NCBI GenBank assembly: GCA_003164035.1
Contig: PLRS01000162.1
Coordinates: 124,001 to 188,000, forward strand
Direction: 5' to 3'
DNA: 64,000 bases
From: Bryobacterales bacterium
Lineage (GTDB): Bacteria; Acidobacteriota; Terriglobia; Bryobacterales; Bryobacteraceae
Made by a program: the position numbers and the translations under genes. Shown here in pieces: positions 1-64,000 of the stretch (position 1 is its first letter; the number at the start of each line of letters is the position of its first letter). Under the pieces are notes generated by a model that saw only the letters and a program-made list of their open reading frames with translations, was not told the origin of the DNA and searched no databases.

Positions 1-1104
1 CAGCATGGAGCCGTAGCCCACCGAGCTGGCGTGGCTTTCCTTGGAGATCATTTTCGGAGTGGTGCCCGAGGAGATCAGCGAGTGGAATCCGGAGATGGCG
101 CCGCAGGCGATGGTGATGAAGCAAAAAGGGAACACTTTGCCGGCGAAAATCGGCCCGGTGCCATCCACGAAGCGGGTGAGTGCGGGCAATTTCAGGTCCG
201 GCCGGACGAACAGAATGCCCACCGCCAGCATCACCACCACGCCCAGCTTCACGAACGTGCTCAGATAATCGCGAGGCGCCAGCAGCAGCCAGACCGGCAG
301 CGCGCTGGCCAGAAATCCGTAAACGATAATGGCAATCGCCAGGGCCATCGCGCCCAGGGTGAACAGCGGCGCCAACGCTGGCGATTCCGCCACCCACTGG
401 CCGGCAACAATCGCCGCCAGCACCAGCACGAAGCCCACCGCGGAACACTCCAGCACCTTGCCCGGCCGCCAGTAGCGCAGATACAGGCCCATGATCACCG
501 CGATGGGCATGGTGGCCGCGATGGTAAACGTCGCCCAGGCGCTTCCCTTCAGGGCGTTGACCACCACCAGCGCCACCACCGCCAGCAGGATCATCATGAT
601 CAGCAGCACCGTCGCCAGGGCAGTGAAGCCGCCCACCGTGCCGATCTCCTCGCGCGCCATCTGGCCCAACGATTTGCCGTCCCGCCGCATGGACGCGAAT
701 AGAATCAGGAAATCCTGCACCGCTCCGCCCAATACGGCGCCGATGATAATCCACAGCGTCCCTGGCAGGTAGCCGAACTGCGCCGCCAGCACCGGTCCCA
801 CCAGCGGGCCGGGACCCGCAATGGCGGCGAAGTGGTGGCCGAAGACGATCCACTTGTCGGTCGGCTCGAAATCGTGCCCGTTCCGCAGACGCTCGGCCGG
901 AGTGGCCCGGCGGTCGTTGAGCGCCATGACGCGGGCCGCAATGAAGCGCGCGTAAAACCGGTAGGCCGTGGCATAGCAGCAAGCCGCCGCCACGATCAGC
1001 CAGATACTATTGACCGGCTCATGGCGCCAGAGTGCAATCCCGCCAAGAGAAAATGCTCCGGCGCCCGCCACGACCGCCCAAACCAACACCCACAGCAATC
1101 CCAT
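1..1104 (-). CDS. cstA: Carbon starvation protein CstA, N-terminal part (3' end beyond window)
   Basis: This is the first 368 codons of a CstA-family membrane transporter, linked in other bacteria to peptide or pyruvate uptake under carbon limitation. The reverse strand opens at an ATG at 1104 and stays open to the window edge. Hydrophobic segments lie at about residues 1-25, 33-50 and 113-138, among others. The family block around residues 88-155 is clear: GHHFAAIAGPGPLVGP (89-104), then a GAVLGGAVQDF stretch and a conserved RRDGKSLGQMAREEIG. Full CstA proteins are roughly 550-700 aa, so the C-terminal third or more is missing because of the window boundary, not because of decay. The frame is uninterrupted throughout. 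Identity is confident; substrate is not determinable here. Confidence 0.93.
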   Translation of the reverse strand, partial: MGLLWVLVWAVVAGAGAFSLGGIALWRHEPVNSIWLIVAAACCYATAYRFYARFIAARVMALNDRRATPAERLRNGHDFEPTDKWIVFGHHFAAIAGPGPLVGPVLAAQFGYLPGTLWIIIGAVLGGAVQDFLILFASMRRDGKSLGQMAREEIGTVGGFTALATVLLIMMILLAVVALVVVNALKGSAWATFTIAATMPIAVIMGLYLRYWRPGKVLECSAVGFVLVLAAIVAGQWVAESPALAPLFTLGAMALAIAIIVYGFLASALPVWLLLAPRDYLSTFVKLGVVVMLAVGILFVRPDLKLPALTRFVDGTGPIFAGKVFPFCFITIACGAISGFHSLISSGTTPKMISKESHASSVGYGSML

Positions 1105-1123
1105 TGCCTTCGAGTGTACTAGA

Positions 1124-1167
1124 AAAGCTGTCAGCGTTCAGCTTTCAGCTCTCAGCTCTCAGCTTTT
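1124..1167. repeat. GCTGA-type tandem/inverted repeat, left side of the IVP-like gene
   Basis: The stretch is built of five imperfect units of the form (A/T)CAGC(T/G)NT, such as TCAGCTTTCAGCTCTCAGC. The reverse-complement version (AGCTGANNGCTGA) lies at 1525-1567 on the other side of the gene at 1145-1501. The repeat overlaps the last codons of that gene. The same units recur around 57.7-58.4 kb. Confidence 0.75.
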
Positions 1168-1501
1168 GAAGCAGACCGGCGAGCATACGTTTCAGTTCGG
1201 TGGCCTGTTGGCTCAACTCTTCGTGGACCTGAGCCTCGATCAAGTTTAGGTCGCGCGCTAGCAGCAGGTGATACTCCAACTCGCTCGCCGATCCCATGGC
1301 GATAGAACAAAAGCGGGCGAACTCCGCATCGCCGCTCCGTCCGCAACCCTCGGCCAGATTGGCCGGGATCGAGGCACAGGAGCGCCGGAGTTGATTCGTC
1401 AACCCGTACAGTTCTTCGCGCGGGAATGTGGCGGTCGCTCGATAGACCGCCAGCGTCAACAGGTGCGCTTGCCAAACCTTCAGTTCACGAAAATCCTTCA
1501 C
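1145..1501 (-). CDS. Four-helix-bundle protein (23S rRNA intervening-sequence protein family, TIGR02436-like)
   Basis: A 118-aa all-helical protein. The N-terminus (MKDFRELKVWQAHLL) and the central motif SCASIPANLAEGCGR (about residues 41-55) are typical of the S23/IVP four-helix-bundle family, first described from open frames inside 23S rRNA intervening sequences and related to the Avd accessory protein of diversity-generating retroelements. Length matches the family (about 115-125 aa). The gene sits alone between cstA and the large NHL gene, all on the minus strand. It is bracketed by inverted GCTGA-type repeats whose left copy supplies its last codons, which suggests a small transposed or retained cassette. 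Molecular function is unknown; nucleic-acid binding is inferred from relatives. Confidence 0.85.
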   Translation of the reverse strand: MKDFRELKVWQAHLLTLAVYRATATFPREELYGLTNQLRRSCASIPANLAEGCGRSGDAEFARFCSIAMGSASELEYHLLLARDLNLIEAQVHEELSQQATELKRMLAGLLQKLRAES

Positions 1502-1524
1502 TGACGCCTCACCGCCGGAGTCTC

Positions 1525-1567
1525 CGAAGCGGAAAGCTGACCGCTGATAGCTGATAGCTGACCGCTT
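1525..1567. repeat. GCTGA-type repeat, right side of the IVP-like gene
   Basis: Units of the form AGCTGACCGCTGATAGCTGA, inverted relative to the copy at 1124-1167. The stop codon of the neighbouring NHL gene (1566-1568) lies at its edge. The two repeats therefore delimit a roughly 440-bp segment containing only the IVP-like gene. Confidence 0.75.
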
Positions 1568-4500
1568 ATTTCACCGCGATAAACATGTGGTATCCCGAAT
1601 TGGCGTCGGTGTCGGGGACGCTGTTCTGCCACAGGAACAGAAGCGTCGAAGTGGAAGGCGCCACGCACATGGGGATTTGCACGTTGACCTGCCACACTCC
1701 AGGCAATCCGGGAGCCAGCCCGGAGTAGGTGATCCATTGGCCGCCAGTGGGGTCGCCCGGCTGCAGCGAGCAGGTCGGGTTGTTTGCGGTCACTTCATCC
1801 ACGAAGGTACCGTTGATTAAGACTCTGGTGGAACCCGCCGCCACGGTGTCGCTGGCGCCGGTGGCGCCCGTCCCATCCGGAGGGGCGTTGGCGATGAAGC
1901 CCTCGCCGGTGGCGTAGATCGAAATGATCGACCCTCGTTTGGCCGGGTTTGCGCTGGAGTTGACGGTATTGTCCGAATTCAAGACGCAAGCCTGACGGAG
2001 CGTGCCGGTGCTTTCCGGACACTCGAAAATACCGGGCGACTGCGGCGACATGGTCACCGTGCCGGCGCCGTAAACCTGTTGCGTGGTGGCGTCCACCACT
2101 TCCAGCGTGGCCGTACCGGAGGTGGGCGCGGCGTTGGGAACCTGGAAGTTGATCTGGCCGGCGCCAGCGTAGTATAGCGGAACCGCGGCGCCGTTAAACA
2201 GCACCTGGAGGTTTCCCAGCGTTGTGCTTAACGGCAGGCTGGCGGCTGGCGCGCTCAGCGAAGGCGAGGCCGGTGCGAACTGAGTCGAGGTGGCCGAGGG
2301 GAAGATAGACGCAAGCATGCCGGGCGCGATGTTCTTGTAAGCCAGGAAACTGGCGCCGTTGACAGCCGTCAGGCCCTGGTAGTAAACCGAAACACGGCTG
2401 GTGGCATCGGCCACAAACAGGTCGCCGTATTGATCCTGCAGAACGGCAAGGGTTACCTGGCTGGCGGAAACCGTGCCATTCGACACCGGGTTGAGCGCCA
2501 AAGTCTCATATTTCGGGAAGCGGATGCAGGTATTGTTTCCACCGTTAGCCACCCAGATTTCGCCGGTAGAGGAATTCACAAAAATGCCGGCCGGAGTAGC
2601 GATGCCGTTGCCCGTGAGCGTAAGCAGGGGGTTGGAGCCGGTGGTGGGAGCGGCGTTCGGATCGCCAAAGATCTGCACCCGGTTGTTACTTGTATCGGCC
2701 ACATAGAGTTGGCCGCTGGTGTCGGCGGCGATGTGGTGCGGGGCGCTCAACTGGGTGGTGCCGCTGCCAGCTGTGATGGAGGTGAAACTCTGCTGTCCGA
2801 AGACCTTGATGGCTGCCTTTCCGTTATCGGTACCGGCGGCGAAGGTGCCGTTGGCCGTAAATGGAATGTAGAGTACGCGGTTGAACTCCTGGTCGGAAAC
2901 CAGCAAGCCGTTGACGCCGCTGAAAGCCAGGCCGTACGGGCCGCCCATGGTGCTCTGGCTGGCCACCTGGTTGGAAAAGGTGAAGCTGGATTGGCCCAGC
3001 ACCAGGTCCGCCGCGGGCAGGGTGGGCAGGGTGGGGTAATTGGCAAAGGGAGCGGGGAAGCGCAGCACGCGGCCATTGCCACGGTCGGCCACATAGAGAT
3101 TGCCGGCCGAATCCACCAGCACGTCGGTCGGCTGGCAGAGGCTGGTTGCGGTGGGCTGCGCGCCATCGCCGGTAGGGTAGTTGCAGAGTCCCGTGCTAAA
3201 GTCCTTCTGACCGATGACAAGGGTGGCGTAAGCGCCGGGAGCGATCTTGCGCGCATCGTAGAAAGCCAATACGCGGTTGTTATAGGTGTCGGCCACGTAA
3301 AGGTGAGGCACGCTGCCGGTAGTGTCGAGCGCGATGCCGGTGTCGGCGGCGGTGCCGCTGGTGCTGAAGCTGAGGAAATCGAATTCCTTGCCTTCGATCA
3401 GGTTGATCGACGAGGCGGTCAGCGAAGCTTGTCCCAGCACGGCGCTGGCGTTGGAAAACGTAGCGCCGGATACCAGGCTGAAGGCCAATACCCGGTTATT
3501 GGAGGTATCGGCAACGAACAACTGGTTGCTGGCGGGGTAGTACACCGCGCCGCCGGGCAGGTACAGCGAGCCACTGGTGGCCGGTGGGGTGACGATCGTC
3601 GTCGAGGTGGTGCCATTGGCGCCGAAGCTGGTGAAGCCGCTCTGCCCGACTACATAGCTGGCCTGCGGCGAGAAGGAGGTCGCCTGGACCGGCCACTTCG
3701 AATACGGCGGGAAGATCAGAATGCGGTTATAGCCGGAATCCACCACGCCCACACTCGAATCAGCCAGGAAGAAAAGCCCCTCCGGGTAAGCGAGCACCGT
3801 CTGCCCTTGAAGAGTCTGGGCCTGGCTTTGGGTCAGGCCGGTAAGCTGCGACGCCTGCAGCACGCCCATGATGCGGGTAGCGGAAGACGCCGTGCCGAAA
3901 ACGCCGCCGGTGGGCACGAACACCAGGACACGGCTGAAATTGGACGGGGTACTGGTGTCCGAATCGGACACAAAGAGATTGCCGCTGCCGTCGAAACCGA
4001 GCGCCAGGGGAACGGCGAACTGGTCGGTGATGGTCATGCCGTTGGTAGTCCCCGCGCCGATCGTGGTGCTGTAGGTGGAGGTCAGGTTGGGCTGGCCAAG
4101 TTCCACCGTGGCCGAGGGGCCGCTGGTGCCGGCGGCGATGGCGCTTTGGGGAAACTCGAGCACGCGACGGTTCCCCGGATCGGTGGTCCAGAGGTTGCCG
4201 TTTGCGTCAAACGCGATGGTAACCGGAACGCCGACGGCGAAGTCGACTCCCTGCGCGCTAACCTGGCCGCCACTGTTGGCGGTCTTGGTGCCGACGCTGG
4301 GTTGGCCGATCACCATGTCGGGCTCAATTGGCAGGCCGGTCTGTGTGAACGGGTGGGGAAATCGAATGATGCGGTTGTTGTTGGTGTCCGCCACGTACAG
4401 GTTTCCCTGGTAAACCGCCAGGCCGGTGGGAAAGCTAAGCCCCGACGACCCCGGCGAAGTGGTGGTTCCCGGTCCGTAGGCGCCGGTAGAAAACCGGTCG

Positions 4501-4829
4501 ACCTGCCCGATGATTAAATCCGCCGGCTGGCCATTGGTAAAGCCGGTCGCGTTCTTCCACGCCAGAACCCGATTATTATTGCTGTCGGATACGTAAAGAT
4601 AAGGGGGCGTCACGCTGGTATCGAGCGCCACATTTTCGGGATTGAAGAGTTCCCTGCCTTCGATCAGGTTGGGATTGGCCGATTCCGGCGCCGTCACGGT
4701 TGTCCCGGCGGGCTGTCCGACGGCCGCCGAAGGCTGTGCGTTCAGGGTCACACTGTTGGTCGTGGACTGCGAGTAACCGATGGCGCTGCACAACAAGGCG
4801 CAGGGGATGCTTAGATATCTAATTTTCAT
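1566..4829 (-). CDS. Secreted NHL-repeat beta-propeller protein with C-terminal TIGR03437 domain
   Basis: A 1087-aa exported protein. I place the start at the ATG at 4829 (MKIRYLSIPCALLCSAIGYS), which gives a clean signal peptide; an upstream in-frame Met at 4898 would add 23 non-signal residues. The mature protein contains many NHL-type units of the form LYVSDSNNNRVLAW / LYVADTYNNRVLAF, arranged as two halves that each begin with a NLIEG(R/K)E motif, so an internal duplication of a propeller is likely. The last 230 residues or so match the Solibacter-type C-terminal domain (PLYYAGAGQINFQVP, IYATGEGF and WQVNVQIP motifs). The role is probably at the cell surface in binding or adhesion; no catalytic residues were recognised. 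Confidence 0.88.
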   Translation of the reverse strand: MKIRYLSIPCALLCSAIGYSQSTTNSVTLNAQPSAAVGQPAGTTVTAPESANPNLIEGRELFNPENVALDTSVTPPYLYVSDSNNNRVLAWKNATGFTNGQPADLIIGQVDRFSTGAYGPGTTTSPGSSGLSFPTGLAVYQGNLYVADTNNNRIIRFPHPFTQTGLPIEPDMVIGQPSVGTKTANSGGQVSAQGVDFAVGVPVTIAFDANGNLWTTDPGNRRVLEFPQSAIAAGTSGPSATVELGQPNLTSTYSTTIGAGTTNGMTITDQFAVPLALGFDGSGNLFVSDSDTSTPSNFSRVLVFVPTGGVFGTASSATRIMGVLQASQLTGLTQSQAQTLQGQTVLAYPEGLFFLADSSVGVVDSGYNRILIFPPYSKWPVQATSFSPQASYVVGQSGFTSFGANGTTSTTIVTPPATSGSLYLPGGAVYYPASNQLFVADTSNNRVLAFSLVSGATFSNASAVLGQASLTASSINLIEGKEFDFLSFSTSGTAADTGIALDTTGSVPHLYVADTYNNRVLAFYDARKIAPGAYATLVIGQKDFSTGLCNYPTGDGAQPTATSLCQPTDVLVDSAGNLYVADRGNGRVLRFPAPFANYPTLPTLPAADLVLGQSSFTFSNQVASQSTMGGPYGLAFSGVNGLLVSDQEFNRVLYIPFTANGTFAAGTDNGKAAIKVFGQQSFTSITAGSGTTQLSAPHHIAADTSGQLYVADTSNNRVQIFGDPNAAPTTGSNPLLTLTGNGIATPAGIFVNSSTGEIWVANGGNNTCIRFPKYETLALNPVSNGTVSASQVTLAVLQDQYGDLFVADATSRVSVYYQGLTAVNGASFLAYKNIAPGMLASIFPSATSTQFAPASPSLSAPAASLPLSTTLGNLQVLFNGAAVPLYYAGAGQINFQVPNAAPTSGTATLEVVDATTQQVYGAGTVTMSPQSPGIFECPESTGTLRQACVLNSDNTVNSSANPAKRGSIISIYATGEGFIANAPPDGTGATGASDTVAAGSTRVLINGTFVDEVTANNPTCSLQPGDPTGGQWITYSGLAPGLPGVWQVNVQIPMCVAPSTSTLLFLWQNSVPDTDANSGYHMFIAVK

Positions 4830-5114
4830 AGAGATTCCAGGCGGGCGCGACGCGGGAGCGCTCTTCAAAAAGCATACCAGACCGGATCGGCCCCGCAACA
4901 GCGGGTTAGTACCAGGAGTACATTCGCAAGGTCCCTAATGGCACACCTTTAGAGGGCCAGGGTGTCGCGCCGGACGCCACATTGTAGCCGCATAGCCACG
5001 CCGCGGGCGGATGAGAGAAGGAACCGACACGTCGCCGGCCGCGACCCGTACCGCTTCCGTACCCTGGGCGGCCTGGATTCGGACAGCTTCCTCTGTTAGA
5101 ATCGAATTGTCTAC

Positions 5115-5188
5115 TGGGACGTCGTCTAACGGTAAGACTGCAGACTCTGGATCTGCGTATCGGGGTTCGAATCCCTGCGTCCCAGCCA
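5115..5188 (+). tRNA. tRNA-Gln (anticodon CTG)
   Basis: The cloverleaf folds completely. The acceptor stem TGGGACG pairs with CGTCCCA. The D arm is GTCT...AGAC, and the anticodon stem GCAGA/TCTGC encloses the loop CTCTGGA, with anticodon CTG at positions 34-36. The variable loop is 5 nt, and the T stem CGGGG/CCCTG (one G-T pair) carries the loop TTCGAAT. A discriminator G is followed by an encoded CCA. It reads CAG codons. A possible -10 element (TTAGAAT) lies about 15 bp upstream. Confidence 0.97.
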
Positions 5189-5218
5189 TAGTTTTATAGA
5201 CATTTTGACGACTGTTGC

Positions 5219-7117
5219 CTACCGCGCCAGCCCCATGCGGTTCTCGAGCGCGCGAAATCCGGCGGAATTCCGCAGCGGGGTAAAAACGGGGTTCACGGCG
5301 ATGGACAGCGCCTGCCATTCGTGCCGGTCCGCCGACCGCTCCATCCATTTCATCGCGTTCCCTTCATCGCCCATCAGGGCGTACGCCAGCGCGAACCAGT
5401 GCATGGAGATGCCCGGATTCGAGTACTTTTCCTCGTACGGACGAAGCAGCGCCAGCGCCTCCTCCCGCCGGCCGGCGGCGGCGTTCGCCATGGCCTCGAA
5501 TATCGAGGCTTGCGGGAAACGCGCCTTCAGTTGTCGAAAGATGGGCAAAGCCAGCTCCGGATGGCCTTCCTCAATGTAGGTTGCGCCAATCAACTGCTGG
5601 GGCTGGATCATGTTTGGATACTGGGCAGCCAGGCGCTGCATGATTTCACGAGCTTCCGCGAAGCGCCCTTCCAGGTTCCGGTCCACGGCGAGATTGTTCA
5701 GGGTCGCGGTTGAGTATGGATCCAAATCGAGCATGCGCCGGATGTGCTGGTCGGCTTCCGCGAAACGCCCGCGAAAGATGAGGAAGAATGCGTAAAAGCT
5801 CTCCGCCGCCGCGCTCGACGGGCCGGCCACCGCTAATCGAAGCTCGCTCTCGGCCCGGTTCCAATCCCAATCGTATTGCATAGCGATCGTTGCCATGAGG
5901 GCGCGGGCCTGCGACAACTCCGGGTCCAGTTCGAGCGCCTTTCGGTACCACTGCTCGGCGCTTTTCCGCTCGGCCTCCGTCTGGTAGGAGGCGCCCCTGG
6001 CTACGAATTGGTCCCATTTCACGCTGCCTAATCCGAGGTATGCCCTGGCATACTGAGGGTCGAGGTCGATGGCGCGACGGTACTCCGACTCGGCTCGAAT
6101 TAAGGATTCGGTCGTCATCTGTTGCACGTCATAGGCGCCCTTCATCACCAGGTCGTGGGCTTCCGGTTTAGGGACGTGCTGGGGGGCTGGGACGCCGGCC
6201 GCCAACCGCAGGCTTCCGGCGATACCGGCCGCCAGTTCCGACTGCACCGCGAACAGATCCGACGCGCTCCGTTCGTAGGTGTTCGACCACAGCAGCGATC
6301 CATCCGAGACACGCTCCAGATGGGCGATGATTTTCACGCGGTCGCCGGACCGCTCGACGGTTCCTTCCAGCACATTGGCGACGTGGAGCAAACGGCCCAC
6401 TTCGCGAATATCCGCCGCTTTCCCTTTGGCCTGAAAGGCGGAGGATCGGGCGATGACGCGCAAGGTTTTCAGGCGGGCCAGGGAATCGGTGATTTCATCG
6501 GTCAGGCCGTCGGAGAAGTACTGATTGGCGAGATCGGCGGTGAGGTTGGCAAAAGGCAGAACCGCGATGGAGGGCGGCGATTCGCGGAGAGAGAAGGCTC
6601 GCCAGGCGACTGCGGTAGCGGCGATACAAAGGATAGCCGCCGCGGCGTACAGCCACCGGTGGTGGCGAACCGGGGCGGGCGCGGCGACTGGAGGCTCCAG
6701 TCGAGGCGTTTCCGGCGGCGCGCTTGCGATTTCGACCGGCCTCGATCGAAACACGGGCACGTAACTGCCCACGGGCAACTCGATCCGGATCTGGTCCTGG
6801 GCTCCATCGGTTTCGTAGTAACGGGCCAGGCGCTTGCGAAGCCGGGCCGCCTCCTGCCTGACCACCGGGTCGAGGCGAGGATCCCAGGACGCGGGACGGT
6901 GGAAAACTTCCGTTCCCAGCACGCTTTCTTTTAGAAGCTGGCCTTCCCCACCGAGAGCCGTCTCCACCAGGTGCCGGAGGAAACGGGCGGGCCGCTCCAC
7001 TTTGCCAAACGCCTCGCTGGCAACCACCTTGTCGAGCGCCGCCAGCACCGCATTCCGCCGGATTTCGACAACCGTCTCCGCCTTCGCCCGTTTGTCGAAA
7101 TATGGTCGCCCCGGCAT
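5219..7117 (-). CDS. Winged-helix-like / FlgO-TolB domain / TPR membrane protein
   Basis: A 632-aa protein with three parts. Residues about 20-125 form a helical domain (ERPARFLRHLVE, LGTEVFHR and SWDPRLDPVVRQEAARLRKRL motifs, ending in IELPVGSYVPVF) common in acidobacterial regulators. A single transmembrane helix lies at about 155-174. Residues 183-310 hold a TolB/FlgO-like domain (SIAVLPFANL, SDGLTDEI, VLEGTVERSGDRV, LWSNTYER), and the rest is TPR-type repeats. In related proteins the N-terminal domain is a putative DNA-binding module and the FlgO-like part is extracytoplasmic, so it may be a one-component membrane-bound sensor. There is no adjacent operon partner; the tRNA lies downstream on the other strand. 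Start at ATG 7117; function inferred only. Confidence 0.8.
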   Translation of the reverse strand: MPGRPYFDKRAKAETVVEIRRNAVLAALDKVVASEAFGKVERPARFLRHLVETALGGEGQLLKESVLGTEVFHRPASWDPRLDPVVRQEAARLRKRLARYYETDGAQDQIRIELPVGSYVPVFRSRPVEIASAPPETPRLEPPVAAPAPVRHHRWLYAAAAILCIAATAVAWRAFSLRESPPSIAVLPFANLTADLANQYFSDGLTDEITDSLARLKTLRVIARSSAFQAKGKAADIREVGRLLHVANVLEGTVERSGDRVKIIAHLERVSDGSLLWSNTYERSASDLFAVQSELAAGIAGSLRLAAGVPAPQHVPKPEAHDLVMKGAYDVQQMTTESLIRAESEYRRAIDLDPQYARAYLGLGSVKWDQFVARGASYQTEAERKSAEQWYRKALELDPELSQARALMATIAMQYDWDWNRAESELRLAVAGPSSAAAESFYAFFLIFRGRFAEADQHIRRMLDLDPYSTATLNNLAVDRNLEGRFAEAREIMQRLAAQYPNMIQPQQLIGATYIEEGHPELALPIFRQLKARFPQASIFEAMANAAAGRREEALALLRPYEEKYSNPGISMHWFALAYALMGDEGNAMKWMERSADRHEWQALSIAVNPVFTPLRNSAGFRALENRMGLAR

Positions 7118-7405
7118 TTTCGGCAGAGCCCGCCCCTTGGGACTTAAGCCTACCCACTTTTTCCCCGCGATGCAACTGCCTTAAGAACCAGGACTTATAG
7201 AGGGTTTGCTACGGTAGCACTACCCCTCGCTTCTTGTTTGCGTCCTCGGTCCCGCGTAGCTTGGCAGGATGACGGATGCGTTCAGAGGGCGGGGACGTTT
7301 AGCGGCAATCCAGCGTGAGGGGGTTCTTGTCCTCCTGGCTAACCCCGGTACGGCTGGCGCAGACTCCTCCGCCGCGCAATTCACTTCGACCTTGGAGATA
7401 AATGG

Positions 7406-8137
7406 ATGATCAAACGGTTGTTACATCTGCTGCCCTGCCTGGTGGCCGGGTCGTGCGCTTTGAGCGCGGGGCCGGTTTTCTACACCAGCCTGGCCAGCTT
7501 CACCACCGCGGTGGGCGCCACCCCGGCCAGCTTCGGTTTCGGCGGCATCATTAGTGGCAGCAGCGGCGCCAACTACAACACAGCTTCCGGGCTTACGGTG
7601 GACAGCTTCCAATTCGTGGGCACTAACGGCAACGGCGGTTATTACCTGGGCGCGGAAGGACCGGCGTACATTACGGTCGACTACGATCGAGGCACCGGGT
7701 CGAGCATTCAGGGGCCTGCGCTGACCAGCGCCGATTACGGCATTAGCGACGGACAGCTCACCATCACCATGCCCGCCGGCGGAGTGACCGCCTTCGGCCT
7801 TCAACTTTGGGACGTATTGGCCGGTGACTATACGGGAGCCGGCACCGACACGGTTGTTCTGGCGGCGGACGGATCGTCCGGATCCGTGGTGACTCCCCCG
7901 TTCACCGGCACGGCCTTCATCGGGTTCACATCCGCCACTCCGGTGGCTTCCGTGACGCTCACCGGAACTGCTTTTGAGGAGTTCCCCACGATCAGCGAAG
8001 TCTACTATTATTCCGCGAATCCATCCGCGGGTGCGACTCCGGAACCCGGCACGTTCGCCCTGATGGCGATTCCCGCGCTGGCGCTATTCCTCCGGCTCGG
8101 TAGACGGCTCATTCCGGCGAGGCGCGCACGTTGGTAA
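7406..8137 (+). CDS. PEP-CTERM sorting-domain protein
   Basis: A 243-aa secreted protein. An N-terminal signal peptide (MIKRLLHLLPCLVAGSCALSA) is followed by a Gly/Ser/Thr-rich beta-type region. The C-terminus is a textbook PEP-CTERM signal: PEP at residues 212-214, a hydrophobic helix, then the basic tail RLGRRLIPARR. In other bacteria such proteins are cleaved by exosortase and placed in the extracellular matrix. The start ATG at 7406 is preceded by TTGGAGA, about 8 bp upstream. It heads a same-strand run with the two TIGR03437 proteins. No exosortase gene is visible in this window. Confidence 0.88.
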   Translation: MIKRLLHLLPCLVAGSCALSAGPVFYTSLASFTTAVGATPASFGFGGIISGSSGANYNTASGLTVDSFQFVGTNGNGGYYLGAEGPAYITVDYDRGTGSSIQGPALTSADYGISDGQLTITMPAGGVTAFGLQLWDVLAGDYTGAGTDTVVLAADGSSGSVVTPPFTGTAFIGFTSATPVASVTLTGTAFEEFPTISEVYYYSANPSAGATPEPGTFALMAIPALALFLRLGRRLIPARRARW

Positions 8138-8172
8138 ACGGCCGGGAAAACTTGTTTCAAAGGATCTGAACT

Positions 8173-10386
8173 ATGCTAAAGACCATTGCGTTATTCGCTT
8201 TTTCCGCCGCCGCCTTCGCCCAGCCCACGGTTACCGCCGTGGTAAACGCGGAATCCTACGGCACGCAGCTTTGTCCCGGATTGGTGGCGGTGGTTTACGG
8301 CTCGAACTTCGGCACGAATGTAGCAGACGTATCGGCGAGCGTGGGGACACTTCCGGTGTACGTGGGGGTGGTTACGGCCAGTCAAATCAGCGTGATACTG
8401 CCGTTTGCGGCCCCAACCGGGGCGACGACCCTTACGGTCACGGTCGGCGGCGTGCCATCAACTCCGTTTCCGATCACTCTAAGCGCCGTTTCTCCTTACT
8501 TCGTCACCGCCGGCGGCTCCGGCTCGGGACTGGCATCACTCTATGAGACGACCTCCGGGAGTGTGGTAACGGCCGCGGCGCCCGCCCACGACGGCGACTC
8601 GTTGGTTGCCTACGCCGTTGGCCTGGGACCCACCAATCCCGCCACATCCACTACCGCAACAGGCTTAACGCCAGCCACTGCCCCGACCGCGACACTGCCC
8701 ACGGTCACGGTGGGAGGTGTCGCCGCCGCCGTCTCTTTCGCCGGTGTCACAAAGGGCGGTATCAGCGGAATCTATCAGGTGAACTTCACGATGCCCACGG
8801 GCGTCCAGGGCACGGTGCCTCTGGTGATCTCGATCGACGGGGTGAGCTCGTCCAGTGTGGCGGCGAGTTCCTTGGGTCCTGTCACCATTCCCGTGGCCAG
8901 CGGCTCAGCCGCGCCGACCGTCACCGGGGTGCAGAACGCAGCCTCCTACGGTACCCAGCTTTGTCCCGGGCTGCAAGCGATCGTTTACGGGTCGGGTTTC
9001 GGCACGAATGCAGCCAGCGTGTCGGTGACCGTCGGCGGCAAGGCGGCATACGTAATCGGTTCCCCTACGCCCAACCAGATGCTGGTGGAACTGCCGTTTG
9101 AAGCCGCCACCGGGGCCACGACCATAACGGTTACGGTGGGAGGCGTGACATCGGCTCCGTTGAACATTACCCTAAGCGCCGTCTCGCCTTATTTCATCAC
9201 TCAGAACTCCAGCGGTTCGGGACCGGCCAAAGTCCTGGAGACCGCTTCGAACGCACTCGCGACCCTCACTACCCCGGCCCACGCCGGCGACACTGTCTAT
9301 GCCTACGCCGTCGGTTTGGGACCCACGAACCCGCCCACGGGTACAGGCGTGCCGGCAGCCAGCAACCCGGTGGCGACGCTGCCGACGGTGACGGTGGGCG
9401 GCGTTGCAGCCAAGGTCACTTCCGCGGTTGTTGCGCAGGGCTACGCCGGAATCTACCAGGTGAATTTCACCGTGCCCACGGGCGTCCAGGGGACGGCGCC
9501 GATAGAGATTTCGACGGGTGGGGTGACCTCCTCCGCCACCGTAACCCTTCCCTTGGCCGGTCTCTCCTACGTGATCAATAACGGTTCGTTCTTGTCTCCG
9601 GGAACCGCGTCGCCCGGTTCCATCGCGACGGTTTTTGCGAATAGTCTCGGCGCCACCAAGGATGAAACTTCCGGTCTGTTCCCTTCCACGTCGCCCGAAG
9701 GAGTCCAAGTCACTTTCAATGGCACCGCGGCGCCGATGTACCACCTGATTGCTTCCGCCTCGCCGCAGCAGATCGACTTGGTGTTGCCGACTAACTTGCC
9801 GACCAGCGGAACCGTGAACGTGCAACTGACCACACCAACGGCTCTCTACCCGAACTACCCGCTGACGATGGTACCGGCGAACCCCGGCTTCTACCGCATC
9901 CAGGATCCCAAGGTGACCACCCGCTTCAACGTAATCGCCCAGTTCGCCAATTCCGCGTGGATCGCGCTGCCGGTCTCCACCACGGCCGCGCTCGGTTTGC
10001 CCGCGTGCAGCAGCAGCATCAGTCCGCTTTCCGAGTGTGGTCAGCCCGCCACTATCGGCGATACTCTGGAGCTTTACGCCACTGGTCTGGGCTTGGCCAC
10101 TCCCGGCGGCAACCCCAACGGCACGCCTCTGGCGACCGGCGCCATTCCCCCCCTCGATGGCAGCGTCCTCTACGAGACACCCACGACGCCGGTTGTGACC
10201 ATCGGAGGGGTTCCGGCCAACGTGATATACTCGGGCCTTGCGCCCGGGTATCCAGGGTTGTATCAGGTCGATATTACAGTTCCCAGCGGCATCGCCAGCG
10301 GCGACGATGTTCCCGTGGTCCTGACCATACTGGGCGCGAGCGATAGTTCCACGACTATCTCCATCCAGCCGCGCGCCAGCAATTAG
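8173..10386 (+). CDS. Secreted protein with three TIGR03437-type beta domains
   Basis: A 737-aa exported protein with a short signal peptide (MLKTIALFAFSAAAFA, cleavage before Gln17). The mature part is three consecutive Solibacter-type domains. The first two (about 20-240 and 245-465) are near duplicates: both start with a V-N-A-(E/A)-SYGTQLCPG motif and contain YQVNFT(M/P)PTGVQGT. The third (about 470-737) is longer and ends with the LYATGLG, YSGLAPGYPGLYQVDI signature. The composition is Thr/Val/Gly/Ser-rich with very few charged residues, as in surface beta-sandwich proteins. It lies 35 bp after the PEP-CTERM gene and 18 bp before another TIGR03437 gene. An adhesive or carbohydrate-binding role is inference. 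Confidence 0.87.
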   Translation: MLKTIALFAFSAAAFAQPTVTAVVNAESYGTQLCPGLVAVVYGSNFGTNVADVSASVGTLPVYVGVVTASQISVILPFAAPTGATTLTVTVGGVPSTPFPITLSAVSPYFVTAGGSGSGLASLYETTSGSVVTAAAPAHDGDSLVAYAVGLGPTNPATSTTATGLTPATAPTATLPTVTVGGVAAAVSFAGVTKGGISGIYQVNFTMPTGVQGTVPLVISIDGVSSSSVAASSLGPVTIPVASGSAAPTVTGVQNAASYGTQLCPGLQAIVYGSGFGTNAASVSVTVGGKAAYVIGSPTPNQMLVELPFEAATGATTITVTVGGVTSAPLNITLSAVSPYFITQNSSGSGPAKVLETASNALATLTTPAHAGDTVYAYAVGLGPTNPPTGTGVPAASNPVATLPTVTVGGVAAKVTSAVVAQGYAGIYQVNFTVPTGVQGTAPIEISTGGVTSSATVTLPLAGLSYVINNGSFLSPGTASPGSIATVFANSLGATKDETSGLFPSTSPEGVQVTFNGTAAPMYHLIASASPQQIDLVLPTNLPTSGTVNVQLTTPTALYPNYPLTMVPANPGFYRIQDPKVTTRFNVIAQFANSAWIALPVSTTAALGLPACSSSISPLSECGQPATIGDTLELYATGLGLATPGGNPNGTPLATGAIPPLDGSVLYETPTTPVVTIGGVPANVIYSGLAPGYPGLYQVDITVPSGIASGDDVPVVLTILGASDSSTTISIQPRASN

Positions 10387-10404
10387 GTAAAGGACAGACC
10401 AATC

Positions 10405-11694
10405 ATGAGACTCGTTGCGATTCACACGCTTCTTTTCTGCGCGGCGTTGTTGCCGCCGGCTTCGGCCCAAACGGCCACTTACACAAACAGCAATCAGGCC
10501 GTAACTTTGACGGGCCTGGGCGGCGGCAATAACGGCTGGGGTCAAAGCCGGGTCACCTGGGGCAATTGCGCTTACAATGGCACCAACACGGTATGCACGG
10601 TGACGGCGCCCTACACGGGTGTCGGCGGCGGCGGGACGATCAATATGGTGCTGACTAACGGAGGCAACGGCATATCTCCCTGGACTGCCAATCCCATCAG
10701 CGCGGGCAGTAATTACATCACCTTCGGCCTGATGCCCGGTAATTCGGGCTCGATCAAGGTGTCGCTGACGGAGAACGCCACGGGCGCCACGGTCGCGTTT
10801 CTCACCGACAATTTCGTTTTCTATTACAGCGCTCCGACGTGTTCGGGAACGGCGGTTTCAACGTGCAGCGTCTCACAAGTCGGGCTGACGCCGGGAGCGG
10901 TCATTACCGGAACGGTGTACGGCACCTTCGACCAAACGCCCGTCATCCGCACGTCCCTGGGGGTCATCAGCGCCAGCGCCTACGGCGGGTTCTCCGCGCT
11001 TGCGCCCGGAACGTGGATGGAGATCTACGGCACGAATCTGGCTAACGTGACCTCCCAGAATTGGAGCACCGCCGATTTCAACGGCAATACGGCGCCCAGC
11101 GCTTTGGGTGGAACCACGGTTACCATCGGCGGCCAGCCGGCGTTCATCGACTATGTCAGCCCCACCCAGGTGAACGCCCAGGTGCCCTCCGGCATCTTAC
11201 CAGGGACGCAGCCGGTAGTGGTCACGACGCCGGGCGGAGCGAGCTTACCCTATCCGATCACGGTGAATGTTACCGAGCCGGGTCTGCTTGCGCCGGCGGT
11301 ATTCAATCTGCCGGCCGGACAATACGTCACGGCGCTATTTCCGGATGGGTTCACTTACGTTCTCCCTCCCGGCGCGATCGCCGGGCTGGCTTCGGCGCGC
11401 GCCGTACCCGGCAACACCATCGTGTTTTATGGGGTCGGTTTTGGAACGGTAACGCCGAATAGTCCGGCGGGCCAGATTGTGACGCAGTCCAATGCTCTAA
11501 GCGGAAACTTCCAAGCCTCGTTCGCCGGGACGCCGGCCACGGTGACATTCTCGGGACTGACCTTCGGCTACCTGGGACTCTATCAGTTCGATGTGGTGGT
11601 GCCAAAGGTCGCCGCGAGTGACACCGTGCCATTCAGCTTTTCGCTGGGAGGGACGTCCGGCACGCAAACCCTGCTGATCGCCATCGGGAACTGA
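10405..11694 (+). CDS. Secreted TIGR03437-domain protein
   Basis: A 429-aa exported protein with signal peptide MRLVAIHTLLFCAALLPPASA (cleavage before Gln22). The N-terminal region of about 150 residues is rich in Gly, Asn and Thr and unrelated to the previous gene. The C-terminal 240 residues or so form one complete Solibacter-type domain (APGTWMEIYGTNLA, FIDYVSPTQVNAQVP, NTIVFYGVGFG, FGYLGLYQFDVVVP). It is preceded by an AAAGGACAG-type ribosome-binding site and lies 18 bp after the previous gene, so co-transcription with 8173-10386 is likely. Confidence 0.86.
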   Translation: MRLVAIHTLLFCAALLPPASAQTATYTNSNQAVTLTGLGGGNNGWGQSRVTWGNCAYNGTNTVCTVTAPYTGVGGGGTINMVLTNGGNGISPWTANPISAGSNYITFGLMPGNSGSIKVSLTENATGATVAFLTDNFVFYYSAPTCSGTAVSTCSVSQVGLTPGAVITGTVYGTFDQTPVIRTSLGVISASAYGGFSALAPGTWMEIYGTNLANVTSQNWSTADFNGNTAPSALGGTTVTIGGQPAFIDYVSPTQVNAQVPSGILPGTQPVVVTTPGGASLPYPITVNVTEPGLLAPAVFNLPAGQYVTALFPDGFTYVLPPGAIAGLASARAVPGNTIVFYGVGFGTVTPNSPAGQIVTQSNALSGNFQASFAGTPATVTFSGLTFGYLGLYQFDVVVPKVAASDTVPFSFSLGGTSGTQTLLIAIGN

Positions 11695-11700
11695 GGGGCG

Positions 11701-12051
11701 ATGAACAACGGCGGCTCGGGGTTTCGGCTAAGCGTCGCGTGCGCTCTGGTGGCGCTGGCCGCCGTGGCGGTTTCGTTGCCGGCACGCGCCTACGCACCGC
11801 TGCCGGGGTCGAATCCGGTTTCGGCGCCGCCGTGCGCCGGGAGCTGCGAAACCGCCTGCGCCGAGACCGCCGACAATTGCCCGAGCGAGGCTGACAACGC
11901 GATCTCCCCTCCGAGAGACATCGATGCCGACGCGGGAGCCGAACACCCACTTGCGAGTGACGCGGGCGCGCCGCACACGCAGGCTTACGACAGTTTCAAC
12001 ATGACGGCGGACGCCAGCGTCCCAGGGCCTGGAATCGCGGAGCACCTATAG
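11701..12051 (+). CDS. Putative small secreted protein, unrecognised
   Basis: A 116-aa frame starting 7 bp after the preceding stop and preceded by GAGGGGCG. Residues 8-32 form a plausible signal peptide (LSVACALVALAAVAVSLPARA), and the rest is Ala/Pro/Asp-rich with four cysteines between residues 44 and 60. No family is recognised, and other frames in the region are also open, so it may be fortuitous. The spacing, Shine-Dalgarno and signal peptide favour a real gene at the end of the TIGR03437 operon. Confidence 0.4.
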   Translation: MNNGGSGFRLSVACALVALAAVAVSLPARAYAPLPGSNPVSAPPCAGSCETACAETADNCPSEADNAISPPRDIDADAGAEHPLASDAGAPHTQAYDSFNMTADASVPGPGIAEHL

Positions 12052-12064
12052 TTTGCTGGATCGT

Positions 12065-12180
12065 GGGGCGGCCAATCCTGGCTGCAGCCGGCTTTTAGCC
12101 GGCTCTCGCCGGGAAGACTCGCTGCACCTCGAAAGAGCCGCCTAAAAAGGCGGCTGCGGGCAAAATTGCCCGCCCCGCAA
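12065..12180. repeat. Cluster of three hairpins between convergent genes
   Basis: Three consecutive inverted repeats: AGCCGGC/GCCGGCT (12086-12104), AGCCGCCT/AGGCGGCT (12136-12155) and GCGGGCAA/TTGCCCGC (12156-12173). They lie in the 136-bp gap between a plus-strand and a minus-strand gene and could act as a bidirectional terminator. The first 23 bp (12065-12087) recur with one mismatch and in inverted orientation at 20345-20367, so at least part is a dispersed repeat. Confidence 0.7.
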
Positions 12181-12187
12181 CAAGGGC

Positions 12188-13120
12188 TCAGCTCATTTTG
12201 ATGGGCCAGCGTTCCGCGGCCCATGCGATTCCCGCGGCGGCTAGCGCCATGGCCAGGCCGGCGGCGGCGTCGGCCAGGTAGTGGTAACGGCCGTAAACCG
12301 TGGCGGCCGCGATCAGCACCGCCATGGTCAGCAGGAACCGGCGCAGCCAGCGCCTCTCCGGCATCGCCCGCCAGATGCCGAAGGCCGCGGCGAACGCCCC
12401 GCCCACGTGCGCGCTCGGGAACACGCTGGTGTGGATGCCGTATGCGCCCAGCATCCACCAGTTGAACCGCCGGAAGATGGTGTCATAGGCCGGAAAATCC
12501 TGGCCGAAGAAGACCACCCGCGGCGGCTCGGAAGGCCAGAACGGAAACTGGAAGTAACATAGCAGCACGCCCGTCACAAAAACCAGCAGGAACCGATCGA
12601 CCCGCTCGCGCCGGCGGTAGACGTAAAGCATGGCCACGGCAAACGGCGCCAGCGCGTACACCAGCGAGTAGGCGATTTCCAGAAGCGAAGGCAGTACCTG
12701 CCCCATCGACTCAATCAGAGCCTTGCCGCCGCCGCGCAGAACCATTTGGTCCCAGACCACCCAGTGCGACTCCAGCGTGTGACCGAGGTGCGGTTGCGCA
12801 AACCACCCCATTTCGCGATACGCCAGTATGACCACGGCCAGTGGCGCCCAGTCGCGCGTCACGCTCAGCGCCAAACCTCGATAACGGCCGTCCAGGGCGA
12901 TGAGCGCGGCATAACCGCTCACAATCGCCAGGTTCAAAAAGATAACCCGGAGACCGATGGCCGGCGCCACCGGAAGCGCCGCCCCCAGGATGGCGGCGTA
13001 AATCAAGAACGCCAACACCACCCATTCCGGCTTCCGTACCAGGGCGGCGGCTTCAACGGCTGCTACGGCGCGCGGCTTCGCCGCGGCGGCGCGAAAGGGG
13101 AGGACCAGGGATGCCTGCAT
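12188..13120 (-). CDS. PAP2 superfamily membrane phosphatase/phosphotransferase
   Basis: A 310-aa polytopic membrane protein. The open frame extends much further upstream, but I start at the ATG at 13120, where membrane-protein character begins. At least six hydrophobic segments are visible. The PAP2 signature is present near the C-terminus: PSAHVGG (His238, the PSGH-type motif) and GRYHYLADAAAG (His280, Asp284). This layout resembles Aur1/inositol-phosphotransferase-type PAP2 proteins acting on lipid phosphates. It lies 14 bp downstream of the START-like gene on the same strand, which suggests a lipid-related two-gene operon. The exact substrate is unknown. Confidence 0.85.
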   Translation of the reverse strand: MQASLVLPFRAAAAKPRAVAAVEAAALVRKPEWVVLAFLIYAAILGAALPVAPAIGLRVIFLNLAIVSGYAALIALDGRYRGLALSVTRDWAPLAVVILAYREMGWFAQPHLGHTLESHWVVWDQMVLRGGGKALIESMGQVLPSLLEIAYSLVYALAPFAVAMLYVYRRRERVDRFLLVFVTGVLLCYFQFPFWPSEPPRVVFFGQDFPAYDTIFRRFNWWMLGAYGIHTSVFPSAHVGGAFAAAFGIWRAMPERRWLRRFLLTMAVLIAAATVYGRYHYLADAAAGLAMALAAAGIAWAAERWPIKMS

Positions 13121-13134
13121 GACGGTTCCTAACT

Positions 13135-13998
13135 CTACAGGCCGGACCCCTCGGCGCCGCGCCGCGGATAGCCGCAAGCCTCCCGGCCGGCGCTGGAGGT
13201 TTCGAAACCCACCGCCTGGCGCGTCTGTCTCAAAGTGTCTAAGACCGAACTGCGCGACAGGCGGTCGATCACCGGGCTCACCAGCCAGCGCAGCGAAGAG
13301 GGAATATCCCGCGTCAGGGCGAGCGCTTCCAGTTCGACGTAGACCCCGCCGTCGCGCTCTTCCAGACGCACCATGTTGCGCAGCCGCCAGATGTAGCCGC
13401 TGCCACGGTCCGGCGGCAACAGCCGCTCGCCCCTTTCGCCGTAGTCGACTACCTCCCGCACTTCGGTGGTGGTCGCCACGCTGTACCAGCGCGTACTGCC
13501 AACCGGGAAATCCCGCGCCTCGTACACACCGTTCAGAGCCGCGGTCACGAATAGCACGTGGCGCTCCCATAGCATGGAGAATTTCTGCTCGGTTCCACCG
13601 CACTCGATAGTCTTCGAATCCGCCACGACCGGCTTATAGAAGTCCTTGTAGCGCGCATAGTCGTGAAATACCGCCAGCACGTCGGCAAGCCTGGCGCCGG
13701 GGATAAAGGAGCTGCCCATCCAGTCGTGAATCAATCCGCCGGGTACGCCCTGGCTGGCCTTCGCGGCAAAAGGAGTGACCAGGATTTCCCCCTGCCGCAG
13801 TTGCCGCAGCCGGCCGGGCTCCTCATCGGCCCATAAGAAAGGTTGGCTACCGTCCAGACGCGCCTTGACGCGCGCATCGGCCAGTTCCAGATATGCGCCC
13901 CACGCGCGCAGCGTTACCGGCTTCAATTCCGCGGCCGGCAGAATTCCCGGTGCGGCCAGCATCACCGTCAGTCCGAGAACGAGGCTTGCGTTTTTCAT
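13135..13998 (-). CDS. START/polyketide-cyclase-like exported protein
   Basis: A 287-aa protein. The start ATG at 13998 has a strong AAGGAG ribosome-binding site about 6 bp upstream and opens a signal peptide (MKNASLVLGLTVMLAAPGILPAAE). An upstream in-frame Met at 14085 lacks these features. The mature part has the alpha/beta pattern of START-like lipid-binding proteins: IHDWMGSSFIPGARLADVLAV, YARYKDFYKPVV, a central beta stretch (KFSMLWERHVLFVTAALNG) and a C-terminal helix with SSLRWLVSPVI. The following PAP2 gene points to lipid handling in the periplasm. Family assignment is by pattern only. Confidence 0.65.
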   Translation of the reverse strand: MKNASLVLGLTVMLAAPGILPAAELKPVTLRAWGAYLELADARVKARLDGSQPFLWADEEPGRLRQLRQGEILVTPFAAKASQGVPGGLIHDWMGSSFIPGARLADVLAVFHDYARYKDFYKPVVADSKTIECGGTEQKFSMLWERHVLFVTAALNGVYEARDFPVGSTRWYSVATTTEVREVVDYGERGERLLPPDRGSGYIWRLRNMVRLEERDGGVYVELEALALTRDIPSSLRWLVSPVIDRLSRSSVLDTLRQTRQAVGFETSSAGREACGYPRRGAEGSGL

Positions 13999-14228
13999 CC
14001 CTGCTCCTTCTTTCCTACCGGATAAAGGCATTCGAACGGCCATCCCGTGAATGGTGCGAGCCGGTTGAATCGGTTGGAGTTTCACCCTCGTAACTGGTGC
14101 CGAGACGTTGACAAATGCCGATTAGTGAGCAGTTGCACCGACTTTCGGCACTTAGCCGCCCGACGTGCCCGCTCGCCAGTTATCGATTACGTTAACGCCG
14201 TGAGGGACCTATACTGGTATCGAAGGCC

Positions 14229-16892
14229 ATGAGGGCTGAACGCGTATGGGAAGGCGGCTGGCCGTGGAATCTGCCCGTTCTTGGGCTGGTTCTCGCGTTG
14301 TCCCCGTTCTCCTTCGCTTACGGGCAGTTTCCGCCCGAGTGCGCCCCGTCCGCGTCGGCCGTTAAGGCGATCCGCGATGACCCTTCAGCAAAAGTCTACG
14401 ATGCTACCGGCGCCTGGTTTGCCGAAAAGGGCGACTTGAAATGCGCCGTAACCGCCTTTGAGGAAGCCGTGCGCCTGGAACCGCAATCGGCCGAAGCCCA
14501 TTATGACCTCGGCGTGGCCCAGGTACGATTGAATCGACTTCCGGCGGCCGAGGAGCAGTTCCGGCTCGCCTTAAAGATCCAGCCGGGCATGGTGGCGGCT
14601 CACACTTCGCTCGGCCTGGTGCTTTCCGACCTGGGTGAGAGTTCCGAAGCCGAGAGCGAGTTTCGGCAAGTGCTGCAGCTCGATCCCAACTCGGTCGCGG
14701 CGCTGGATCACCTGGCGCAGGTGCTGGTAACCGAGCGGCGTTTCGACTCCGCCATCCGCTATTGGAACCAGGCGCTGGCGCTCCAGCCGGAATCCCCGGA
14801 TATCCTGCTTTCGCTCGGCGCCACCACGTACCAGGACGCGGGCGCGAAGGAAGCGGCCGGAATCGTCGGCGCCAAGAATGCGGGCACCAAAGAAGCCATC
14901 CGCATCTTGCTGGAACTGATCAGACGCCATCCCGGTATGAAAGAAGCGCATTTCACTCTAGGCAACATTTACGCCAACGAGGCCCGCTTCCGGGAGGCTG
15001 CCGACGAGTACACCGAAGTGACTCGTCTGGATCCGCGGGACACGGTGGCGTTGCTGGCGCGAGTGAAGGCCCTGGCCACTGTCGCGGCATTTCAGGACGC
15101 CCTGGCTCCGGCGCGGGAGTACGCCCTTCGGAAACCGGCCGATGCGGAGGGCCACGTTCTGCTCGGCACTGTTTACAAAGGGCTAGGTGAGTATGAGAAG
15201 GCGGAAGCCGAACTCGAACGCGCGGCGTCGGAGAACCCCAACGACTTCCAGGCGCAATACCAGCTCGGGAGCGTGCTGGCACGGAATCAAAAGCCGAAAC
15301 AGGCCCTGGCGCATCTGGAGAAAGCGGTCGCCATCAAACCGTCGGATTCCTCGGCGCAGTTCCAACTGGCGGCCGTGCTGCGCACGCTGGGAGACAGCGC
15401 GCGGGCGGCCCGGGTGGCGGAGAAATTCAAGCAGAGCAAGTCGGAAGAATTCAAGGTGAATCAACTGGCGGCCAAGGGGAATGAGGCGAACGAGTTCCTG
15501 CAATCGCAGCAGCCCGGGCGCGCGGCCGACGTCTACCGCCAGATGCTCGAAATCGATCCCGGCGATGCCCACACGGAGTACAACCTGGCGCTGGCGCTGG
15601 AAGCGGCGAACGACGCCAAAGGCGCGCGCGAGGCGCTGGAGCGAGCGGTCCGTTTCGATCCGAAGATGGCGGCCGCGCAGGGGGAACTGGGCCGGCTTGA
15701 CCTGGCTGCCGGTAATATCGCGCCGGCCGAAAAGAGGTTGGAAGCGGCGGTTGCCGCCGATCCCCAGCTCGTGTGGGCAGTCGGCAATCTGGGCGTGGTG
15801 AGGGCCATGAAGGGCGACAACCCGGGCGCCGAGAAGCTGTTTCGGCAGGCCATTGAAGACGACCCGGCCTACGCCCAGGGGCACCTCAACCTGGGGCTGA
15901 TTCTGGCCCAGCAGCAGAAATTCTCAGACGCCGAAGGGGAGCTCGACCAGGCCATGAAGCTGGCGCCGGAAGACCCGGCTACCATGGCTGCGGCCGGCAA
16001 GGTGAAAGCCCGGCTGGGCAAAAACGCCGAGGGCGTCGCGCTGTTGCGCCGGGTGGTCGCGCTCCAGCCCGAATCCGCCGCGGCGCATCTGGATCTCGCG
16101 ATTGCCCTGGCGGACACCTACGATTTGCCCGGAGCCCTTTCGGAAACCGGCGAAGCGGTCCGGCTGGCGCCGCAATCGGCCGCCGCGCACTTCAACCGTG
16201 GCCGGGTGCTGTTCGATCTTGGCCGCAATCCTGAGGCGCAAACCGAATTCGAGTTCGCTTGCCGGGCCGCTCCCCAGATGGCCGACCCTCACCATTTTCT
16301 AGCCGTCATCGAGAAGCAAAACGGCAACTACCGGCAGGCCGCCGCCGAGCTCGAAATCCTGGTCAAGCTGCAGCCGCGCAACGCCATGGCGTGGCATTTG
16401 CTGGCGCAAAGCCGCGAAGGGGAGTCGCAGACCGAGGCGGCCGTTGCGGCGTGGAGGCAGGCGCTGGCCATCGACCCCGATTACACCCAGGCGCTTTTCA
16501 GCCTGGCGCGCGCCCTGAAGCCGGCCGATCCGCGGGAGGCCGCGCTCCTGATGGCCCGGTATAGCGAGGTGCAAAAGAAACGGCGCATCGTCGACCAGGC
16601 GGGCACCCTCGGCAACGACGCCGTTGCGGCAGGAGCGGCGCACGACTGGCCCGAAGCCATCCGCCAGTTCAAACAGGCCATCGGGGTTTGCGGCGACTGT
16701 GTGATGCAGGCGGATCTGCACAAGAATCTGGGTCTCATCGATTGCCAGATGGGCGATATCGACGGTGGGGAAAAGGAACTCCGCCTGGCGCAGGCGTCCA
16801 AGCCGGCCGACCCCGACATCGAGCGCGCTCTCTCGCTGATCGCGCAGGCCCGCGCACGGCACGCCGCCTCCGGTTCCGAGAAGGCGCACTGA
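14229..16892 (+). CDS. Large TPR-repeat exported protein
   Basis: An 887-aa protein with an N-terminal hydrophobic segment (about residues 14-33, probable signal peptide) followed by about 20 tetratricopeptide units (for example PQSAEAHYDLGVAQVRLNR and PGMVAAHTSLGLVLSDLGE). One unit near residues 199-222 carries an extra insertion (YQDAGAKEAAGIVGAKNAG) that looks like a partial duplication of about 45 bp. The stop overlaps the next start as TGATG, so it is translationally coupled to the ASPIC/UnbV gene. TPR + FG-GAP pairs of this kind are frequent in acidobacteria. A protein-protein scaffold at the envelope is likely. Confidence 0.88.
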   Translation: MRAERVWEGGWPWNLPVLGLVLALSPFSFAYGQFPPECAPSASAVKAIRDDPSAKVYDATGAWFAEKGDLKCAVTAFEEAVRLEPQSAEAHYDLGVAQVRLNRLPAAEEQFRLALKIQPGMVAAHTSLGLVLSDLGESSEAESEFRQVLQLDPNSVAALDHLAQVLVTERRFDSAIRYWNQALALQPESPDILLSLGATTYQDAGAKEAAGIVGAKNAGTKEAIRILLELIRRHPGMKEAHFTLGNIYANEARFREAADEYTEVTRLDPRDTVALLARVKALATVAAFQDALAPAREYALRKPADAEGHVLLGTVYKGLGEYEKAEAELERAASENPNDFQAQYQLGSVLARNQKPKQALAHLEKAVAIKPSDSSAQFQLAAVLRTLGDSARAARVAEKFKQSKSEEFKVNQLAAKGNEANEFLQSQQPGRAADVYRQMLEIDPGDAHTEYNLALALEAANDAKGAREALERAVRFDPKMAAAQGELGRLDLAAGNIAPAEKRLEAAVAADPQLVWAVGNLGVVRAMKGDNPGAEKLFRQAIEDDPAYAQGHLNLGLILAQQQKFSDAEGELDQAMKLAPEDPATMAAAGKVKARLGKNAEGVALLRRVVALQPESAAAHLDLAIALADTYDLPGALSETGEAVRLAPQSAAAHFNRGRVLFDLGRNPEAQTEFEFACRAAPQMADPHHFLAVIEKQNGNYRQAAAELEILVKLQPRNAMAWHLLAQSREGESQTEAAVAAWRQALAIDPDYTQALFSLARALKPADPREAALLMARYSEVQKKRRIVDQAGTLGNDAVAAGAAHDWPEAIRQFKQAIGVCGDCVMQADLHKNLGLIDCQMGDIDGGEKELRLAQASKPADPDIERALSLIAQARARHAASGSEKAH

Positions 16893-18676
16893 TGGGCCGC
16901 CCGGCGGTCGCCGTCGCGGCAGCAGCTTCACTCGTGCTTGCTCTCGGCCTGCTGGAGAGGCAAGCCCTTTCGCAAATGATCTCATCCGGGGCCACCGACC
17001 AGCCGGTGCGCCCGCTGCCACCCGGCATGAAAGCTCCGGCGATCGATTTCCGCGACGTCGCCGCCCAGGCCGGGCTGAACGCCGTGGTCGTCTCCGGCGA
17101 ACTGGACCAGACCTTCGTGGTCGAAAACACGGGTACCGGCGTGGCCATCTTCGACTACGACAACGACGGGCTGCCGGACATCTTCCTGGTACAGGGCGAT
17201 CGGCTGAAGCCCAGCTCCGCGCCCCTCACGCCGCACCTCTATCACAATCTGGGCGGGCTGCGCTTCGAGGACGTCACCGAAAAAGCCGGCATCGGGCACA
17301 CCGGATGGGGCCAGGGCGTATGCGCCGGCGACGTCGACAACGATGGCCACGTGGACCTGTTCCTGGGCCAGTGGGGTCACAACGTATTTCTCCACAACAT
17401 GGGGAACGGAACCTTCCGCGACGAAACCCGCGAGCGCGGCCTGGACCGTCCGGGCTCGCGCTGGAGCACCGGCTGCGCCTTCATCGACTACGACCGGGAT
17501 GGGTGGCTGGACCTGGTAGTGGCCAACTATATCGATTTCGACGCGCAGCAAACGCCCCGTCCGCGCGACCGCAGCGGCTGCAACTGGAAAGGCGTTCCAG
17601 TACCGTGCGGCCCGCGCGGCCTCAAGGGCGAAACCATGACCCTGTACCACAACGACGGCCACGGCCATTTCACCGATGTAACCAAACAGGCCGGCGTCGA
17701 AACGCCGCGCGAGTATTACGGCTTCACGGTGCTGACCGGCGACTTCGACAACGACGGTTGGCCGGACTTCTATGTGACCTGCGATTCCACCCCAAGCCTC
17801 TACTTCCACAACAAGCGCAACGGGACGTTCGAGGAAACCGGCCTCGTCACCGGCCTGGCCGTCAATGAGGATGGGCGGGAACAGGCGGGGATGGGCGCGA
17901 CCGCGGCCGATTACGACGGCGATGGTTTCCTCGATATCTTCAAGACCAACTTCTCGAGCGATACCAACACCCTCTATCGCAATATGGGCGATGGCACGTT
18001 CAGCGATGTCACCGCCCGCGCCGGACTGGCGGTTCACACCCAGTACGTAAAATGGGGCGCTGCGTTTGTGGACGTCGACAACGACGGTTGGAAGGATCTG
18101 TTCATCGCCGACGGGCATGTCTATCCCTTCATCGAAAAATACGGCCTCGGGGAAGAGTTTCATCAGCCCCGCCAGTTCTTCTGGAACCGCGGCGACGGGC
18201 AGTTCTTCGATATGTCCTCCGCCGCCGGCCCGGGCATTACCGCCAGGCACGCCTCGCGCGGCGTCGCCGTGGGCGACCTGGACAACGATGGCTCCGAGGA
18301 GATTGTCGTCGTCAATCTTTTCGAGCCCCCTTCGTTGCTGAAGAACTTCGCCCCCGCCGGCAACGCTCTGCTGGTGCGGGCCGTCACCGCGTCCGGCCGC
18401 GACGCGCTGGGCGCGCGCATCACCGTCGCCAGCGGGCATCGCAAGCAGATCGACGAGGTGCGCAGCGGCGGGTATCACATTTCGCAGGGCGACTTCCGGA
18501 TCCACTTTGGCCTCGGAAAGGCGGTCAAGGCGGACGTAACCGTGCGCTGGCCCCAGGGCGCTGTCGAAAGTTTCAAGGACGTAAATGCCAACCAGTGGAT
18601 CGTGGTGCGCGAGGGCAAGGGAATTGTGGAGCGGCACCCGTTCGGGCGATCCGCCGGCGCTTCCCTTCAACGATAA
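16892..18676 (+). CDS. FG-GAP repeat protein with ASPIC/UnbV domain (CRTAC1-like)
   Basis: A 594-aa exported protein starting at the ATG at 16892 that overlaps the upstream TGA by one base; longer in-frame starts are not supported. The N-terminus has a signal-like segment (AVAVAAAASLVLALGLLE). Seven calcium-binding FG-GAP motifs are visible, for example DYDNDGLPDIFL, DVDNDGHVDLFL, DYDRDGWLDLVV, DFDNDGWPDFYV and DLDNDGSEEIVV, consistent with a seven-bladed integrin-like propeller. The C-terminal 60 residues or so form the ASPIC/UnbV domain (LGARITVASG, VRSGGYHISQGDF, FGLGKA, VRWPQG). It probably acts outside the cell with the coupled TPR protein. Confidence 0.92.
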   Translation: MGRPAVAVAAAASLVLALGLLERQALSQMISSGATDQPVRPLPPGMKAPAIDFRDVAAQAGLNAVVVSGELDQTFVVENTGTGVAIFDYDNDGLPDIFLVQGDRLKPSSAPLTPHLYHNLGGLRFEDVTEKAGIGHTGWGQGVCAGDVDNDGHVDLFLGQWGHNVFLHNMGNGTFRDETRERGLDRPGSRWSTGCAFIDYDRDGWLDLVVANYIDFDAQQTPRPRDRSGCNWKGVPVPCGPRGLKGETMTLYHNDGHGHFTDVTKQAGVETPREYYGFTVLTGDFDNDGWPDFYVTCDSTPSLYFHNKRNGTFEETGLVTGLAVNEDGREQAGMGATAADYDGDGFLDIFKTNFSSDTNTLYRNMGDGTFSDVTARAGLAVHTQYVKWGAAFVDVDNDGWKDLFIADGHVYPFIEKYGLGEEFHQPRQFFWNRGDGQFFDMSSAAGPGITARHASRGVAVGDLDNDGSEEIVVVNLFEPPSLLKNFAPAGNALLVRAVTASGRDALGARITVASGHRKQIDEVRSGGYHISQGDFRIHFGLGKAVKADVTVRWPQGAVESFKDVNANQWIVVREGKGIVERHPFGRSAGASLQR

Positions 18677-18722
18677 CTATTGCGTTATTATTGGGCGGAT
18701 GTTACAGTCTTGTCGGTGCCTC

Positions 18723-20309
18723 ATGCGATTTCACGCGCTCTTCCTTTCGGGCCTTGTCGCCGCCGCCGCTTCGGCGCAGACTCCCAACGCCGACGACCTG
18801 GCGTGGCAGAAAGCCGTCCATAAGTTCGACGCCACGCGCGCCGCGCTCCTCCGCAAGGTGGACGCGGCCGGCCAGACCGGGCCATTCCGCCCCAACTGGG
18901 ACTCGCTCAAGCAATACCAGGTTCCCTCCTGGTATCAGGATGCCAAGTTCGGCATTTTCCTTCATTGGGGCGTCTACTCGGTTCCCGCCTTCGGCAACGA
19001 ATGGTACCCGAGGAACATGTACAAACAGGGCACGCCGGAGTTCGCCCATCACCTGGCTACCTTCGGCCCGCAGTCGAAATTCGGCTACAAAGACTTTATT
19101 CCCAGGTTCAAGGCGGAAAAATTCGATCCCAAGGCGTGGGCCGATCTGTTCCAAAAGGCCGGCGCCAAGTACGTGGTTCCCGTTGGGGAGCACCATGATG
19201 GATTCGCCATGTACAACTCGGACCTGAGCGACTGGTCCGCCGCGAAAATGGGCCCCCACCGGGACGTCGTGGGCGACCTGGCGCAGTCGGTCCGAGCCGC
19301 CGGCCTGCACTTCGGCGTCTCCAGCCACCGGGCCGAGCACTACTTCTTTCTCAATGTGGCGAGAGAGATCGACTCGGATGTGCGCGACCCGCAATTCGCG
19401 GCATTCTACGGCCCCGCGCACGTTGGCGTCACCGACAAGAACAACATGCACTGGGGCGGGCATCCGGATGCCGCGTATCTGAACGACTGGCTGGCCAGAG
19501 CGGCGGAAATGGTCGGCAAGTATCAGCCCGAGATTCTATGGTTCGACTGGTGGATCGAGACGCCGGAGTTTCAGCCTTATCTGCAGCGTCTGGCGGCGTT
19601 CTATTACAACGATGCGGGCCGCCGCGGCTCTACCGCCGCCATCAATTACAAGTTCGACGCTTTCCAGCCCGGCACGGCTGTTTTGGACATCGAGCGCGGC
19701 CAGTCGGACCAGATCCTACCGCGATTCTGGCAGACCGATACTTCGGTGAGCGTCAAATCCTGGGGATACATCGACAACGATACCTTCCGTTCGCCGGAGT
19801 CTCTGGTGCAGGAACTGGTGGATATCGTGAGCAAGAATGGCGCCCTGCTGCTCAATGTCGGTCCGAAATCCGACGGCACGATTCCCGAGCAGGCGCAAAA
19901 CGTGTTGCTCGCCATGGGCCGTTGGCTTTCGATCAACGGCGAAGCCATCTACGGCACGCGGCCCTGGAAGATCTCCGGCGAAGGTCCCACCAAAGTTGTC
20001 GGCGGTTCGTTCAACGACACGGCCACCAAGCCCTACACCGGCCGCGATATCCGGTTCACCACGCGCGGCGGCCTGCTGTATGCCATCGCGCTCGGCTGGC
20101 CGCCCGATGGTAAAATCAAAATCCAATCGCTGGCCCGCGGATCGAAGGCGCTGGATTCGGAAATTGGCGCCGTTCAATTGCTCGGCTACGGCGGCAACCT
20201 GAAATGGTCCCGCGATGCGGAGGGCCTCAAGATCGAATTGCCGGCGGCGCGGACCGGGGAGTTCGCCTGGGTGTTTCGGATCGCGCGGGCCAATCGCGCG
20301 GCGCGCTAG
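18723..20309 (+). CDS. Alpha-L-fucosidase, GH29, exported
   Basis: A 528-aa glycoside hydrolase that should release terminal L-fucose from glycans by a retaining mechanism. The start at ATG 18723 gives a good signal peptide (MRFHALFLSGLVAAAASA); an alternative Met at 18699 would extend it by eight residues. GH29 landmarks: PSWYQDAKFGIFLHWGVYSVPAF (69-91, family motif split here), HHDGFAMYNS (157-166) and ILWFDWW (271-277), where Asp275 sits at the catalytic nucleophile position. KNGALLLNVGPKSDGTIP is the conserved late motif. The next gene on the strand is a sulfatase, and oxidoreductase and sialidase-like genes follow, which suggests breakdown of fucosylated, sulfated glycans. Confidence 0.93.
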   Translation: MRFHALFLSGLVAAAASAQTPNADDLAWQKAVHKFDATRAALLRKVDAAGQTGPFRPNWDSLKQYQVPSWYQDAKFGIFLHWGVYSVPAFGNEWYPRNMYKQGTPEFAHHLATFGPQSKFGYKDFIPRFKAEKFDPKAWADLFQKAGAKYVVPVGEHHDGFAMYNSDLSDWSAAKMGPHRDVVGDLAQSVRAAGLHFGVSSHRAEHYFFLNVAREIDSDVRDPQFAAFYGPAHVGVTDKNNMHWGGHPDAAYLNDWLARAAEMVGKYQPEILWFDWWIETPEFQPYLQRLAAFYYNDAGRRGSTAAINYKFDAFQPGTAVLDIERGQSDQILPRFWQTDTSVSVKSWGYIDNDTFRSPESLVQELVDIVSKNGALLLNVGPKSDGTIPEQAQNVLLAMGRWLSINGEAIYGTRPWKISGEGPTKVVGGSFNDTATKPYTGRDIRFTTRGGLLYAIALGWPPDGKIKIQSLARGSKALDSEIGAVQLLGYGGNLKWSRDAEGLKIELPAARTGEFAWVFRIARANRAAR

Positions 20310-20344
20310 CGGAGCGTCCGAGAAATAAGTATGGGAAGGGCCGC

Positions 20345-20437
20345 CTGCAGCCAGGATTGGCTGCCCCATGGAGCGGCGTAGCCGCAAGCAAGAGCGCCGG
20401 GATGAGCCCCGGCGTGGCAGACTGAGAGTCCGCTCCA
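20345..20437. repeat. Dispersed palindromic repeat between fucosidase and sulfatase genes
   Basis: Contains an inverted copy (20345-20367) of the 23-bp sequence at 12065-12087 with one mismatch (core CTGCAGCCAGGATTGGC). It is followed by GGAGCGG (20370-20376) pairing with CCGCTCC (20431-20437) around an inner GCGCCGGG...CCCCGGCG hairpin. The spacer carries no evident gene. Confidence 0.65.
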
Positions 20438-20470
20438 CGTAAAAGTCGTTGCGGCGGAAGGCTACTGAGA

Positions 20471-22036
20471 GTGCATCGACGAAACTTCGTAAGATCGCTG
20501 GGCGGCGCCAGCGCCGTGGCGGTTGCGGCGCGGGCCGCCGGGCAAGCCGGCAGGGCGCCCAGGCAAGCCGTCGTCATCATGAACGATTCGGTCCGCGCCG
20601 ATATGCTGAATTGCTATCGGCACACCGGACTTCAGACGCCGAATCTGGACCGGCTGGCCGCGGGCGGCACGCGGTTCGACCGCGCGTATACCTGCCAGCC
20701 GGTGTGCACCCCGGCGCGCTCGGCCTTGTTCACCGGCACGTATCCCCACAGCAACGGAGCGTGGGCCAACAGCCTGCCGCTCGGGACCACCGTCCACACC
20801 GTCGGCCAGCGCCTGCACGATAAAGGAGTACGCTGCGCCTATATCGGCAAGTGGCATCTGGACGGGTCCGACTACTTCGGTGTGGGCCGGCCCGCTCCCG
20901 GCTGGGACCCGGCCTACTGGTACGATCAACGAGACTATTTGTACGAGCTCACGCCGGAGAACCGGGTTCGTTCGCGCCAGACGGCCACCAACCGGGATCC
21001 CGGCCTGACCGCCGAGTTCACTTTCGGCCACCGCTGTTCCAACCGGGCCATCGACTTCCTGAATAAACACTCGGCCGAGGATTTTCTCCTGGTGGTGTCA
21101 TACGACGAGCCGCATGGCCCGTATCTGTGTCCCCGGCCTTTCTCGGAGATGTACAAGGATTTCGTCTTCCCGAGCGGTCCCAATGCGGCCGACCCTCTGG
21201 CCGGCAAGCCCGCCGAGCAGCGCGTCTGGGCGGATGGCAGATTGGGACGCCCGCCGCAGCCAGTCACGGCGCCCGACTTTTTCGGCTGTCTGAGCTTCAT
21301 CGATAGCGAGATCGGCCGCGTACTCGACGCCATCGATCGCGTGAGCCGCAACGCGCTGGTGGTCTACACGGCCGACCACGGCGACTTTCTCGATTCGCAC
21401 CGGCTGGACGGCGGCAAGGGGCCGTGCATGTACGAGGAGATCACCCGCATCCCCTTTCTGGTGCGATGGCCCGGCCACGCGCCGGAAAACTCCGTCTGCC
21501 CTCACCCGGTTTCGCACATCGACGTCACCGGGACTTTAATGGAATATTTCGGCCACGAATTGCCCAGGAGCCTGGAGGGCGGGAGCATGCTGGCCACCTT
21601 CGAGAATCCGGCGCGCAAACCGCGCGACGAGATCTTCATGGAGTTCGGCCGCTACGAAGTGGATCACGATGCCTTCGGCGGGTTCCAGCCCATTCGCTGC
21701 GTTTTCGACGGCCGTTTGAAATTGTCGGTTCATCTGATGACCAGCGATGAGCTCTACGATCTGGAGAAGGATCCGGCCGAGATGACCAACCTGATCGACT
21801 CGCCGGAGCACGCCGCCGCCAGAAACCGGCTGCACGACAAGCTGCTGGACTGGATGGACCGCACGCGCGATCCGTTCCGCGGATACTATTGGGGCCGGCG
21901 CGCCTGGCGTCCGGATTTTTCCGTCCGCTGGAACAACGCCGGAATGACCCGGCAGCGCGAGGACGATGGCTACGAGCCGCGCCAGCTCGTCTACGAAACC
22001 GGACTCACCATGAAGGACGCAACGCGGCCCAAGTGA
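20471..22036 (+). CDS. Sulfatase (FGly type), Tat-exported
   Basis: A 521-aa type I sulfatase starting with GTG at 20471, with GGAAGG about 8 bp upstream. The N-terminus MHRRNFVRSLGG...AVAVAARAAG is a Tat-type signal (RRNF). The active-site motif CTPARSALFTG begins at Cys79, the residue converted to formylglycine (C-x-P-x-R), and VVYTADHGDFLDSH supplies later metal ligands. The first metal motif reads IMNDSVRAD, a variant of the commoner DDxR. The C-terminal WSL-type region is intact. Between the fucosidase and a Gfo/Idh oxidoreductase, it probably desulfates glycans. No sulfatase-maturating enzyme is seen in the window. Confidence 0.92.
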   Translation: MHRRNFVRSLGGASAVAVAARAAGQAGRAPRQAVVIMNDSVRADMLNCYRHTGLQTPNLDRLAAGGTRFDRAYTCQPVCTPARSALFTGTYPHSNGAWANSLPLGTTVHTVGQRLHDKGVRCAYIGKWHLDGSDYFGVGRPAPGWDPAYWYDQRDYLYELTPENRVRSRQTATNRDPGLTAEFTFGHRCSNRAIDFLNKHSAEDFLLVVSYDEPHGPYLCPRPFSEMYKDFVFPSGPNAADPLAGKPAEQRVWADGRLGRPPQPVTAPDFFGCLSFIDSEIGRVLDAIDRVSRNALVVYTADHGDFLDSHRLDGGKGPCMYEEITRIPFLVRWPGHAPENSVCPHPVSHIDVTGTLMEYFGHELPRSLEGGSMLATFENPARKPRDEIFMEFGRYEVDHDAFGGFQPIRCVFDGRLKLSVHLMTSDELYDLEKDPAEMTNLIDSPEHAAARNRLHDKLLDWMDRTRDPFRGYYWGRRAWRPDFSVRWNNAGMTRQREDDGYEPRQLVYETGLTMKDATRPK

Positions 22037-22051
22037 GCGGCCGGGCGGCCC

Positions 22052-23227
22052 TCAAGAGCTGGCGCTGAATCCATCGGCGCTCAAGTGGGCCTGCCTGCCC
22101 GCATGGAACGCCACGTTGGCCAGGTGCGGGGCCGATACGGCACTGGCACCCACCTCCACCGGCGCATTGGGCTCGCGGCGGGACTTGACGCAATCGAGAA
22201 AATTCTGAATGTGCGTTTCGATGGGAATGGGAGCGGCCACGGTCTCGACCGGATCCGGGTTCTTCGGTACCGGCTCTTTCCAGATGCGATAGCCGGCATT
22301 GTTCAGGATCATGGTGCCTTCGTCGCCCTGGAACTGAATCGACCAGTCGTTTTCGTAGGAGTTACAGTAATTCAGAGTCCAGGTAGCCATCAGATCCGGG
22401 TATTCGAAGACCGCGCAGAAAACGTCCGGCACTTCCGAGCCGGCGTTCTTGGCCCGTTGGCCGTAGCACACTGCCGAACGCGCCATGCCCGAATTCGTGA
22501 ACCACTGCACCACGTCCATCAGGTGCGTTCCCTGGTCCGTCATATTCCCGCCCGAATAATCCCAGAAGTAGCGCCAGGAACGAAAACGCATCGGCTCCAG
22601 GTCGCGATCGGGCGCGGGACCGAGGAAGCGCTTCCAATCCAGGGTGCCGGGCAGGGTTCGGTTGTCGAGCGGCTTCGAGACGTTCCAGTTCCACATGGGC
22701 TTGACCAGCGAGATTCTGCCCAGCGCGCCGCTATCGACAATCTTCTTGGCGGCCAACACCGCGGGCGCGCTACGCCGCTGCATCCCCACCTGGACGACTT
22801 GCGAGGTCTTGCGCACGGCTTCGATCATCTGCCTGCTTTGTTCCAGCGAATGGGACATCGGCTTTTCCAGGTAGACGTCCTTTTTCGCCTCCAGCGCGGC
22901 ATAAAGCATGGGGGCGTGCTGATGGTCGGGCGACGCCACCACTACCGCGTCCAGGCCCGGGCGCGCAAGCAGGTCGTGGTAATCCAGGTACGGTTTGGCG
23001 CCGGGAGAATCCTTTAGCGCCGTCTGCAGATTGGGTTCGTACACCTCGGCGATGGCGGCGCACTCGGCGCCCAGCTTTTTGAAATTACCGTTGAGGTAGC
23101 GGCCACGCCCGCCGGCGCCGATCAGGCCGTAGACAACGCGATCGTTGGCGCCCCAGGCGCGGCGCGGAACCAACAACGGTGCGGCCGTCAAAGCCGATGC
23201 CAGGAAAGTCCTGCGATTGGGATGCAT
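22052..23227 (-). CDS. Gfo/Idh/MocA-family oxidoreductase, Tat-exported
   Basis: A 391-aa NAD(P)-dependent sugar oxidoreductase. I use the ATG at 23227 (MHPNRRTFLASALTAAPLLVP), which provides a twin-arginine signal; the open frame runs 50 codons further upstream without signal character. The Rossmann motif is GLIGAGGRGRY, followed by VVASPDHQHAPM and the family EKP motif (YLEKPMSHS). The C-terminal domain contains DQGTHLMDVVQWF. The gene converges on the sulfatase (15 bp between stops) and is divergent from the sialidase-like gene. It probably oxidises or isomerises a sugar released by the neighbouring hydrolases; the substrate is unknown. Confidence 0.9.
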   Translation of the reverse strand: MHPNRRTFLASALTAAPLLVPRRAWGANDRVVYGLIGAGGRGRYLNGNFKKLGAECAAIAEVYEPNLQTALKDSPGAKPYLDYHDLLARPGLDAVVVASPDHQHAPMLYAALEAKKDVYLEKPMSHSLEQSRQMIEAVRKTSQVVQVGMQRRSAPAVLAAKKIVDSGALGRISLVKPMWNWNVSKPLDNRTLPGTLDWKRFLGPAPDRDLEPMRFRSWRYFWDYSGGNMTDQGTHLMDVVQWFTNSGMARSAVCYGQRAKNAGSEVPDVFCAVFEYPDLMATWTLNYCNSYENDWSIQFQGDEGTMILNNAGYRIWKEPVPKNPDPVETVAAPIPIETHIQNFLDCVKSRREPNAPVEVGASAVSAPHLANVAFHAGRQAHLSADGFSASS

Positions 23228-23445
23228 AGCGTTTACTGTAGTCCGACGAAGCGGCGGGAGCAAGGCCGGGGTGGATGGTTCGCCGGCTGGAAGAAAGCCG
23301 CAAGCGGTAAGGCGACGTGAAGAAATCAGAAGTCGCAGGCGGAACCGGCTGGGCCACGCGGCGGCGCGCGGGTACAAGAAACGCGGAATAATGGTGCGTG
23401 GCGCCGCACGGCCCTTCAGAGCAAGCCGACCTCCAGGGGGAGCCT

Positions 23446-24564
23446 ATGATCGGACGCAGAGATTTCCTTTTTGCGGGCGCTGTGGCAGCCGCGCTCCCGG
23501 CGCGAACCGCTCCACGGCCACACGTCGAATCGATCGCCACCATCAGCCGGCAGCCCGAGTTTTATCATGGGTGGGCGACGCTGGCGGCGCGGCGGGACGG
23601 AGAATTGCTGGTCGTCTACTCCGGCGGCCGGGAGAGCCACGTGTGCCCATTTGGCCGCGTGGAACTGATTCGGTCGCGCGACGGCGGCCAAACCTGGAGC
23701 TGGCCCGAGGTACTGCTGAACTCTCCTATCGACGACCGCGACGCGGGCGTACTGGAAACTCCAGCGGGCTCGCTACTGGTCACCACCTTCACTTCGCTGG
23801 CATATGAAGCTGCGTTGGAGCGCGCTTCCGATTGGGCGCCGGAGAAGCTTGCACGCTGGCAGGCCGTGAATCGCCGCGGCACCCAGGAGCAGCGCCGGGC
23901 ATTGCTGGACACGTGGATGCTACGCTCCACCGATGGCGGAATGACCTGGTCGGCACCGTACCGCGTTCCTCTAAACAGCCCCCACGGTCCGGTCGCTCTG
24001 TCCGGCGGACGCCTGCTTTATGCCGGAAAACAACTGTGGCAGCCCGGGCAGAAGGTCGGGGTATGCGAATCCGTGGACGATGGCCAGACCTGGCGCTGGC
24101 TGTCGGATATCCCCGCCCGAGCGGGCGATTCGGCAGTGGAGTATCACGAATTGCACGCCGTCGAAGCGGCGAATGGCCGGATCATTGTCCATATTCGCAA
24201 TCACAACCGGGCGAACCGGGGCGAAACGCTGCAATCGGAATCGGCCGATGGCGGGAGGAACTGGAGCGCGCCGCATGCAATCGGAGTCTGGGGCCTGCCG
24301 TCGCATCTGCTGCGGCTGCGGGACGGACGGGTGTTGATGTCGTACGGATATCGCCGTGCGCCATTTGGCAACCAGGCACGGATCAGTTCCGATCATGGGG
24401 AGACATGGTCGAAGCCCATCGTCATCTCCGATGACGGCGCCGGCGAGGACCTCGGGTATCCGGCGACGGTGGAACTGGCGAGCGGGCAATTCACCACCGT
24501 TTGGTATGAGTCTAGGAAGGGCTCGGCGCACGCGGTGCTCCGGCAGGCCAAGTGGTCGATCTGA
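23446..24564 (+). CDS. BNR/Asp-box sialidase-family protein
   Basis: A 372-aa protein starting at ATG 23446 with GGGGGAG just upstream and a Tat-like leader (MIGRRDFLFAGAVAAALPA). Five Asp-box motifs mark a six-bladed sialidase-type propeller: SRDGGQTW, STDGGMTW, SVDDGQTW, SADGGRNW and SSDHGETW. A late YESRKGS could hold the conserved Tyr/Arg of sialidases, but the full catalytic set was not verified, so activity as an exo-sialidase is uncertain. It lies in the fucosidase/sulfatase block. Its 3' end overlaps the convergent pdxA by 53 bp. Confidence 0.8.
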   Translation: MIGRRDFLFAGAVAAALPARTAPRPHVESIATISRQPEFYHGWATLAARRDGELLVVYSGGRESHVCPFGRVELIRSRDGGQTWSWPEVLLNSPIDDRDAGVLETPAGSLLVTTFTSLAYEAALERASDWAPEKLARWQAVNRRGTQEQRRALLDTWMLRSTDGGMTWSAPYRVPLNSPHGPVALSGGRLLYAGKQLWQPGQKVGVCESVDDGQTWRWLSDIPARAGDSAVEYHELHAVEAANGRIIVHIRNHNRANRGETLQSESADGGRNWSAPHAIGVWGLPSHLLRLRDGRVLMSYGYRRAPFGNQARISSDHGETWSKPIVISDDGAGEDLGYPATVELASGQFTTVWYESRKGSAHAVLRQAKWSI

Positions 24565-25531
24565 TTCTCCGCCTGGTCGCGGCCATGCGGGCGGCCATGC
24601 GCATGGCCTGCTTCATGCTGCGCGGGTTGGCGCGGTTGGTGCCGGCGATGTCGAATGCCGTGCCATGATCCACCGATGTCCGAATAATGGGAATGCCCAG
24701 GGAAATATTCACCGTGCCTTCGAAATCGATGAGCTTCATGGGAATGTGCCCCTGGTCGTGATACATGGCGACCACCAGGTCGTAGGCGCCGCGCGAAGCC
24801 TGCAGAAAAATGCTGTCGGGGGCGTGCGGGCCGCTGCAGTCGATGCCCTTCGCGCGCGCGGCTTGAATCGCCGGCAGGATCGTCCGCTCGTCCTCGGTGC
24901 CGAACAGGCCGTGTTCGCCGGCGTGCGGATTCAGCCCGCACACGGCGATCCGCGGCCGCGCGAAGCCGAGCAGTTTCATGGCGTCGTCACCCAGCTCGAT
25001 GGTGCGGGCCACGCGCGCGGCGGTCGCCTCGCAAGCCTGGCGCAGAGGCACGTGAGTGGTTACGTGGACGGTCGCAAGCCGCTCGCTCGCCAGCAGCATG
25101 CGCGATTCCGAACCGCCGCACAATTGCGCAATGTACTCGGTGTGGCCGGAGAAAGCCATCCCGGAAAGCGCGACCGCTTCCTTATTCAAGGGCGCCGTAA
25201 CCATGGCTTCCGCCTTCCCGGCCAGGCAAAGCTCAGTGGCCGCGCGAACGTAAGCCACGGCGGCCTGGCCGCACCGCGCATCCAGCCGGCCGAAGCGAAA
25301 ATCCTCCACATCCCCCAGCGCATCCACGTCGATCCGTTCGGCGCCTTCCAGTTTCGTCCCCGCAATCCGCTCGGCCATCTCGAGAACCCGCCGGTCGCCC
25401 ACGACAAGCCAGCGCGCCAGCGCGGCAAGCTCGCGGTCGGCCAGCGCCTTCACGACAATCTCCGGGCCGACGCCGGCGGGGTCGCCCATGGTGATCGCGA
25501 TCGCGGGCAAGGTTTCGGTAACGTCTGTCAT
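24512..25531 (-). CDS. pdxA: 4-hydroxythreonine-4-phosphate dehydrogenase
   Basis: A 339-aa PdxA, the NAD-dependent enzyme of the DXP-dependent pyridoxal phosphate pathway. Clear family motifs are ITMGDPAGVGPEI at the N-terminus, TAPLNKEA, GHTEYIA (metal-binding His), CGLNPHAGE and YHDQGHIPMK. Length is normal (about 330 aa), but the last 25 residues are Arg/Ser-rich and unusual, lying in the overlap with the convergent sialidase-like gene. It overlaps rpiA by 4 bp (ATGA-type) and is the third gene of a csoR/rcnR-like - rpiA - pdxA operon. Confidence 0.95.
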   Translation of the reverse strand: MTDVTETLPAIAITMGDPAGVGPEIVVKALADRELAALARWLVVGDRRVLEMAERIAGTKLEGAERIDVDALGDVEDFRFGRLDARCGQAAVAYVRAATELCLAGKAEAMVTAPLNKEAVALSGMAFSGHTEYIAQLCGGSESRMLLASERLATVHVTTHVPLRQACEATAARVARTIELGDDAMKLLGFARPRIAVCGLNPHAGEHGLFGTEDERTILPAIQAARAKGIDCSGPHAPDSIFLQASRGAYDLVVAMYHDQGHIPMKLIDFEGTVNISLGIPIIRTSVDHGTAFDIAGTNRANPRSMKQAMRMAARMAATRRRIRSTTWPAGAPRAPSPS

Positions 25532-26232
25532 CGTCGTTCAAACCGCCGTTTCATCACTCGTACTCCGTCCGCGCCGGCCAGGTGAACCTCCGACGTCATG
25601 CCGATAAAAAGCCCGTGCTCCACCACCCCCACCACGTGGTCCAACTCGCTTGCCAGGACTTCGGCGGATGCGATCGACCCAAATCGGCAATCCAGAATAT
25701 AGTGGCCGCCATCGGTCACGAAAACTTCGCGCATGGTGTTGCGGCGTAACGTCGGGGCCGCTCCCAGCCCCGCCAGCCGCGCGGCCGTGCTCTCCCACCC
25801 GAACGGGACCACCTCCACCGGAATCGGATCGCGGGCGCCCAGGTGCGTCACCAGCTTGCTGGAATCGGCCACGATGACCAGGGCCTTGGTCGCCGTCGCC
25901 ACCAGTTTTTCCCGCAGCAGCGCGCCGCCCAGTCCCTTGATCAGGTCGAGACTGCCCTGCTCCACTTCGTCGGCGCCATCGATAGTCATGTCGATGCTCG
26001 ACACCTCGGCCAGCGTGGTTAGCGGGATGCCTAAAGCCTTCGCCTGCGCGGCGGTGGCTTCCGATGTCGGAATGCCGGTAATGTGCAATCCGCCGCCGAC
26101 TCGCCTGCCGAGGGCACTCACGGCCAGCGCCGCGGTCGACCCCGATCCGAGCCCTACGATCATTCCGTCCGTCACCCGCGCGGCGGCCGATTCCGCGGCG
26201 GCGGCTTTCAGTTGGTCCTGGTTTTCACTCAT
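25528..26232 (-). CDS. rpiA: Ribose-5-phosphate isomerase A
   Basis: A 234-aa RpiA interconverting ribose-5-phosphate and ribulose-5-phosphate in the pentose phosphate pathway. Motifs include GLGSGSTAA (phosphate binding), IDGADEVEQ (catalytic Asp/Glu region), LIKGLGGALLREK (catalytic Lys region) and the C-terminal GVVEHGLFIGM. Length is typical. It starts 9 bp after the upstream CsoR/RcnR-family repressor gene and overlaps pdxA by 4 bp, so the three genes almost certainly form one transcript controlled by the operator at 26548-26567. Confidence 0.95.
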   Translation of the reverse strand: MSENQDQLKAAAAESAAARVTDGMIVGLGSGSTAALAVSALGRRVGGGLHITGIPTSEATAAQAKALGIPLTTLAEVSSIDMTIDGADEVEQGSLDLIKGLGGALLREKLVATATKALVIVADSSKLVTHLGARDPIPVEVVPFGWESTAARLAGLGAAPTLRRNTMREVFVTDGGHYILDCRFGSIASAEVLASELDHVVGVVEHGLFIGMTSEVHLAGADGVRVMKRRFERR

Positions 26233-26241
26233 GCCGTTGGT

Positions 26242-26520
26242 TCACTTGAGATAGGCGCGCAGCGCGCTGACCAGGTCGTCGGCCGCCCGCGTCTGCTCCG
26301 CGGTGGTGCTTCCATCCGCCGCCAGAATGTGGAATCGAATGTGACCTTCGATCACCTCCGCCATCAACGCGTCCATCGCTCCCCGGCAGGCCGAAATATT
26401 GTGCAGAATCTCGGAGCAATCGGCTTCTTCGTCGAGCCCTCTCTCGATCGCCGCCACTTGCCCCATGATGCGCCGGATGCGGTTTAACAGCCGCTTCTTC
26501 TCTTCCGTAGTGTGTGCCAT
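26242..26520 (-). CDS. CsoR/RcnR/FrmR-family transcriptional repressor
   Basis: A 92-aa all-helical DUF156 repressor. Family motifs are present: RIRRIMGQVAAIERGL, a helix with DCSEILHNISACRGAMDALM, then EVIEGHIRFHI. At the sensing positions it has His3, Cys35, His60 and His64, the H-C-H-H fingerprint of Ni/Co sensor RcnR, rather than the C-H-C set of copper CsoR; an extra Cys45 is present. It is first in an operon with rpiA and pdxA, and no metal transporter is adjacent. A GTATACC-N6-GGTATAC palindrome 28 bp upstream is the likely auto-operator. The true inducer (metal, formaldehyde or sulfur species) cannot be fixed by sequence alone. Confidence 0.92.
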   Translation of the reverse strand: MAHTTEEKKRLLNRIRRIMGQVAAIERGLDEEADCSEILHNISACRGAMDALMAEVIEGHIRFHILAADGSTTAEQTRAADDLVSALRAYLK

Positions 26521-26547
26521 AGGAAATTACCGGAAGGACCTTAACAA

Positions 26548-26567
26548 GTATACCCCCAGCGGTATAC
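26548..26567. promoter_or_regulatory. Probable operator of the CsoR/RcnR-family repressor
   Basis: The 20-bp sequence GTATACCCCCAGCGGTATAC has perfect 7-bp arms (GTATACC/GGTATAC) around a C-rich centre. It lies 28 bp upstream of the repressor start codon on the minus strand. This matches the known architecture of CsoR/RcnR/CstR operators (AT-rich TATAC arms with a G/C tract). It would control the repressor, rpiA and pdxA. Confidence 0.75.
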
Positions 26568-26594
26568 GCGAAGATCGGGCGGCCAGGTCTGGGC

Positions 26595-26747
26595 GCTTAA
26601 CCGATCTGGAGGAGTTAGTTCCCGTCGACCGCTCCCTCGCGGTCGCGGCTCGGTAAGTGACTGCAAACATGCGGTGCCGTAACCGAGCCGCGACCGCGAG
26701 GGAGCGGTTGCCGCGCCTAAGCTGCGAAATCCCCAAATCGGTTAAGC
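26595..26747. repeat. 153-bp cruciform-type palindromic element
   Basis: Outer arms GCTTAACCGAT (26595-26605) and ATCGGTTAAGC (26737-26747) match perfectly. An inner 26-bp perfect inverted repeat runs 26629-26654 / 26682-26707 (core GCTCCCTCGCGGTCGCGGCT). The central 27 bp are unpaired. It stands between the repressor operator and the chimeric pseudogene. There is no gene and no transposase in it, so it is probably a non-autonomous repeat. Confidence 0.85.
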
Positions 26748-26824
26748 AACCGCTCTTAGCGAATGCCGCGCACCTTTCCCGAAGCGCCTGCAATGCCAGG
26801 CCGTCCCCCCGGCGTGCCCGGCGG

Positions 26825-27054
26825 CTACTTCGTTCCAGATAACTCTGCGTAGAAGCGGTCGAGCCGGTCGCCGGTGATGTTAAGCCGCCAGCCGAGATCG
26901 TCCGTCTTGAGCTGACCCATCAGCCGATCCTCGGGGACACCTTCCTTCACCAGTGCGGTGGCGCGCGAAACCAAGCTGTCGATTTTGCTCTTGAACGCTT
27001 CCAGGTCGGCTCTGGTAACCACCGGCCCCGTGCCGGGTACGACTACGTCAAACA
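26825..27054 (-). pseudogene. C-terminal fragment of an MBL-fold metallo-hydrolase
   Basis: About 76 codons ending at a normal stop (26825-26827). The pattern FDVVVPGTGPVVTRADLEAFKSKI, then LVKEGVPEDRLMGQLKTDDLGW, matches the end of metallo-beta-lactamase-fold hydrolases (the usual xVVIPGHGPV, with His changed to Thr). No N-terminal metal-binding HxHxDH part exists upstream. Instead the frame continues directly into the end of a PQQ-propeller fragment, so it is a deletion product. Confidence 0.7.
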
Positions 27055-27770
27055 TATCGAGCGCTAAGATCGAGTCCGCATGGTCGTCCGGGGATTGGCA
27101 AGTGATGTTGGTCCATGAGCCCCTATGCAAGCGGCGTAGCCCGGGGGAACACTGTAATTGTTTCCGGCTCCAACAAATATCGTTCCGCGTTCCAGATCCA
27201 CAACCGGGTTGCTGCCCCAAACGGCGCCGCCGCTATTGCCGGTTGGAACGGTAAACGTTTCCCATAGTTTCAGGCCGAAGATGGCATCTACCGCTACCAC
27301 GCTACCGCGTGCCGAGCAGCACGTGTAGCTGGGGTTAGCCGCCGCGAATTCCTCGTTTGAGGTCATACCCACGAACACAATGCCTGCCGCTACCACCGGC
27401 GAAGCCGTGATGACCGGGAAGGCATTCGACGTAGTCGGCTGCATCTTCCAGAGCAATTTGCCCGTCGCCGCGTTGATCGCCAGCAGCCACCCGGTGGGGG
27501 GCTGTGCTTTGCCGGTGGCTGGTGCGACGTACTGTGTACCGATGTACACGATGCCGTTCACGACGGCCGGGCTGGTCCGGGAGACAGTACCCGCGGCCAA
27601 TCCGTAAGCGGAAATCTGATTCGACCAGATTTTCGTCCCACTGTTGGCGTTCACCGCCCAGATATTCCCGCCCCAGTCGGGAAAATAGGCCACGCCATTG
27701 ACGACGGCGACCCGGCCGAAACGTCGCCTCCGGTGGTGAACGTCCACTTCGTTTTCAGGTTCTTAACACT
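27055..27770 (-). pseudogene. Broken PQQ-type beta-propeller (polyvinyl-alcohol-dehydrogenase-like) gene
   Basis: Three pieces of one propeller protein lie in shifted frames: VKNLKTKWTFTTGGDVSA (about 27718-27765), then VAVVNGVAYFPDWGGNIWAV through NNYSVPPGYAACIGA (about 27120-27717), then TCQSPDDHADSILALDM (about 27055-27105). The order and motifs (W-x-x-N, SPDDHxDSILALD) match PQQ-binding-like propeller dehydrogenases. Frameshifts occur near 27718 and near 27115, there is no start codon, and the 3' part is replaced by the MBL fragment. Non-functional. Confidence 0.75.
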
Positions 27771-27981
27771 ACCGGATCGGGGCGGCGCGGGCGTTGCCGT
27801 CGATCCCGATCCCCGACAAACTGGTCGATGATATAACCGAACAGTCTTCGCCGGACCGGGTCGGCTGTAAAATGAACCTGCATAGTACTGCGCCAGCGGC
27901 CGACACGCACGAGCGAAGCGCAGGCCTGTTCTAACGCCCACGATCTTGCCGCCCCCGCTTCCCGTCCGGTACAGTAAGTCC

Positions 27982-29013
27982 ATGTTCCGATTTGCGCCAA
28001 TCGGTCTTCTCGCGGTTTCGCTGCTGCCGGCCGCCGGCAACGTCGCGCGCGATTGGCGGCAGCATCCCGCCGTCGTCACCATCGACGGCGCTCCGCAAAT
28101 CTGGGCCATCGGCGATATCCACGGCGACTACGAGCGTCTGGTACAGTTGCTCCGGACGGCCGGTCTGATTGCCGCCAAACCCACCGCGGCCGCCGCCTGG
28201 AGCGGTGGAAACGCCGTGCTGGTGATCACCGGCGACATGATCGATAAAGGCCCCCGCTCCGTCGATGTCCTTCGCCTGGTGCGCGCTCTGGGGCCGGCCG
28301 CGGCTGCCGCCGGTGGACGCGTCGTCGCGCTCATGGGCAATCACGAAGCCGAGTTCCTGGCCCAGCCGGACGCCGAAAAGTCCGCCGAATTCGCCAACGA
28401 ACTGAATACCGCGGGGTTGAATCCCGCCGACACCGCTGCCTGCCGCGGCGACATTGGCCGGTTTCTGTGCGACTTGCCCATGGCCGCCAGGCTCGGCGAA
28501 TGGTTCTTCTGCCATGCCGGCAACACCGCCGGCCGCACCATCCCGCGGCTTTCGAGCGATATCGTGTCGGGTGTTGGCCGGGACGGTTTTGCCACCACCC
28601 AACTGATCGGCGCCGATTCGCTGCTGGAAGCGCGCCTCACTTTGAAAGGCGCGGCCACCCGGCCGTGGGTGGACGCCGATCTACCGCGCCATTCGGCATC
28701 GGAGCTTCTCGCCGCCAACCTCGCCGCCCTCGGCGCCCGGCACCTGGTCCAGGGCCACCAGCCCTCCGATGTACCTCTTTCCGACGGCACCGAACGCAAA
28801 GCTGGCGAAATGTTTCAGCTCTACGGCCGCCTGTTCCTGATCGATGTCGGCATGAGCCGCGGCGTCGGCGATAGCCACGGTGCCGCCCTGCACATCGTCT
28901 CCGCCGATAGCCAGGTCTCCGCTTCGGCCGTCTGCTCCAACGGGAAAGTAACGCCGCTATGGGACAGCGCCAGCCGCCCCGCCATCGGCCGCGCCGCCCC
29001 CTGTGGCGAATAG
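27982..29013 (+). CDS. Calcineurin-like metallophosphoesterase, exported
   Basis: A 343-aa phosphoesterase. The start ATG at 27982 opens a signal-like segment (MFRFAPIGLLAVSLLPAAG). The PPP-type metal motifs are present: GDIHGDY (44-50), GDMIDKGPRS (84-93), GNHE (119-122) and a late GHQPSD that supplies a further His. This set resembles Shewanella-like/bacterial PPP phosphatases. It stands alone, convergent with the DsbD-like gene (13 bp between stops). The substrate is unknown. Confidence 0.88.
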   Translation: MFRFAPIGLLAVSLLPAAGNVARDWRQHPAVVTIDGAPQIWAIGDIHGDYERLVQLLRTAGLIAAKPTAAAAWSGGNAVLVITGDMIDKGPRSVDVLRLVRALGPAAAAAGGRVVALMGNHEAEFLAQPDAEKSAEFANELNTAGLNPADTAACRGDIGRFLCDLPMAARLGEWFFCHAGNTAGRTIPRLSSDIVSGVGRDGFATTQLIGADSLLEARLTLKGAATRPWVDADLPRHSASELLAANLAALGARHLVQGHQPSDVPLSDGTERKAGEMFQLYGRLFLIDVGMSRGVGDSHGAALHIVSADSQVSASAVCSNGKVTPLWDSASRPAIGRAAPCGE

Positions 29014-29026
29014 CGGCCTCCGGCCG

Positions 29027-31312
29027 TTACAGCAGGCCCTCAATCGCCGCCCGCATCTCCGCTTCCCCGGTAAACTGCGCGAACCGCTTGACCAGCTTCC
29101 CCGACCGGTCGAAAATCAGCGTCGCGGGAAAGCCCTCCACTCCGTACCTGGTGCCCAGGCTGGGAGTGCCTAGCGCGACCGGGTAATCCATCGGGTGCTT
29201 GGCCAGGAAGGGCTTCACCAGTTCGGCATCCTCCTGATCGATGTCCACGCCCACGATCGCCACCCCGCGCGGGCTCAGCTCCCGGTACAGCTTGTTCAAT
29301 CCCGGAATCTCGCGCACGCAGGGCTCGCAGTAGGTGGCCCAGAAATCCAGCACCACCACTTTGCCGGCGGTATCGATTGGGGCGCCATCGAGCGCCGTGC
29401 GGGGAGTGCCTATATCGACGGCATTGGCCGGGGGCGGCGGGGCCTGGCTGCCCTGGCGCAAAAATGCCAGGTATTCGGCCGGGTCGCGGGTCAGGCGATC
29501 GAAGGTGGCGATGGGGCGTTCGCCGGCGTCCATGATAGCGTAGAAAGGCTCCGCCGAGGTGTGAAACTTGTCCTCCAGAAGCTTTTCGTTGCGTTCAGAG
29601 ACGGCATCGGAACGGTCGGTGTAGAGCTCCACCAGCACGAAGTTCCCCAGCGCGGCTTCGATCTCCGGGCGGGAAAGCATGTTGGCGCGCATCCAGTGGC
29701 AGTTGGTGCAGCCGATGCCGGTGAAATCGATGAACAGCAGCTTGCCTTGGCTGCGCGCGCGCGCCAAAGCTCCGGCGTAGTCGTCGGTGATCCAGTCCAG
29801 GCTCGCGCTTGCCGATCCCGAACCCGCGCCGCCTTCCGCCGCTGGCACGTAAGCATCCAACTCGCCCAGCTTGCCGCCCGTCATGCCCGGCGCCAGGCTG
29901 AGGGCGAAGATCGCCAGGGCCATGCCCGTCAGCAGGCGCCCCAGCCCCAGCGTCTCGTCCGGTTTGATTCCTTCCAGGCGCACGAACCCCAGCAGGTACA
30001 GGCCGGCCATGGCGAACAGCACCATCCAGGCGGCCAGGAAACGCTCGCGGGTAAGCCAGCCCCAGCCGAGCGTCTGGTCGACCTTAGCCAGATAATACAG
30101 GCTCGCCGCCAGAATCAGAAATCCCATGGTGACTTTCACCCGCGCCAGCCACCCGCCGCTCCGCGGCAGCCTCTTCAGGTAGCCCGGAAACAGCGCCAAC
30201 AGGAAAAACGGCAGCGCCAGCCCGCTCGCAAACAACGCCATGCCGGCCAGTGGACGCACGCCGCCGCCCGAGACGGACGCTGCCAGCAGCGATCCCACAA
30301 ACGGCCCCACACACGCAAACGAAGACAGCGAAAAGGTCAACCCCATCAGCAGGGCACCGGCGTAACCGCCCTGCCCCGAAGACGCATTCAGCCGCGTCAG
30401 GATGCCCGACGGAATGGTGATTTCGAAAGCGCCCAGCAAGCTCAGTCCGAACGCCACGAATAACGCCGTGATAAAACCGTTCACCCAAGGACTCGAAGCC
30501 AGGTGCTTCACGCCCACCGGCCCCAGTATCGCCGTCGTTACCAGACCCATTCCGCTAAATAGGACGACGATTCCCAGGCAGAACACCACCGCTTGTGCGA
30601 TGCCATCCTGCCGGCCTCCCGCCGGGCGGTTCAGGAAGTACGACATGGTGATGGGGATCATCGGGAATACGCAGGGCGTAAAAATCGCGGCCAGCCCAAA
30701 CCCGAACGCGGTTAGCAGGAACAGCACCAGGCCCTGTTCCGGCTGGCTCCCCGATGGCCCTTGCGATTGGCTTCCCGCCGCGCTTGCCGCGCTGGCAACT
30801 ACCTGGCTGTAGCCCGCGGGTATGGCCACAGCGGCCGCCGCCCCTGGCGCCACCATCAGCGTCGCTTTGCCCGACCATTTTCCCGGCACGCACTGGGTAT
30901 CGCTGCAGGTCTGAAAACGGCCGTTCACGGCGATCTCGGCCGGGCCGGCGGGCGCGTCTTTGCGGAGGCTCACTTCCACCGCGAAACCGGCTTCGCCTTC
31001 ATAGGTTTCGGTTTCGGCGTTGAAATTGGCGTCGAAGCTCCGCTTGGGCTGCGATTGGAACAGCCGTGTGCTTTCGACCACCGGACCGGTGAGCTGGAAT
31101 GAGGCGGGAATACCCGCCGCTGAGGCAGCCGAATACAGGTGCCAGCCCGGGTCGAGGCGCGCGGTGATGCGTGCCAGAGCCTTGCCGCCCGGAGCAGCCG
31201 TGGCGGGATCGAACGCCGCCACCCAGTGCGCGTGTTCGACAGGTTGGGCCGGGGCGGAGAAGCCCGCCAGGAAAAAGGTCAGAGCCGGCAGGTACGCCGC
31301 GAACCGCTTCAT
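29027..31312 (-). CDS. dsbD: DsbD-type thiol:disulfide interchange protein fused to a TlpA-like thioredoxin domain
   Basis: A 761-aa protein starting at ATG 31312 with signal peptide MKRFAAYLPALTFFLAGFSAPA. The order of domains is: N-terminal DsbD-alpha-like domain (about 25-160) with Cys136/Cys141; CcdA-like eight-helix membrane domain (about 193-450) with Cys214 (FTPCVFPMIP) and a second Cys in FACVGPFVG; a DsbD-gamma thioredoxin domain with GIGCTNCHWM; and an additional C-terminal TlpA-type thioredoxin domain with WATYCEPC (Cys662/Cys665). It should carry electrons from cytoplasmic thioredoxin to periplasmic substrates. The fourth domain is beyond the usual E. coli DsbD plan. It lies 17 bp after plsX. 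Confidence 0.9.
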   Translation of the reverse strand: MKRFAAYLPALTFFLAGFSAPAQPVEHAHWVAAFDPATAAPGGKALARITARLDPGWHLYSAASAAGIPASFQLTGPVVESTRLFQSQPKRSFDANFNAETETYEGEAGFAVEVSLRKDAPAGPAEIAVNGRFQTCSDTQCVPGKWSGKATLMVAPGAAAAVAIPAGYSQVVASAASAAGSQSQGPSGSQPEQGLVLFLLTAFGFGLAAIFTPCVFPMIPITMSYFLNRPAGGRQDGIAQAVVFCLGIVVLFSGMGLVTTAILGPVGVKHLASSPWVNGFITALFVAFGLSLLGAFEITIPSGILTRLNASSGQGGYAGALLMGLTFSLSSFACVGPFVGSLLAASVSGGGVRPLAGMALFASGLALPFFLLALFPGYLKRLPRSGGWLARVKVTMGFLILAASLYYLAKVDQTLGWGWLTRERFLAAWMVLFAMAGLYLLGFVRLEGIKPDETLGLGRLLTGMALAIFALSLAPGMTGGKLGELDAYVPAAEGGAGSGSASASLDWITDDYAGALARARSQGKLLFIDFTGIGCTNCHWMRANMLSRPEIEAALGNFVLVELYTDRSDAVSERNEKLLEDKFHTSAEPFYAIMDAGERPIATFDRLTRDPAEYLAFLRQGSQAPPPPANAVDIGTPRTALDGAPIDTAGKVVVLDFWATYCEPCVREIPGLNKLYRELSPRGVAIVGVDIDQEDAELVKPFLAKHPMDYPVALGTPSLGTRYGVEGFPATLIFDRSGKLVKRFAQFTGEAEMRAAIEGLL

Positions 31313-31329
31313 AGTCGCCCCCGGACGCC

Positions 31330-32337
31330 TTACTTCGCCGCTACCACCAGCTCGTCCTCGATGCGCTGGTTCACTTTGCCCCTGGAAAACTCCGCAGCCA
31401 CGCGAATCGCGTTCTTGATGGCGTTGGAATTCGACCGGCCGTGGCAGATGATGCACACGCCACGCACGCCCAGCAGCGGCGCGCCGCCGGTTTCCGAGTA
31501 ATCCAGCCTCCGCTTGAAATGGTTAAACGCCGGCTTGGACAGCGCCGCGCCGATCTTGGTCTGAATGCTCGATTCCAGCGACTCGCGCAAAATCTGCGTA
31601 ACCATGGTCACCAGCCCCTCGCTCACCTTCAGCGCCACGTTGCCGATGAACCCGTCGCAGACGATCACGTCCACGTTGCCGCCGTAGATATCCGCGCCTT
31701 CCACGTTGCCGACGAAGTCGATCTGCAACTCCTTGATCAGCTCGCGGGCGGCGCGGGTCAGGTCGTTGCCCTTGTGGTCCTCTTCGCCGATCGAAAGGAT
31801 ACCGACGCGCGGCCTGTCCCGCCGCAGCACCACGCGGGAATAAATCTCCCCCATCACCGCGAACTGGGCCAGCATGCGCGCCGAGCAATCCACATTGGCG
31901 CCCACATCCAGCACCACCACCGGGTACTCGGGGCCTTTCACGGTGGGAAACACGCCCGCCAGCGCCGGCCGGGTCACACCCGGCACCACGCCTTGCACGA
32001 TTTTGGCCGTAGCCATCGCCGCGCCAGTGTTGCCGGCCGACACCAGTCCCTCCGCCTTCCCGTCGCGCACCAGCCGCGAGGCCACCCGCAGAGAGCTATC
32101 CTGCTTGGTGCGAACGGCGGTGGTCGGGTCGTCCATGGTGATGCGCTCGCTGGCGTGCACCACCTCGATCGGCAGGTCGCGGTAGTCGTCGTATTTCTCA
32201 AGCTCCGCGCGAACCCGATCCGCCAGACCCACCAGGATAACCTTGACGCCATACTGCCGGGCGGCTAGTACCGCGCCCTCGACTTCCACAACGGGAGCGT
32301 GGTCTCCGCCCATTGCATCCAAGGCAATGGTCAGCAT
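31330..32337 (-). CDS. plsX: Phosphate acyltransferase PlsX
   Basis: A 335-aa PlsX that makes acyl-phosphate from acyl-ACP for phospholipid synthesis. The N-terminus [19 protein letters not shown] is diagnostic, and [37 protein letters not shown] and GAPLLGVRG are also conserved. Length is normal. It follows rpmF by 12 bp on the same strand, the widespread yceD-rpmF-plsX arrangement. Confidence 0.97.
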
Positions 32338-32349
32338 GTTAAAAACAGG

Positions 32350-32532
32350 CTACTCCTGCTCGACTTCGACTACTTCCCGGCCCTTATATTGCCCGCAATG
32401 AGGGCACACGCGGTGCGGCAGCTTGGGCTCGTGGCAGTTCGGGCATTCCGATAGACCGGAGGCCTTCAGCGCATCGTGCGCGCGGCGGGTACTCGTCCGC
32501 CTCTGGGAGTGTCGGCGTTTGGGATTCGGCAT
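32350..32532 (-). CDS. rpmF: 50S ribosomal protein L32
   Basis: A 60-aa L32 with the usual basic N-terminus (MPNPKRRHSQRRTSTRRAHDAL) and a zinc-ribbon of four cysteines (CPNCHEPKLPHRVCPHCG). Normal length. It lies between yceD and plsX, 10 and 12 bp away, in one operon. Confidence 0.97.
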   Translation of the reverse strand: MPNPKRRHSQRRTSTRRAHDALKASGLSECPNCHEPKLPHRVCPHCGQYKGREVVEVEQE

Positions 32533-32542
32533 TTCTCTTCCT

Positions 32543-33046
32543 TCACAATTCTAACTTGCGGAACGCTTCCCAGCGGCCGTCCCTGCTCTCGAGCTGGCAA
32601 TCGCACGCGGTCTCGTTCCGGTTTTTTCCGCAAACCGGGCAAATACCTTTACAGCTTTGGCTGCATACCCGCTGCATCGGCAGGGCCAGCAGCACCTGTT
32701 CCCGCAGGATGTCTTCCAGTTCCAGGCCGTCGCCTTCGTAGAAGCCCATCTCCGCTTCGCCCTCGTCAATCGCCACTTCCTCCTCCCGTCCGATGAACGC
32801 GGCGGGCCGATAGAACAGATCGAAGGCGCCTTCCAGGGGAAAGCGGGCGCGTCCCAGGCAGCGGTCGCACTCGGCCGTCATTTCCACCGTGTACCGCCCC
32901 CCGATCCGCACTTCGCCATCCGTATGCGGCAACAACTCGGCTACTCCGGTCGCTCGCAACGGAGATCCCTGCTCCAGGTCCTCACCCGAAAAATCGATCT
33001 GCCCCGGCGAAAAGGTCTCGTCAAAACGTACCTTTCGCACTTCCAT
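32543..33046 (-). CDS. DUF177/YceD-family protein
   Basis: A 167-aa YceD homologue. YceD precedes rpmF in most bacteria and is linked to 23S rRNA biogenesis. Visible features are the acidic centre (IDEGEAEMGFYEGDGLELEDILREQVLLALPM), a CDRCLGRARFPL motif, and a C-terminal cysteine cluster (VCSQSCKGICPVCGKN) that may bind zinc. I choose the ATG at 33046 (MEVRKVRFDE), preceded by GAAAG; upstream in-frame starts at 33067 and 33115 are possible. Confidence 0.88.
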   Translation of the reverse strand: MEVRKVRFDETFSPGQIDFSGEDLEQGSPLRATGVAELLPHTDGEVRIGGRYTVEMTAECDRCLGRARFPLEGAFDLFYRPAAFIGREEEVAIDEGEAEMGFYEGDGLELEDILREQVLLALPMQRVCSQSCKGICPVCGKNRNETACDCQLESRDGRWEAFRKLEL

Positions 33047-33209
33047 CGCTTTCACGCTCAGGAACATAAAAAGGGAACCACGACACCAGGCGAGAGCTTT
33101 TTCATTATAATCCAAAACCCCCCCGCCGATGGGGCAGTACGTTTATCGTAACAAATTCTGTCATTGGTACTATCCAGCCGGCCCCTTTTCTGATATACAC
33201 AAAGATTCG

Positions 33210-33440
33210 ATGACTTACACTTGTAACAAGACCGTCGGCAGCCACGGCCGCTACCCCGCTTTTACGGTGGAGGAGATTCACACCCGCCCGGTGCGCACCA
33301 TCGCACCGAGCCATCACGAGATTTCCGTGCTGGCTTATTCTTATTGGGAAGCATCGGGCCGAAGAAACGGCCGCGACTGGGAACACTGGTTTCGGGCCGA
33401 ACGCGATCTGCGGGCGGCAAAGATCGCTTACGCCCGTTGA
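33210..33440 (+). CDS. DUF2934-containing small protein
   Basis: A 76-aa protein (103 aa if the upstream start at 33129 is used). The C-terminal half HEISVLAYSYWEASGRRNGRDWEHWFRAERDL matches the DUF2934 pattern (A-Y-x-x-W-E-x-x-G-R-xx-G-x-D-x-x-x-W-x-x-A-E-x-x-L). It is divergent from yceD. The function of the family is unknown. The start is uncertain because no clear ribosome-binding site precedes either Met. Confidence 0.75.
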   Translation: MTYTCNKTVGSHGRYPAFTVEEIHTRPVRTIAPSHHEISVLAYSYWEASGRRNGRDWEHWFRAERDLRAAKIAYAR

Positions 33441-33531
33441 GCCGTGGCACGGGACGGCCGTTTCCCGTCGTCCATCAAGCGGAAGCGAGCTGGCAAGACA
33501 GGAGGACCGACTACACGCGGCCGCTTGTCCG

Positions 33532-33747
33532 CTAGCGGCGCTGCGTGCGCGCCAGTAAAGCCCCGGCGCGCTCAATCGCTTTGGTTTCGGCCTCCTCGCG
33601 GCTAGCGCCGGTGGTGCGCGCCAAGGCCGCTCCCGGAGAAACGTTGTCCGCCTTGGCGTGCCACTCCTGCCCCAGCTTGTAACTGGTGATATTCATCGGC
33701 CAGCCCGAAACCTCCAGGCTGCGCTCGCTAAAACCCTCCGCGCGCAT
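33532..33747 (-). CDS. Small conserved protein downstream of the rhodanese gene
   Basis: A 71-aa protein beginning MRAEGFSERSLEVSGWPMNIT with the pattern SYKLGQEWHAKADNVSPGAALARTTGASREEAETKAIERA. The alternating hydrophobic start and long C-terminal helix suggest a small alpha+beta fold of the double-stranded-RNA-binding-like or HicB-like size class, but I cannot name a family. It starts 2 bp after the sulfurtransferase stop, so co-expression is near certain. Confidence 0.75.
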   Translation of the reverse strand: MRAEGFSERSLEVSGWPMNITSYKLGQEWHAKADNVSPGAALARTTGASREEAETKAIERAGALLARTQRR

Positions 33748-33749
33748 AT

Positions 33750-34616
33750 TCAACCCCTGGCCGCCGCCGCTATCCCGCCACGCTCCACCGGAGCTCCCAC
33801 CAGGTTGCCCCATTCGGTCCAGGAACCGTCGTAGTTGGTCACTTTGTCGAAGCCTAGCAGGTATTTCAATACGAACCAGGTATGGCTGGAGCGCTCCCCA
33901 ATGCGGCAATAGGCGATGACCGGCTTGGAACCGTCCACACCTTCGCCGCCGTACAGCGAACGCAGCTCCTCAGCCGCTTTGAAGGTACCGTCGTCATTGG
34001 CGGCTTTGCCCCATGGCACGTTGCGCGCGCCCGGAATGTGCCCGCCCCGCTGGCAGGTTTCCGGCAGTCCCGGAGGTGCCAGAATCTCGCCCGAAAATTC
34101 CGCCGGACTGCGCACATCCACCAGCACCGCGCCGGCCTCCGCCGACGCCTTTTGCACTTGCGGCAAGTAAGCCCGCAGCGAGAGATCCGCCGGCTTCGCC
34201 CGGTACTGCGTGCGCTTCGGCGTGGGAACCTCCGTCGTCAATTCCCGTCCCTCCGACAGCCATTTCTTGCGGCCTCCGTTCACCAGCCGCACATCCGCGT
34301 GCCCGTAGATCTTAGCCTGCCAAAGAGCCCACGCGGCGAACCAGTTGTTGTTGTCGCCATAGATGATTAACGTGCCGTCGGGGGCGACGCCGGAAGCCGA
34401 AAGCAGCTCCTCGAACTGTTCCTGGGAAAGAATGTCGCGCCGTACCGGGTCGGCCAATTGCGTGTTCCATGCCCAAGCCACCGCTCCCGGTATGTGCCCC
34501 TCGTTGTAGGCTTTGGTGTCCACGTCCACCTCCACCAGGCGCACCTTGGCATCGTTGCCGTGTTGCGCCACCCATTCGGTATCTACCAAGACTTCCGGAT
34601 GTGCATAGTTTGCCAT
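33750..34616 (-). CDS. Thiosulfate/3-mercaptopyruvate sulfurtransferase (tandem rhodanese)
   Basis: A 288-aa two-domain rhodanese. The start ATG at 34616 has GGAGAGGA 6 bp upstream. The N-terminal inactive domain (about 8-140) has YNEGHIPGAVAW. The C-terminal catalytic domain (about 155-280) has VLVDVRSPAEFSGE, GGHIPGARNVPW and the active-site loop CRIGERSSHTWF, where Cys is the persulfide carrier. The CRIGER loop fits thiosulfate sulfurtransferases better than mercaptopyruvate ones (CGSGVT). It is followed at 2 bp by a 71-aa conserved gene. Confidence 0.93.
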   Translation of the reverse strand: MANYAHPEVLVDTEWVAQHGNDAKVRLVEVDVDTKAYNEGHIPGAVAWAWNTQLADPVRRDILSQEQFEELLSASGVAPDGTLIIYGDNNNWFAAWALWQAKIYGHADVRLVNGGRKKWLSEGRELTTEVPTPKRTQYRAKPADLSLRAYLPQVQKASAEAGAVLVDVRSPAEFSGEILAPPGLPETCQRGGHIPGARNVPWGKAANDDGTFKAAEELRSLYGGEGVDGSKPVIAYCRIGERSSHTWFVLKYLLGFDKVTNYDGSWTEWGNLVGAPVERGGIAAAARG

Positions 34617-34860
34617 GAGTGTCCTCTCCAATCTGATTAAATCATATCGAGAATCGGTAGATTTGGGAAGAGGGCCTGCACAAGGTTGAAAGTTGCACAA
34701 AGATGCACAAGAATGCCCAACGAACCTCGGCGTGGTTTTCCGAGCGAACCCGTCTATCAACGATATAGAATTGAAACATAACCATTTACTCCCAATGCGC
34801 CGCCGTCCGCGTTCCAGCCGCCCGCCGGCGTGCGGAACAATGCCCGATCCGCGAATCCCG

Positions 34861-36693
34861 ATGACCCAAGACCCTCGAACCGTTTATAGCGAGTTGCTGG
34901 CGCGGCGCAAGGCGGAAATCGCCGGGCGCGATGCGACCATGGTGCGTCTGGGCTATGCCCGGCTGGGGTTGGCCGTCGCTGCGGCCGTGGTTGTCTGGCA
35001 GTCGCTTTCGAGCGGTGCGTTTTCCATCGTTTGGGTGCTGGTTCCGGTTGCCGCGTTCGTGGCCCTGCTGGTGGCGCACGACCGGCTTTCGCGGGCGCTC
35101 GAAAATCGCCGCCGCGCGGAGCGTTACTTCACGCGGGCCCTGGCCCGCCTCGATGGCGTCTGGGCCGGCACCGGCGAAACCGGTATCGGGTACCTCGACC
35201 CAACCCATGCCTACGCCCACGATCTGGACCTGTTCGGCAAAGGCTCGCTGTTCGAGCTGCTCTCCACCGCGCGCACCCACATTGGTGAGGACACGCTAGC
35301 CAGATGGCTGCTGGCGCCGGCCGATCCGGCCACCGTCGGGCGGCGGCAGCAAGCCGTCGAGGAACTACGCCCCCGCCTGGATTTGCGCGAACAACTGGCG
35401 GTACTGGCGGAGGAAGGCCGCGGCGGCGTGAAACCGGCGGCGCTGGCGGAATGGGGAGAACGGCCCGCCGAGCTTTCAAGCCTGGCATTTCGTGTGGCGC
35501 TCTGGATCGCAACCGTTCTGGGGATTCCCGGCGGCCTTGCCGCGGCTGCCCTGCTGCTGCACCAGTTCGGTCTGTTCCCGATGCGTCCGCTCTGGGAGAC
35601 GCTCGCCCGCGATCTGTTTCTCTTCGTTCTGCTCGCCAACGGCTGGTTTCTGTTTCGCAATCGCGCGGCCGTGGGCCGAGTGGCGGCGGCGGTGGAGGAG
35701 GCTGCTCATGAGCTGAGCTTGCTCGCGGCCGTGCTCCGTCTGCTGGAGTCCGCCCGGTTTGTCTCGCCGCTGCTCGCCGAATTGCGGGCCTCGCTCGATT
35801 CGGAAGGCTCGGCGCCCTCCGCCCGCCTGGCCAAACTGGCTCGCCTCATGGAGCTTCTGGATTCGCGCGATAACGTCTTCGTGCGTTTGGCCGAGTTATT
35901 CCTGCTCTGGACGCCGCACCTGGCGCTGCGCGTCGAAGACTGGCGCCGCCACTCGGGGCGAACCGTGCGGCGATGGCTGAACGCCATTGGAGAGATCGAA
36001 GCGCTGAGCTCGCTCGCCAGCCACTCCTTCGAGCACCCGGCCGACCCGTTCCCGGAGTTCGTCGAAGACGGTCCGCGGTTGGAGGCCCAAGCCATCGGCC
36101 ATCCGTTGCTGGACGAGCGGCGGGTGGTACGCAACGACATTTCGATTGGCGGTCCGCTGCGGCTCGTGGTGGTCAGCGGCTCCAACATGTCCGGCAAGAG
36201 TACCTTGCTGCGCACGCTGGGAATCAACGTGGTACTGGCCCAGGCGGGCGCGCCGGTGCGGGCGGCCCGGCTGCGGCTCTCCGCGCTGTCGGTGGGGGCC
36301 TCGATCTCGATTTCCGATTCCCTCCAGGGCGGCGTTTCGCGCTTCTACGCCGAGATTCTGCGCTTGCGCCAGATTCTGGACCTCACCGGCAGACGCCCGG
36401 CCGCGTTGTTCCTGATCGACGAGCTCTTGAATGGCACCAACTCCCACGACCGGCGGATTGGAGCCGCGGCACTGGCCCGCGAACTGGTGGCGCGCGGCGC
36501 CATCGGCCTGGTCACCACCCACGATCTCGCGCTGGCGGAGATTGCCGACGAACTGCACCAAGCCGCGGCCAACGTACACTTCGAGGATTCCATCGCCGAT
36601 GGGCGCATTCACTTCGACTACGTGATGCGGCCGGGCGTGGTGCGCAAAAGCAACGCCATCGAGTTGATGCGTTCCGTGGGGCTCCGGATTTGA
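34861..36693 (+). CDS. Membrane-anchored MutS-family ATPase
   Basis: A 610-aa protein. The C-terminal third is a MutS ATPase domain: VVVSGSNMSGKSTLLRTLG (Walker A), ISISDSLQGGVSRFYAEILR, LFLIDELLNGTNSHDR (Walker B plus signature) and GLVTTHDLAL. The N-terminal part lacks mismatch-recognition domain I. Instead it has hydrophobic pairs (about residues 32-75 and 212-262), so the protein should be membrane bound, as in the MutS-related group of bacteria that is not MutS1 or MutS2. I start at ATG 34861; 34840 is an alternative. Its stop overlaps the TTG start of queG. Confidence 0.85.
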   Translation: MTQDPRTVYSELLARRKAEIAGRDATMVRLGYARLGLAVAAAVVVWQSLSSGAFSIVWVLVPVAAFVALLVAHDRLSRALENRRRAERYFTRALARLDGVWAGTGETGIGYLDPTHAYAHDLDLFGKGSLFELLSTARTHIGEDTLARWLLAPADPATVGRRQQAVEELRPRLDLREQLAVLAEEGRGGVKPAALAEWGERPAELSSLAFRVALWIATVLGIPGGLAAAALLLHQFGLFPMRPLWETLARDLFLFVLLANGWFLFRNRAAVGRVAAAVEEAAHELSLLAAVLRLLESARFVSPLLAELRASLDSEGSAPSARLAKLARLMELLDSRDNVFVRLAELFLLWTPHLALRVEDWRRHSGRTVRRWLNAIGEIEALSSLASHSFEHPADPFPEFVEDGPRLEAQAIGHPLLDERRVVRNDISIGGPLRLVVVSGSNMSGKSTLLRTLGINVVLAQAGAPVRAARLRLSALSVGASISISDSLQGGVSRFYAEILRLRQILDLTGRRPAALFLIDELLNGTNSHDRRIGAAALARELVARGAIGLVTTHDLALAEIADELHQAAANVHFEDSIADGRIHFDYVMRPGVVRKSNAIELMRSVGLRI

Positions 36694-37721
36694 CGGCCGG
36701 GGAAGTCCGCGCGCTGGCGCGGGAATGCGGATTCGAGCTGGCCGGCGTGGCCGAGGCTCTGCCTTTGCCGGAGTTGTCCCGCTACCACGATTGGGTCGCG
36801 CGCGGCATGGCTGGCCAGATGCGCTACCTCACCGACCGCCGCGCCGCCGTCCGCGACGATCCCCGCAACCTGTTGCCGGAGGCTCGCTCTATTGTGTGTG
36901 TCGGCAAGCTCTACAACACCCCACAGCCGCTTTCGACAGGTTTCAGCGATATCGAGCGCGGCTGGATTTCGCGTTACGCCTGGGGCGACGATTATCACGT
37001 CTCGATGCGGGCCGGACTCGAGCGGCTGCGTGCGCGTGTGGAAGCCGCAGCCGGGAAGCCGATACGCTCCAAAATCTGCGTCGATACCGCGCCCCTGCTG
37101 GAGCGCTCCTACGCCCGCCTGGCTGGGCTGGGCTGGATCGGCAAGAACACCTGCCTGATTCATCAGGGCGCCGGGTCGTGGTTTTTTCTGGGGGAGTTGC
37201 TGGTGTCGATCGAAATTGCGCCCGATCGGCCGCCGCCCGACCGCTGCGGCACCTGCCGGCGCTGTATCGATGCCTGCCCCACGGCGGCCATCGTGCCCGT
37301 TCCCCAAGCCGGACGCTGGGAGGTGGATTCGCGCCTGTGCATCTCCTACCTGACCATCGAGTTAGCCGGCGCGATTCCCGACCAGCAACGCGCCGGCGTG
37401 GGCCCCCACATATTCGGCTGTGACATCTGCCAGGACGTTTGCCCATGGAACCGCAGGGCTCCCGTTTCGACCGACCCAGCGTTTGCCGGCCGCCATTTTG
37501 CCCCGCCGCTCGAAAGGCTGGCGGCCATCGGCGAGTCCGAATTCCGCCACATGTTCCGCGGCACGCCGGTGACCCGCGCCCGCTACCGCGGTTTCCTCCG
37601 CAACGTGGCCGTGGCCATGGGCAATGCGCGGCGGGAAGCATTCCGCCGGCCGCTCGAAAAGCTGGCCGCGCACGACGACCCGCTCGTGGCCGAACACGCC
37701 CGCTGGGCGCTGGAGCGGTAG
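36690..37721 (+). CDS. queG: Epoxyqueuosine reductase
   Basis: A 343-aa QueG catalysing the last step of tRNA queuosine synthesis with cobalamin and two [4Fe-4S] clusters. The start is the TTG at 36690, overlapping the MutS-like stop by 4 bp (TTGA); the much longer open frame upstream is the shadow of that gene. Motifs are CVDTAPLLERSYA (catalytic Asp), GLGWIGKNTCLI, CGTCRRCIDACPTAAI (first cluster, from about residue 185) and CDICQDVCPWN (second cluster). The C-terminal HEAT-like helix is intact. Confidence 0.95.
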   Translation: MTAGEVRALARECGFELAGVAEALPLPELSRYHDWVARGMAGQMRYLTDRRAAVRDDPRNLLPEARSIVCVGKLYNTPQPLSTGFSDIERGWISRYAWGDDYHVSMRAGLERLRARVEAAAGKPIRSKICVDTAPLLERSYARLAGLGWIGKNTCLIHQGAGSWFFLGELLVSIEIAPDRPPPDRCGTCRRCIDACPTAAIVPVPQAGRWEVDSRLCISYLTIELAGAIPDQQRAGVGPHIFGCDICQDVCPWNRRAPVSTDPAFAGRHFAPPLERLAAIGESEFRHMFRGTPVTRARYRGFLRNVAVAMGNARREAFRRPLEKLAAHDDPLVAEHARWALER

Positions 37722-37768
37722 CCGCCCGTTTTCCCCGCGGTGCCGGCGGCTACCGGCGGCGTTCCGGC

Positions 37769-37798
37769 TTGACATCGTACGGCAGACGGACGTACACT
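37769..37798 (+). promoter_or_regulatory. Sigma70-type promoter of the tacAT-like operon
   Basis: TTGACA (37769-37774) and TACACT (37793-37798) are separated by 18 bp and lie 22 bp upstream of the antitoxin ATG. GGGAGG follows as a ribosome-binding site. This is the best -35 box noticed in the window. Confidence 0.6.
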
Positions 37799-37820
37799 TC
37801 TTACTGGGAGGATCTGGAAG

Positions 37821-38126
37821 ATGGCTATAACGGTCGCAACTGCACGGCCGGCCCCGTGGGTTGGAAAAGCGGAGCGATTGGAAGCTCGTATTACGCCAGC
37901 TCAGAAGGAGATCCTCCAGCATGCGGCTGAGCTTGAGGGACGTAGCCTCACGGATTTTGTCATAAGCTCCGCTCAGGCGGCGGCCATGCGAACCATTCAT
38001 GAGCACGAGGTTCTGCTTTTGAGTGCAAAAGACCGTGAGGTATTCGTCAACGCCCTTTTGAACCCGCCGGCTCCGAACGATAAACTGCGCCGGGCCGCCC
38101 ATCGATATAAACAGAAGCACGGCTGA
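37821..38126 (+). CDS. DUF1778 antitoxin (TacA-like)
   Basis: A 101-aa ribbon-helix-helix antitoxin. The DUF1778 pattern is clear: ERLEARITPAQKEILQHAAELEGRSLTDFVISSAQAAA, with the C-terminal toxin-binding tail DREVFVNALLNPPAPNDKLRRA. It is directly followed (11 bp) by a GNAT acetyltransferase, as in TacA-TacT/AtaR-AtaT modules. Autorepression at the promoter 37769-37798 is expected from the family. Confidence 0.93.
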   Translation: MAITVATARPAPWVGKAERLEARITPAQKEILQHAAELEGRSLTDFVISSAQAAAMRTIHEHEVLLLSAKDREVFVNALLNPPAPNDKLRRAAHRYKQKHG

Positions 38127-38137
38127 ACGGCTATCTT

Positions 38138-38701
38138 TTGCCCGATCCTATTTTCGAACGCTCCATCACGGCCTTCGATGTGAGGCGCCACGACCGCGAG
38201 TCCTTCGCTTGCGGTGTCGAGTCGCTCGATCGGTATTTCCGGTCGCGAGCCAGACAGGACAGAGACAAATATGCAGCCGCGGTATTCGTCATGGCGGAAG
38301 GGCCTGGCGTTATCGGCTACTATACGCTGTCCTCCTACATGATCGATCCGGGCGAGTTGCCCCATGAATTGGCCCGCAAGCTACCGCGGTACCCGAACTT
38401 GCCCGCGACGCTCATTGGCCGTCTGGCTGTCGATGAACGATACCAAAGGAAGGGCTTCGGTGAAGAACTCCTGCTGGACGCATTGAGACGCTGTTTCGCC
38501 AGCACTTCCGAAGTCGGCTCGCTTGCCGTTGTTGTGGAGGCGGAGAATGCCGAGGCGATTCAGTTTTATCAGTCCTATGGATTCATCCGGTTCCCCGATC
38601 ACGGAGACAAGCTCTTTCTGCTCATGGCGACGATTCGCGCCATGTTCGAAAAGTGGCCGAACCCGAAGATAACAGTCTCGACGCCCACCCCGAGCCGCTA
38701 G
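38138..38701 (+). CDS. GNAT-family toxin (TacT-like aminoacyl-tRNA acetyltransferase)
   Basis: A 187-aa acetyltransferase starting at TTG 38138. The TacT-type N-terminus FDVRRHDRESFACGVESLDRYFRSRARQD is present, followed by the acetyl-CoA loop LAVDERYQRKGFGEELL (Q-R-x-G-x-G) and the C-terminal FYQSYGFIRFPD. Such toxins acetylate charged tRNA and stop translation. It is paired with the DUF1778 antitoxin. Its last 4 bp overlap the convergent methyltransferase gene. Confidence 0.92.
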   Translation: MPDPIFERSITAFDVRRHDRESFACGVESLDRYFRSRARQDRDKYAAAVFVMAEGPGVIGYYTLSSYMIDPGELPHELARKLPRYPNLPATLIGRLAVDERYQRKGFGEELLLDALRRCFASTSEVGSLAVVVEAENAEAIQFYQSYGFIRFPDHGDKLFLLMATIRAMFEKWPNPKITVSTPTPSR

Positions 38702-39483
38702 CTTTCCCCTCTCGTTCCGCCTTCCACCACGTGCCCGTAGTAGACGTGGGTATCGTAGAGCATCGTTACGCGGCCATGCTGCTGGTACCGCGCGAACAGC
38801 TCTCGCAGCCCGTCCACCATAGCCTGATAGTTCGCCGCGCCGGGCAGCGGCGCATAGCTGGAAGAAGTGAGGCGGCCGATCAATCCGTCGCCATCGAGCG
38901 ACTGGCGGTTGTCCAGGCGCGCCTGGCGGAACGGACCCCCGAAGACGCGGCCGATATCGGCCTCGTCGATGCGGCTCGAATCGTTGGCAAACTGGCGCAC
39001 CAGCGCTTCGTATTCCGTCATGAAACCCGGCGCCCGCTGCCGCTCGTTCCACACCAGTACCAACCATCCCTCGGGGCGCAGAATGCGATGGAATTCGGCC
39101 CGCGCGGCGGGCGGGTCGAACCAGTGAAACGCCTGTCCGGCGGTAATGAAATCGAAGCCGGCCGTGGCCAGGCCGGTCGCTTCCGCGCGCCCGTCCGTCA
39201 TTTCGAAACGCGGCTCGCCCGCCAGAATCCGTTCTCCGGCTTGGCGCATTTCCCGGTTCGGTTCCACCCCCGTCACTTCGCAGCCGAATTCCAGAAACAC
39301 TCGCGCCAGCAGGCCGGTGCCGCAACCGATATCGGCTACGCGCTCCCCCGGTCCCAGGCCGCACTCGCGCCCCAGCAAGCCAACCAGCTCTTGCGGATAC
39401 CCCGGCCGAAAACGCTCGTAGTCCCCAACGCGCGAGGAAAAGCGAAGCGTGGGGTCGTACCCGGTGCGTCTCTCGCCGCTCAT
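38698..39483 (-). CDS. SAM-dependent methyltransferase (class I)
   Basis: A 261-aa methyltransferase with start ATG 39483 (MSGERRTGYDPTLRFSSRVGDYERFRPGYP). Motif I is VADIGCGTGLLARVFLE, motif II includes GVEPNREM, and TAGQAFHWFDP is characteristic of the UbiE/Tam1-like group of small-molecule methyltransferases. An upstream in-frame Met at 39618 lies inside the divergent ribokinase gene and is rejected. The substrate is unknown. Confidence 0.88.
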   Translation of the reverse strand: MSGERRTGYDPTLRFSSRVGDYERFRPGYPQELVGLLGRECGLGPGERVADIGCGTGLLARVFLEFGCEVTGVEPNREMRQAGERILAGEPRFEMTDGRAEATGLATAGFDFITAGQAFHWFDPPAARAEFHRILRPEGWLVLVWNERQRAPGFMTEYEALVRQFANDSSRIDEADIGRVFGGPFRQARLDNRQSLDGDGLIGRLTSSSYAPLPGAANYQAMVDGLRELFARYQQHGRVTMLYDTHVYYGHVVEGGTRGES

Positions 39484-39507
39484 GACTACAATGATGGTAG
39501 CCGCTTT

Positions 39508-40446
39508 ATGAACTCTTCGCCGCACATCGTCGTCGTCGGCAGCGCCAACGTCGATCTCACCACTTTCACCGACGGCTTCCCCCGCCCTGGGGAAACCATC
39601 TTCGGGCGCAAGTTCCACCTCGGGTTTGGCGGCAAAGGCGCAAACCAGGCCGTGGCCGCCCGCCTATGCGGCGCCCGTGTTTCGGTAGTCGCGCGCGTGG
39701 GCGACGATCTGTTCGGCCCCGCTACCATCGAGAACTTCCGCTCCCGCGGCATCGACACCGCTCACGTATCGATCACGCCCGGCGTGGCCACCGGCGTGGC
39801 GCCGATCTTCGTCGACAGCTCCGGCCAGAACCGCATTCTGGTGGTGAAAGGCGCCAACGATTGCCTGTCGCCCGCCGATATCGATGCGGCTGAAGAACTG
39901 CTGCGCCAGGCCGATTGCGTCGTGCTGCAGCTCGAAGTTCCCATCGAGACCGTCTATTACACCTTGCGATTGGCGCGTCGGCACGGCATTCGCACCCTGC
40001 TCAATCCCGCACCCGCTCAGATTCTCGATTTTGCCGAAATCGCCAACGCCGATTACCTCATCCCCAATGAAACCGAGGCCGAAACGCTCTGCGGCCTGCC
40101 GGTAGGCAGCCTGGAGGAAGCCCGCGCCAGCGCCTTTTGCCTGGTGGAATCGGGCGTTCCGAACGTCATCGTCACGCTGGGCAGCAATGGCGCTCTCAGG
40201 GTGGGCCCAGACCGCTTCGAACATATTGCGGCCTATCCGGTCGAACCTGTCGACACCACCGGAGCCGGCGACGCCTTCATCGGCAGCTTCGCCTGCTTCC
40301 TGGCCGGCGGCACCGACGAATCCGAGGCCATCGCGCGCGCCAACGTGTACGCGGCCCTCTCCACGCTGAGCGTGGGCACCCAGGCGTCCTTCGTCACGCG
40401 AGAGCGATTTGACGCGGCCTGGGCCGAGAGAGCGCAGGGATCCTAA
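39508..40446 (+). CDS. rbsK: Ribokinase / PfkB-family sugar kinase
   Basis: A 312-aa PfkB kinase starting at ATG 39508. Motifs are VVVGSANVDLTTF, the substrate loop GGKGANQAVAAA-type (GFGGKGANQAVAAR), LNPAPAQ, PNETEAETLCG, and the C-terminal anion-hole/base motif DTTGAGDAFIGSF. All are typical of RbsK, which phosphorylates D-ribose. Length is normal. It is divergent from the methyltransferase, 24 bp between starts. Confidence 0.92.
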   Translation: MNSSPHIVVVGSANVDLTTFTDGFPRPGETIFGRKFHLGFGGKGANQAVAARLCGARVSVVARVGDDLFGPATIENFRSRGIDTAHVSITPGVATGVAPIFVDSSGQNRILVVKGANDCLSPADIDAAEELLRQADCVVLQLEVPIETVYYTLRLARRHGIRTLLNPAPAQILDFAEIANADYLIPNETEAETLCGLPVGSLEEARASAFCLVESGVPNVIVTLGSNGALRVGPDRFEHIAAYPVEPVDTTGAGDAFIGSFACFLAGGTDESEAIARANVYAALSTLSVGTQASFVTRERFDAAWAERAQGS

Positions 40447-40467
40447 TCACAACCCCGCGCTGTCGGC

Positions 40468-41274
40468 CTATGGTATTGGAGGCTTCCTGTAATACTCAAA
40501 CATCGCCGCTGAGATTTCGGCGCTGGTCGGCCACTGGCCTCGGCGTTGCCCGGCGTGGGTCGGATAGTCCTCTAGCCGGTTGGGGTCTGGTTGCACAACG
40601 GCACCGTCTCTCAGGAACAGAAGTCCCGCTTTGTCGGTAGGCATCTTCGTAACAAACGCCTCGGCCTCCTCAAGGGCCTGGCGGAGCTGGCCCATAATCG
40701 CCTTTGGATCAAGCGGCTCACTCGCCAGCAGAGCCCTCCATTCGACGGGTGAATAGGAGGAGTTTCGCCGAATCTCCGCAATCAGACCCTCGGGAGTGAA
40801 GCCGGGGGCTTTGTCGACCGCAGCCCAGACCACCGCGCCCAACGGCAGAATGGTTTCGTGAATCGTCACCAGGTCGACAAGGTCGCGCACCTCGCGGCGG
40901 CCGGCCGCGGCCATCGCCTTGTTGATGGCCAGGTCAACCGGGTGCAGGGCGTAGCCGAACATCTCATCCCGCATCGTTGGGAAGAACCGGTAGTCGCTGT
41001 CAACCACCCATTCCAGCTTGGTTGCCTCGCCGGAACGCTCCACCAGAACCGTGTAAATCGCGGGCTCGCGCCGCTGCCATTCGAGGATGTACCCATGCTC
41101 TTGAAGAAGCGCGCCGTCCTCCGCGGCCGCCCGCGCCACCAGTTCCTCGCGGTCATGAAAAACGTCGATGTCGCCGGAGTACCGCAGCGCACCCCGGTTT
41201 AGCGGCGTGCTACCCGCAACGTAGCTTTCCGGATCGCGGTGGGACGCGAGAAGCTTGAGAATGTCGGTTTGAAT
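40468..41274 (-). CDS. AbiEii/AbiGii-like nucleotidyltransferase, start codon unclear
   Basis: About 268 aa. The pattern DILKLLASHRDPESYVAG, then RYSGDIDVFHD (nucleotidyltransferase G-S/D-x-D motif), DEMFGYALHPVDLAINKAMA and REVRDLVDLV matches the nucleotidyltransferase fold of AbiEii-type proteins. The open frame extends to 41460 but overlaps the real 70-aa gene there. Between 41278 and the conserved start no ATG or GTG exists; the nearest possibilities are a TTG inside the upstream gene or an ATT at 41274, used here as a marker. Expression may depend on translational coupling. Confidence 0.72.
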   Translation of the reverse strand: MQTDILKLLASHRDPESYVAGSTPLNRGALRYSGDIDVFHDREELVARAAAEDGALLQEHGYILEWQRREPAIYTVLVERSGEATKLEWVVDSDYRFFPTMRDEMFGYALHPVDLAINKAMAAAGRREVRDLVDLVTIHETILPLGAVVWAAVDKAPGFTPEGLIAEIRRNSSYSPVEWRALLASEPLDPKAIMGQLRQALEEAEAFVTKMPTDKAGLLFLRDGAVVQPDPNRLEDYPTHAGQRRGQWPTSAEISAAMFEYYRKPPIP

Positions 41275-41275
41275 C

Positions 41276-41488
41276 TTAGATAGCGGCGTGGCAGGCCTGC
41301 TCGATCTGTTCGGCCAAACGCCGCGCCGCCAGGTTACCTTCGATACGCAGAGCGCGGGCAACCACAAGGGCGTCCTCCGGTGTGGGGGCCTCGAATGAGC
41401 GCAGGTTCCACAACGCCAACGTGCCGAACTCCGCGAAAGCGCGGCGGTAGAGGGTCGCAAGGTCTGGCGGATTTGCCGGTTCGGTCAT
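41276..41488 (-). CDS. Small protein preceding the nucleotidyltransferase
   Basis: A 70-aa helical protein (MTEPANPPDLATLYRRAFAEFGTLALWNLRSFEAPTPEDALVVARALRIEG...). It is immediately upstream of, and effectively fused by spacing (1-2 bp) to, the AbiEii-like gene. Small partners at this position often act as the antitoxin or cognate regulator, but no DNA-binding motif is evident. I cannot name the family. Confidence 0.7.
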   Translation of the reverse strand: MTEPANPPDLATLYRRAFAEFGTLALWNLRSFEAPTPEDALVVARALRIEGNLAARRLAEQIEQACHAAI

Positions 41489-41503
41489 CGGTAGCCTTGG
41501 GGA

Positions 41504-41713
41504 TTACGCGGCGACAATGTACTCCGCGATGGTTCTCGGCTCCGGTATTGCCTCTCCGTCCTCGCCAATACCGGCCAGATGCATCCGAATGGCTCCGCGA
41601 ATCAGGTCGGTGGTTTCCTCGAGCGTAGATCCGGCGGCAACGCACCCGGGCAGATCCGGCACGTGCGCACTGTAACCGGTGTCGGTCTTTTCGAACAAAA
41701 CCGCGTATCTCAT
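41504..41713 (-). CDS. hicB: HicB-family antitoxin
   Basis: A 69-aa HicB-type partial RNase H fold: MRYAVLFEKTDTGYSAHVPDLPGCVAAGSTLEETTDLIRGAIRMHL, ending in EPRTIAEYIVAA. The DLPGC motif is diagnostic. The start ATG at 41713 overlaps the TGA of a truncated hicA-like frame (ATGA), the normal hicA-hicB layout. Because the toxin is broken, this is probably an orphan antitoxin. Confidence 0.88.
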   Translation of the reverse strand: MRYAVLFEKTDTGYSAHVPDLPGCVAAGSTLEETTDLIRGAIRMHLAGIGEDGEAIPEPRTIAEYIVAA

Positions 41714-41808
41714 TTCAGCCCCGCTTGTTTCAGAATACTCGGTCTTAGTGTGCCCGGATCGATCGCTACGCATCGTCCTTCGACGGTGTGCGCTGCGTTT
41801 GCCACGCG
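41710..41808 (-). pseudogene. hicA: C-terminal remnant of a HicA-like toxin
   Basis: About 32 codons in a frame ending at the TGA that overlaps the hicB ATG. The end (DPGTLRPSILKQAGLK) matches the HicA C-terminus (xPGTLRSILRQAGL). The N-terminal region with the GSH catalytic motif is absent and is replaced by the three-hairpin repeat at 41811-41867. Confidence 0.6.
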
Positions 41809-41810
41809 CC

Positions 41811-41867
41811 GCCGGGCTGTGCCCGGCTGGACCGATTGACAATCGGTCCGCAGGTTGAACAACCTGC
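41811..41867. repeat. Three abutting hairpins (REP-like)
   Basis: Stems GCCGGGC/GCCCGGC (41811-41827), GGACCGATT/AATCGGTCC (41829-41849) and GCAGGTT/AACCTGC (41850-41867) follow one another with loops of 3-4 nt. The array lies between the hicA remnant and the stop of thyX and marks the breakpoint of hicA. Confidence 0.85.
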
Positions 41868-41878
41868 CCCACAGAAAA

Positions 41879-43306
41879 CTACCGTTTCAGCGGGTCCTCG
41901 ACCCACGGCGGCGTCGCATCGATCAGCCGTCCCAGTTCCGGCTCTAGTTTTTCCATCGCGCACTTCATGTCCCAGGCGATCTGGCGGTAGCTGAAGTGGC
42001 CTTTCACGCCGCTGCGCAGGCGGGAGATGTATTCGGCTTCGGCGAAATCCATCTTGAAGAGGAAACGGCCGCGCGCGCCGAAGGGCAGCAGGTAGTGGGC
42101 GCCGGGACTGGGCAGGGCGCGCATGGCTTCAAAGGCCGCATCCATGGCGGAATGGTAGATTTCGGCGGCGCCGGCGTCGGCGATCAGGGCGGGGGTTTCG
42201 TGGCCAAGCGCACCAGTGTAGGGCTGGCGGAATTTCTGGCAGCGGCGATGGCGCTGCAGGTCGCGGTAAGCGCCGATGTCGATCACGAAATCGTAGGCGT
42301 AGAGGCCGCCGCGAAAGGCACCCAGGATTTCGTCTCGGCGGGTACGCGAGCCGAGAGCCAGGTCGATGACTTCGGCCCGGCGGGCGGCGCTCCAGGATGC
42401 AGCCAGGTCGTAGAGTTCACGGAATGGACGCGCTGTGACGGGATACAGAAGAGTGGCGACGATATCGGCCGGAGTGTCGGCGGGCTTGACCAGGTCGACG
42501 CGCGGGGAATCGCCAGAAACGGCCGGCGGCAGATTCTCGGCGGCCCAGAGAGTGAGGTCGCGGCGAGCCTGGGCGGCGTGGGTATCGGGCTCGGCGTGGT
42601 GCGCCAGGGTCGGGGCCAGAGGCTCGGATTGGACGCCGGGGTCCCAGGCGCAATCGGGAGCGGCTCCGCAGGCGGCGGCCAGCTCTTCGCCTAGCGATTG
42701 CAATTCAGCGTATTCCGAGGCGCGCAAGCGGCGGATCTGCTTTTCCAGAGTGCGAATGCTGGTGACTTGGCCGACATTGGTGGGAACGCCCCAAAAAAGC
42801 AAGTATCGGGCCACATCGAAGGCGCGGGCGGCGATGTTGCGGCGCCACGCTTCGGGCTTCATGTCGGCGGGGCAAGGGAAGCGCTCGGCAAGGCAGGCAA
42901 AGGCGCGTTCGTTCACCTGTTTGTAGGCGTGAAGCAGGGCGTGGCCGGCGGCCTGATAAGCGTCGGAATCGCCGGCGAGCTCGGGAGGAGTGACGAAGCC
43001 GGAGCTGGAGAAATCCTGGTAGCGCGAAGATTTCGCCTGGCCGTCCCACAGAGGTTCGGCTTCGATTTCGGTGGCGGCGATTTCGGAGATCCCCTCGAAG
43101 CAGACTACGGCGTGGCCCAAATCGGCGATGGAAGCGTGGCCGTACTGGAAGTAGAAGCTCTCCAGGAACTTCTGTGAATCGTGCGAGCGCACCCAGGCGA
43201 TGGATTCGCGCATGGAATCGGGCGAGCGGCTGTAGCGGGCCAGCGCGTAGGCGCACTTTTCGGGTGGCATGGGCGCCACGGTGATGACGCGTTTCGGTGA
43301 GTTCAA
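41879..43306 (-). CDS. thyX: Two-domain flavin-dependent thymidylate synthase
   Basis: A 475-aa ThyX-like protein, about twice the usual ThyX length. The N-terminal half has EKCAYALARYSRSPDS, FYFQYGHASIADLGHAV and AKSSRYQDFS (the SxRY part of the ThyX signature). The C-terminal half has ARPFRELYDL, DIGAYRDLQRHRRCQKFRQ (the RHR part) and MKCAMEKLEP. The canonical RHRxxSxNExSxRY motif is therefore divided between two halves. It should make dTMP from dUMP using FAD and folate. I use the TTG at 43306 to keep the conserved KRVITVAP strand; ATG 43270 is the alternative. It is divergent from dut, 17 bp apart. Confidence 0.85.
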   Translation of the reverse strand: MNSPKRVITVAPMPPEKCAYALARYSRSPDSMRESIAWVRSHDSQKFLESFYFQYGHASIADLGHAVVCFEGISEIAATEIEAEPLWDGQAKSSRYQDFSSSGFVTPPELAGDSDAYQAAGHALLHAYKQVNERAFACLAERFPCPADMKPEAWRRNIAARAFDVARYLLFWGVPTNVGQVTSIRTLEKQIRRLRASEYAELQSLGEELAAACGAAPDCAWDPGVQSEPLAPTLAHHAEPDTHAAQARRDLTLWAAENLPPAVSGDSPRVDLVKPADTPADIVATLLYPVTARPFRELYDLAASWSAARRAEVIDLALGSRTRRDEILGAFRGGLYAYDFVIDIGAYRDLQRHRRCQKFRQPYTGALGHETPALIADAGAAEIYHSAMDAAFEAMRALPSPGAHYLLPFGARGRFLFKMDFAEAEYISRLRSGVKGHFSYRQIAWDMKCAMEKLEPELGRLIDATPPWVEDPLKR

Positions 43307-43323
43307 GACGCTATCATAGCGGA

Positions 43324-43755
43324 ATGCGCTTGCGAATCCATCGGATTCATCCCGCGGCGGTATTACCGCGTTACGTGCACGGGCCCCAGGAAGACGCCGG
43401 AATGGACCTGACATCGGTGGAAGAGGTCACGCTCGAGCCAGGCGTGCCGCGCGCGGTGGCGACGGGGTTGACCATCGAACTGCCTCCGGGCTGGGAGGCG
43501 CAAGTGCGGCCGAGGAGCGGGCTGGCGCTGAAACACGCGATCGCCATGCCCAACGCGCCGGGAACGATCGACCCGGGCTACCGCGGTGAGCTGCGGGTGC
43601 CGCTGATCAACCTCGGGCGCGAGGCGTACACGATTCATGCCGGGGATCGCGTCGCGCAGATGGTGGTGGCGCGCTACGAGGCGGTGGAGTGGGTAGAGGA
43701 GCAGCCCGCCGAATCGCAGCGGGGTGCGGGCGGATTTGGGTCGTCTGGACGATGA
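43324..43755 (+). CDS. dut: Deoxyuridine 5'-triphosphate nucleotidohydrolase
   Basis: A 143-aa trimeric dUTPase that makes dUMP, the substrate of the adjacent ThyX. All five motifs are present: DAGMDL, PRSGLALKH, GTIDPGYRGEL, AGDRVAQMVV and the C-terminal RGAGGFGSSG. Start ATG 43324. Divergent arrangement with thyX suggests a shared promoter region for dTMP supply. Confidence 0.96.
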   Translation: MRLRIHRIHPAAVLPRYVHGPQEDAGMDLTSVEEVTLEPGVPRAVATGLTIELPPGWEAQVRPRSGLALKHAIAMPNAPGTIDPGYRGELRVPLINLGREAYTIHAGDRVAQMVVARYEAVEWVEEQPAESQRGAGGFGSSGR

Positions 43756-43776
43756 AGAGCCGGACCGGAGCCCTTA

Positions 43777-43895
43777 ACCGTGGCGCACGCACTCGTGCGT
43801 GCCGCGTCGACACTCTTGTCGACGCCCGCTGGCACCGAAGGCACAAGCGTCGAGTAGAGACTCGACGCGGCACGCATGAGTGCGTGCGCCACGGT
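43777..43895. repeat. 119-bp palindrome with 34-bp arms
   Basis: The arms 43777-43810 and 43862-43895 are inverted repeats with 33 of 34 matches (core GTGGCGCACGCACT). Each arm ends in a local hairpin: GTCGACA/TGTCGAC (43806-43823) and CGTCGAGT/ACTCGACG (43848-43867). It lies between dut and the YfhO-like gene, with no transposase. Confidence 0.9.
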
Positions 43896-43912
43896 GCTTT
43901 GGAGCACGCCGC

Positions 43913-46027
43913 ATGAGAAGAGCCTGGCTGCCGGCGGCTCTTATGGTGGCGCAGGCGCTGATCTTTTTTCGCTACGCCCTCTTCGTTCCGGGATACGCCA
44001 TTCCGTGGGACCTGCGCAACCTGCACCTGCCGCACGCTTACCTGTACGCGGATTCCCTGGCGGAGGGGCACTTGCCGCTATGGGACCCGTTCACTTACTG
44101 CGGGCGTCCGGAGCTGGCCAACATTCAGGCCGCCACGCTGTATCCCAGCATGCCCGCGGTGGCCGCGCTGGGGCTGATCTTCGGCCGCGACACGCTGCTG
44201 GACTGGCTGTGTTGGAACGTGGCCCTACACCTGGCGCTGGCGGGGCTCGGGACGTGGGCGCTGCTGCGTGCCTTGGGGGTGTCGCGCGCGGCGGCGTATT
44301 TCGGCGCCACCACTTACGAGCTGTGCGGGTTCTTCGCGGCGCACGCCGAGCATATGGGCGCGGTGATGGTAGCGGCCTGGCTGCCGGTCGCGCTGTGGTG
44401 CGTGGTGCGATTGTTTTCGGTGGCGCAGGCGATTCGCCTGCGTTCTACGACTTACTCGCTGCTGCTCGCGGCGGCGATCGCGCTGATGGTGCTCGCGGGC
44501 CTGGCGCCGCTGGCCGCCGTCGCTGTGGCTGCATGTTTCGGGTTGGGATTGCTGCTGAAGGTTTTCGCGGGAGCGCGATGGAGTCTGATCGGGGCAATCG
44601 CGGGCGCGGTGTTGGGCGGCGCCGCGCTTAGCGCAGCGCAATGGTGGCCCACTTACCAGCTTACCAACCTGAGCGTGGCGCAATTCCGAACAGACTGGCT
44701 CAGGACCGGCGGCGGGGTACCGTGGAGGGCCCTGATCTCGCTACTGCTGCCCAATCGCTATCACGTCTTCGACGCGGAGCTGTACCGGCAGCCGGCCGAT
44801 GTCACCTTCATGTATCTGTACGCAGGAATGTTGGGGTTGGCGTTCGCCGTGCTGGGGCTGGTTCTGGCCGTGCGCGAGCCGCTGTGCCGGGTGTTTTCGG
44901 CACTGGCGGCGGCCGGAGCGCTGGCGATGTTGGGCGATACCACGCCCGTGGGGCGCGCGGTGCTGGGTGCGCTCCCGGTGAGGGTGAGAATCGGGCTGCA
45001 TCCGGAGCTGGCCGGGCCGGTGTTGATGGTTTCGCTGGCGGTGCTGGCGGGGTTAGCGCTTCATCGCGTGGCAGGTAACAACAAAGCCGCTTGGGTCCTG
45101 GGCGTAGCAGCCGCGGTGGACCTGATCGCGGTGAGCTCCGGGCGCCGGATGAACGCCGTGAAGCTGGCGGATGAGCCGGGAGTATCGCGAGCGGCCTTCG
45201 ATGGAAACCCGGAACTGCTCGCGCGGCTGCAACGGATGACGGGCCGTACGCAACCGCCGTCGCGCATCGACACCTATCACGATTCCGACGAATGGGCGAG
45301 CTCGGCGCCCACCACGCGCCTCTATACGGCCAATGGCGAGGATGTGATGGCGGTGTATCGCACCATGCAGGCGCGGTTGTCATTTACCAAGGGCGAACGG
45401 TGGGGCGCGTATTACCAGGTGGGAGATCCGCGCTCGCCGGTGTTGGGCCTCATGAATGTTCGATACCTGCTTTCGCGAGAGCCGATTCCGGAAGAGAAAC
45501 TGGCGGGCGGCCCGTTCCGGGAAGAGATGCTGCTGGCTGGGCACTATGTGTACGCGAACCGGGCCGTGCTCCCGCGGTTCTTTCTGGTGGGCCGGGTGCG
45601 GCCGGCCGCGGGGATGGCGGACGCGGTGGCGCAGCTCAAGAGCGCGGAGTTCGACCCGGCGAGCGAAGCGATTGTAGAAGGCGCGGGTTCCTTGTCCGTG
45701 GAAGATGCCGCGGGTGCGGTGGTAGTGCGCGAATACGGGCTGGACCGGTTGACGCTCGATGTCACCGCCGGCCGGCCGGCCTATTTGGTTACTTCGGAAA
45801 CGGGTTATCCGGGGTGGGAAGCCTGGGTAGATGGAAAGCCGCGGCCGATCTATACGACGGACGTGACCTTCCGCGGAATGCCCGTGCCGGCCGGAAGGCA
45901 TATCGTCACCATGCGATTCATGCCCTGGGGCGTGTGGACGGCAATCGCGGCCAGCGCGGTGTGCTGGATAATCTGGGTGGTATGGTTGGCGTTGCCGAGC
46001 CGCGGCGGAACGGCCGGGTTCCGGTAA
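43913..46027 (+). CDS. YfhO-family polytopic membrane protein
   Basis: A 704-aa protein starting at ATG 43913. About 11-12 hydrophobic segments lie in the first 440 residues. The N-terminal loop IPWDLRNLHLPHAYLYADSLAEGHLPLWDPFTYCGRPELAN is the YfhO/GT-C-like acceptor or donor site pattern (acidic residues, PLW(D/N)P, G-x-P). The C-terminal 230 residues or so form a soluble beta-rich domain ending with SETGYPGWEAWVDGKPRPIY, also typical of YfhO, and a final transmembrane helix. YfhO of Gram-positives is a glycosyltransferase for lipoteichoic acid; here a lipid-linked sugar transfer is inferred. Confidence 0.88.
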   Translation: MRRAWLPAALMVAQALIFFRYALFVPGYAIPWDLRNLHLPHAYLYADSLAEGHLPLWDPFTYCGRPELANIQAATLYPSMPAVAALGLIFGRDTLLDWLCWNVALHLALAGLGTWALLRALGVSRAAAYFGATTYELCGFFAAHAEHMGAVMVAAWLPVALWCVVRLFSVAQAIRLRSTTYSLLLAAAIALMVLAGLAPLAAVAVAACFGLGLLLKVFAGARWSLIGAIAGAVLGGAALSAAQWWPTYQLTNLSVAQFRTDWLRTGGGVPWRALISLLLPNRYHVFDAELYRQPADVTFMYLYAGMLGLAFAVLGLVLAVREPLCRVFSALAAAGALAMLGDTTPVGRAVLGALPVRVRIGLHPELAGPVLMVSLAVLAGLALHRVAGNNKAAWVLGVAAAVDLIAVSSGRRMNAVKLADEPGVSRAAFDGNPELLARLQRMTGRTQPPSRIDTYHDSDEWASSAPTTRLYTANGEDVMAVYRTMQARLSFTKGERWGAYYQVGDPRSPVLGLMNVRYLLSREPIPEEKLAGGPFREEMLLAGHYVYANRAVLPRFFLVGRVRPAAGMADAVAQLKSAEFDPASEAIVEGAGSLSVEDAAGAVVVREYGLDRLTLDVTAGRPAYLVTSETGYPGWEAWVDGKPRPIYTTDVTFRGMPVPAGRHIVTMRFMPWGVWTAIAASAVCWIIWVVWLALPSRGGTAGFR

Positions 46028-46079
46028 TCGGTCGCGGTGCAAAGCTGTCAGGCTGCCGCCTGTCAAGCCGGCCAGCCAA

Positions 46080-46310
46080 TTATGCCCCCTTAGCCTGCCG
46101 TCCCGGCGTTCCCAATCTCTGCGTCAGAAAGCCGACCATGGCGCCCACCACAAAACCTGGAAACATGATCTCCAGATAATGGTGCTTCTCCGTAGGCATC
46201 GCCGCCACCAGGAACGCGAACAACAGCCCCAGCGCCGAGCCCACCACAATTCCCCATTTGGTTGATTGCACCCTCCGCGCAAACCACCCGCTTAGGAGGC
46301 CCACCAGCAT
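46080..46310 (-). CDS. Small two-helix membrane protein
   Basis: A 76-aa protein (83 aa if the GTG at 46331 is used; I prefer ATG 46310, which has GAAGGG upstream). Two or three hydrophobic segments (MLVGLLSGWFA, WGIVVGSALGLLFAFLVAAM and IMFPGFVVGAMVGFL) resemble small glycine-zipper-like inner-membrane proteins. It is convergent with the YfhO-like gene. No family name is assigned. Confidence 0.65.
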   Translation of the reverse strand: MLVGLLSGWFARRVQSTKWGIVVGSALGLLFAFLVAAMPTEKHHYLEIMFPGFVVGAMVGFLTQRLGTPGRQAKGA

Positions 46311-46511
46311 GCCCTTCAACGACGACCCCACCAGTTGTCTTCAACAATCTACAACTGCCCCACGCGGGAGGCCCGAATCCTGTCTGCTAACCTTGGTATG
46401 GGAGGCACCAGGCGCCCAAACCCGTTCCGGTTTTGTGCATTTTTGTGCATCGCACAAACCGCCGTTTCCATCTCGGGAAAAGGGGTCTTGATGGCGCCCA
46501 AGCAACTGTAA

Positions 46512-48935
46512 TTGCTGCGGCTTACGTGCAATCACACCTTCGTTCGCTCACCGGTCCCCGGCGGTTGCCGATGGCCCCGGTTGTGCATTCTTGTGCACTG
46601 GGGCGCTTTCCTCTTCTTCGCTACGGCCATGCAAGCTGGAATTCTGGTCACGCGCGGCGCGCAGGGGCTCGAATTCCGCCAGGCGGCTACGGTCGCTATT
46701 AACGGCAGCGATCGGGCGTTGCTTTTGGGATTGGAGCCGAAATTGTTTTCGCCGATTGCCGCGCTTCCCGCCACCGCGCTCGATATCACCCTCTGGAAAG
46801 ATGCCACTGGAGCGGTTGCGGCCGAAGTGGATGGCGAGCCCCAATACCTGTTGCCCTATGGCTGGAAGCCCGTGGTTACTGCCAGTCTTCCCGCGGCTTG
46901 GCAACAGGCTCGCTTGGTATATCGAAAATCGCCGGACGCCCAGCCCATCCCGGTCGCATTCGCCGATTTCGTTGCCTTCCTGCCCGGCGGCGTTGCCGAA
47001 CTCGCCCGCCGCTCGGCCGACCAGCGATGGATCGACCGCCTGGGCGGTGCAACTCAAATCGAATGGATCGGCGCGGCGGCTCGCGCTTTTCCGTCCGACC
47101 CCGCCATCACCTCTCTGGCCGGATTCGTGGACCGGGCCATGCGGCAACAGTTCGACCGCTTTCAGAGTGGCGTGGCCGGTCTCGACGCTCTGCGGCAGGC
47201 TCTGGGGTTCGGCGCGCTCGTCGCCCGGCTCTATCCCGACCGCCCCGCGCCGCTGGCTTTGTTCCGCCAATTGCAGGAAATTCAAGCCTCGACCGAACGC
47301 AATGCCATGATTCTGCGGGCCTTCGCCGCCGGCCGGGAATGGGACGCCTTTTTGCTGGCGGACCGCGATTTCGAGCGCTTCGAAGACGCCTATCCCGATC
47401 TCGCCAGCCTTCGCACCGAAGCCTTGCGCGGCAGCCTGGACCTGCATCGCCGCGCTGGCGAGACGTTTCTCGCAGAGCGCGCCTACCAGCCAGGTTGGCG
47501 CGAACTGCAACAGGCGAGCGCGCGCCAGCCGTCCGACCGGGCCCTCGCCGGGCAAGTGGCGATTGCCTGGGAAAAGTACTCACGCCAGGCGGCGGAAGCG
47601 CGCCAGGGCAGCCCCCAGCCGCTCGATTCCGCCCAGCTTGCCCAAGCCCTGGAAGCCGCCGCCCGATTTCGCCAGGCGAACCAGTTCGGCAACGCCCAGA
47701 AAAGCCTGCTGGGCGCCGAGGCGATCGACCCCGATTCCCTTCCCCTGCTGCTTGAAAAAACAAAATTGCTGGCCGCGGCGGGGGAATTCAACCACGCGCT
47801 GGCCACCCTCGACCGCTACGATCTGCGCGCTACCGGCCCGCAACGCCAAGCCGGCGCCGCCCTCCGCGAGGACCTGTTTACCGAGCGCGCCGGCCGCCTC
47901 CGCGACCTGGAGTCGCAAGCGGCAAAGGCTTGGGCCGAAGGCAGTTACTACCGCGTGCGCTCGCTCGCGATCGCCGGATTGCGCGCCCAAAACGACGCTA
48001 CCGCCCTGCTTTCCTACGGCGGGCGCGCCTCGCTGGTCGTCCGCGATGCGCGCGACGCGCGAGGATTTTTCCAGCAATACCTGGACGCCTCGAACACGCT
48101 CGACACCGGCCCGCGGGAACGCGCCGAAATCCGCGCCTGGTTGGCGGCAACCACGCCGGCTTTAACCGCGCCCGCCGCAAACGAGCCCGAATCCGGCGAT
48201 CGCAACTGGTTTTCCGGCAAGCGTCTGCCGCCTGGCATCGCCTATTGCCCCATCAGCCTCGCCTTCCAGGCCAAAATCGACCACATCGATCGCGCCGGAG
48301 GCAAACGCGTGACATTCGCCTGGCAAGGCGACCGCTTGCAGTCTATCTCGGGGCGCGAGACCATCGTCTTCCAGTACCAGAATCCGACCCCGCAGGTCTT
48401 TTTCGTTGCGGCCGGCGGCGAAGCCGTCCCCAAGATCCCCGGCGACCCGGACGAAGCGTACCGGCGAACTCCGGTGCTGCTGCGCAATAACCCCTTGGTC
48501 GACCCGGTGGCCATGCGCCGCGTCACCGGCCGCAATCCCGCCGTCACGGTTTCGGGGAATTCGTTCTTCGACCCGTTTGCCTGGAATGGCCTGCACTATT
48601 TTTCGATTGAGTACGACGATGCGGGACGGCTCGCCCGCGCCGTCGAGATTGCCGGACCGAAAGGCAATGCGGTGAACCATACCGAGCTGGAGTTCGACTG
48701 GGACGGCCCGAAGCTGGCGGCCATTCGCGCCTACCGCGACGTTGACGGTCGCCGCCGGAGGATCTATCGGCGCACGCTGCATTATGAGGATGGCCGCCTG
48801 GCTAGCGAGGCGATCGACGCGCCCGGCGGACCCTCCAGCATCCGCTATCGCTATGACAACGGACGGCTCGTGAGCGCGGCCTGCGACGCCGACCCCACCC
48901 TGGGCGAACCCGCCCGCCAGGTGACCTTCCGATGA
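46512..48935 (+). CDS. Large secreted protein with TPR-like helical centre, unrecognised
   Basis: Up to 807 aa. The start is uncertain: TTG 46512 gives MLRLTCNHTF..., while GTG 46593 or ATG 46629 lie closer to the hydrophobic segment HWGAFLFFATAMQA that probably directs export. Residues about 260-560 are helical with TPR-like spacing (ARFRQANQFGNAQKSLLGAEAIDPDSLPLLLEKTKLLAA). The last 220 residues are beta-rich with YxYDNGRL/ALHYEDGRL-type repeats resembling YD/RHS-like strands. The stop overlaps the ATG of the pseudo-caspase gene (ATGA), so the two are translationally coupled. Function unknown. Confidence 0.7.
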   Translation: MLRLTCNHTFVRSPVPGGCRWPRLCILVHWGAFLFFATAMQAGILVTRGAQGLEFRQAATVAINGSDRALLLGLEPKLFSPIAALPATALDITLWKDATGAVAAEVDGEPQYLLPYGWKPVVTASLPAAWQQARLVYRKSPDAQPIPVAFADFVAFLPGGVAELARRSADQRWIDRLGGATQIEWIGAAARAFPSDPAITSLAGFVDRAMRQQFDRFQSGVAGLDALRQALGFGALVARLYPDRPAPLALFRQLQEIQASTERNAMILRAFAAGREWDAFLLADRDFERFEDAYPDLASLRTEALRGSLDLHRRAGETFLAERAYQPGWRELQQASARQPSDRALAGQVAIAWEKYSRQAAEARQGSPQPLDSAQLAQALEAAARFRQANQFGNAQKSLLGAEAIDPDSLPLLLEKTKLLAAAGEFNHALATLDRYDLRATGPQRQAGAALREDLFTERAGRLRDLESQAAKAWAEGSYYRVRSLAIAGLRAQNDATALLSYGGRASLVVRDARDARGFFQQYLDASNTLDTGPRERAEIRAWLAATTPALTAPAANEPESGDRNWFSGKRLPPGIAYCPISLAFQAKIDHIDRAGGKRVTFAWQGDRLQSISGRETIVFQYQNPTPQVFFVAAGGEAVPKIPGDPDEAYRRTPVLLRNNPLVDPVAMRRVTGRNPAVTVSGNSFFDPFAWNGLHYFSIEYDDAGRLARAVEIAGPKGNAVNHTELEFDWDGPKLAAIRAYRDVDGRRRRIYRRTLHYEDGRLASEAIDAPGGPSSIRYRYDNGRLVSAACDADPTLGEPARQVTFR

Positions 48936-50158
48936 CTCGACTAGTGGGACAGGCCTCCTGGCCTGTCGTTGGTAGCGCAGGCTTCAGCCTGTACAGGACA
49001 GGCCGGGAGGCCTGTCCCACTAGATCTTTCCTGTTAGCCGTCTTGCTGGCTCTGGCCGCGGCCGTTCCCGCAACGGCCGGCAACGTCGCCTTGGTCATCG
49101 GCAACCAGGCCTACTCCCCCGGCCCGCTCAAGAGTCCCGCGGCCGATGCGCGGCTGGTGGAGCGGGCGTTACGGGACGCCGGCTTCGCCACCATTCTGCG
49201 TGAGAATGCGAGCCAGGCGGAAATGCTCGCGGCCGAGACTGAATTCGTGAACCGCCTCCAACCCGCCGATACCGCGCTGGTCTTCTTCGCCGGCTACGCC
49301 GTCGCGGTCAATGACGAAAACTACCTGCTGGGAGTCGATTCCGGCGCCGGCAACTTTCAGGCGAAAGCCGTTCCTCTTTCGGAAATGCTGGGCCGGCTCC
49401 GTAGCCGGGCAGCGCGCGGCATCGTCATTCTGGATGCCAGCCGCATGTATATTGTGGCGGCGCAGCGAGGGCTCAGCCCAGGCCTGGCCATGCCGCGCAA
49501 CCTGCCGCCGGAAATCTGGATGGCTTCGACAGCCGGTCCCGGCCAGGTGGCGACGGACAACCTCCGCCTGGAAAACAGCGCCTTTTCGAGCGCCCTGGCC
49601 GACGCCATTGCCCAACCCGGCCTTACCATCGAGGAAGCGTTCAATCGCGCGCGCTCTCGCGTCCTGGATGAAACCGGGTCGGAGCAGGCGCCCTGGTGGA
49701 TGTCCACCGCCACCGGGAGCTTCAACTTTCACCCGCCCGAGGGCTCGCCGCCGCCGACCGATGCCGCTACGGTCGCCCGCGCGATGGAGGCCGCGCGGCA
49801 GAGCGAGCGGCGCGAGGATTGGGACGCGGCCATCGATCTCGTCATCCGCGTACTGAAAAGCGCGCCCGGGACGGAGCTGGCATCCACCGCCCGGCGCACT
49901 CTGACTTACCTGATGGCGCGGCGCGATGGCGACCTGCGCTACCGCGTGATGGACTACAGGGGCGCGGCAATGTTCTACGAGCAAGCCGTTGCCGCGGAGC
50001 CCGCTAAAGTGGACACCGCCATCCGTCTGGCGGATGCGTATCTGCTGGCCATACGGGTGCCCGACGCCATCCGCGTGCTCGAATCCGTGCGCGCCCGCGG
50101 AGAGTCCCCGGCCGCCGAAAAAGCCGCCGCCATGCTGCAAAAACTTGACATCCATTAG
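48932..50158 (+). CDS. Caspase-like (peptidase C14) domain protein lacking catalytic residues
   Basis: A 408-aa protein. Residues 51-245 have the caspase fold order: VALVIGNQAY at the first strand, the block ALVFFAGYAVAVNDENYLLGVD, and GIVILDASRMY. In active orthocaspases these read YYAGHG...NYLIPVD and ILDACR; here the catalytic His is Tyr122 and the Cys is Ser170, so it should be proteolytically inactive. A transmembrane or signal segment (FLLAVLLALAAAVPATA, 33-49) precedes it, and TPR-like helices follow (about 270-408). Residues 4-30 are encoded by a palindromic repeat. It is coupled by ATGA to the upstream gene, which suggests a paired envelope system. Confidence 0.8.
   Translation: MTRLVGQASWPVVGSAGFSLYRTGREACPTRSFLLAVLLALAAAVPATAGNVALVIGNQAYSPGPLKSPAADARLVERALRDAGFATILRENASQAEMLAAETEFVNRLQPADTALVFFAGYAVAVNDENYLLGVDSGAGNFQAKAVPLSEMLGRLRSRAARGIVILDASRMYIVAAQRGLSPGLAMPRNLPPEIWMASTAGPGQVATDNLRLENSAFSSALADAIAQPGLTIEEAFNRARSRVLDETGSEQAPWWMSTATGSFNFHPPEGSPPPTDAATVARAMEAARQSERREDWDAAIDLVIRVLKSAPGTELASTARRTLTYLMARRDGDLRYRVMDYRGAAMFYEQAVAAEPAKVDTAIRLADAYLLAIRVPDAIRVLESVRARGESPAAEKAAAMLQKLDIH
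48941..49023. repeat. 83-bp palindrome inside the pseudo-caspase coding region
   Basis: The arms 48941-48967 and 48997-49023 match in inverted orientation at 26 of 27 positions (core GTGGGACAGGCCTCCTGGCC). A small hairpin CAGGCT/AGCCTG lies in the centre. The element is translated in frame as about residues 4-30, just before the signal segment. Confidence 0.9.
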
Positions 50159-50262
50159 AGCGCTACGTCGAAGGAAAGCTCCGCGATGGTCTTGTCCAAA
50201 GTCTCCTGCGCGGCGGCCGCCTGTTGCTCCAGTTGGGCGATCTCTTTGCGCAGCAGGCACCT
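50155..50262 (-). pseudogene. 3' remnant of a coiled-coil protein gene
   Basis: A minus-strand frame ends with a TAA at 50155-50157 and reads RKEIAQLEQQAAAAQETL DKTIAELSF upstream, a good coiled coil. It has no start and is cut by the DUF433 gene on the other strand. It resembles the C-terminal helix of type I restriction HsdM-type proteins, but this is only a guess. Confidence 0.35.
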
Positions 50263-50281
50263 GGTGCCCGAATGTATCAAA

Positions 50282-50521
50282 ATGGAAGGGATGCAGCTCT
50301 TCGATCGGATAACGTGGAACCCGAACCAGATGAATGGTCAGCCGTGCATCCGTGGTATGAGGCTGACGGTGCGTCGGGTCGTGGAAGCCGTGGCGATCTA
50401 CCCGAACCGGGACGACCTTTTCCGGAACTATCCCGAGTTGGAACCGGAAGACGTCAGGCAGGCGCTGGCATTTGCCGCTGCGAGCCTCGAGGACAGCGCG
50501 ACGGAAAGTAACGCCGCCTGA
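50282..50521 (+). CDS. DUF433-family antitoxin
   Basis: A 79-aa DUF433 protein: FDRITWNPNQMNGQPCIRGMRLTVRRVVEAVAIYPNRDDLFRNYPELEPEDVRQALAFAAA, with the typical PxxxxGxPCIRGTR pattern and C-terminal helices. The start is 50282 or 50291 (ATG after GGAAGGG). The next gene, 10 bp downstream, is a DUF5615 PIN-like protein, a common TA pairing. Confidence 0.9.
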   Translation: MEGMQLFDRITWNPNQMNGQPCIRGMRLTVRRVVEAVAIYPNRDDLFRNYPELEPEDVRQALAFAAASLEDSATESNAA

Positions 50522-50531
50522 CCGGTCCGCC

Positions 50532-50870
50532 ATGCGCTTGGTTTTGGATCAGGGCGTTCCCCACGATGCGGCTGCCCTTCTGCGCAGTCTCGGACACGAC
50601 TGTATGCACGTGGGTGAGATCGGGATGAGCAAAGCCGCCGACGAGGAGATCCTCGCATTCTCGCTGGGAAGAAATGCAGTAGTTGTGACGCTCGACGCAG
50701 ACTTTCACGCGATTCTGGCGGTCTCCGGGGCACGAGGGCCTTCCGTAATTCGTATGCGGTTGCCAGTCGTGTTGTTGAGGCTGGAAAAGCTGGCGGCGAT
50801 TGCGCTAAGTCCGCAAAATCGGTCAAGCGGACCTTTTGCGGCGTATTCTATACTCTCATTGGAGGTAACC
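50532..50870 (+). CDS. DUF5615 PIN-like toxin, C-terminus altered
   Basis: A DUF5615 protein from ATG 50532: MRLVLDQGVPHDAAALLRSLGHDCMHVGEIGMSKAADEEILAF, then VVVTLDADFHAILA (acidic PIN-like residues Asp6, Glu/Asp near 35-37 and Asp57/59) and SGARGPSVIRMRL. After about residue 80 the sequence departs from the family and there is no stop codon. The frame runs on without interruption into the membrane-protein gene starting at 50871, so the boundary given is that start. It is either truncated or read through as a fusion. Confidence 0.75.
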
Positions 50871-51245
50871 ATGATTGCGTGGAAACGGGCCGCCCTGCTT
50901 GGATTCGCGAGCTGGCTCATACCCTTCGTCATCTCTTTTTTCGTCTTCCCACTGAAGAGAACCAACGCCCCGCTGTTCGAGACTTTAATGACGCTCATCG
51001 TCCTGGTCACGGCCGGCGCGCTGTTCCAACTCTACTTTCGCCGCCGCGCGCTCTCCGTCCACGAAGCCCTGCTTGTCGGCCTGCTGTGGCTGGCGGTGAA
51101 CCTGGTGATGGACTACCCCATGTTCGCTTATGGGCCGATGAAGATGCGGGTTTGGGCGTACTACTCCGAAATCGGGCTGGGCTATCTGACTTATCCGGCG
51201 TTCGGATTCTGGGCCTCGCGGCTGGCGCGCCGGGGCGGCACATAG
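50871..51245 (+). CDS. Four-helix membrane protein
   Basis: A 124-aa protein with its own strong ribosome-binding site (GGAGGT, 5 bp before ATG 50871) and a TATACT box at 50849-50854. Four hydrophobic segments are visible (ALLGFASWLIPFVISFFVF, LMTLIVLVTAGALFQLYF, ALLVGLLWLAVNLVMDYPM and IGLGYLTYPAFGFWA). The family is not named. It is in frame with DUF5615, with no stop codon between them, which is unusual for a gene with such a good start site. Confidence 0.75.
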   Translation: MIAWKRAALLGFASWLIPFVISFFVFPLKRTNAPLFETLMTLIVLVTAGALFQLYFRRRALSVHEALLVGLLWLAVNLVMDYPMFAYGPMKMRVWAYYSEIGLGYLTYPAFGFWASRLARRGGT

Positions 51246-51315
51246 GTCACGGTGGCGCGTTCGGAGAAGCGGCACTGCTACCGGGCGGACCACTCGGAGA
51301 AAGCCGTCTTCGCGG

Positions 51316-52713
51316 CTACTGCTTCATGTTGGCCGGTTTTCGCGCGGGCGCCGCGGCGCAGGGCTCGGTGGTCAGATCGGCGAGCTTGGCTTTCTCCACG
51401 GCCATGGTCAGCAGGAACGGGGTCTTGGTGAAGGCGGAGGGCACGCCTTGCCAGGAGAATTCGGCGTTGGCCGGGGGTTTACCGGTTAGCGGGGCGTCGA
51501 GCTTCAGGGCGATTTCGGCGGTATAGGGCGGGGTTGCGTCCGGCATCGGGACGGCCACCAGAAGTTCCTTGGCTTTGCACGCCGGCTTGGCACTTACCAG
51601 CACGCCTTTCAGCTTCGGCACGGCGGCGTCTTTGAGCTGCGTATCGAAATACTGGGCGCCGTTGTCGCCGGTGAGCTGCGCCTTGATGCCTTGCCATAAC
51701 GCCAGTTCGGGATGGTCCTTGGCGAACTGCGCCTGCTGATCGGTGGCGAGCTGGGCTTGGGATTTGAGGGTGAAATCGGGTGGAGGCGTCGGGCTGGCGA
51801 GCGCTTGCTGTTTGAGCGCGTCCAGGCCTTCGTCGCTGCCGTGAAAGCTCGAGTAGATCTTCTTCAGGTAGGCGTCCACCTGGGAGCGGGCGGCGGCATC
51901 GGCCAGGCCGCCTTTGGCGGGATCGAGCGCCACGGCGCGGGCAATTTCATAGATGCCGGCGGGGACCTTGGCGGGGTTGGCCGCCTGCTGCGCCACTTCG
52001 CTGGCGCCCAGTTCGTAGGCCACCTGCCCGCTATCGGGATATTTTTGCAGAGCCTGGGCGAAGGCGGCTTCGGCGCCGGCGTAATCGCGCTTTTCCATGG
52101 CCGCCGTACCGGGTTTCAGCGCCACCGCCGTCAGGGCCGCTTTGGCCACGGTCTGCAGTTGCGCGCGCGCCTTGGCCCAATCGTCGTCGCCGACGTTGGA
52201 GGGTTTGCGGTTGTAATCGAGCAGCCACTGGGCGGCTTTGGCGCCGGTGGCGAGTTCCTCGGGCGTCGGGTTGGGCACCTGCTGCACGGCCAGCGAGGCG
52301 GTGAACAGCACTTTGACCACCTGCTGCGGGCCCGAAACGGGATCGGTAAAGGCGGCGTCCAGATCGCGGGCGACCAGCGGTGCCGCCGTATCGAGAGCCT
52401 TCGCCGGCTGTTTCGCGCCGTTATAGGCCTGGACGTAAAGCACCTCCCGGTCGTCGGTGTAGTCCGAGGCCGGGTACTTCTGCTTCCAGGTGTCGAGATC
52501 GGTCAGCGCCTTGGTGAAATTGTTGGTGGAAACATCCTTGATGACTTCGTTATAAATATCGAATTCACCCTGATCCTTGGGCTGTTTTTGCTTGGCCGCG
52601 CCTTGCGGAGCCGCTACCGCGCCGAATAAACAGGCCGCCGCCAACGCAGCCGCGCACCGAATTCCCAATCGATACACAAATGCCTCCCCATGTCGGCGCC
52701 TGGAACGCCCCAT
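51316..52713 (-). CDS. Exported TPR-containing protein
   Basis: A 465-aa protein starting at ATG 52713 (preceded by GAGCG); 52737 is an alternative. A basic N-region and hydrophobic core (CAAALAAACLFGAVAA) form the signal peptide. The mature protein is helical with TPR-like stretches (FTKALTDLDTWKQKYPASDYTDDREVL, AGAEAAFAQALQKYPDSGQVAYELG). The C-terminal 120 residues contain a beta-type segment around two Cys (SAKPACKAKELLVAVP). Similar proteins are common in acidobacteria; the role is unknown. Confidence 0.78.
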   Translation of the reverse strand: MGRSRRRHGEAFVYRLGIRCAAALAAACLFGAVAAPQGAAKQKQPKDQGEFDIYNEVIKDVSTNNFTKALTDLDTWKQKYPASDYTDDREVLYVQAYNGAKQPAKALDTAAPLVARDLDAAFTDPVSGPQQVVKVLFTASLAVQQVPNPTPEELATGAKAAQWLLDYNRKPSNVGDDDWAKARAQLQTVAKAALTAVALKPGTAAMEKRDYAGAEAAFAQALQKYPDSGQVAYELGASEVAQQAANPAKVPAGIYEIARAVALDPAKGGLADAAARSQVDAYLKKIYSSFHGSDEGLDALKQQALASPTPPPDFTLKSQAQLATDQQAQFAKDHPELALWQGIKAQLTGDNGAQYFDTQLKDAAVPKLKGVLVSAKPACKAKELLVAVPMPDATPPYTAEIALKLDAPLTGKPPANAEFSWQGVPSAFTKTPFLLTMAVEKAKLADLTTEPCAAAPARKPANMKQ

Positions 52714-52762
52714 TTGACGCTCTGAAATCAAAATCATATCAGATCGACTATGCTGGAAGCCT

Positions 52763-54205
52763 GTGGCAATAGGCGAGTTGCGCTATATAGACCTGGCGGT
52801 AGTGGCGATTTACCTGGTGGGCATCACCTGGTTCGGGGCGCGTTTTCGCTCCGGACAAAAGAGCCTGCGCGATTATTTTCTGGGCGGGCGGACGGCGCCC
52901 TGGTGGGCCATCGCCCTATCCATCGTTTCGGCGGAGACCAGCACGCTCACCGTCATCGGAACGCCGGCGCTGGCCTTCCGTGGGAACCTGGGATTCTTGC
53001 AGATCGTGGTGGGTTACCTGCTGGCGCGGCTGGTGATTTCCGCGCTTTTTCTGCCGCAATATTTTCGCGGCGAGATGTTCACGGCTTACGAATTGATGCG
53101 GCGCCGGTTCGGCGAGCGCGTGCGCCGCTTCACCGCCGGCATTTTCCTGGTGACGCGGGCGCTGGCCGAGGGAGTGCGGGTGTTCGCGGTTTCGCTGGTG
53201 ATCTCGATCATGCTCGGGACGGGCGAGGTATGGTCGATCGTGCTGATCATGCTGCTCACCGTGTTTTACACGTTTGAAGGCGGGATGACGGCGGTGATCT
53301 GGACCGATGTAGTGCAGATGACGCTTTACGTAGTGGGCGCGGTGGTGAGTTTCTTCGTTATTCTGGGGAAGATTCCGGGAGGGTGGACGCACGTGGCGGC
53401 GCTGGCCGGGGCGGCGCACAAATTCGCCATTTTCGATTTCCACTTCGCGCCCACGATGGAATTCTTTTCGCGCACTTATACATTCTGGTCGGGAGTGGCG
53501 GGGGGTTGTTTTCTGACCACGGCCAGCCACGGCACCGATCAATTGATGGTGCAGCGGCTGCTGAGCGCGCGCGACGAATCGCAGAGCCGGACGGCGTTGC
53601 TGACCAGTTGGGTCGTGATCGCGTTCCAATTCACCCTGTTTCTGGTGATCGGCGTGCTGCTGTGGGTGTATTACGGCGATTCGGGCATCGCCGCTCCGGC
53701 GCAGATGGACCGGATGTACCCCGCCTTTCTGTGGCACGAGCTGCCGCCGGGCCTGGCGGGGCTTTCGGTGGCGGCGATTCTGGCGGCCGCCATGGCCAAC
53801 CTGAGCGCGGCGCTGAATGCGATGGCCTCCACCTGGGTGGTGGATTTCATGCACGGCGCCGGTTTGAAGCAGGCGCGCAGGGCAACCGTTGCCTGGGCGG
53901 CGGTGCTGCTGGGAATCGGCATTGCCTCGCGCCATTCGCGCTCCGTGCTGGAAGCCGGCTTGACCATCGCTTCCATTCCGTTTGGCGCGCTATTGGGAGT
54001 TTTTCTGCTGGGAATCCTTACCAAAGCGCCGCGCGAGGCGGCGGCCATTGCCGGGATGCTGGCGGGCCTGGCCGCGGTACTGGCGGTTCACTGGCTTACG
54101 CCAGTGGCCTGGACCTGGTATGTGCTGATCGGTACGGTGGTGACCTTCTCCGGCGGATGGGCCGCGGCCCAATTTCAAACCAACCCGAAAGGCGAAAACA
54201 AATGA
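52763..54205 (+). CDS. Sodium:solute symporter (SSS family)
   Basis: A 480-aa transporter starting with GTG 52763. About 13 hydrophobic segments and family motifs are visible: SLRDYFLGGRTAPWWAIALSIVSAETSTLTVIG, GGMTAVIWTDVVQM, and SHGTDQLMVQRLLSARD near the middle. It probably takes up a sugar, carboxylate or nucleoside with Na+. The stop overlaps the next gene's ATG by 4 bp (ATGA), so it is co-translated with the APC permease. Confidence 0.93.
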   Translation: MAIGELRYIDLAVVAIYLVGITWFGARFRSGQKSLRDYFLGGRTAPWWAIALSIVSAETSTLTVIGTPALAFRGNLGFLQIVVGYLLARLVISALFLPQYFRGEMFTAYELMRRRFGERVRRFTAGIFLVTRALAEGVRVFAVSLVISIMLGTGEVWSIVLIMLLTVFYTFEGGMTAVIWTDVVQMTLYVVGAVVSFFVILGKIPGGWTHVAALAGAAHKFAIFDFHFAPTMEFFSRTYTFWSGVAGGCFLTTASHGTDQLMVQRLLSARDESQSRTALLTSWVVIAFQFTLFLVIGVLLWVYYGDSGIAAPAQMDRMYPAFLWHELPPGLAGLSVAAILAAAMANLSAALNAMASTWVVDFMHGAGLKQARRATVAWAAVLLGIGIASRHSRSVLEAGLTIASIPFGALLGVFLLGILTKAPREAAAIAGMLAGLAAVLAVHWLTPVAWTWYVLIGTVVTFSGGWAAAQFQTNPKGENK

Positions 54206-55605
54206 GCGACCGAACCAGCGGGCGCACGGAACTGAAGCGGGACTTGGGCACGTGGGCCGCCAGCTCGATTGTGGTGGGCACGGTGATCGGCAGCGGCATC
54301 TTCCTGGTGCCGCACGATATGGTGGCGGCGGTGGGCTCTCCGGGGCTGGTTTTCGCGGTATGGGTATTCGGCGGCCTGCTCACGCTGGCGGGATCGTTGA
54401 GCTACGCGGAGCTGGCGGCGGCTTTGCCCGAAGCCGGCGGCGAGTACGCCTATCTGCGGGAAGCCTACGGTCCGCTGTGGGGGTTTTTGTATAGCTGGAC
54501 GCAGATGTGGGTGGCGAAGAGCGGATCGATTGCCACGCTGGCGACCGGATTCGCGATCTATCTGACGGCCTTCTTTCCCGCTCTCGATGGCGTGGTGTGG
54601 CGCGCGCCCGGGAGTAGCGGCCTGGAAATTCGCTACGGCCAATTGTTTGCCATCGGGCTAATTCTGGCGCTGGCCTGGCTGAATTACTACGGGGTGAAAT
54701 TGGGCGGCGAGGTGCAAACCGCGATTACGGTAGTGAAAGTCGCGCTGATTGCCGCCATCATCGTGGTGGGATTCGCCTTCGGGACGGCGCACGCGGCTGC
54801 GGGGCCGGGCGGCGCCCCGGTGGCCCATTGGGCGGGTTTTTCGGTGGCGCTGGTGGCTGCTTTGTGGGCCTACGACGGATGGAACAACGTGACCATGGTG
54901 GCGTCGGAAATCAAGAATCCGCAGCGCAATTTGCCGCGCGCGCTGATCGGCGGCACGCTGGCCGTAATTGCCATTTATATTCTGGCCAACGCCGCCTATT
55001 TCCGGGTGCTGAGCGCGGCCGAGGTGGGCGCCCATGCGCGCGTGGCGGGGGAAATGATGCAGCGCATCGGGGGCGCGCGCGGAGCCCAGGCGGTTTCGCT
55101 GGCGGCCATGATCAGCATTTTCGCCGCCCTCAACGGTTCTATTCTGAGCGGCGCGCGGGTACCCTACGCGGCGGCTCGCGACGGTTTGTTTTTTCACTCC
55201 TTCGCCAAAGTCAACGAACACTACCGGACGCCGGGAGCGTCGATCCTGTTTCTGAGCGCGTGGGCGGCGGTTCTAGTACTGACCGGAGGGTACCGGCACC
55301 TTTTCACACTGGTGATTTTCCCCAGTTGGCTGGTATATGGAATGTCCACCGCCAGCGTGATCGTGCTGCGGCGCAAACAGCCGGACTTGCCGCGGCCGTA
55401 TCGGACCTTGGGCTACCCGGCGGTGCCGGCGGTATTTGTGTTGGTAGCGCTGGCTTTCATCGTTTCCACCTTATATAGCGCGCCGATGGAGTCCCTGGCG
55501 GGGGTTGGCCTGATTGCCCTAGGCTTGCCGTTCTACGCCTACTGGCGGCGCCAGGCAAGGGCAGATACTTCTACCCCGGAGAGTGCGCAGAAGTACGAAA
55601 ATTGA
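54202..55605 (+). CDS. APC-superfamily amino acid permease
   Basis: A 467-aa permease. The start ATG at 54202 overlaps the SSS stop; the long frame upstream is a shadow. The N-terminal motif SSIVVGTVIGSGIFLVP, LSYAELAAALPEAGGEYAYLREAYG and ALWAYDGWNNVTMVASEIKNPQRNLPRAL are typical of LAT/AAT-type exchangers. Twelve hydrophobic segments are present. Substrate unknown. Confidence 0.94.
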   Translation: MSDRTSGRTELKRDLGTWAASSIVVGTVIGSGIFLVPHDMVAAVGSPGLVFAVWVFGGLLTLAGSLSYAELAAALPEAGGEYAYLREAYGPLWGFLYSWTQMWVAKSGSIATLATGFAIYLTAFFPALDGVVWRAPGSSGLEIRYGQLFAIGLILALAWLNYYGVKLGGEVQTAITVVKVALIAAIIVVGFAFGTAHAAAGPGGAPVAHWAGFSVALVAALWAYDGWNNVTMVASEIKNPQRNLPRALIGGTLAVIAIYILANAAYFRVLSAAEVGAHARVAGEMMQRIGGARGAQAVSLAAMISIFAALNGSILSGARVPYAAARDGLFFHSFAKVNEHYRTPGASILFLSAWAAVLVLTGGYRHLFTLVIFPSWLVYGMSTASVIVLRRKQPDLPRPYRTLGYPAVPAVFVLVALAFIVSTLYSAPMESLAGVGLIALGLPFYAYWRRQARADTSTPESAQKYEN

Positions 55606-55662
55606 GTTAGTACTGTATCGGTTTATTTAGGGGAATTTATTCATTCTCGGCAAAACTATTGT

Positions 55663-55691
55663 TTATTACTCTGGAATTAGAGGTGTATAAT
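55663..55691 (+). promoter_or_regulatory. Probable promoter of the AT-hook-like gene
   Basis: TATAAT (55686-55691) with TTATTA (55663-55668) 17 bp upstream, in a locally AT-rich stretch about 70 bp before the ATG. GGGAGG precedes the start codon as a ribosome-binding site. Confidence 0.5.
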
Positions 55692-55758
55692 CAGGACAAA
55701 GGAAGTAGTCATTGGCAGGGTGGCAACTCCACTCGGCCACCGGGAGGGTCGAACGGCT

Positions 55759-55992
55759 ATGATGGACGTGGCACACATCCTCGAGCAGCTCAAAGCAGAG
55801 CGCACGCAAATCGAAGAGGCAATCATCAGCCTGGAGCGGCTGGCACGGTCCCGCGGTCCGCGCCGCGGGCGGCCGCCAGCCTGGTTAAGTCAGCAATCCG
55901 ATGCGGAACCGGCCGAAGTGAAGCGGCGCGGCAGACCGGCAAAGCAGAAAGAGTTGGTGGCGAGCGCTGGCCAAGCCAGCGCGGTGGCATAA
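55759..55992 (+). CDS. Small basic protein with two AT-hook-like motifs
   Basis: A 77-aa protein starting at ATG 55759 (or 55762). Residues about 5-30 form a coiled-coil helix (VAHILEQLKAERTQIEEAIISLERL). The tail contains two RGRP cores, RRGRPP-like (PRRGRPPAW) and RRGRPA (KRRGRPAKQK), the minor-groove binding motif of AT-hooks. A dimeric architectural DNA-binding protein is inferred. It has its own promoter-like box upstream and an inverted-repeat hairpin just after the stop. Confidence 0.75.
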   Translation: MMDVAHILEQLKAERTQIEEAIISLERLARSRGPRRGRPPAWLSQQSDAEPAEVKRRGRPAKQKELVASAGQASAVA

Positions 55993-55997
55993 GCGAG

Positions 55998-56053
55998 GGC
56001 TTTCAGCGATTGGCGCGCGGCAATCGGCTCGGTCCGGGCGATCGCTGAAAGCC
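55998..56053 (+). terminator. Hairpin with 13-bp perfect stem after the AT-hook-like gene
   Basis: GGCTTTCAGCGAT (55998-56010) pairs with ATCGCTGAAAGCC (56041-56053) around a 30-nt loop. It could terminate transcription, although no T-run follows. The stem unit (GCTTTCAGCG) is the same as in the repeats around DUF355. Confidence 0.55.
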
Positions 56054-56201
56054 TGTCTTCGGGCCGTGGCCGCCACTCGCGGTCGAGCATCGGTTCCTTC
56101 GGCTTCCCCAGCATCCCCATTCCGCCCACGCGCACGCGATATGTCTTATACTGATTTGCGAGCGTGCAACTTTGAATCGGGTTTGACGGGAGGAGACGGC
56201 G

Positions 56202-57719
56202 ATGAAGGAAACCACGTTTAGCCGGCGGCACTTTTTTTTCGGCTCGCTTCTGGCGGGAGCCGTTCCGGCGGGAGGGTTCGGCAGCACGGCATCGCTGCGC
56301 ATGCTGGGATACAAGTCTCCGCTGGAGAAGCTGAATATCGCGTCGATCGGCGCCGGGGGCAAGGCTGCCAGCGACATTCGCGCCTGCGCGACGGAAAACA
56401 TCGTGGCGTTGTGCGACGTGGACGACCGGCAGGCCGCGAAGACTTTTCGAGATTTCGAGAAGGCCGTCAAATATAAAGATTTCCGCAAGATGCTCGACAA
56501 GGAAGACAAGAACATCGACGCGGTCATCGTCACCATTCCCGATCACATGCACGCCATCGCGGCTACCTGGGCCATGGAGCGGGGCAAGCACGTCTATGTG
56601 CAGAAGCCGCTGACGCGCACCGTATGGGAGGCGCGTTCGCTGGCGGAGACGGCGGCCAAATACAAGGTCGCCACGCAAATGGGCAACCAGGGTTATTCGT
56701 GCGAGGGGACGCGGCAACTGGCGGAGATGCTCTGGGGCGGCGAGATCGGCGCGGTGACCGAGGTGCACGCCTGGACCGACCGGCCGATTTGGCCGCAGGG
56801 ACTCACCGCGATTCCGCCCGCCGAACCGGTTCCGGCCACGCTCGATTGGGACCTCTGGCTGGGCGCCGCCGAAACGCGGCCCTACACTTCGGGCGGCAGC
56901 GGCTATCCGAATGAATTCGACGGTTATTTCTATCAGCCGTTCAACTGGCGCGGCTTTTACGATTTCGGCTGCGGCGCGCTGGGCGACATGGCGTGCCACA
57001 TTCTGGGCGCCGCCAACCTGGCGCTGCGCCTAAGCGCCCCGACGGCGGTGGAATGCGTGAGCAAAGAGGGCACGAGTCCGTTCATGTACCCGACCAAATC
57101 CGTCATCCGCTACGATTTTCCGGCGCGGGGCGCCATGCCGCCGGTGAAGATCTACTGGTATGACGGTTTGAAGGAGACGCCCAAGATTGCGGGCGTGCCG
57201 GAGGGCGAGATTCTGGGCGATCCGCCGCATCGGACGCCTCCCAAAGACGCCAACGGCAAGCCGATCCCCCCCGAGCCCACCGGATACAACGGCCACGTTT
57301 TCGACTGGACGGAATGGCAGAAAATGCGCGCCCAAGATCCGCCGGCGCGGATGCCCACGCCCGACGGCAGCCTGTTCGTAGGCGAGAAGGGCATGATCAC
57401 CACCGGCACCTACGGCGAAGATACGCGTCTGATTCCGGTCGAGAAGATGGCCGACTATCGCTTCCCGGAGCCGCTGCTGACGCGCTCGCCCGGCCATTAC
57501 CGCGATTGGATTCGCGCCGCCAAGGGGGGCGAGGCGTCCTGCTCTAATTTCAGCATCGCCTCGCCCTTCGTGGAATGGATGCTGCTCGGGGTGATCGCGC
57601 TGCGGGTGGAAGGTAAGCTCGAATGGGACGCCGCCAGGATGCGCTTCACCAACAATGCCGATGCCAACAAGTACCTGAAGCCGGCGTACCGCAAGGGTTG
57701 GGGGATAGGAAAGGCGTGA
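56202..57719 (+). CDS. Gfo/Idh/MocA-family oxidoreductase, Tat-exported
   Basis: A 505-aa oxidoreductase with a Tat-type leader (SRRHFFFGSLLAGAVPAGG). The Rossmann part has IASIGAGGKAASDI, VIVTIPDHMHA and VYVQKPLTRT, a Q-K-P variant of the usual E-K-P motif. The C-terminal domain includes FYDFGCGALGDMACHILGAANLAL. At 505 aa it is longer than the paralogue at 22052-23227 and belongs to the group with an inserted C-terminal region. Its neighbours do not reveal the substrate. The start follows GGAGGAGACGGCG. Confidence 0.92.
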   Translation: MKETTFSRRHFFFGSLLAGAVPAGGFGSTASLRMLGYKSPLEKLNIASIGAGGKAASDIRACATENIVALCDVDDRQAAKTFRDFEKAVKYKDFRKMLDKEDKNIDAVIVTIPDHMHAIAATWAMERGKHVYVQKPLTRTVWEARSLAETAAKYKVATQMGNQGYSCEGTRQLAEMLWGGEIGAVTEVHAWTDRPIWPQGLTAIPPAEPVPATLDWDLWLGAAETRPYTSGGSGYPNEFDGYFYQPFNWRGFYDFGCGALGDMACHILGAANLALRLSAPTAVECVSKEGTSPFMYPTKSVIRYDFPARGAMPPVKIYWYDGLKETPKIAGVPEGEILGDPPHRTPPKDANGKPIPPEPTGYNGHVFDWTEWQKMRAQDPPARMPTPDGSLFVGEKGMITTGTYGEDTRLIPVEKMADYRFPEPLLTRSPGHYRDWIRAAKGGEASCSNFSIASPFVEWMLLGVIALRVEGKLEWDAARMRFTNNADANKYLKPAYRKGWGIGKA

Positions 57720-57737
57720 GGGAGCGATCAGCCGTGA

Positions 57738-57805
57738 GCGGTCAGCTTCTTGGGGCCGCGGTGCGAGCGGTTTTGGCTGAAAGCTGAGCTGACCGCTGAA
57801 AGCTT
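57738..57805. repeat. Inverted-repeat element upstream of DUF355
   Basis: A hairpin-forming element: AGCGGTCAGCT (57738-57748) pairs with AGCTGACCGCT (57786-57796). Its core TGCGAGCGGTTTTGGCTGAA (57762-57781) is the exact reverse complement of 58334-58353 on the other side of the gene. Confidence 0.85.
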
Positions 57806-58288
57806 ATGGAATTAAAACTGGTGCCGCTCGAAATTCCCGAGGGCGTGAACCTGATCCTCGGGCAGAGCCATTTCATTAAGACGGTGGAAGACGTCTACGA
57901 GGCCATGGTGACGACCGCGCCGCAAAGCAAGTTTGGGGTGGCCTTCAACGAGGCTTCCGGGCCGTGCCTGACGCGGGTGGACGGCAACGACCCGGCGATG
58001 CGGGAACTGGCCGCGCGTCACGCTTCGGCCATCGCGGCCGGGCACACGTTCGTGGTGACGATGCGCGACGCGTACCCCATCAACGTGCTGAGCCGAATCA
58101 AGGATGTGCCGGAAGTGTGCGGCATTTTTTGCGCCACGGCGAATCCGCTCGAGGTCATCGTAGCCGAAAGCGGGCTGGGCCGCGGGATTCTGGGCGTCAT
58201 CGACGGCGCGCCTCCCAAAGCGGTCGAAACTCCGGAAGACGCCGACCGGCGCCGGGCCTTTCTGAGGACGATCGGCTACAAGCGATAA
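57806..58288 (+). CDS. Adenosine-specific kinase (DUF355)
   Basis: A 160-aa DUF355 protein. The pattern is characteristic: GVNLILGQSHFIKTVEDVYEAMVTTAPQSKFGVAFNEASGPCLTRVDGND, then AAGHTFVVTMRDAYPINVLSRIKDVPEVCGIFCATANPLEVIV, and GILGVIDG. Archaeal members bind or phosphorylate adenosine. Length is normal. It is bracketed by inverted copies of one repeat with nothing else inside, so it may have moved as a cassette; the ATG is only 9 bp from the end of the upstream repeat hairpin. Confidence 0.93.
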   Translation: MELKLVPLEIPEGVNLILGQSHFIKTVEDVYEAMVTTAPQSKFGVAFNEASGPCLTRVDGNDPAMRELAARHASAIAAGHTFVVTMRDAYPINVLSRIKDVPEVCGIFCATANPLEVIVAESGLGRGILGVIDGAPPKAVETPEDADRRRAFLRTIGYKR

Positions 58289-58396
58289 GCTTTCAGCGTC
58301 CAGGTCTCAGCGTTCAGCATTCAGCTCTCAGCGTTCAGCCAAAACCGCTCGCATGGCAGCCCAAAAAGCTGATCGCTGAAAGCTGACCGCTGACGG
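58289..58396. repeat. Inverted-repeat element downstream of DUF355
   Basis: Starts with AAGCTTTCAGCG and continues with a run of TCAGC units. The core TTCAGCCAAAACCGCTCGCA (58334-58353) is identical in inverted orientation to 57762-57781. The flanking GCAGCCCAAAAAGCTGA resembles the reverse complement of the upstream GTCAGCTTCTTGGGGC. Confidence 0.85.
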
Positions 58397-58469
58397 CTTC
58401 TTTTGAAGACCGCGGCGGCGCGCCATCCGACAATTGGCGCGCGCACCGCGGTGCGGCGGATTCTGTCTT

Positions 58470-59219
58470 TTAGTAGTGTCGGGAAACCATGGGGCGAACC
58501 GGCGTGGGGAAACGGGTGGGCGCTTCGGCGCGATCCATGGGTTTTTCGAGGACCAGCGAGCGGAGGCCGGGCATCGGGGAGGCGCCGGCGCGGTGTCCTT
58601 TTTCAGCCACCGGCAGTTGACCGGTAGTGAGATTTTTCAGCCCGAATAAGGCCAATTCAAAGCGGTCTTTCACGCCTACTTTCTGGAAAAGGCGCGAAAG
58701 ATAAACCTTCACGGTACCTTCGGAAATCATGAGGGTGGTGGCGATTTCCTTATTCTTGAGGCCTTGCGAAAGCAAGCTCACCAGTTGCCCTTCGCGCTGC
58801 GTCAGGGCCACGCGGCGGGCGCACAGGAAGCTGTCGGTGAGGGCCTTTTCAAACCATAATTCACCGGCCTGCACCTTTTGCAGACACTTTACCTGCAAAT
58901 CGGTGGGCAGCGTTTTCCGCAAAATCCCGCGAACGCCCAGGCCCATGGCCTGAAACGCCAGCTCGGTTGAAATATTATTGACCCAAAGCACGATCTTGCT
59001 GCTCATCATGGCGTGCTTCATGTCGCTCAGCACGGCAAAGGTCACTTCTGGCGTCAAGTCCATGAGCACCAGGTCGGGAGCGCCCTCGGCGACCTGCTCC
59101 ATCAAGCCGGTCACGGAGTTGCACGTTGGAAGAAGTTCGAACCCCTCAGCCTGCCGCAGGACCGATTCGAGTCCTTTGGCGAGGATGGGCTCATCGCTGT
59201 ATAGAAGAATTCGCGTCAT
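58470..59219 (-). CDS. NarL/FixJ-type response regulator
   Basis: A 249-aa regulator. I start at ATG 59219 (MTRILLYSDEPILAKGL), preceded by GGTGGAG; GTG 59228 is possible. The receiver has the acidic pair in SDE, the phospho-acceptor Asp in DLVLMDLTPE, and the conserved Lys in GILRKTLP. The C-terminal LuxR-type HTH is at about 150-210: LTQREGQLVSLLSQGLKNKEIATTLMISEGTVKVYLSRLFQKVGV. No histidine kinase is adjacent. It stands next to the AT-rich spacer and the pilus genes, which it may regulate. Confidence 0.93.
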   Translation of the reverse strand: MTRILLYSDEPILAKGLESVLRQAEGFELLPTCNSVTGLMEQVAEGAPDLVLMDLTPEVTFAVLSDMKHAMMSSKIVLWVNNISTELAFQAMGLGVRGILRKTLPTDLQVKCLQKVQAGELWFEKALTDSFLCARRVALTQREGQLVSLLSQGLKNKEIATTLMISEGTVKVYLSRLFQKVGVKDRFELALFGLKNLTTGQLPVAEKGHRAGASPMPGLRSLVLEKPMDRAEAPTRFPTPVRPMVSRHY

Positions 59220-59228
59220 ATTCTCCAC

Positions 59229-59714
59229 CTATGAAACATCGGGTTCCGAAGAGATCGGAACCTATCATGGCAACGAATCGGATTTTTCCGTATTCGCCTG
59301 TCCCTGTCCTCTTGAATTGTCAGATTATTTACTTCGGTTGTCAATAGTATTTACGGAAAAAAAATAGACCAATTAATGACTGATTTCGACTCCGCCGGCG
59401 GCGATGTTTACGGTTTCCATTTTTCTTTGTAACATAAACAAAACAAACATACTATGTGGCAAATCATGGACTAGATAAAGCGGGTAAACAGGGGGATTAA
59501 TCTGGTTAATAACGGTCCAATAACCCTTCCAATAAGGCAGGATGGGTGAGGTGTAATCGTTATCGGTTTTATCCCTTATTATTGGTAGGATTATCCCCTT
59601 ACCACCACGTCAATTGGGTCGTTAATAACCTTGGAATATACCGCGATATAGCCCATTTAGGATATTGATGCCGCACGTTTCGAGCGCTACAGTTTCGAGT
59701 GAGTCACAGGCCCG
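59229..59714. other. AT-rich intergenic spacer between a regulator and the PilZ/pilus genes
   Basis: About 485 bp with clearly lower GC than the surroundings and no convincing gene. It contains runs such as GTATTTACGGAAAAAAAATAG and repeats of CCAATAA: 59517-59535 has two direct copies, and TTATTGG occurs in inverted orientation near 59578. TTAATAAC also recurs (about 59505 and 59622). Multiple binding sites for a regulator (perhaps the divergent NarL-type protein or the AT-hook protein) are an inference. Confidence 0.6.
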
Positions 59715-60101
59715 ATGAAGAATATCAACCGGCGCGAGAGTCCGCGAGTCGAGATTCAGCTCCGATGCCACGTCACGTCGCCGGCTGTTTGGGGGCGCGG
59801 CGCACTGTACACCGAGAACATCAGCCGCAGCGGCATGCTGGTGGCCTGGCGCGGCGAGGGCGGCTCGCTGCCGGCGCCGGCGGCGGGGCAAATCCTCACG
59901 ATTGAGGTCGAACTGCCGGTGAATCATGGATTCGGTCAGAAGTGCCTGCACTGTCAGGGCACGGTGACGCGGGCGAGCGATACCGGGGAAGGATATCCGC
60001 TGGTGGCACTGCGGGTGAATTACATGGAATTCCGATCGTTTCACGATCGTCTGCGGGGCATCGAGGTTCTCGAGCCGGTGGCCAGCTCCTGGATGGCGTG
60101 A
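59715..60101 (+). CDS. PilZ-domain protein
   Basis: A 128-aa PilZ protein that may bind cyclic di-GMP. The N-terminal RRESPRVEI supplies the RxxxR motif and ENISRSGMLV the (D/N)xSxxG motif. It overlaps the following membrane-protein gene by one base (TGATG), so it is co-translated. It lies just upstream of Flp pilins, suggesting c-di-GMP control of pilus or polysaccharide production. Confidence 0.9.
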   Translation: MKNINRRESPRVEIQLRCHVTSPAVWGRGALYTENISRSGMLVAWRGEGGSLPAPAAGQILTIEVELPVNHGFGQKCLHCQGTVTRASDTGEGYPLVALRVNYMEFRSFHDRLRGIEVLEPVASSWMA

Positions 60102-61783
60102 TGACAACCGAAACAGCCCGGCCTCAGTTCGCCTTCCGCCTGCTGCCTTCGCTGGGGGACATCGCCTTCCTCATGCCGATCGCCTTTCTGTTCGGCCGCT
60201 TGGGTGGCTTGTTGCGCCTGTTGGAGGACGGCGACACGGGATGGCACATCCGCACGGGACAATGGATTCTGGCACACCGCGCGGTGCCGTTCGAGGACAT
60301 CTTCTCCTACTCGAAGGCGGGCAGCCCGTGGTACGCGTGGGAGTGGCTGTCGGACGTGTTTTTCGCCTGGCTCTACGGCTGGGGCAATCTGGCGGCGGTG
60401 GCGCTGTTAGCGATGTTGCTGCTGTCGGCGACGTTTGCGCTGCTCTACCGGTTGACGCGGCGCCGGGCCAACGTGCTGGTATCGGTTTTCGTCACCATGT
60501 CGGCCACCGCCGCCAGTTCGATTCACTGGCTGGCGCGGCCGCACCTGTTCACGCTGCTGTTTCTGACCCTGTTCTACGCCGCTCTCGAGAACGTCCGCGC
60601 CGGCAAGCGGCGCCTGTGGGGAGTTCCCTACCTGGTATGGCTGCCGGTGGCGACGGTGCTGTGGACCAATCTGCACGGCGGTTTCTTCGTGGGCATCGTG
60701 CTGATCGGGGCGTACGGGGCCGGCGAGCTGATCGCGAGCGCGCTGACCGCGGACCGGGCCGAGCGGCTTTCCGCCTGGCGGCGGGCCGGGTGGTATTTCG
60801 CCTCGGCCGGGGCGGCGCTGGCGGCGAGCCTGGTCAACCCGTACACCTATCACCTGCACGTTCACATGATCCAGTACCTGCGCGACCCGTTCCAGAACGA
60901 CACCATCGACGAATTCCGGTCGGTGAGCTTCCACAGTTCGTGGGCGTTGTTCTACGAGGGACTGCTGGCTCTGAGCGTGGTGGCGACGATATGGTCGGCC
61001 TCGAAGAAGAGGTATGCCGAGGGTGTGGCGATGATGGCGTTTGCGCACGGCGCGTTGCTGGCCGCACGCAATATTCCGCTGTTCGTGGTGGTGGCCGCGC
61101 CGCCGGTGGCCGCGGTGGTGGAGGCGGCCGTCCGCCGCGTACCGGCTCTGGCCGTGGCCGGATGGCTGCGGCGGCTGGCGGAACGCTTCAACCGGCTGGC
61201 GGACGACACCGGCGAAACCGAACGCATCCCGCGCTGGCACCTGGCGAGCGTGCTAGGCGTAGGCCTTGTCGCGGCCTTGTTGTGGGCCCCCAATCCGCCG
61301 CCCAGGTTCCGCGCCGAGTTCGACCCCCAGCGCTTTCCGGCCAAGGCGGTGGAGCGGTTGGGGCACTACCGCTCGGCGCGAATCTTCACCCACGACCAGT
61401 GGGGCGACTATCTGATCTACCGGCTCTACCCGTCGCAGAAAGTCTTTCTGGACGCGCGCAGCGATTTTTACGGTTCCGATTTCCTCAAAAAAGCGCTCGA
61501 CGTGCTCAACGTGGCCGTCGGTTGGGACCGGACCCTGGCGCGTTTCGGCGTCGACACGATTCTGCTGCCTCCGGCCACGCCTTTAGCCGGGGCGCTGAAG
61601 GAATCCGCGCACTGGCGCGTCGACTACGACGACGGAGTAGCCATCATTTTCCGTCCGGCTGCGAGCGGCCGGAGTGAACAAGTTTCCGCGGCGGACGACC
61701 GCGGCGGAACAGGCCGTGGCCGCGAGGCCACGAAAACAAAGGCAAGCGATCGATCGATACATCGACAGCAACCAAAGACTTAG
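60101..61783 (+). CDS. GT-C-like polytopic membrane protein
   Basis: A 560-aa protein starting at ATG 60101. About 11 transmembrane segments and a lumenal acidic motif LLEDGDTGWHIRTGQWIL, plus PWYAWEWLSDVFFAW, match the GT-C type glycosyltransferases (PMT/ArnT-like, acidic donor-binding loop). The last 60 residues or so are soluble and basic/acidic. Coupled to PilZ and followed 14 bp later by pilin genes, it could modify pilin or an exopolysaccharide; the actual reaction is unknown. Confidence 0.8.
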   Translation: MTTETARPQFAFRLLPSLGDIAFLMPIAFLFGRLGGLLRLLEDGDTGWHIRTGQWILAHRAVPFEDIFSYSKAGSPWYAWEWLSDVFFAWLYGWGNLAAVALLAMLLLSATFALLYRLTRRRANVLVSVFVTMSATAASSIHWLARPHLFTLLFLTLFYAALENVRAGKRRLWGVPYLVWLPVATVLWTNLHGGFFVGIVLIGAYGAGELIASALTADRAERLSAWRRAGWYFASAGAALAASLVNPYTYHLHVHMIQYLRDPFQNDTIDEFRSVSFHSSWALFYEGLLALSVVATIWSASKKRYAEGVAMMAFAHGALLAARNIPLFVVVAAPPVAAVVEAAVRRVPALAVAGWLRRLAERFNRLADDTGETERIPRWHLASVLGVGLVAALLWAPNPPPRFRAEFDPQRFPAKAVERLGHYRSARIFTHDQWGDYLIYRLYPSQKVFLDARSDFYGSDFLKKALDVLNVAVGWDRTLARFGVDTILLPPATPLAGALKESAHWRVDYDDGVAIIFRPAASGRSEQVSAADDRGGTGRGREATKTKASDRSIHRQQPKT

Positions 61784-61797
61784 GAGCGAACAAAAAT

Positions 61798-61980
61798 ATG
61801 ACGTTCTTGCGTAACTTTTGGAACGACGAACAGGGGCAGGACCTCATCGAGTACACCCTGCTGCTGGCATTCGTGGCTCTCGCCTCCGCGGCCCTCTTCA
61901 TCGGCGCCGGTGGCAGTGTCAGTAAAATCTGGACCAGCGCCAACGCACAACTGGCGGCTGCGGCGACCAGCGCAAGCTAG
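61798..61980 (+). CDS. flp: Flp-type pilin 1
   Basis: A 60-aa Flp/Fap pilin. The Flp motif is intact: cleavage after Gly in NDEQGQDLIEYTLLLAF (G/QDLIEY), a single hydrophobic helix (TLLLAFVALASAALFIGAGG) and a short C-terminal tail. The leader TAGGAGCGAACAA is shared with the second pilin gene. A prepilin peptidase is not in the window. Confidence 0.93.
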   Translation: MTFLRNFWNDEQGQDLIEYTLLLAFVALASAALFIGAGGSVSKIWTSANAQLAAAATSAS

Positions 61981-61994
61981 ATCGCCCATGCGGA

Positions 61995-62031
61995 CGGGCA
62001 TGTCGACGAACGCGACCCTTCGGCATGCCCG
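61995..62031 (+). terminator. Hairpin after the first pilin gene
   Basis: CGGGCATG (61995-62002) pairs with CATGCCCG (62024-62031). A very similar hairpin follows the second pilin. It could be a processing or partial-termination site that gives extra pilin mRNA. Confidence 0.55.
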
Positions 62032-62153
62032 CTCGTAACCCAACAGGGTCTGGAAATATTACGGTGGCGTCGCCGAGGGGCGCACTTTCCGGCCTCTCGG
62101 GGTTTTGGAGACGAAATCGAGAGTGGCTAACGGCCTAGGAGCGAACAACAATA

Positions 62154-62336
62154 ATGGCGTTCTTCGATAACTTCTGGAACGGCGAACAGGGGCAGGATCT
62201 GATCGAGTATACCCTGCTGCTGGCTTTCGTGGCTCTCGCTTCCGCGGCCCTGTTCATCGGCGCCGGAGGCAGTGTGCACAAAATCTGGACCAGCGCCAGC
62301 ACGCAGTTGTCGTCGGCCGCGATGAGTGCCAGTTAG
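62154..62336 (+). CDS. flp: Flp-type pilin 2 (recent duplicate)
   Basis: A 60-aa pilin nearly identical to the first, residues 13-41 (GQDLIEYTL through GAGG) being the same, with differences at the two ends (MAFFDNFWNGEQ and HKIWTSASTQLSSAAMSAS). It has the same leader TAGGAGCGAACAA. The pair appears to be a tandem duplication including leader and 3' hairpin. Confidence 0.93.
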   Translation: MAFFDNFWNGEQGQDLIEYTLLLAFVALASAALFIGAGGSVHKIWTSASTQLSSAAMSAS

Positions 62337-62345
62337 ATCGCCGTG

Positions 62346-62382
62346 CGGGCATGCCAGCCGAGGCGGTCTTCCGGCATGCCCG
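62346..62382 (+). terminator. Hairpin after the second pilin gene
   Basis: CGGGCATGCC (62346-62355) pairs with GGCATGCCCG (62373-62382), a 10-bp perfect stem homologous to the hairpin after pilin 1. Confidence 0.55.
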
Positions 62383-62517
62383 TCATTCACGCGGGAGGGT
62401 TCGATTCGGGAGCGTCGCCGGGAACCGGAGATTCCGGCGCAGCCGCCTAGGTTCTGGAAACGATGTCCGGACGGGCTTCGGTCCGCCGGTTGGGGCGGAG
62501 TGGTGGGGTAAGACGAA

Positions 62518-63432
62518 ATGAATAAAAGATTTCTTGGCGTCCTGATCTTCGCATTCGTAGTGGCCAGCGGTGCGAGCCTGCTGCTGTACCGGCTGATGGT
62601 GAACCGCCCGGCGCCGGGCAAGGCCGCCGGTGCGACCACCCAGATCGTACAGGCGGCGCACGACCTGGAGATGGGAGCGGTCATCCACAAGGACGACGTC
62701 AAGCTGGCGGAGTGGTCCGGCAACGTCCCGGCCGGAGCCACCGCCCACCCCGAAGACGTGCTCGAGCGCGGCGTGCTGACCCCGATCTATGCCCGCGAGC
62801 CGGTCATCGAAACGCGGTTGGCGCCCAAGGGAGCCGGCGGCGGCCTGGCCGCCATGATTCCGGTGGGCATGCGCGCCGTGGCGGTGCGCGTCAACGAGGT
62901 GGTGGGCGTGGCCGGATTCGTGATCGCCGGCATGAAGGTGGACGTGCTGATCTCCGGCACCAGTCCCAATTCCGATCAGCGGCTGGGTACCCAGACCCGG
63001 ACCATGCTGCAGAACATCGAAGTGCTGTCGGCCGGTCAGGACTTCAAGAAGGACGCCGAAGGCAAGCCGCAGCCCGTGCAGGTGGTGAACCTGCTGGTTA
63101 CCCCGGAGCAGGCCGAGCAGCTCAGCCTGGCCTCCAACCAGACCACGATTCAACTGGTATTGCGCAACCCGCTCGACAAGGAAGCGGCCAAAACCCCGGG
63201 CACGGCGGTGGCGCGGCTGTTCGGCGGCAACATACGCATGCCGGCAGGCGACGCAGCCCCGCGCGGCGGAGACATTACCGGCCCGCGCGCGGTGGCGGCG
63301 CCGCGGCGTGCGCCGGCGGTGGCCGAGGCGGCACCGGCGCCGCGCAAGCCGGCACCGTTCACCATGGAGATCATTTCCGGCGCCACCAAGAAGGACGTCA
63401 GGTTCGATAACGGCGGGGAGGCAAACAGATGA
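62518..63432 (+). CDS. cpaB: Flp pilus assembly protein CpaB/RcpC
   Basis: A 304-aa protein with an N-terminal anchor (FLGVLIFAFVVASGASLLLY) and SAF-type domain (VQAAHDLEMGAVIHKDDVKLAEW, GVLTPIYAREPVIETRL), then MIPVGMRAVAVRVNEVVGVAGFVIAGMKVDVLI, diagnostic for CpaB of Tad pili. The C-terminal 70 residues are Pro/Ala/Arg-rich. The stop overlaps the next start (ATGA). Confidence 0.95.
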   Translation: MNKRFLGVLIFAFVVASGASLLLYRLMVNRPAPGKAAGATTQIVQAAHDLEMGAVIHKDDVKLAEWSGNVPAGATAHPEDVLERGVLTPIYAREPVIETRLAPKGAGGGLAAMIPVGMRAVAVRVNEVVGVAGFVIAGMKVDVLISGTSPNSDQRLGTQTRTMLQNIEVLSAGQDFKKDAEGKPQPVQVVNLLVTPEQAEQLSLASNQTTIQLVLRNPLDKEAAKTPGTAVARLFGGNIRMPAGDAAPRGGDITGPRAVAAPRRAPAVAEAAPAPRKPAPFTMEIISGATKKDVRFDNGGEANR

Positions 63433-64000
63433 GAGCGTTGGGACTTACGGGCCTGAGGCTGGCGTGGATCGCGCTGGCGGCCGTGGCGGCGGCGCCGGCG
63501 GCCGAACCGGCCGGCCGCATCCAGGAGCCGCCGCAACGCGTGGCGCCTCCCATCGACGGCAAGCTGACGGCCACGGTGGGCAAGTCGCTGATCATCGACA
63601 GCCCGCTGAAGATCACCAAGATCTCGGTGGCCAACGGGGACCTGGTCGAAGCCGTCGCCATCAACCCCAAGGAAGTGCTGATCAATGGCAAAGCCCCCGG
63701 CGAGACTTCCCTGATCGTCTGGCAGGAGGGCGGCACGCGGCTGGTTTACGACCTGCTGGTGCGCATGAACCCGCTCCGGCTGGAAGCGGTGCGGGCGCAG
63801 ATCGCGCGCGATTTTCCCGACGACGACATCGGCGTGACCTTCGACAACGACACGGTTTTCCTGCGCGGCACGGTGAAGGACGTGGCGTCGGCCGACCGCG
63901 TGCTGGGCATCGCCGAAACGCTGGGGAAGGTGGTGAACCTGCTGCGGGTGAAAGTTCCGGCCGAGGAGCCGCAGGTGCTGCTCAAGGTCCGCTTCGCCGA
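63429..64000 (+). CDS. cpaC: Tad secretin CpaC/RcpA, N-terminal part (continues beyond window)
   Basis: The first 190 codons. A signal peptide (LGLTGLRLAWIALAAVAAAPAAA-like) is followed by the pilus-assembly N-terminal domain (KLTATVGKSLIIDSPLKITKISVANGDLVEAVAI, EVLINGKAPGETSLIVWQ) and a BON-like domain (FDNDTVFLRGTVKDVASADRVLGIAETLG). The secretin pore domain would lie beyond the window. It overlaps cpaB by 4 bp. Confidence 0.9.
   Translation, partial: MRALGLTGLRLAWIALAAVAAAPAAEPAGRIQEPPQRVAPPIDGKLTATVGKSLIIDSPLKITKISVANGDLVEAVAINPKEVLINGKAPGETSLIVWQEGGTRLVYDLLVRMNPLRLEAVRAQIARDFPDDDIGVTFDNDTVFLRGTVKDVASADRVLGIAETLGKVVNLLRVKVPAEEPQVLLKVRFA

Follow-up and report, generated by a model that had tools for sequence, protein, structure and literature searches.

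A probably relocated CsoR/RcnR-family repressor ahead of rpiA and a pdxA homolog in an acidobacterial genome

In the 64-kb stretch of DNA analyzed here (the window), we found a repressor gene of the CsoR/RcnR (DUF156) family, hereafter csoR, at the head of a unit with rpiA and a pdxA homolog, a linkage that is private to the window's genome among the loci compared. From the operators, promoters and gene neighborhoods described below, we predict that this is a relocated repressor: its ancestral targets were probably the promoters of porins and cation transporters, rpiA and a PdxA2-type pdxA probably came under csoR secondarily, and a metal is likely to release it.

The unit and its repressor

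The order csoR-rpiA-pdxA runs compactly along one strand (Table 1), with 9 bp between the csoR stop and the rpiA start and with pdxA overlapping the rpiA stop by 4 bp. A preliminary description had drawn up an operon of an RcnR-like repressor, rpiA and pdxA, with no transporter in it, and this gene content holds. The source genome is an 8.0-Mb draft in 169 contigs (99% complete, contamination 4.29%).

Table 1. Features of the csoR-rpiA-pdxA unit and its upstream region (window positions).
Feature	Position	Strand	Basis
CsoR/RcnR-family (DUF156) repressor, 92 aa (A2, H3, D34, C35, H60, F63, H64)	26242..26520	-	PF02583, NCBIfam, alignment A1
rpiA, ribose-5-phosphate isomerase A	25528..26232	-	NCBIfam NF001924, 264 bits (cut-off 192); TIGR00021, 252 bits (cut-off 126.4)
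pdxA homolog, most likely PdxA2 type (sugar-acid phosphate dehydrogenase)	24512..25531	-	TIGR00557, 361 bits; PDB matches
Predicted operator palindrome GTATACC-N6-GGTATAC	26548..26567		Genome pattern scan; kept before csoR in relatives
Probable -10 element TATACT of the csoR promoter, inside the operator	26547..26552	-	TATnnT in 28 of 38 operator-bearing sites; inference
Decayed outward promoter TTAACA-N18-TACGCG, counterpart of the relatives' porin-facing promoter	26541..26570	+	TTKACR-N17/18-TAnnnT in 31 of 38 operator-bearing sites, absent here
Copy of a genome-wide, imperfectly palindromic repeat of ~160 bp, adjoining the operator	26590..26765		Own-genome search

The repressor matches PF02583 with 76.4 bits (cut-off 22.8) and is the sole PF02583 protein in the 8.0-Mb genome; this score, together with the Cys at position X (C35), places it in the CsoR/RcnR family. 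In an alignment with 27 same-family relatives (A1, which leaves out the incomplete L030 and L035 and the weaker matches), H3, C35, H60 and H64, the W-X-Y-Z residues of RcnR proper, do not vary among the 28 proteins. Position 2 holds Ala in 25 of them, the window included, Ser in two and Pro in one; residue 34, Asp in the window, is Glu in 20; and residue 63, Phe in the window, is F, Y, L or D across the alignment and never Glu. The cobalt ligands reported for RcnR are the N-terminal amine, His3, Glu34, Cys35, Glu63 and His64 (PMC7055735), and two of these, Glu34 and Glu63, are absent from the window protein. The exchange of Glu63 for Phe leaves the match to RcnR incomplete, so that Ni/Co specificity is not readable from the sequence. 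Where an RcnR-type nickel/cobalt fingerprint had been claimed, the four residues and the family thus stand, whereas Glu63 does not, and the NCBIfam RcnR score of 69 bits falls short of the equivalog cut-off of 138. Metal sensing by the repressor is plausible. The fingerprint is broken in two distant relatives outside A1, among the 14 of 46 protein starts listed: L178 lacks C35, and L164, from a Candidatus Sulfotelmatobacter MAG and possibly a decaying copy, lacks both C35 and H64.

In overall sequence, the repressor is nearer to FrmR than to RcnR: FrmR gives the top NCBIfam score (98 bits), and FrmR and its E64H variant are the closest PDB sequences (5lbm and 5lcy, one of which has His64). An FrmR variant of this kind, with His64, is reported to bind Zn and Co (PMC5016687). 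These matches would favor an FrmR-type sensor of formaldehyde or another aldehyde as the controller of the unit, a reading that we regard as highly improbable because the score lies below the FrmR cut-off of 133 bits, no formaldehyde dehydrogenase gene was recognized among the annotated neighbors and residue 2 is Ala. Pro2 is described as needed for formaldehyde sensing by FrmR (PMC5016687, PMC5146963), and the P2A form of the E. coli protein as unresponsive to formaldehyde (PMC5146963); Ala2 in its place makes formaldehyde sensing unlikely and speaks against the aldehyde control that had been suggested for the unit.

The operator, its promoters and the neighbors of csoR

The palindrome GTATACCCCCAGCGGTATAC, which had been noted ahead of all three genes, is indeed present there with 0 mismatches at 26548-26567, and a single exact copy of the 20-mer exists in the 8.0 Mb. 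With up to 2 mismatches, it has 7 matches in the genome against 4 in the control, which is near chance, and with 3 mismatches shuffled windows average 0.45 matches, so that a loose match alone means little. A longer form, TATACC-N6-GGTATA-NN-TGTAAAG, recovers at up to 3 mismatches exactly 2 genome sites against 0 in the reversed control, namely the one at the window csoR and one on another contig of the same genome, C123. A wide regulon in this genome was considered and set aside, as the loose matches are near chance and C123 is the only site besides csoR that fits the longer pattern; around the remaining five loose sites, inspection showed no shared gene context. Directly upstream of the operator lies the copy of the repeat, which is found on many contigs of the genome with at least 80 matches of 70-100% identity, in both orientations per copy (40 of 542 candidates scored), and which suggests a miniature-transposon- or REP-like family.

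We searched 237 genomes of the family and found a repressor match in 85 of them, about 30 being close, most named relatives being MAGs of Bryobacteraceae/Bryobacterales and of other acidobacteria. Two sets of csoR loci, 46 and 36 (3.9-12 kb, some of them short, with many contigs common to both), were compared, with ORFs picked mechanically by codon-position GC (some are shifted or overlap csoR) and families assigned solely by Pfam or by tblastn with Pfam-assigned proteins. The commonest neighbor of csoR, in a divergent arrangement, is an OprB porin (20 of the 46 loci), alongside NRAMP (6, one a fragment), MgtC (3 and a short fragment), PhoU (2) and CorA (1). P-type ATPases lie near csoR in 10 of the 46 (one partial), mostly in a more distant subfamily; in the eight whose motif I was listed (L064, L065, L067, L070, L072-L074 and L077, where csoR precedes the ATPase), the fourth helix displays ACG in place of CPx, the usual motif there. 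Neither rpiA nor pdxA is found beside csoR at any of the 46 or the 36 loci. Likewise, csoR and pdxA are absent from 29 rpiA loci (drawn from 48 relatives in which RpiA was matched), as are csoR and rpiA from 29 pdxA loci (drawn from 126 relatives with a match), some of these contigs too being short. The synteny in other acidobacteria that was to support a conserved program linking metal to rpiA and pdxA is thus missing from every csoR, rpiA and pdxA locus compared, and a conserved operon of this kind is rejected, the arrangement occurring in one genome alone.

Most relatives bear the same operator at the same position before csoR, and a survey of 50 sequences, 38 of them with the operator, points to its embedding in two divergent promoters. 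It lies inside an outward promoter (TTKACR-N17/18-TAnnnT; 31 of the 38) that faces the porin or transporter, while its other half supplies the TATnnT element before csoR (28 of the 38). The window csoR site belongs to the 7 of 38 that lack the outward promoter. At the C123 site, the outward promoter is intact (TTTACA-N18-TAGGAT) and faces an OprB porin (PF04966, 101.7 bits in Pfam; no match among PDB sequences), and neither csoR nor the csoR-facing TATnnT is present. This complementary loss, of the outward promoter at csoR and of the csoR-facing element at C123, is the pattern expected from a split csoR-porin divergon. Operator sites away from csoR are also seen in two relatives, in G025 before an MgtC gene (L116) and in G198 (L129/L191), and the csoR-facing element is absent from these too. 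In the place usually taken by csoR at the C123 operator, 81 bp from the site, there is a GHL6/glycosyl-hydrolase-like gene (Pfam; L078:9675-11774), which could be under the same operator.

Accounting for this pattern, we posit that the repressor ancestrally stood beside an OprB-type porin or cation-transport gene, where a single operator spanned two divergent promoters and the repressor would thereby have controlled both itself and its neighbor. This pair would have been split in the window's genome, csoR keeping its operator-promoter at the head of csoR-rpiA-pdxA and the porin keeping the second operator elsewhere. We infer that csoR moved rather than the porin, a direction that is not polarized by a sister genome, the nearest relative compared being of another genus. 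The apo-repressor would cover its own promoter and, in trans, that of the C123 porin; rpiA and pdxA, presumably co-transcribed, would follow csoR by read-through and be repressed with it; and a transition metal, bound at a site of the N-terminus, H3, C35, H60 and H64, would free both promoters. The two enzyme genes would then probably have joined recently, as passengers drawn from the metabolism of sugars or sugar acids.

The uniqueness of the linkage also raises an assembly chimera, in which a csoR end was wrongly joined to an rpiA-pdxA end of a draft with 169 contigs and 4.29% contamination. We hold this to be very unlikely, given that the junction, an operon-like gap of 9 bp, is internal to a 217-kb contig, that the repeat in the upstream flank recurs across many of this genome's contigs and that csoR has a matching second operator in that genome. 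A different reading is that metal control of rpiA-pdxA is real and selected, so that flux through pentoses and sugar acids would follow metal status. PdxA-type dehydrogenases use a divalent metal, and the tight spacing and shared operator speak for such control, as does a promoter scan of 24400-27000 that returned no minus-strand sigma-70-like promoter; the scan missed the csoR promoter as well, so that it is no evidence of absence and does not exclude an internal promoter. The restriction of the linkage to one genome, with none at the 46 and 36 csoR loci of relatives, further argues against selection, and we consider this reading rather unlikely, preferring that of a relocated repressor with passenger genes.

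CsoR has Cys at position Z, where the window repressor has His, and no copper genes adjoin the latter. The operator consensus of Streptomyces CsoR, ATATACCCCTNAGGGGTATAT (PMC3902906), is close to the window operator. E. coli RcnR, the Ni/Co sensor of rcnR-rcnA, shares with the window repressor the DUF156 fold family, H3, C35, H60 and H64, and a palindrome with a G/C tract between TA-rich arms that covers its own promoter (here as a prediction). Its operator is given as TACT-G6-N-AGTA (PMC7055735) against TATACC-N6-GGTATA here, and the two differ further in the RcnR score, in Glu63, which is Phe here, and in their company, RcnR sitting with the RcnA exporter and the window repressor with rpiA-pdxA and, ancestrally, a porin. 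Mesorhizobium NreA is described with an operator in the -35/-10 spacer of a promoter that it represses (PMC12724321), an arrangement like the one predicted here; unlike the window repressor, it has its nickel efflux genes nreXY downstream.

rpiA, pdxA and sugar-acid metabolism

Among PDB sequences, the window pdxA is closest to 2hi1 (285 bits) and 6e85 (281 bits), which are PdxA2 / D-threonate 4-phosphate dehydrogenases, while the E. coli PdxA entries (we take 1ps6 to be E. coli PdxA) score 183. The window's genome has one PF04166 protein and, 99% complete as it is, yielded 0 matches to PdxJ, for which control genomes gave matches. DUF1537 proteins are four-carbon sugar-acid kinases that act with PdxA2, and a DUF1537 gene (PF07005/PF17042) adjoins pdxA at 28 of 29 relatives' loci (tblastn; nine confirmed by Pfam), the sole miss being L214, whose contig begins inside pdxA. 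Unlike these PdxA2 systems of sugar-acid catabolism, the window has no DUF1537 gene within its 64 kb, including beside pdxA. With PdxJ not found and DUF1537 adjoining pdxA in the relatives, the window pdxA is most likely of the PdxA2 type, and rpiA-pdxA is best read as belonging to sugar or sugar-acid metabolism. RpiA occurs in 49 of the 237 family genomes, and that of the window also encodes three RpiB-family proteins. Beside the unit, the segments 22052-24564 and 18585-22036 hold a BNR-repeat protein and a Gfo/Idh/MocA oxidoreductase (Pfam) and ORFs that resemble alpha-L-fucosidase and sulfatase by eye, a glycan-degradation neighborhood that fits a carbon role for rpiA-pdxA.

The unit had instead been proposed to serve vitamin B6 synthesis, with RpiA supplying ribose-5-phosphate and PdxA a PLP precursor, and the pdxA homolog does score above the TIGR00557 cut-off. 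PdxA2 paralogs are described as hard to tell from PdxA and as serving acid catabolism, though able to catalyze the PdxA reaction (PMC9997740). The same source takes PdxJ to signal the DXP-dependent route to PLP and has the ribose-5-phosphate route run via PdxS/PdxT rather than PdxA (PMC9997740). The missing PdxJ, the DUF1537 genes of the relatives and this routing all weigh against a role of the unit in B6 synthesis, which we judge to be quite improbable.

A leader ORF and the divalent-cation circuit

Downstream of the outward promoter and ahead of the porin or transporter gene, we uncovered an ORF of ~30 codons, near MSDG..S..R.....ESAEPPS and behind a GGAGG site, in 20 of 53 sequences. This count was limited to ORFs with EPP in frame and a site resembling GGAGG or AGGGGG, so that the regularity of the frame is partly built in. 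The GAGCCTCC codons (Glu-Pro-Pro) are complementary to the ORF's own ribosome-binding site. This leader is seen at L078 (the own-genome C123 porin), L139, L146, L180, L184-L187, L191 and others, and also before NRAMP genes in G133, G134 and G136, three genomes without a csoR match; at L116 (MgtC), it is shortened and the complementary GCCTCC is out of frame. An alignment of 21 leaders folds to only the one helix between these codons and the ribosome-binding site (-6.7 kcal/mol). Differences are seen in 39% of pairs at codon position 1, 35% at position 2 and 46% at position 3, so that selection on the peptide is not demonstrated. A comparison of 18 loci with Rfam gave no family for the leader, the 5 matches obtained all scoring well under the gathering thresholds. 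In the part of the literature searched, no such leader was described ahead of NRAMP genes, which does not prove it new.

Acidic residues in short ORFs are reported to control enterobacterial Mg transporters, as with MgtL (PMC11282234) and MgtQ (PMC8092293). More tentatively than the relocation itself, we suggest that the RcnR-fingerprint repressor and the leader ORF might together control genes for divalent-cation uptake (NRAMP-related, MgtC and OprB porin) at two levels, with rpiA and pdxA2 rewired to the same signal in the window's genome. It is a difficulty for the proposed mechanism that metal would then switch on genes of import type (NRAMP, CorA, porin). Transport of Mg is reported to be within the capacity of NRAMP-related proteins, including one from Acidobacterium capsulatum (PMC4072509); with MgtC and CorA among the neighbors, this makes possible, as a conjecture, a Mg-related circuit with a transition metal as the toxic signal.

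Regulators of the DUF156 family ordinarily serve exporters or detoxification, and here a clade of them with the RcnR W-X-Y-Z residues sits on the promoters of porins and cation transporters. One member placed before carbon genes, with its old target keeping the operator elsewhere, would be a clean case of regulon rewiring, and it cautions against taking pdxA next to rpiA as a sure sign of vitamin B6 synthesis. More generally, these loci point to an unstudied divalent-cation circuit in acidobacteria.
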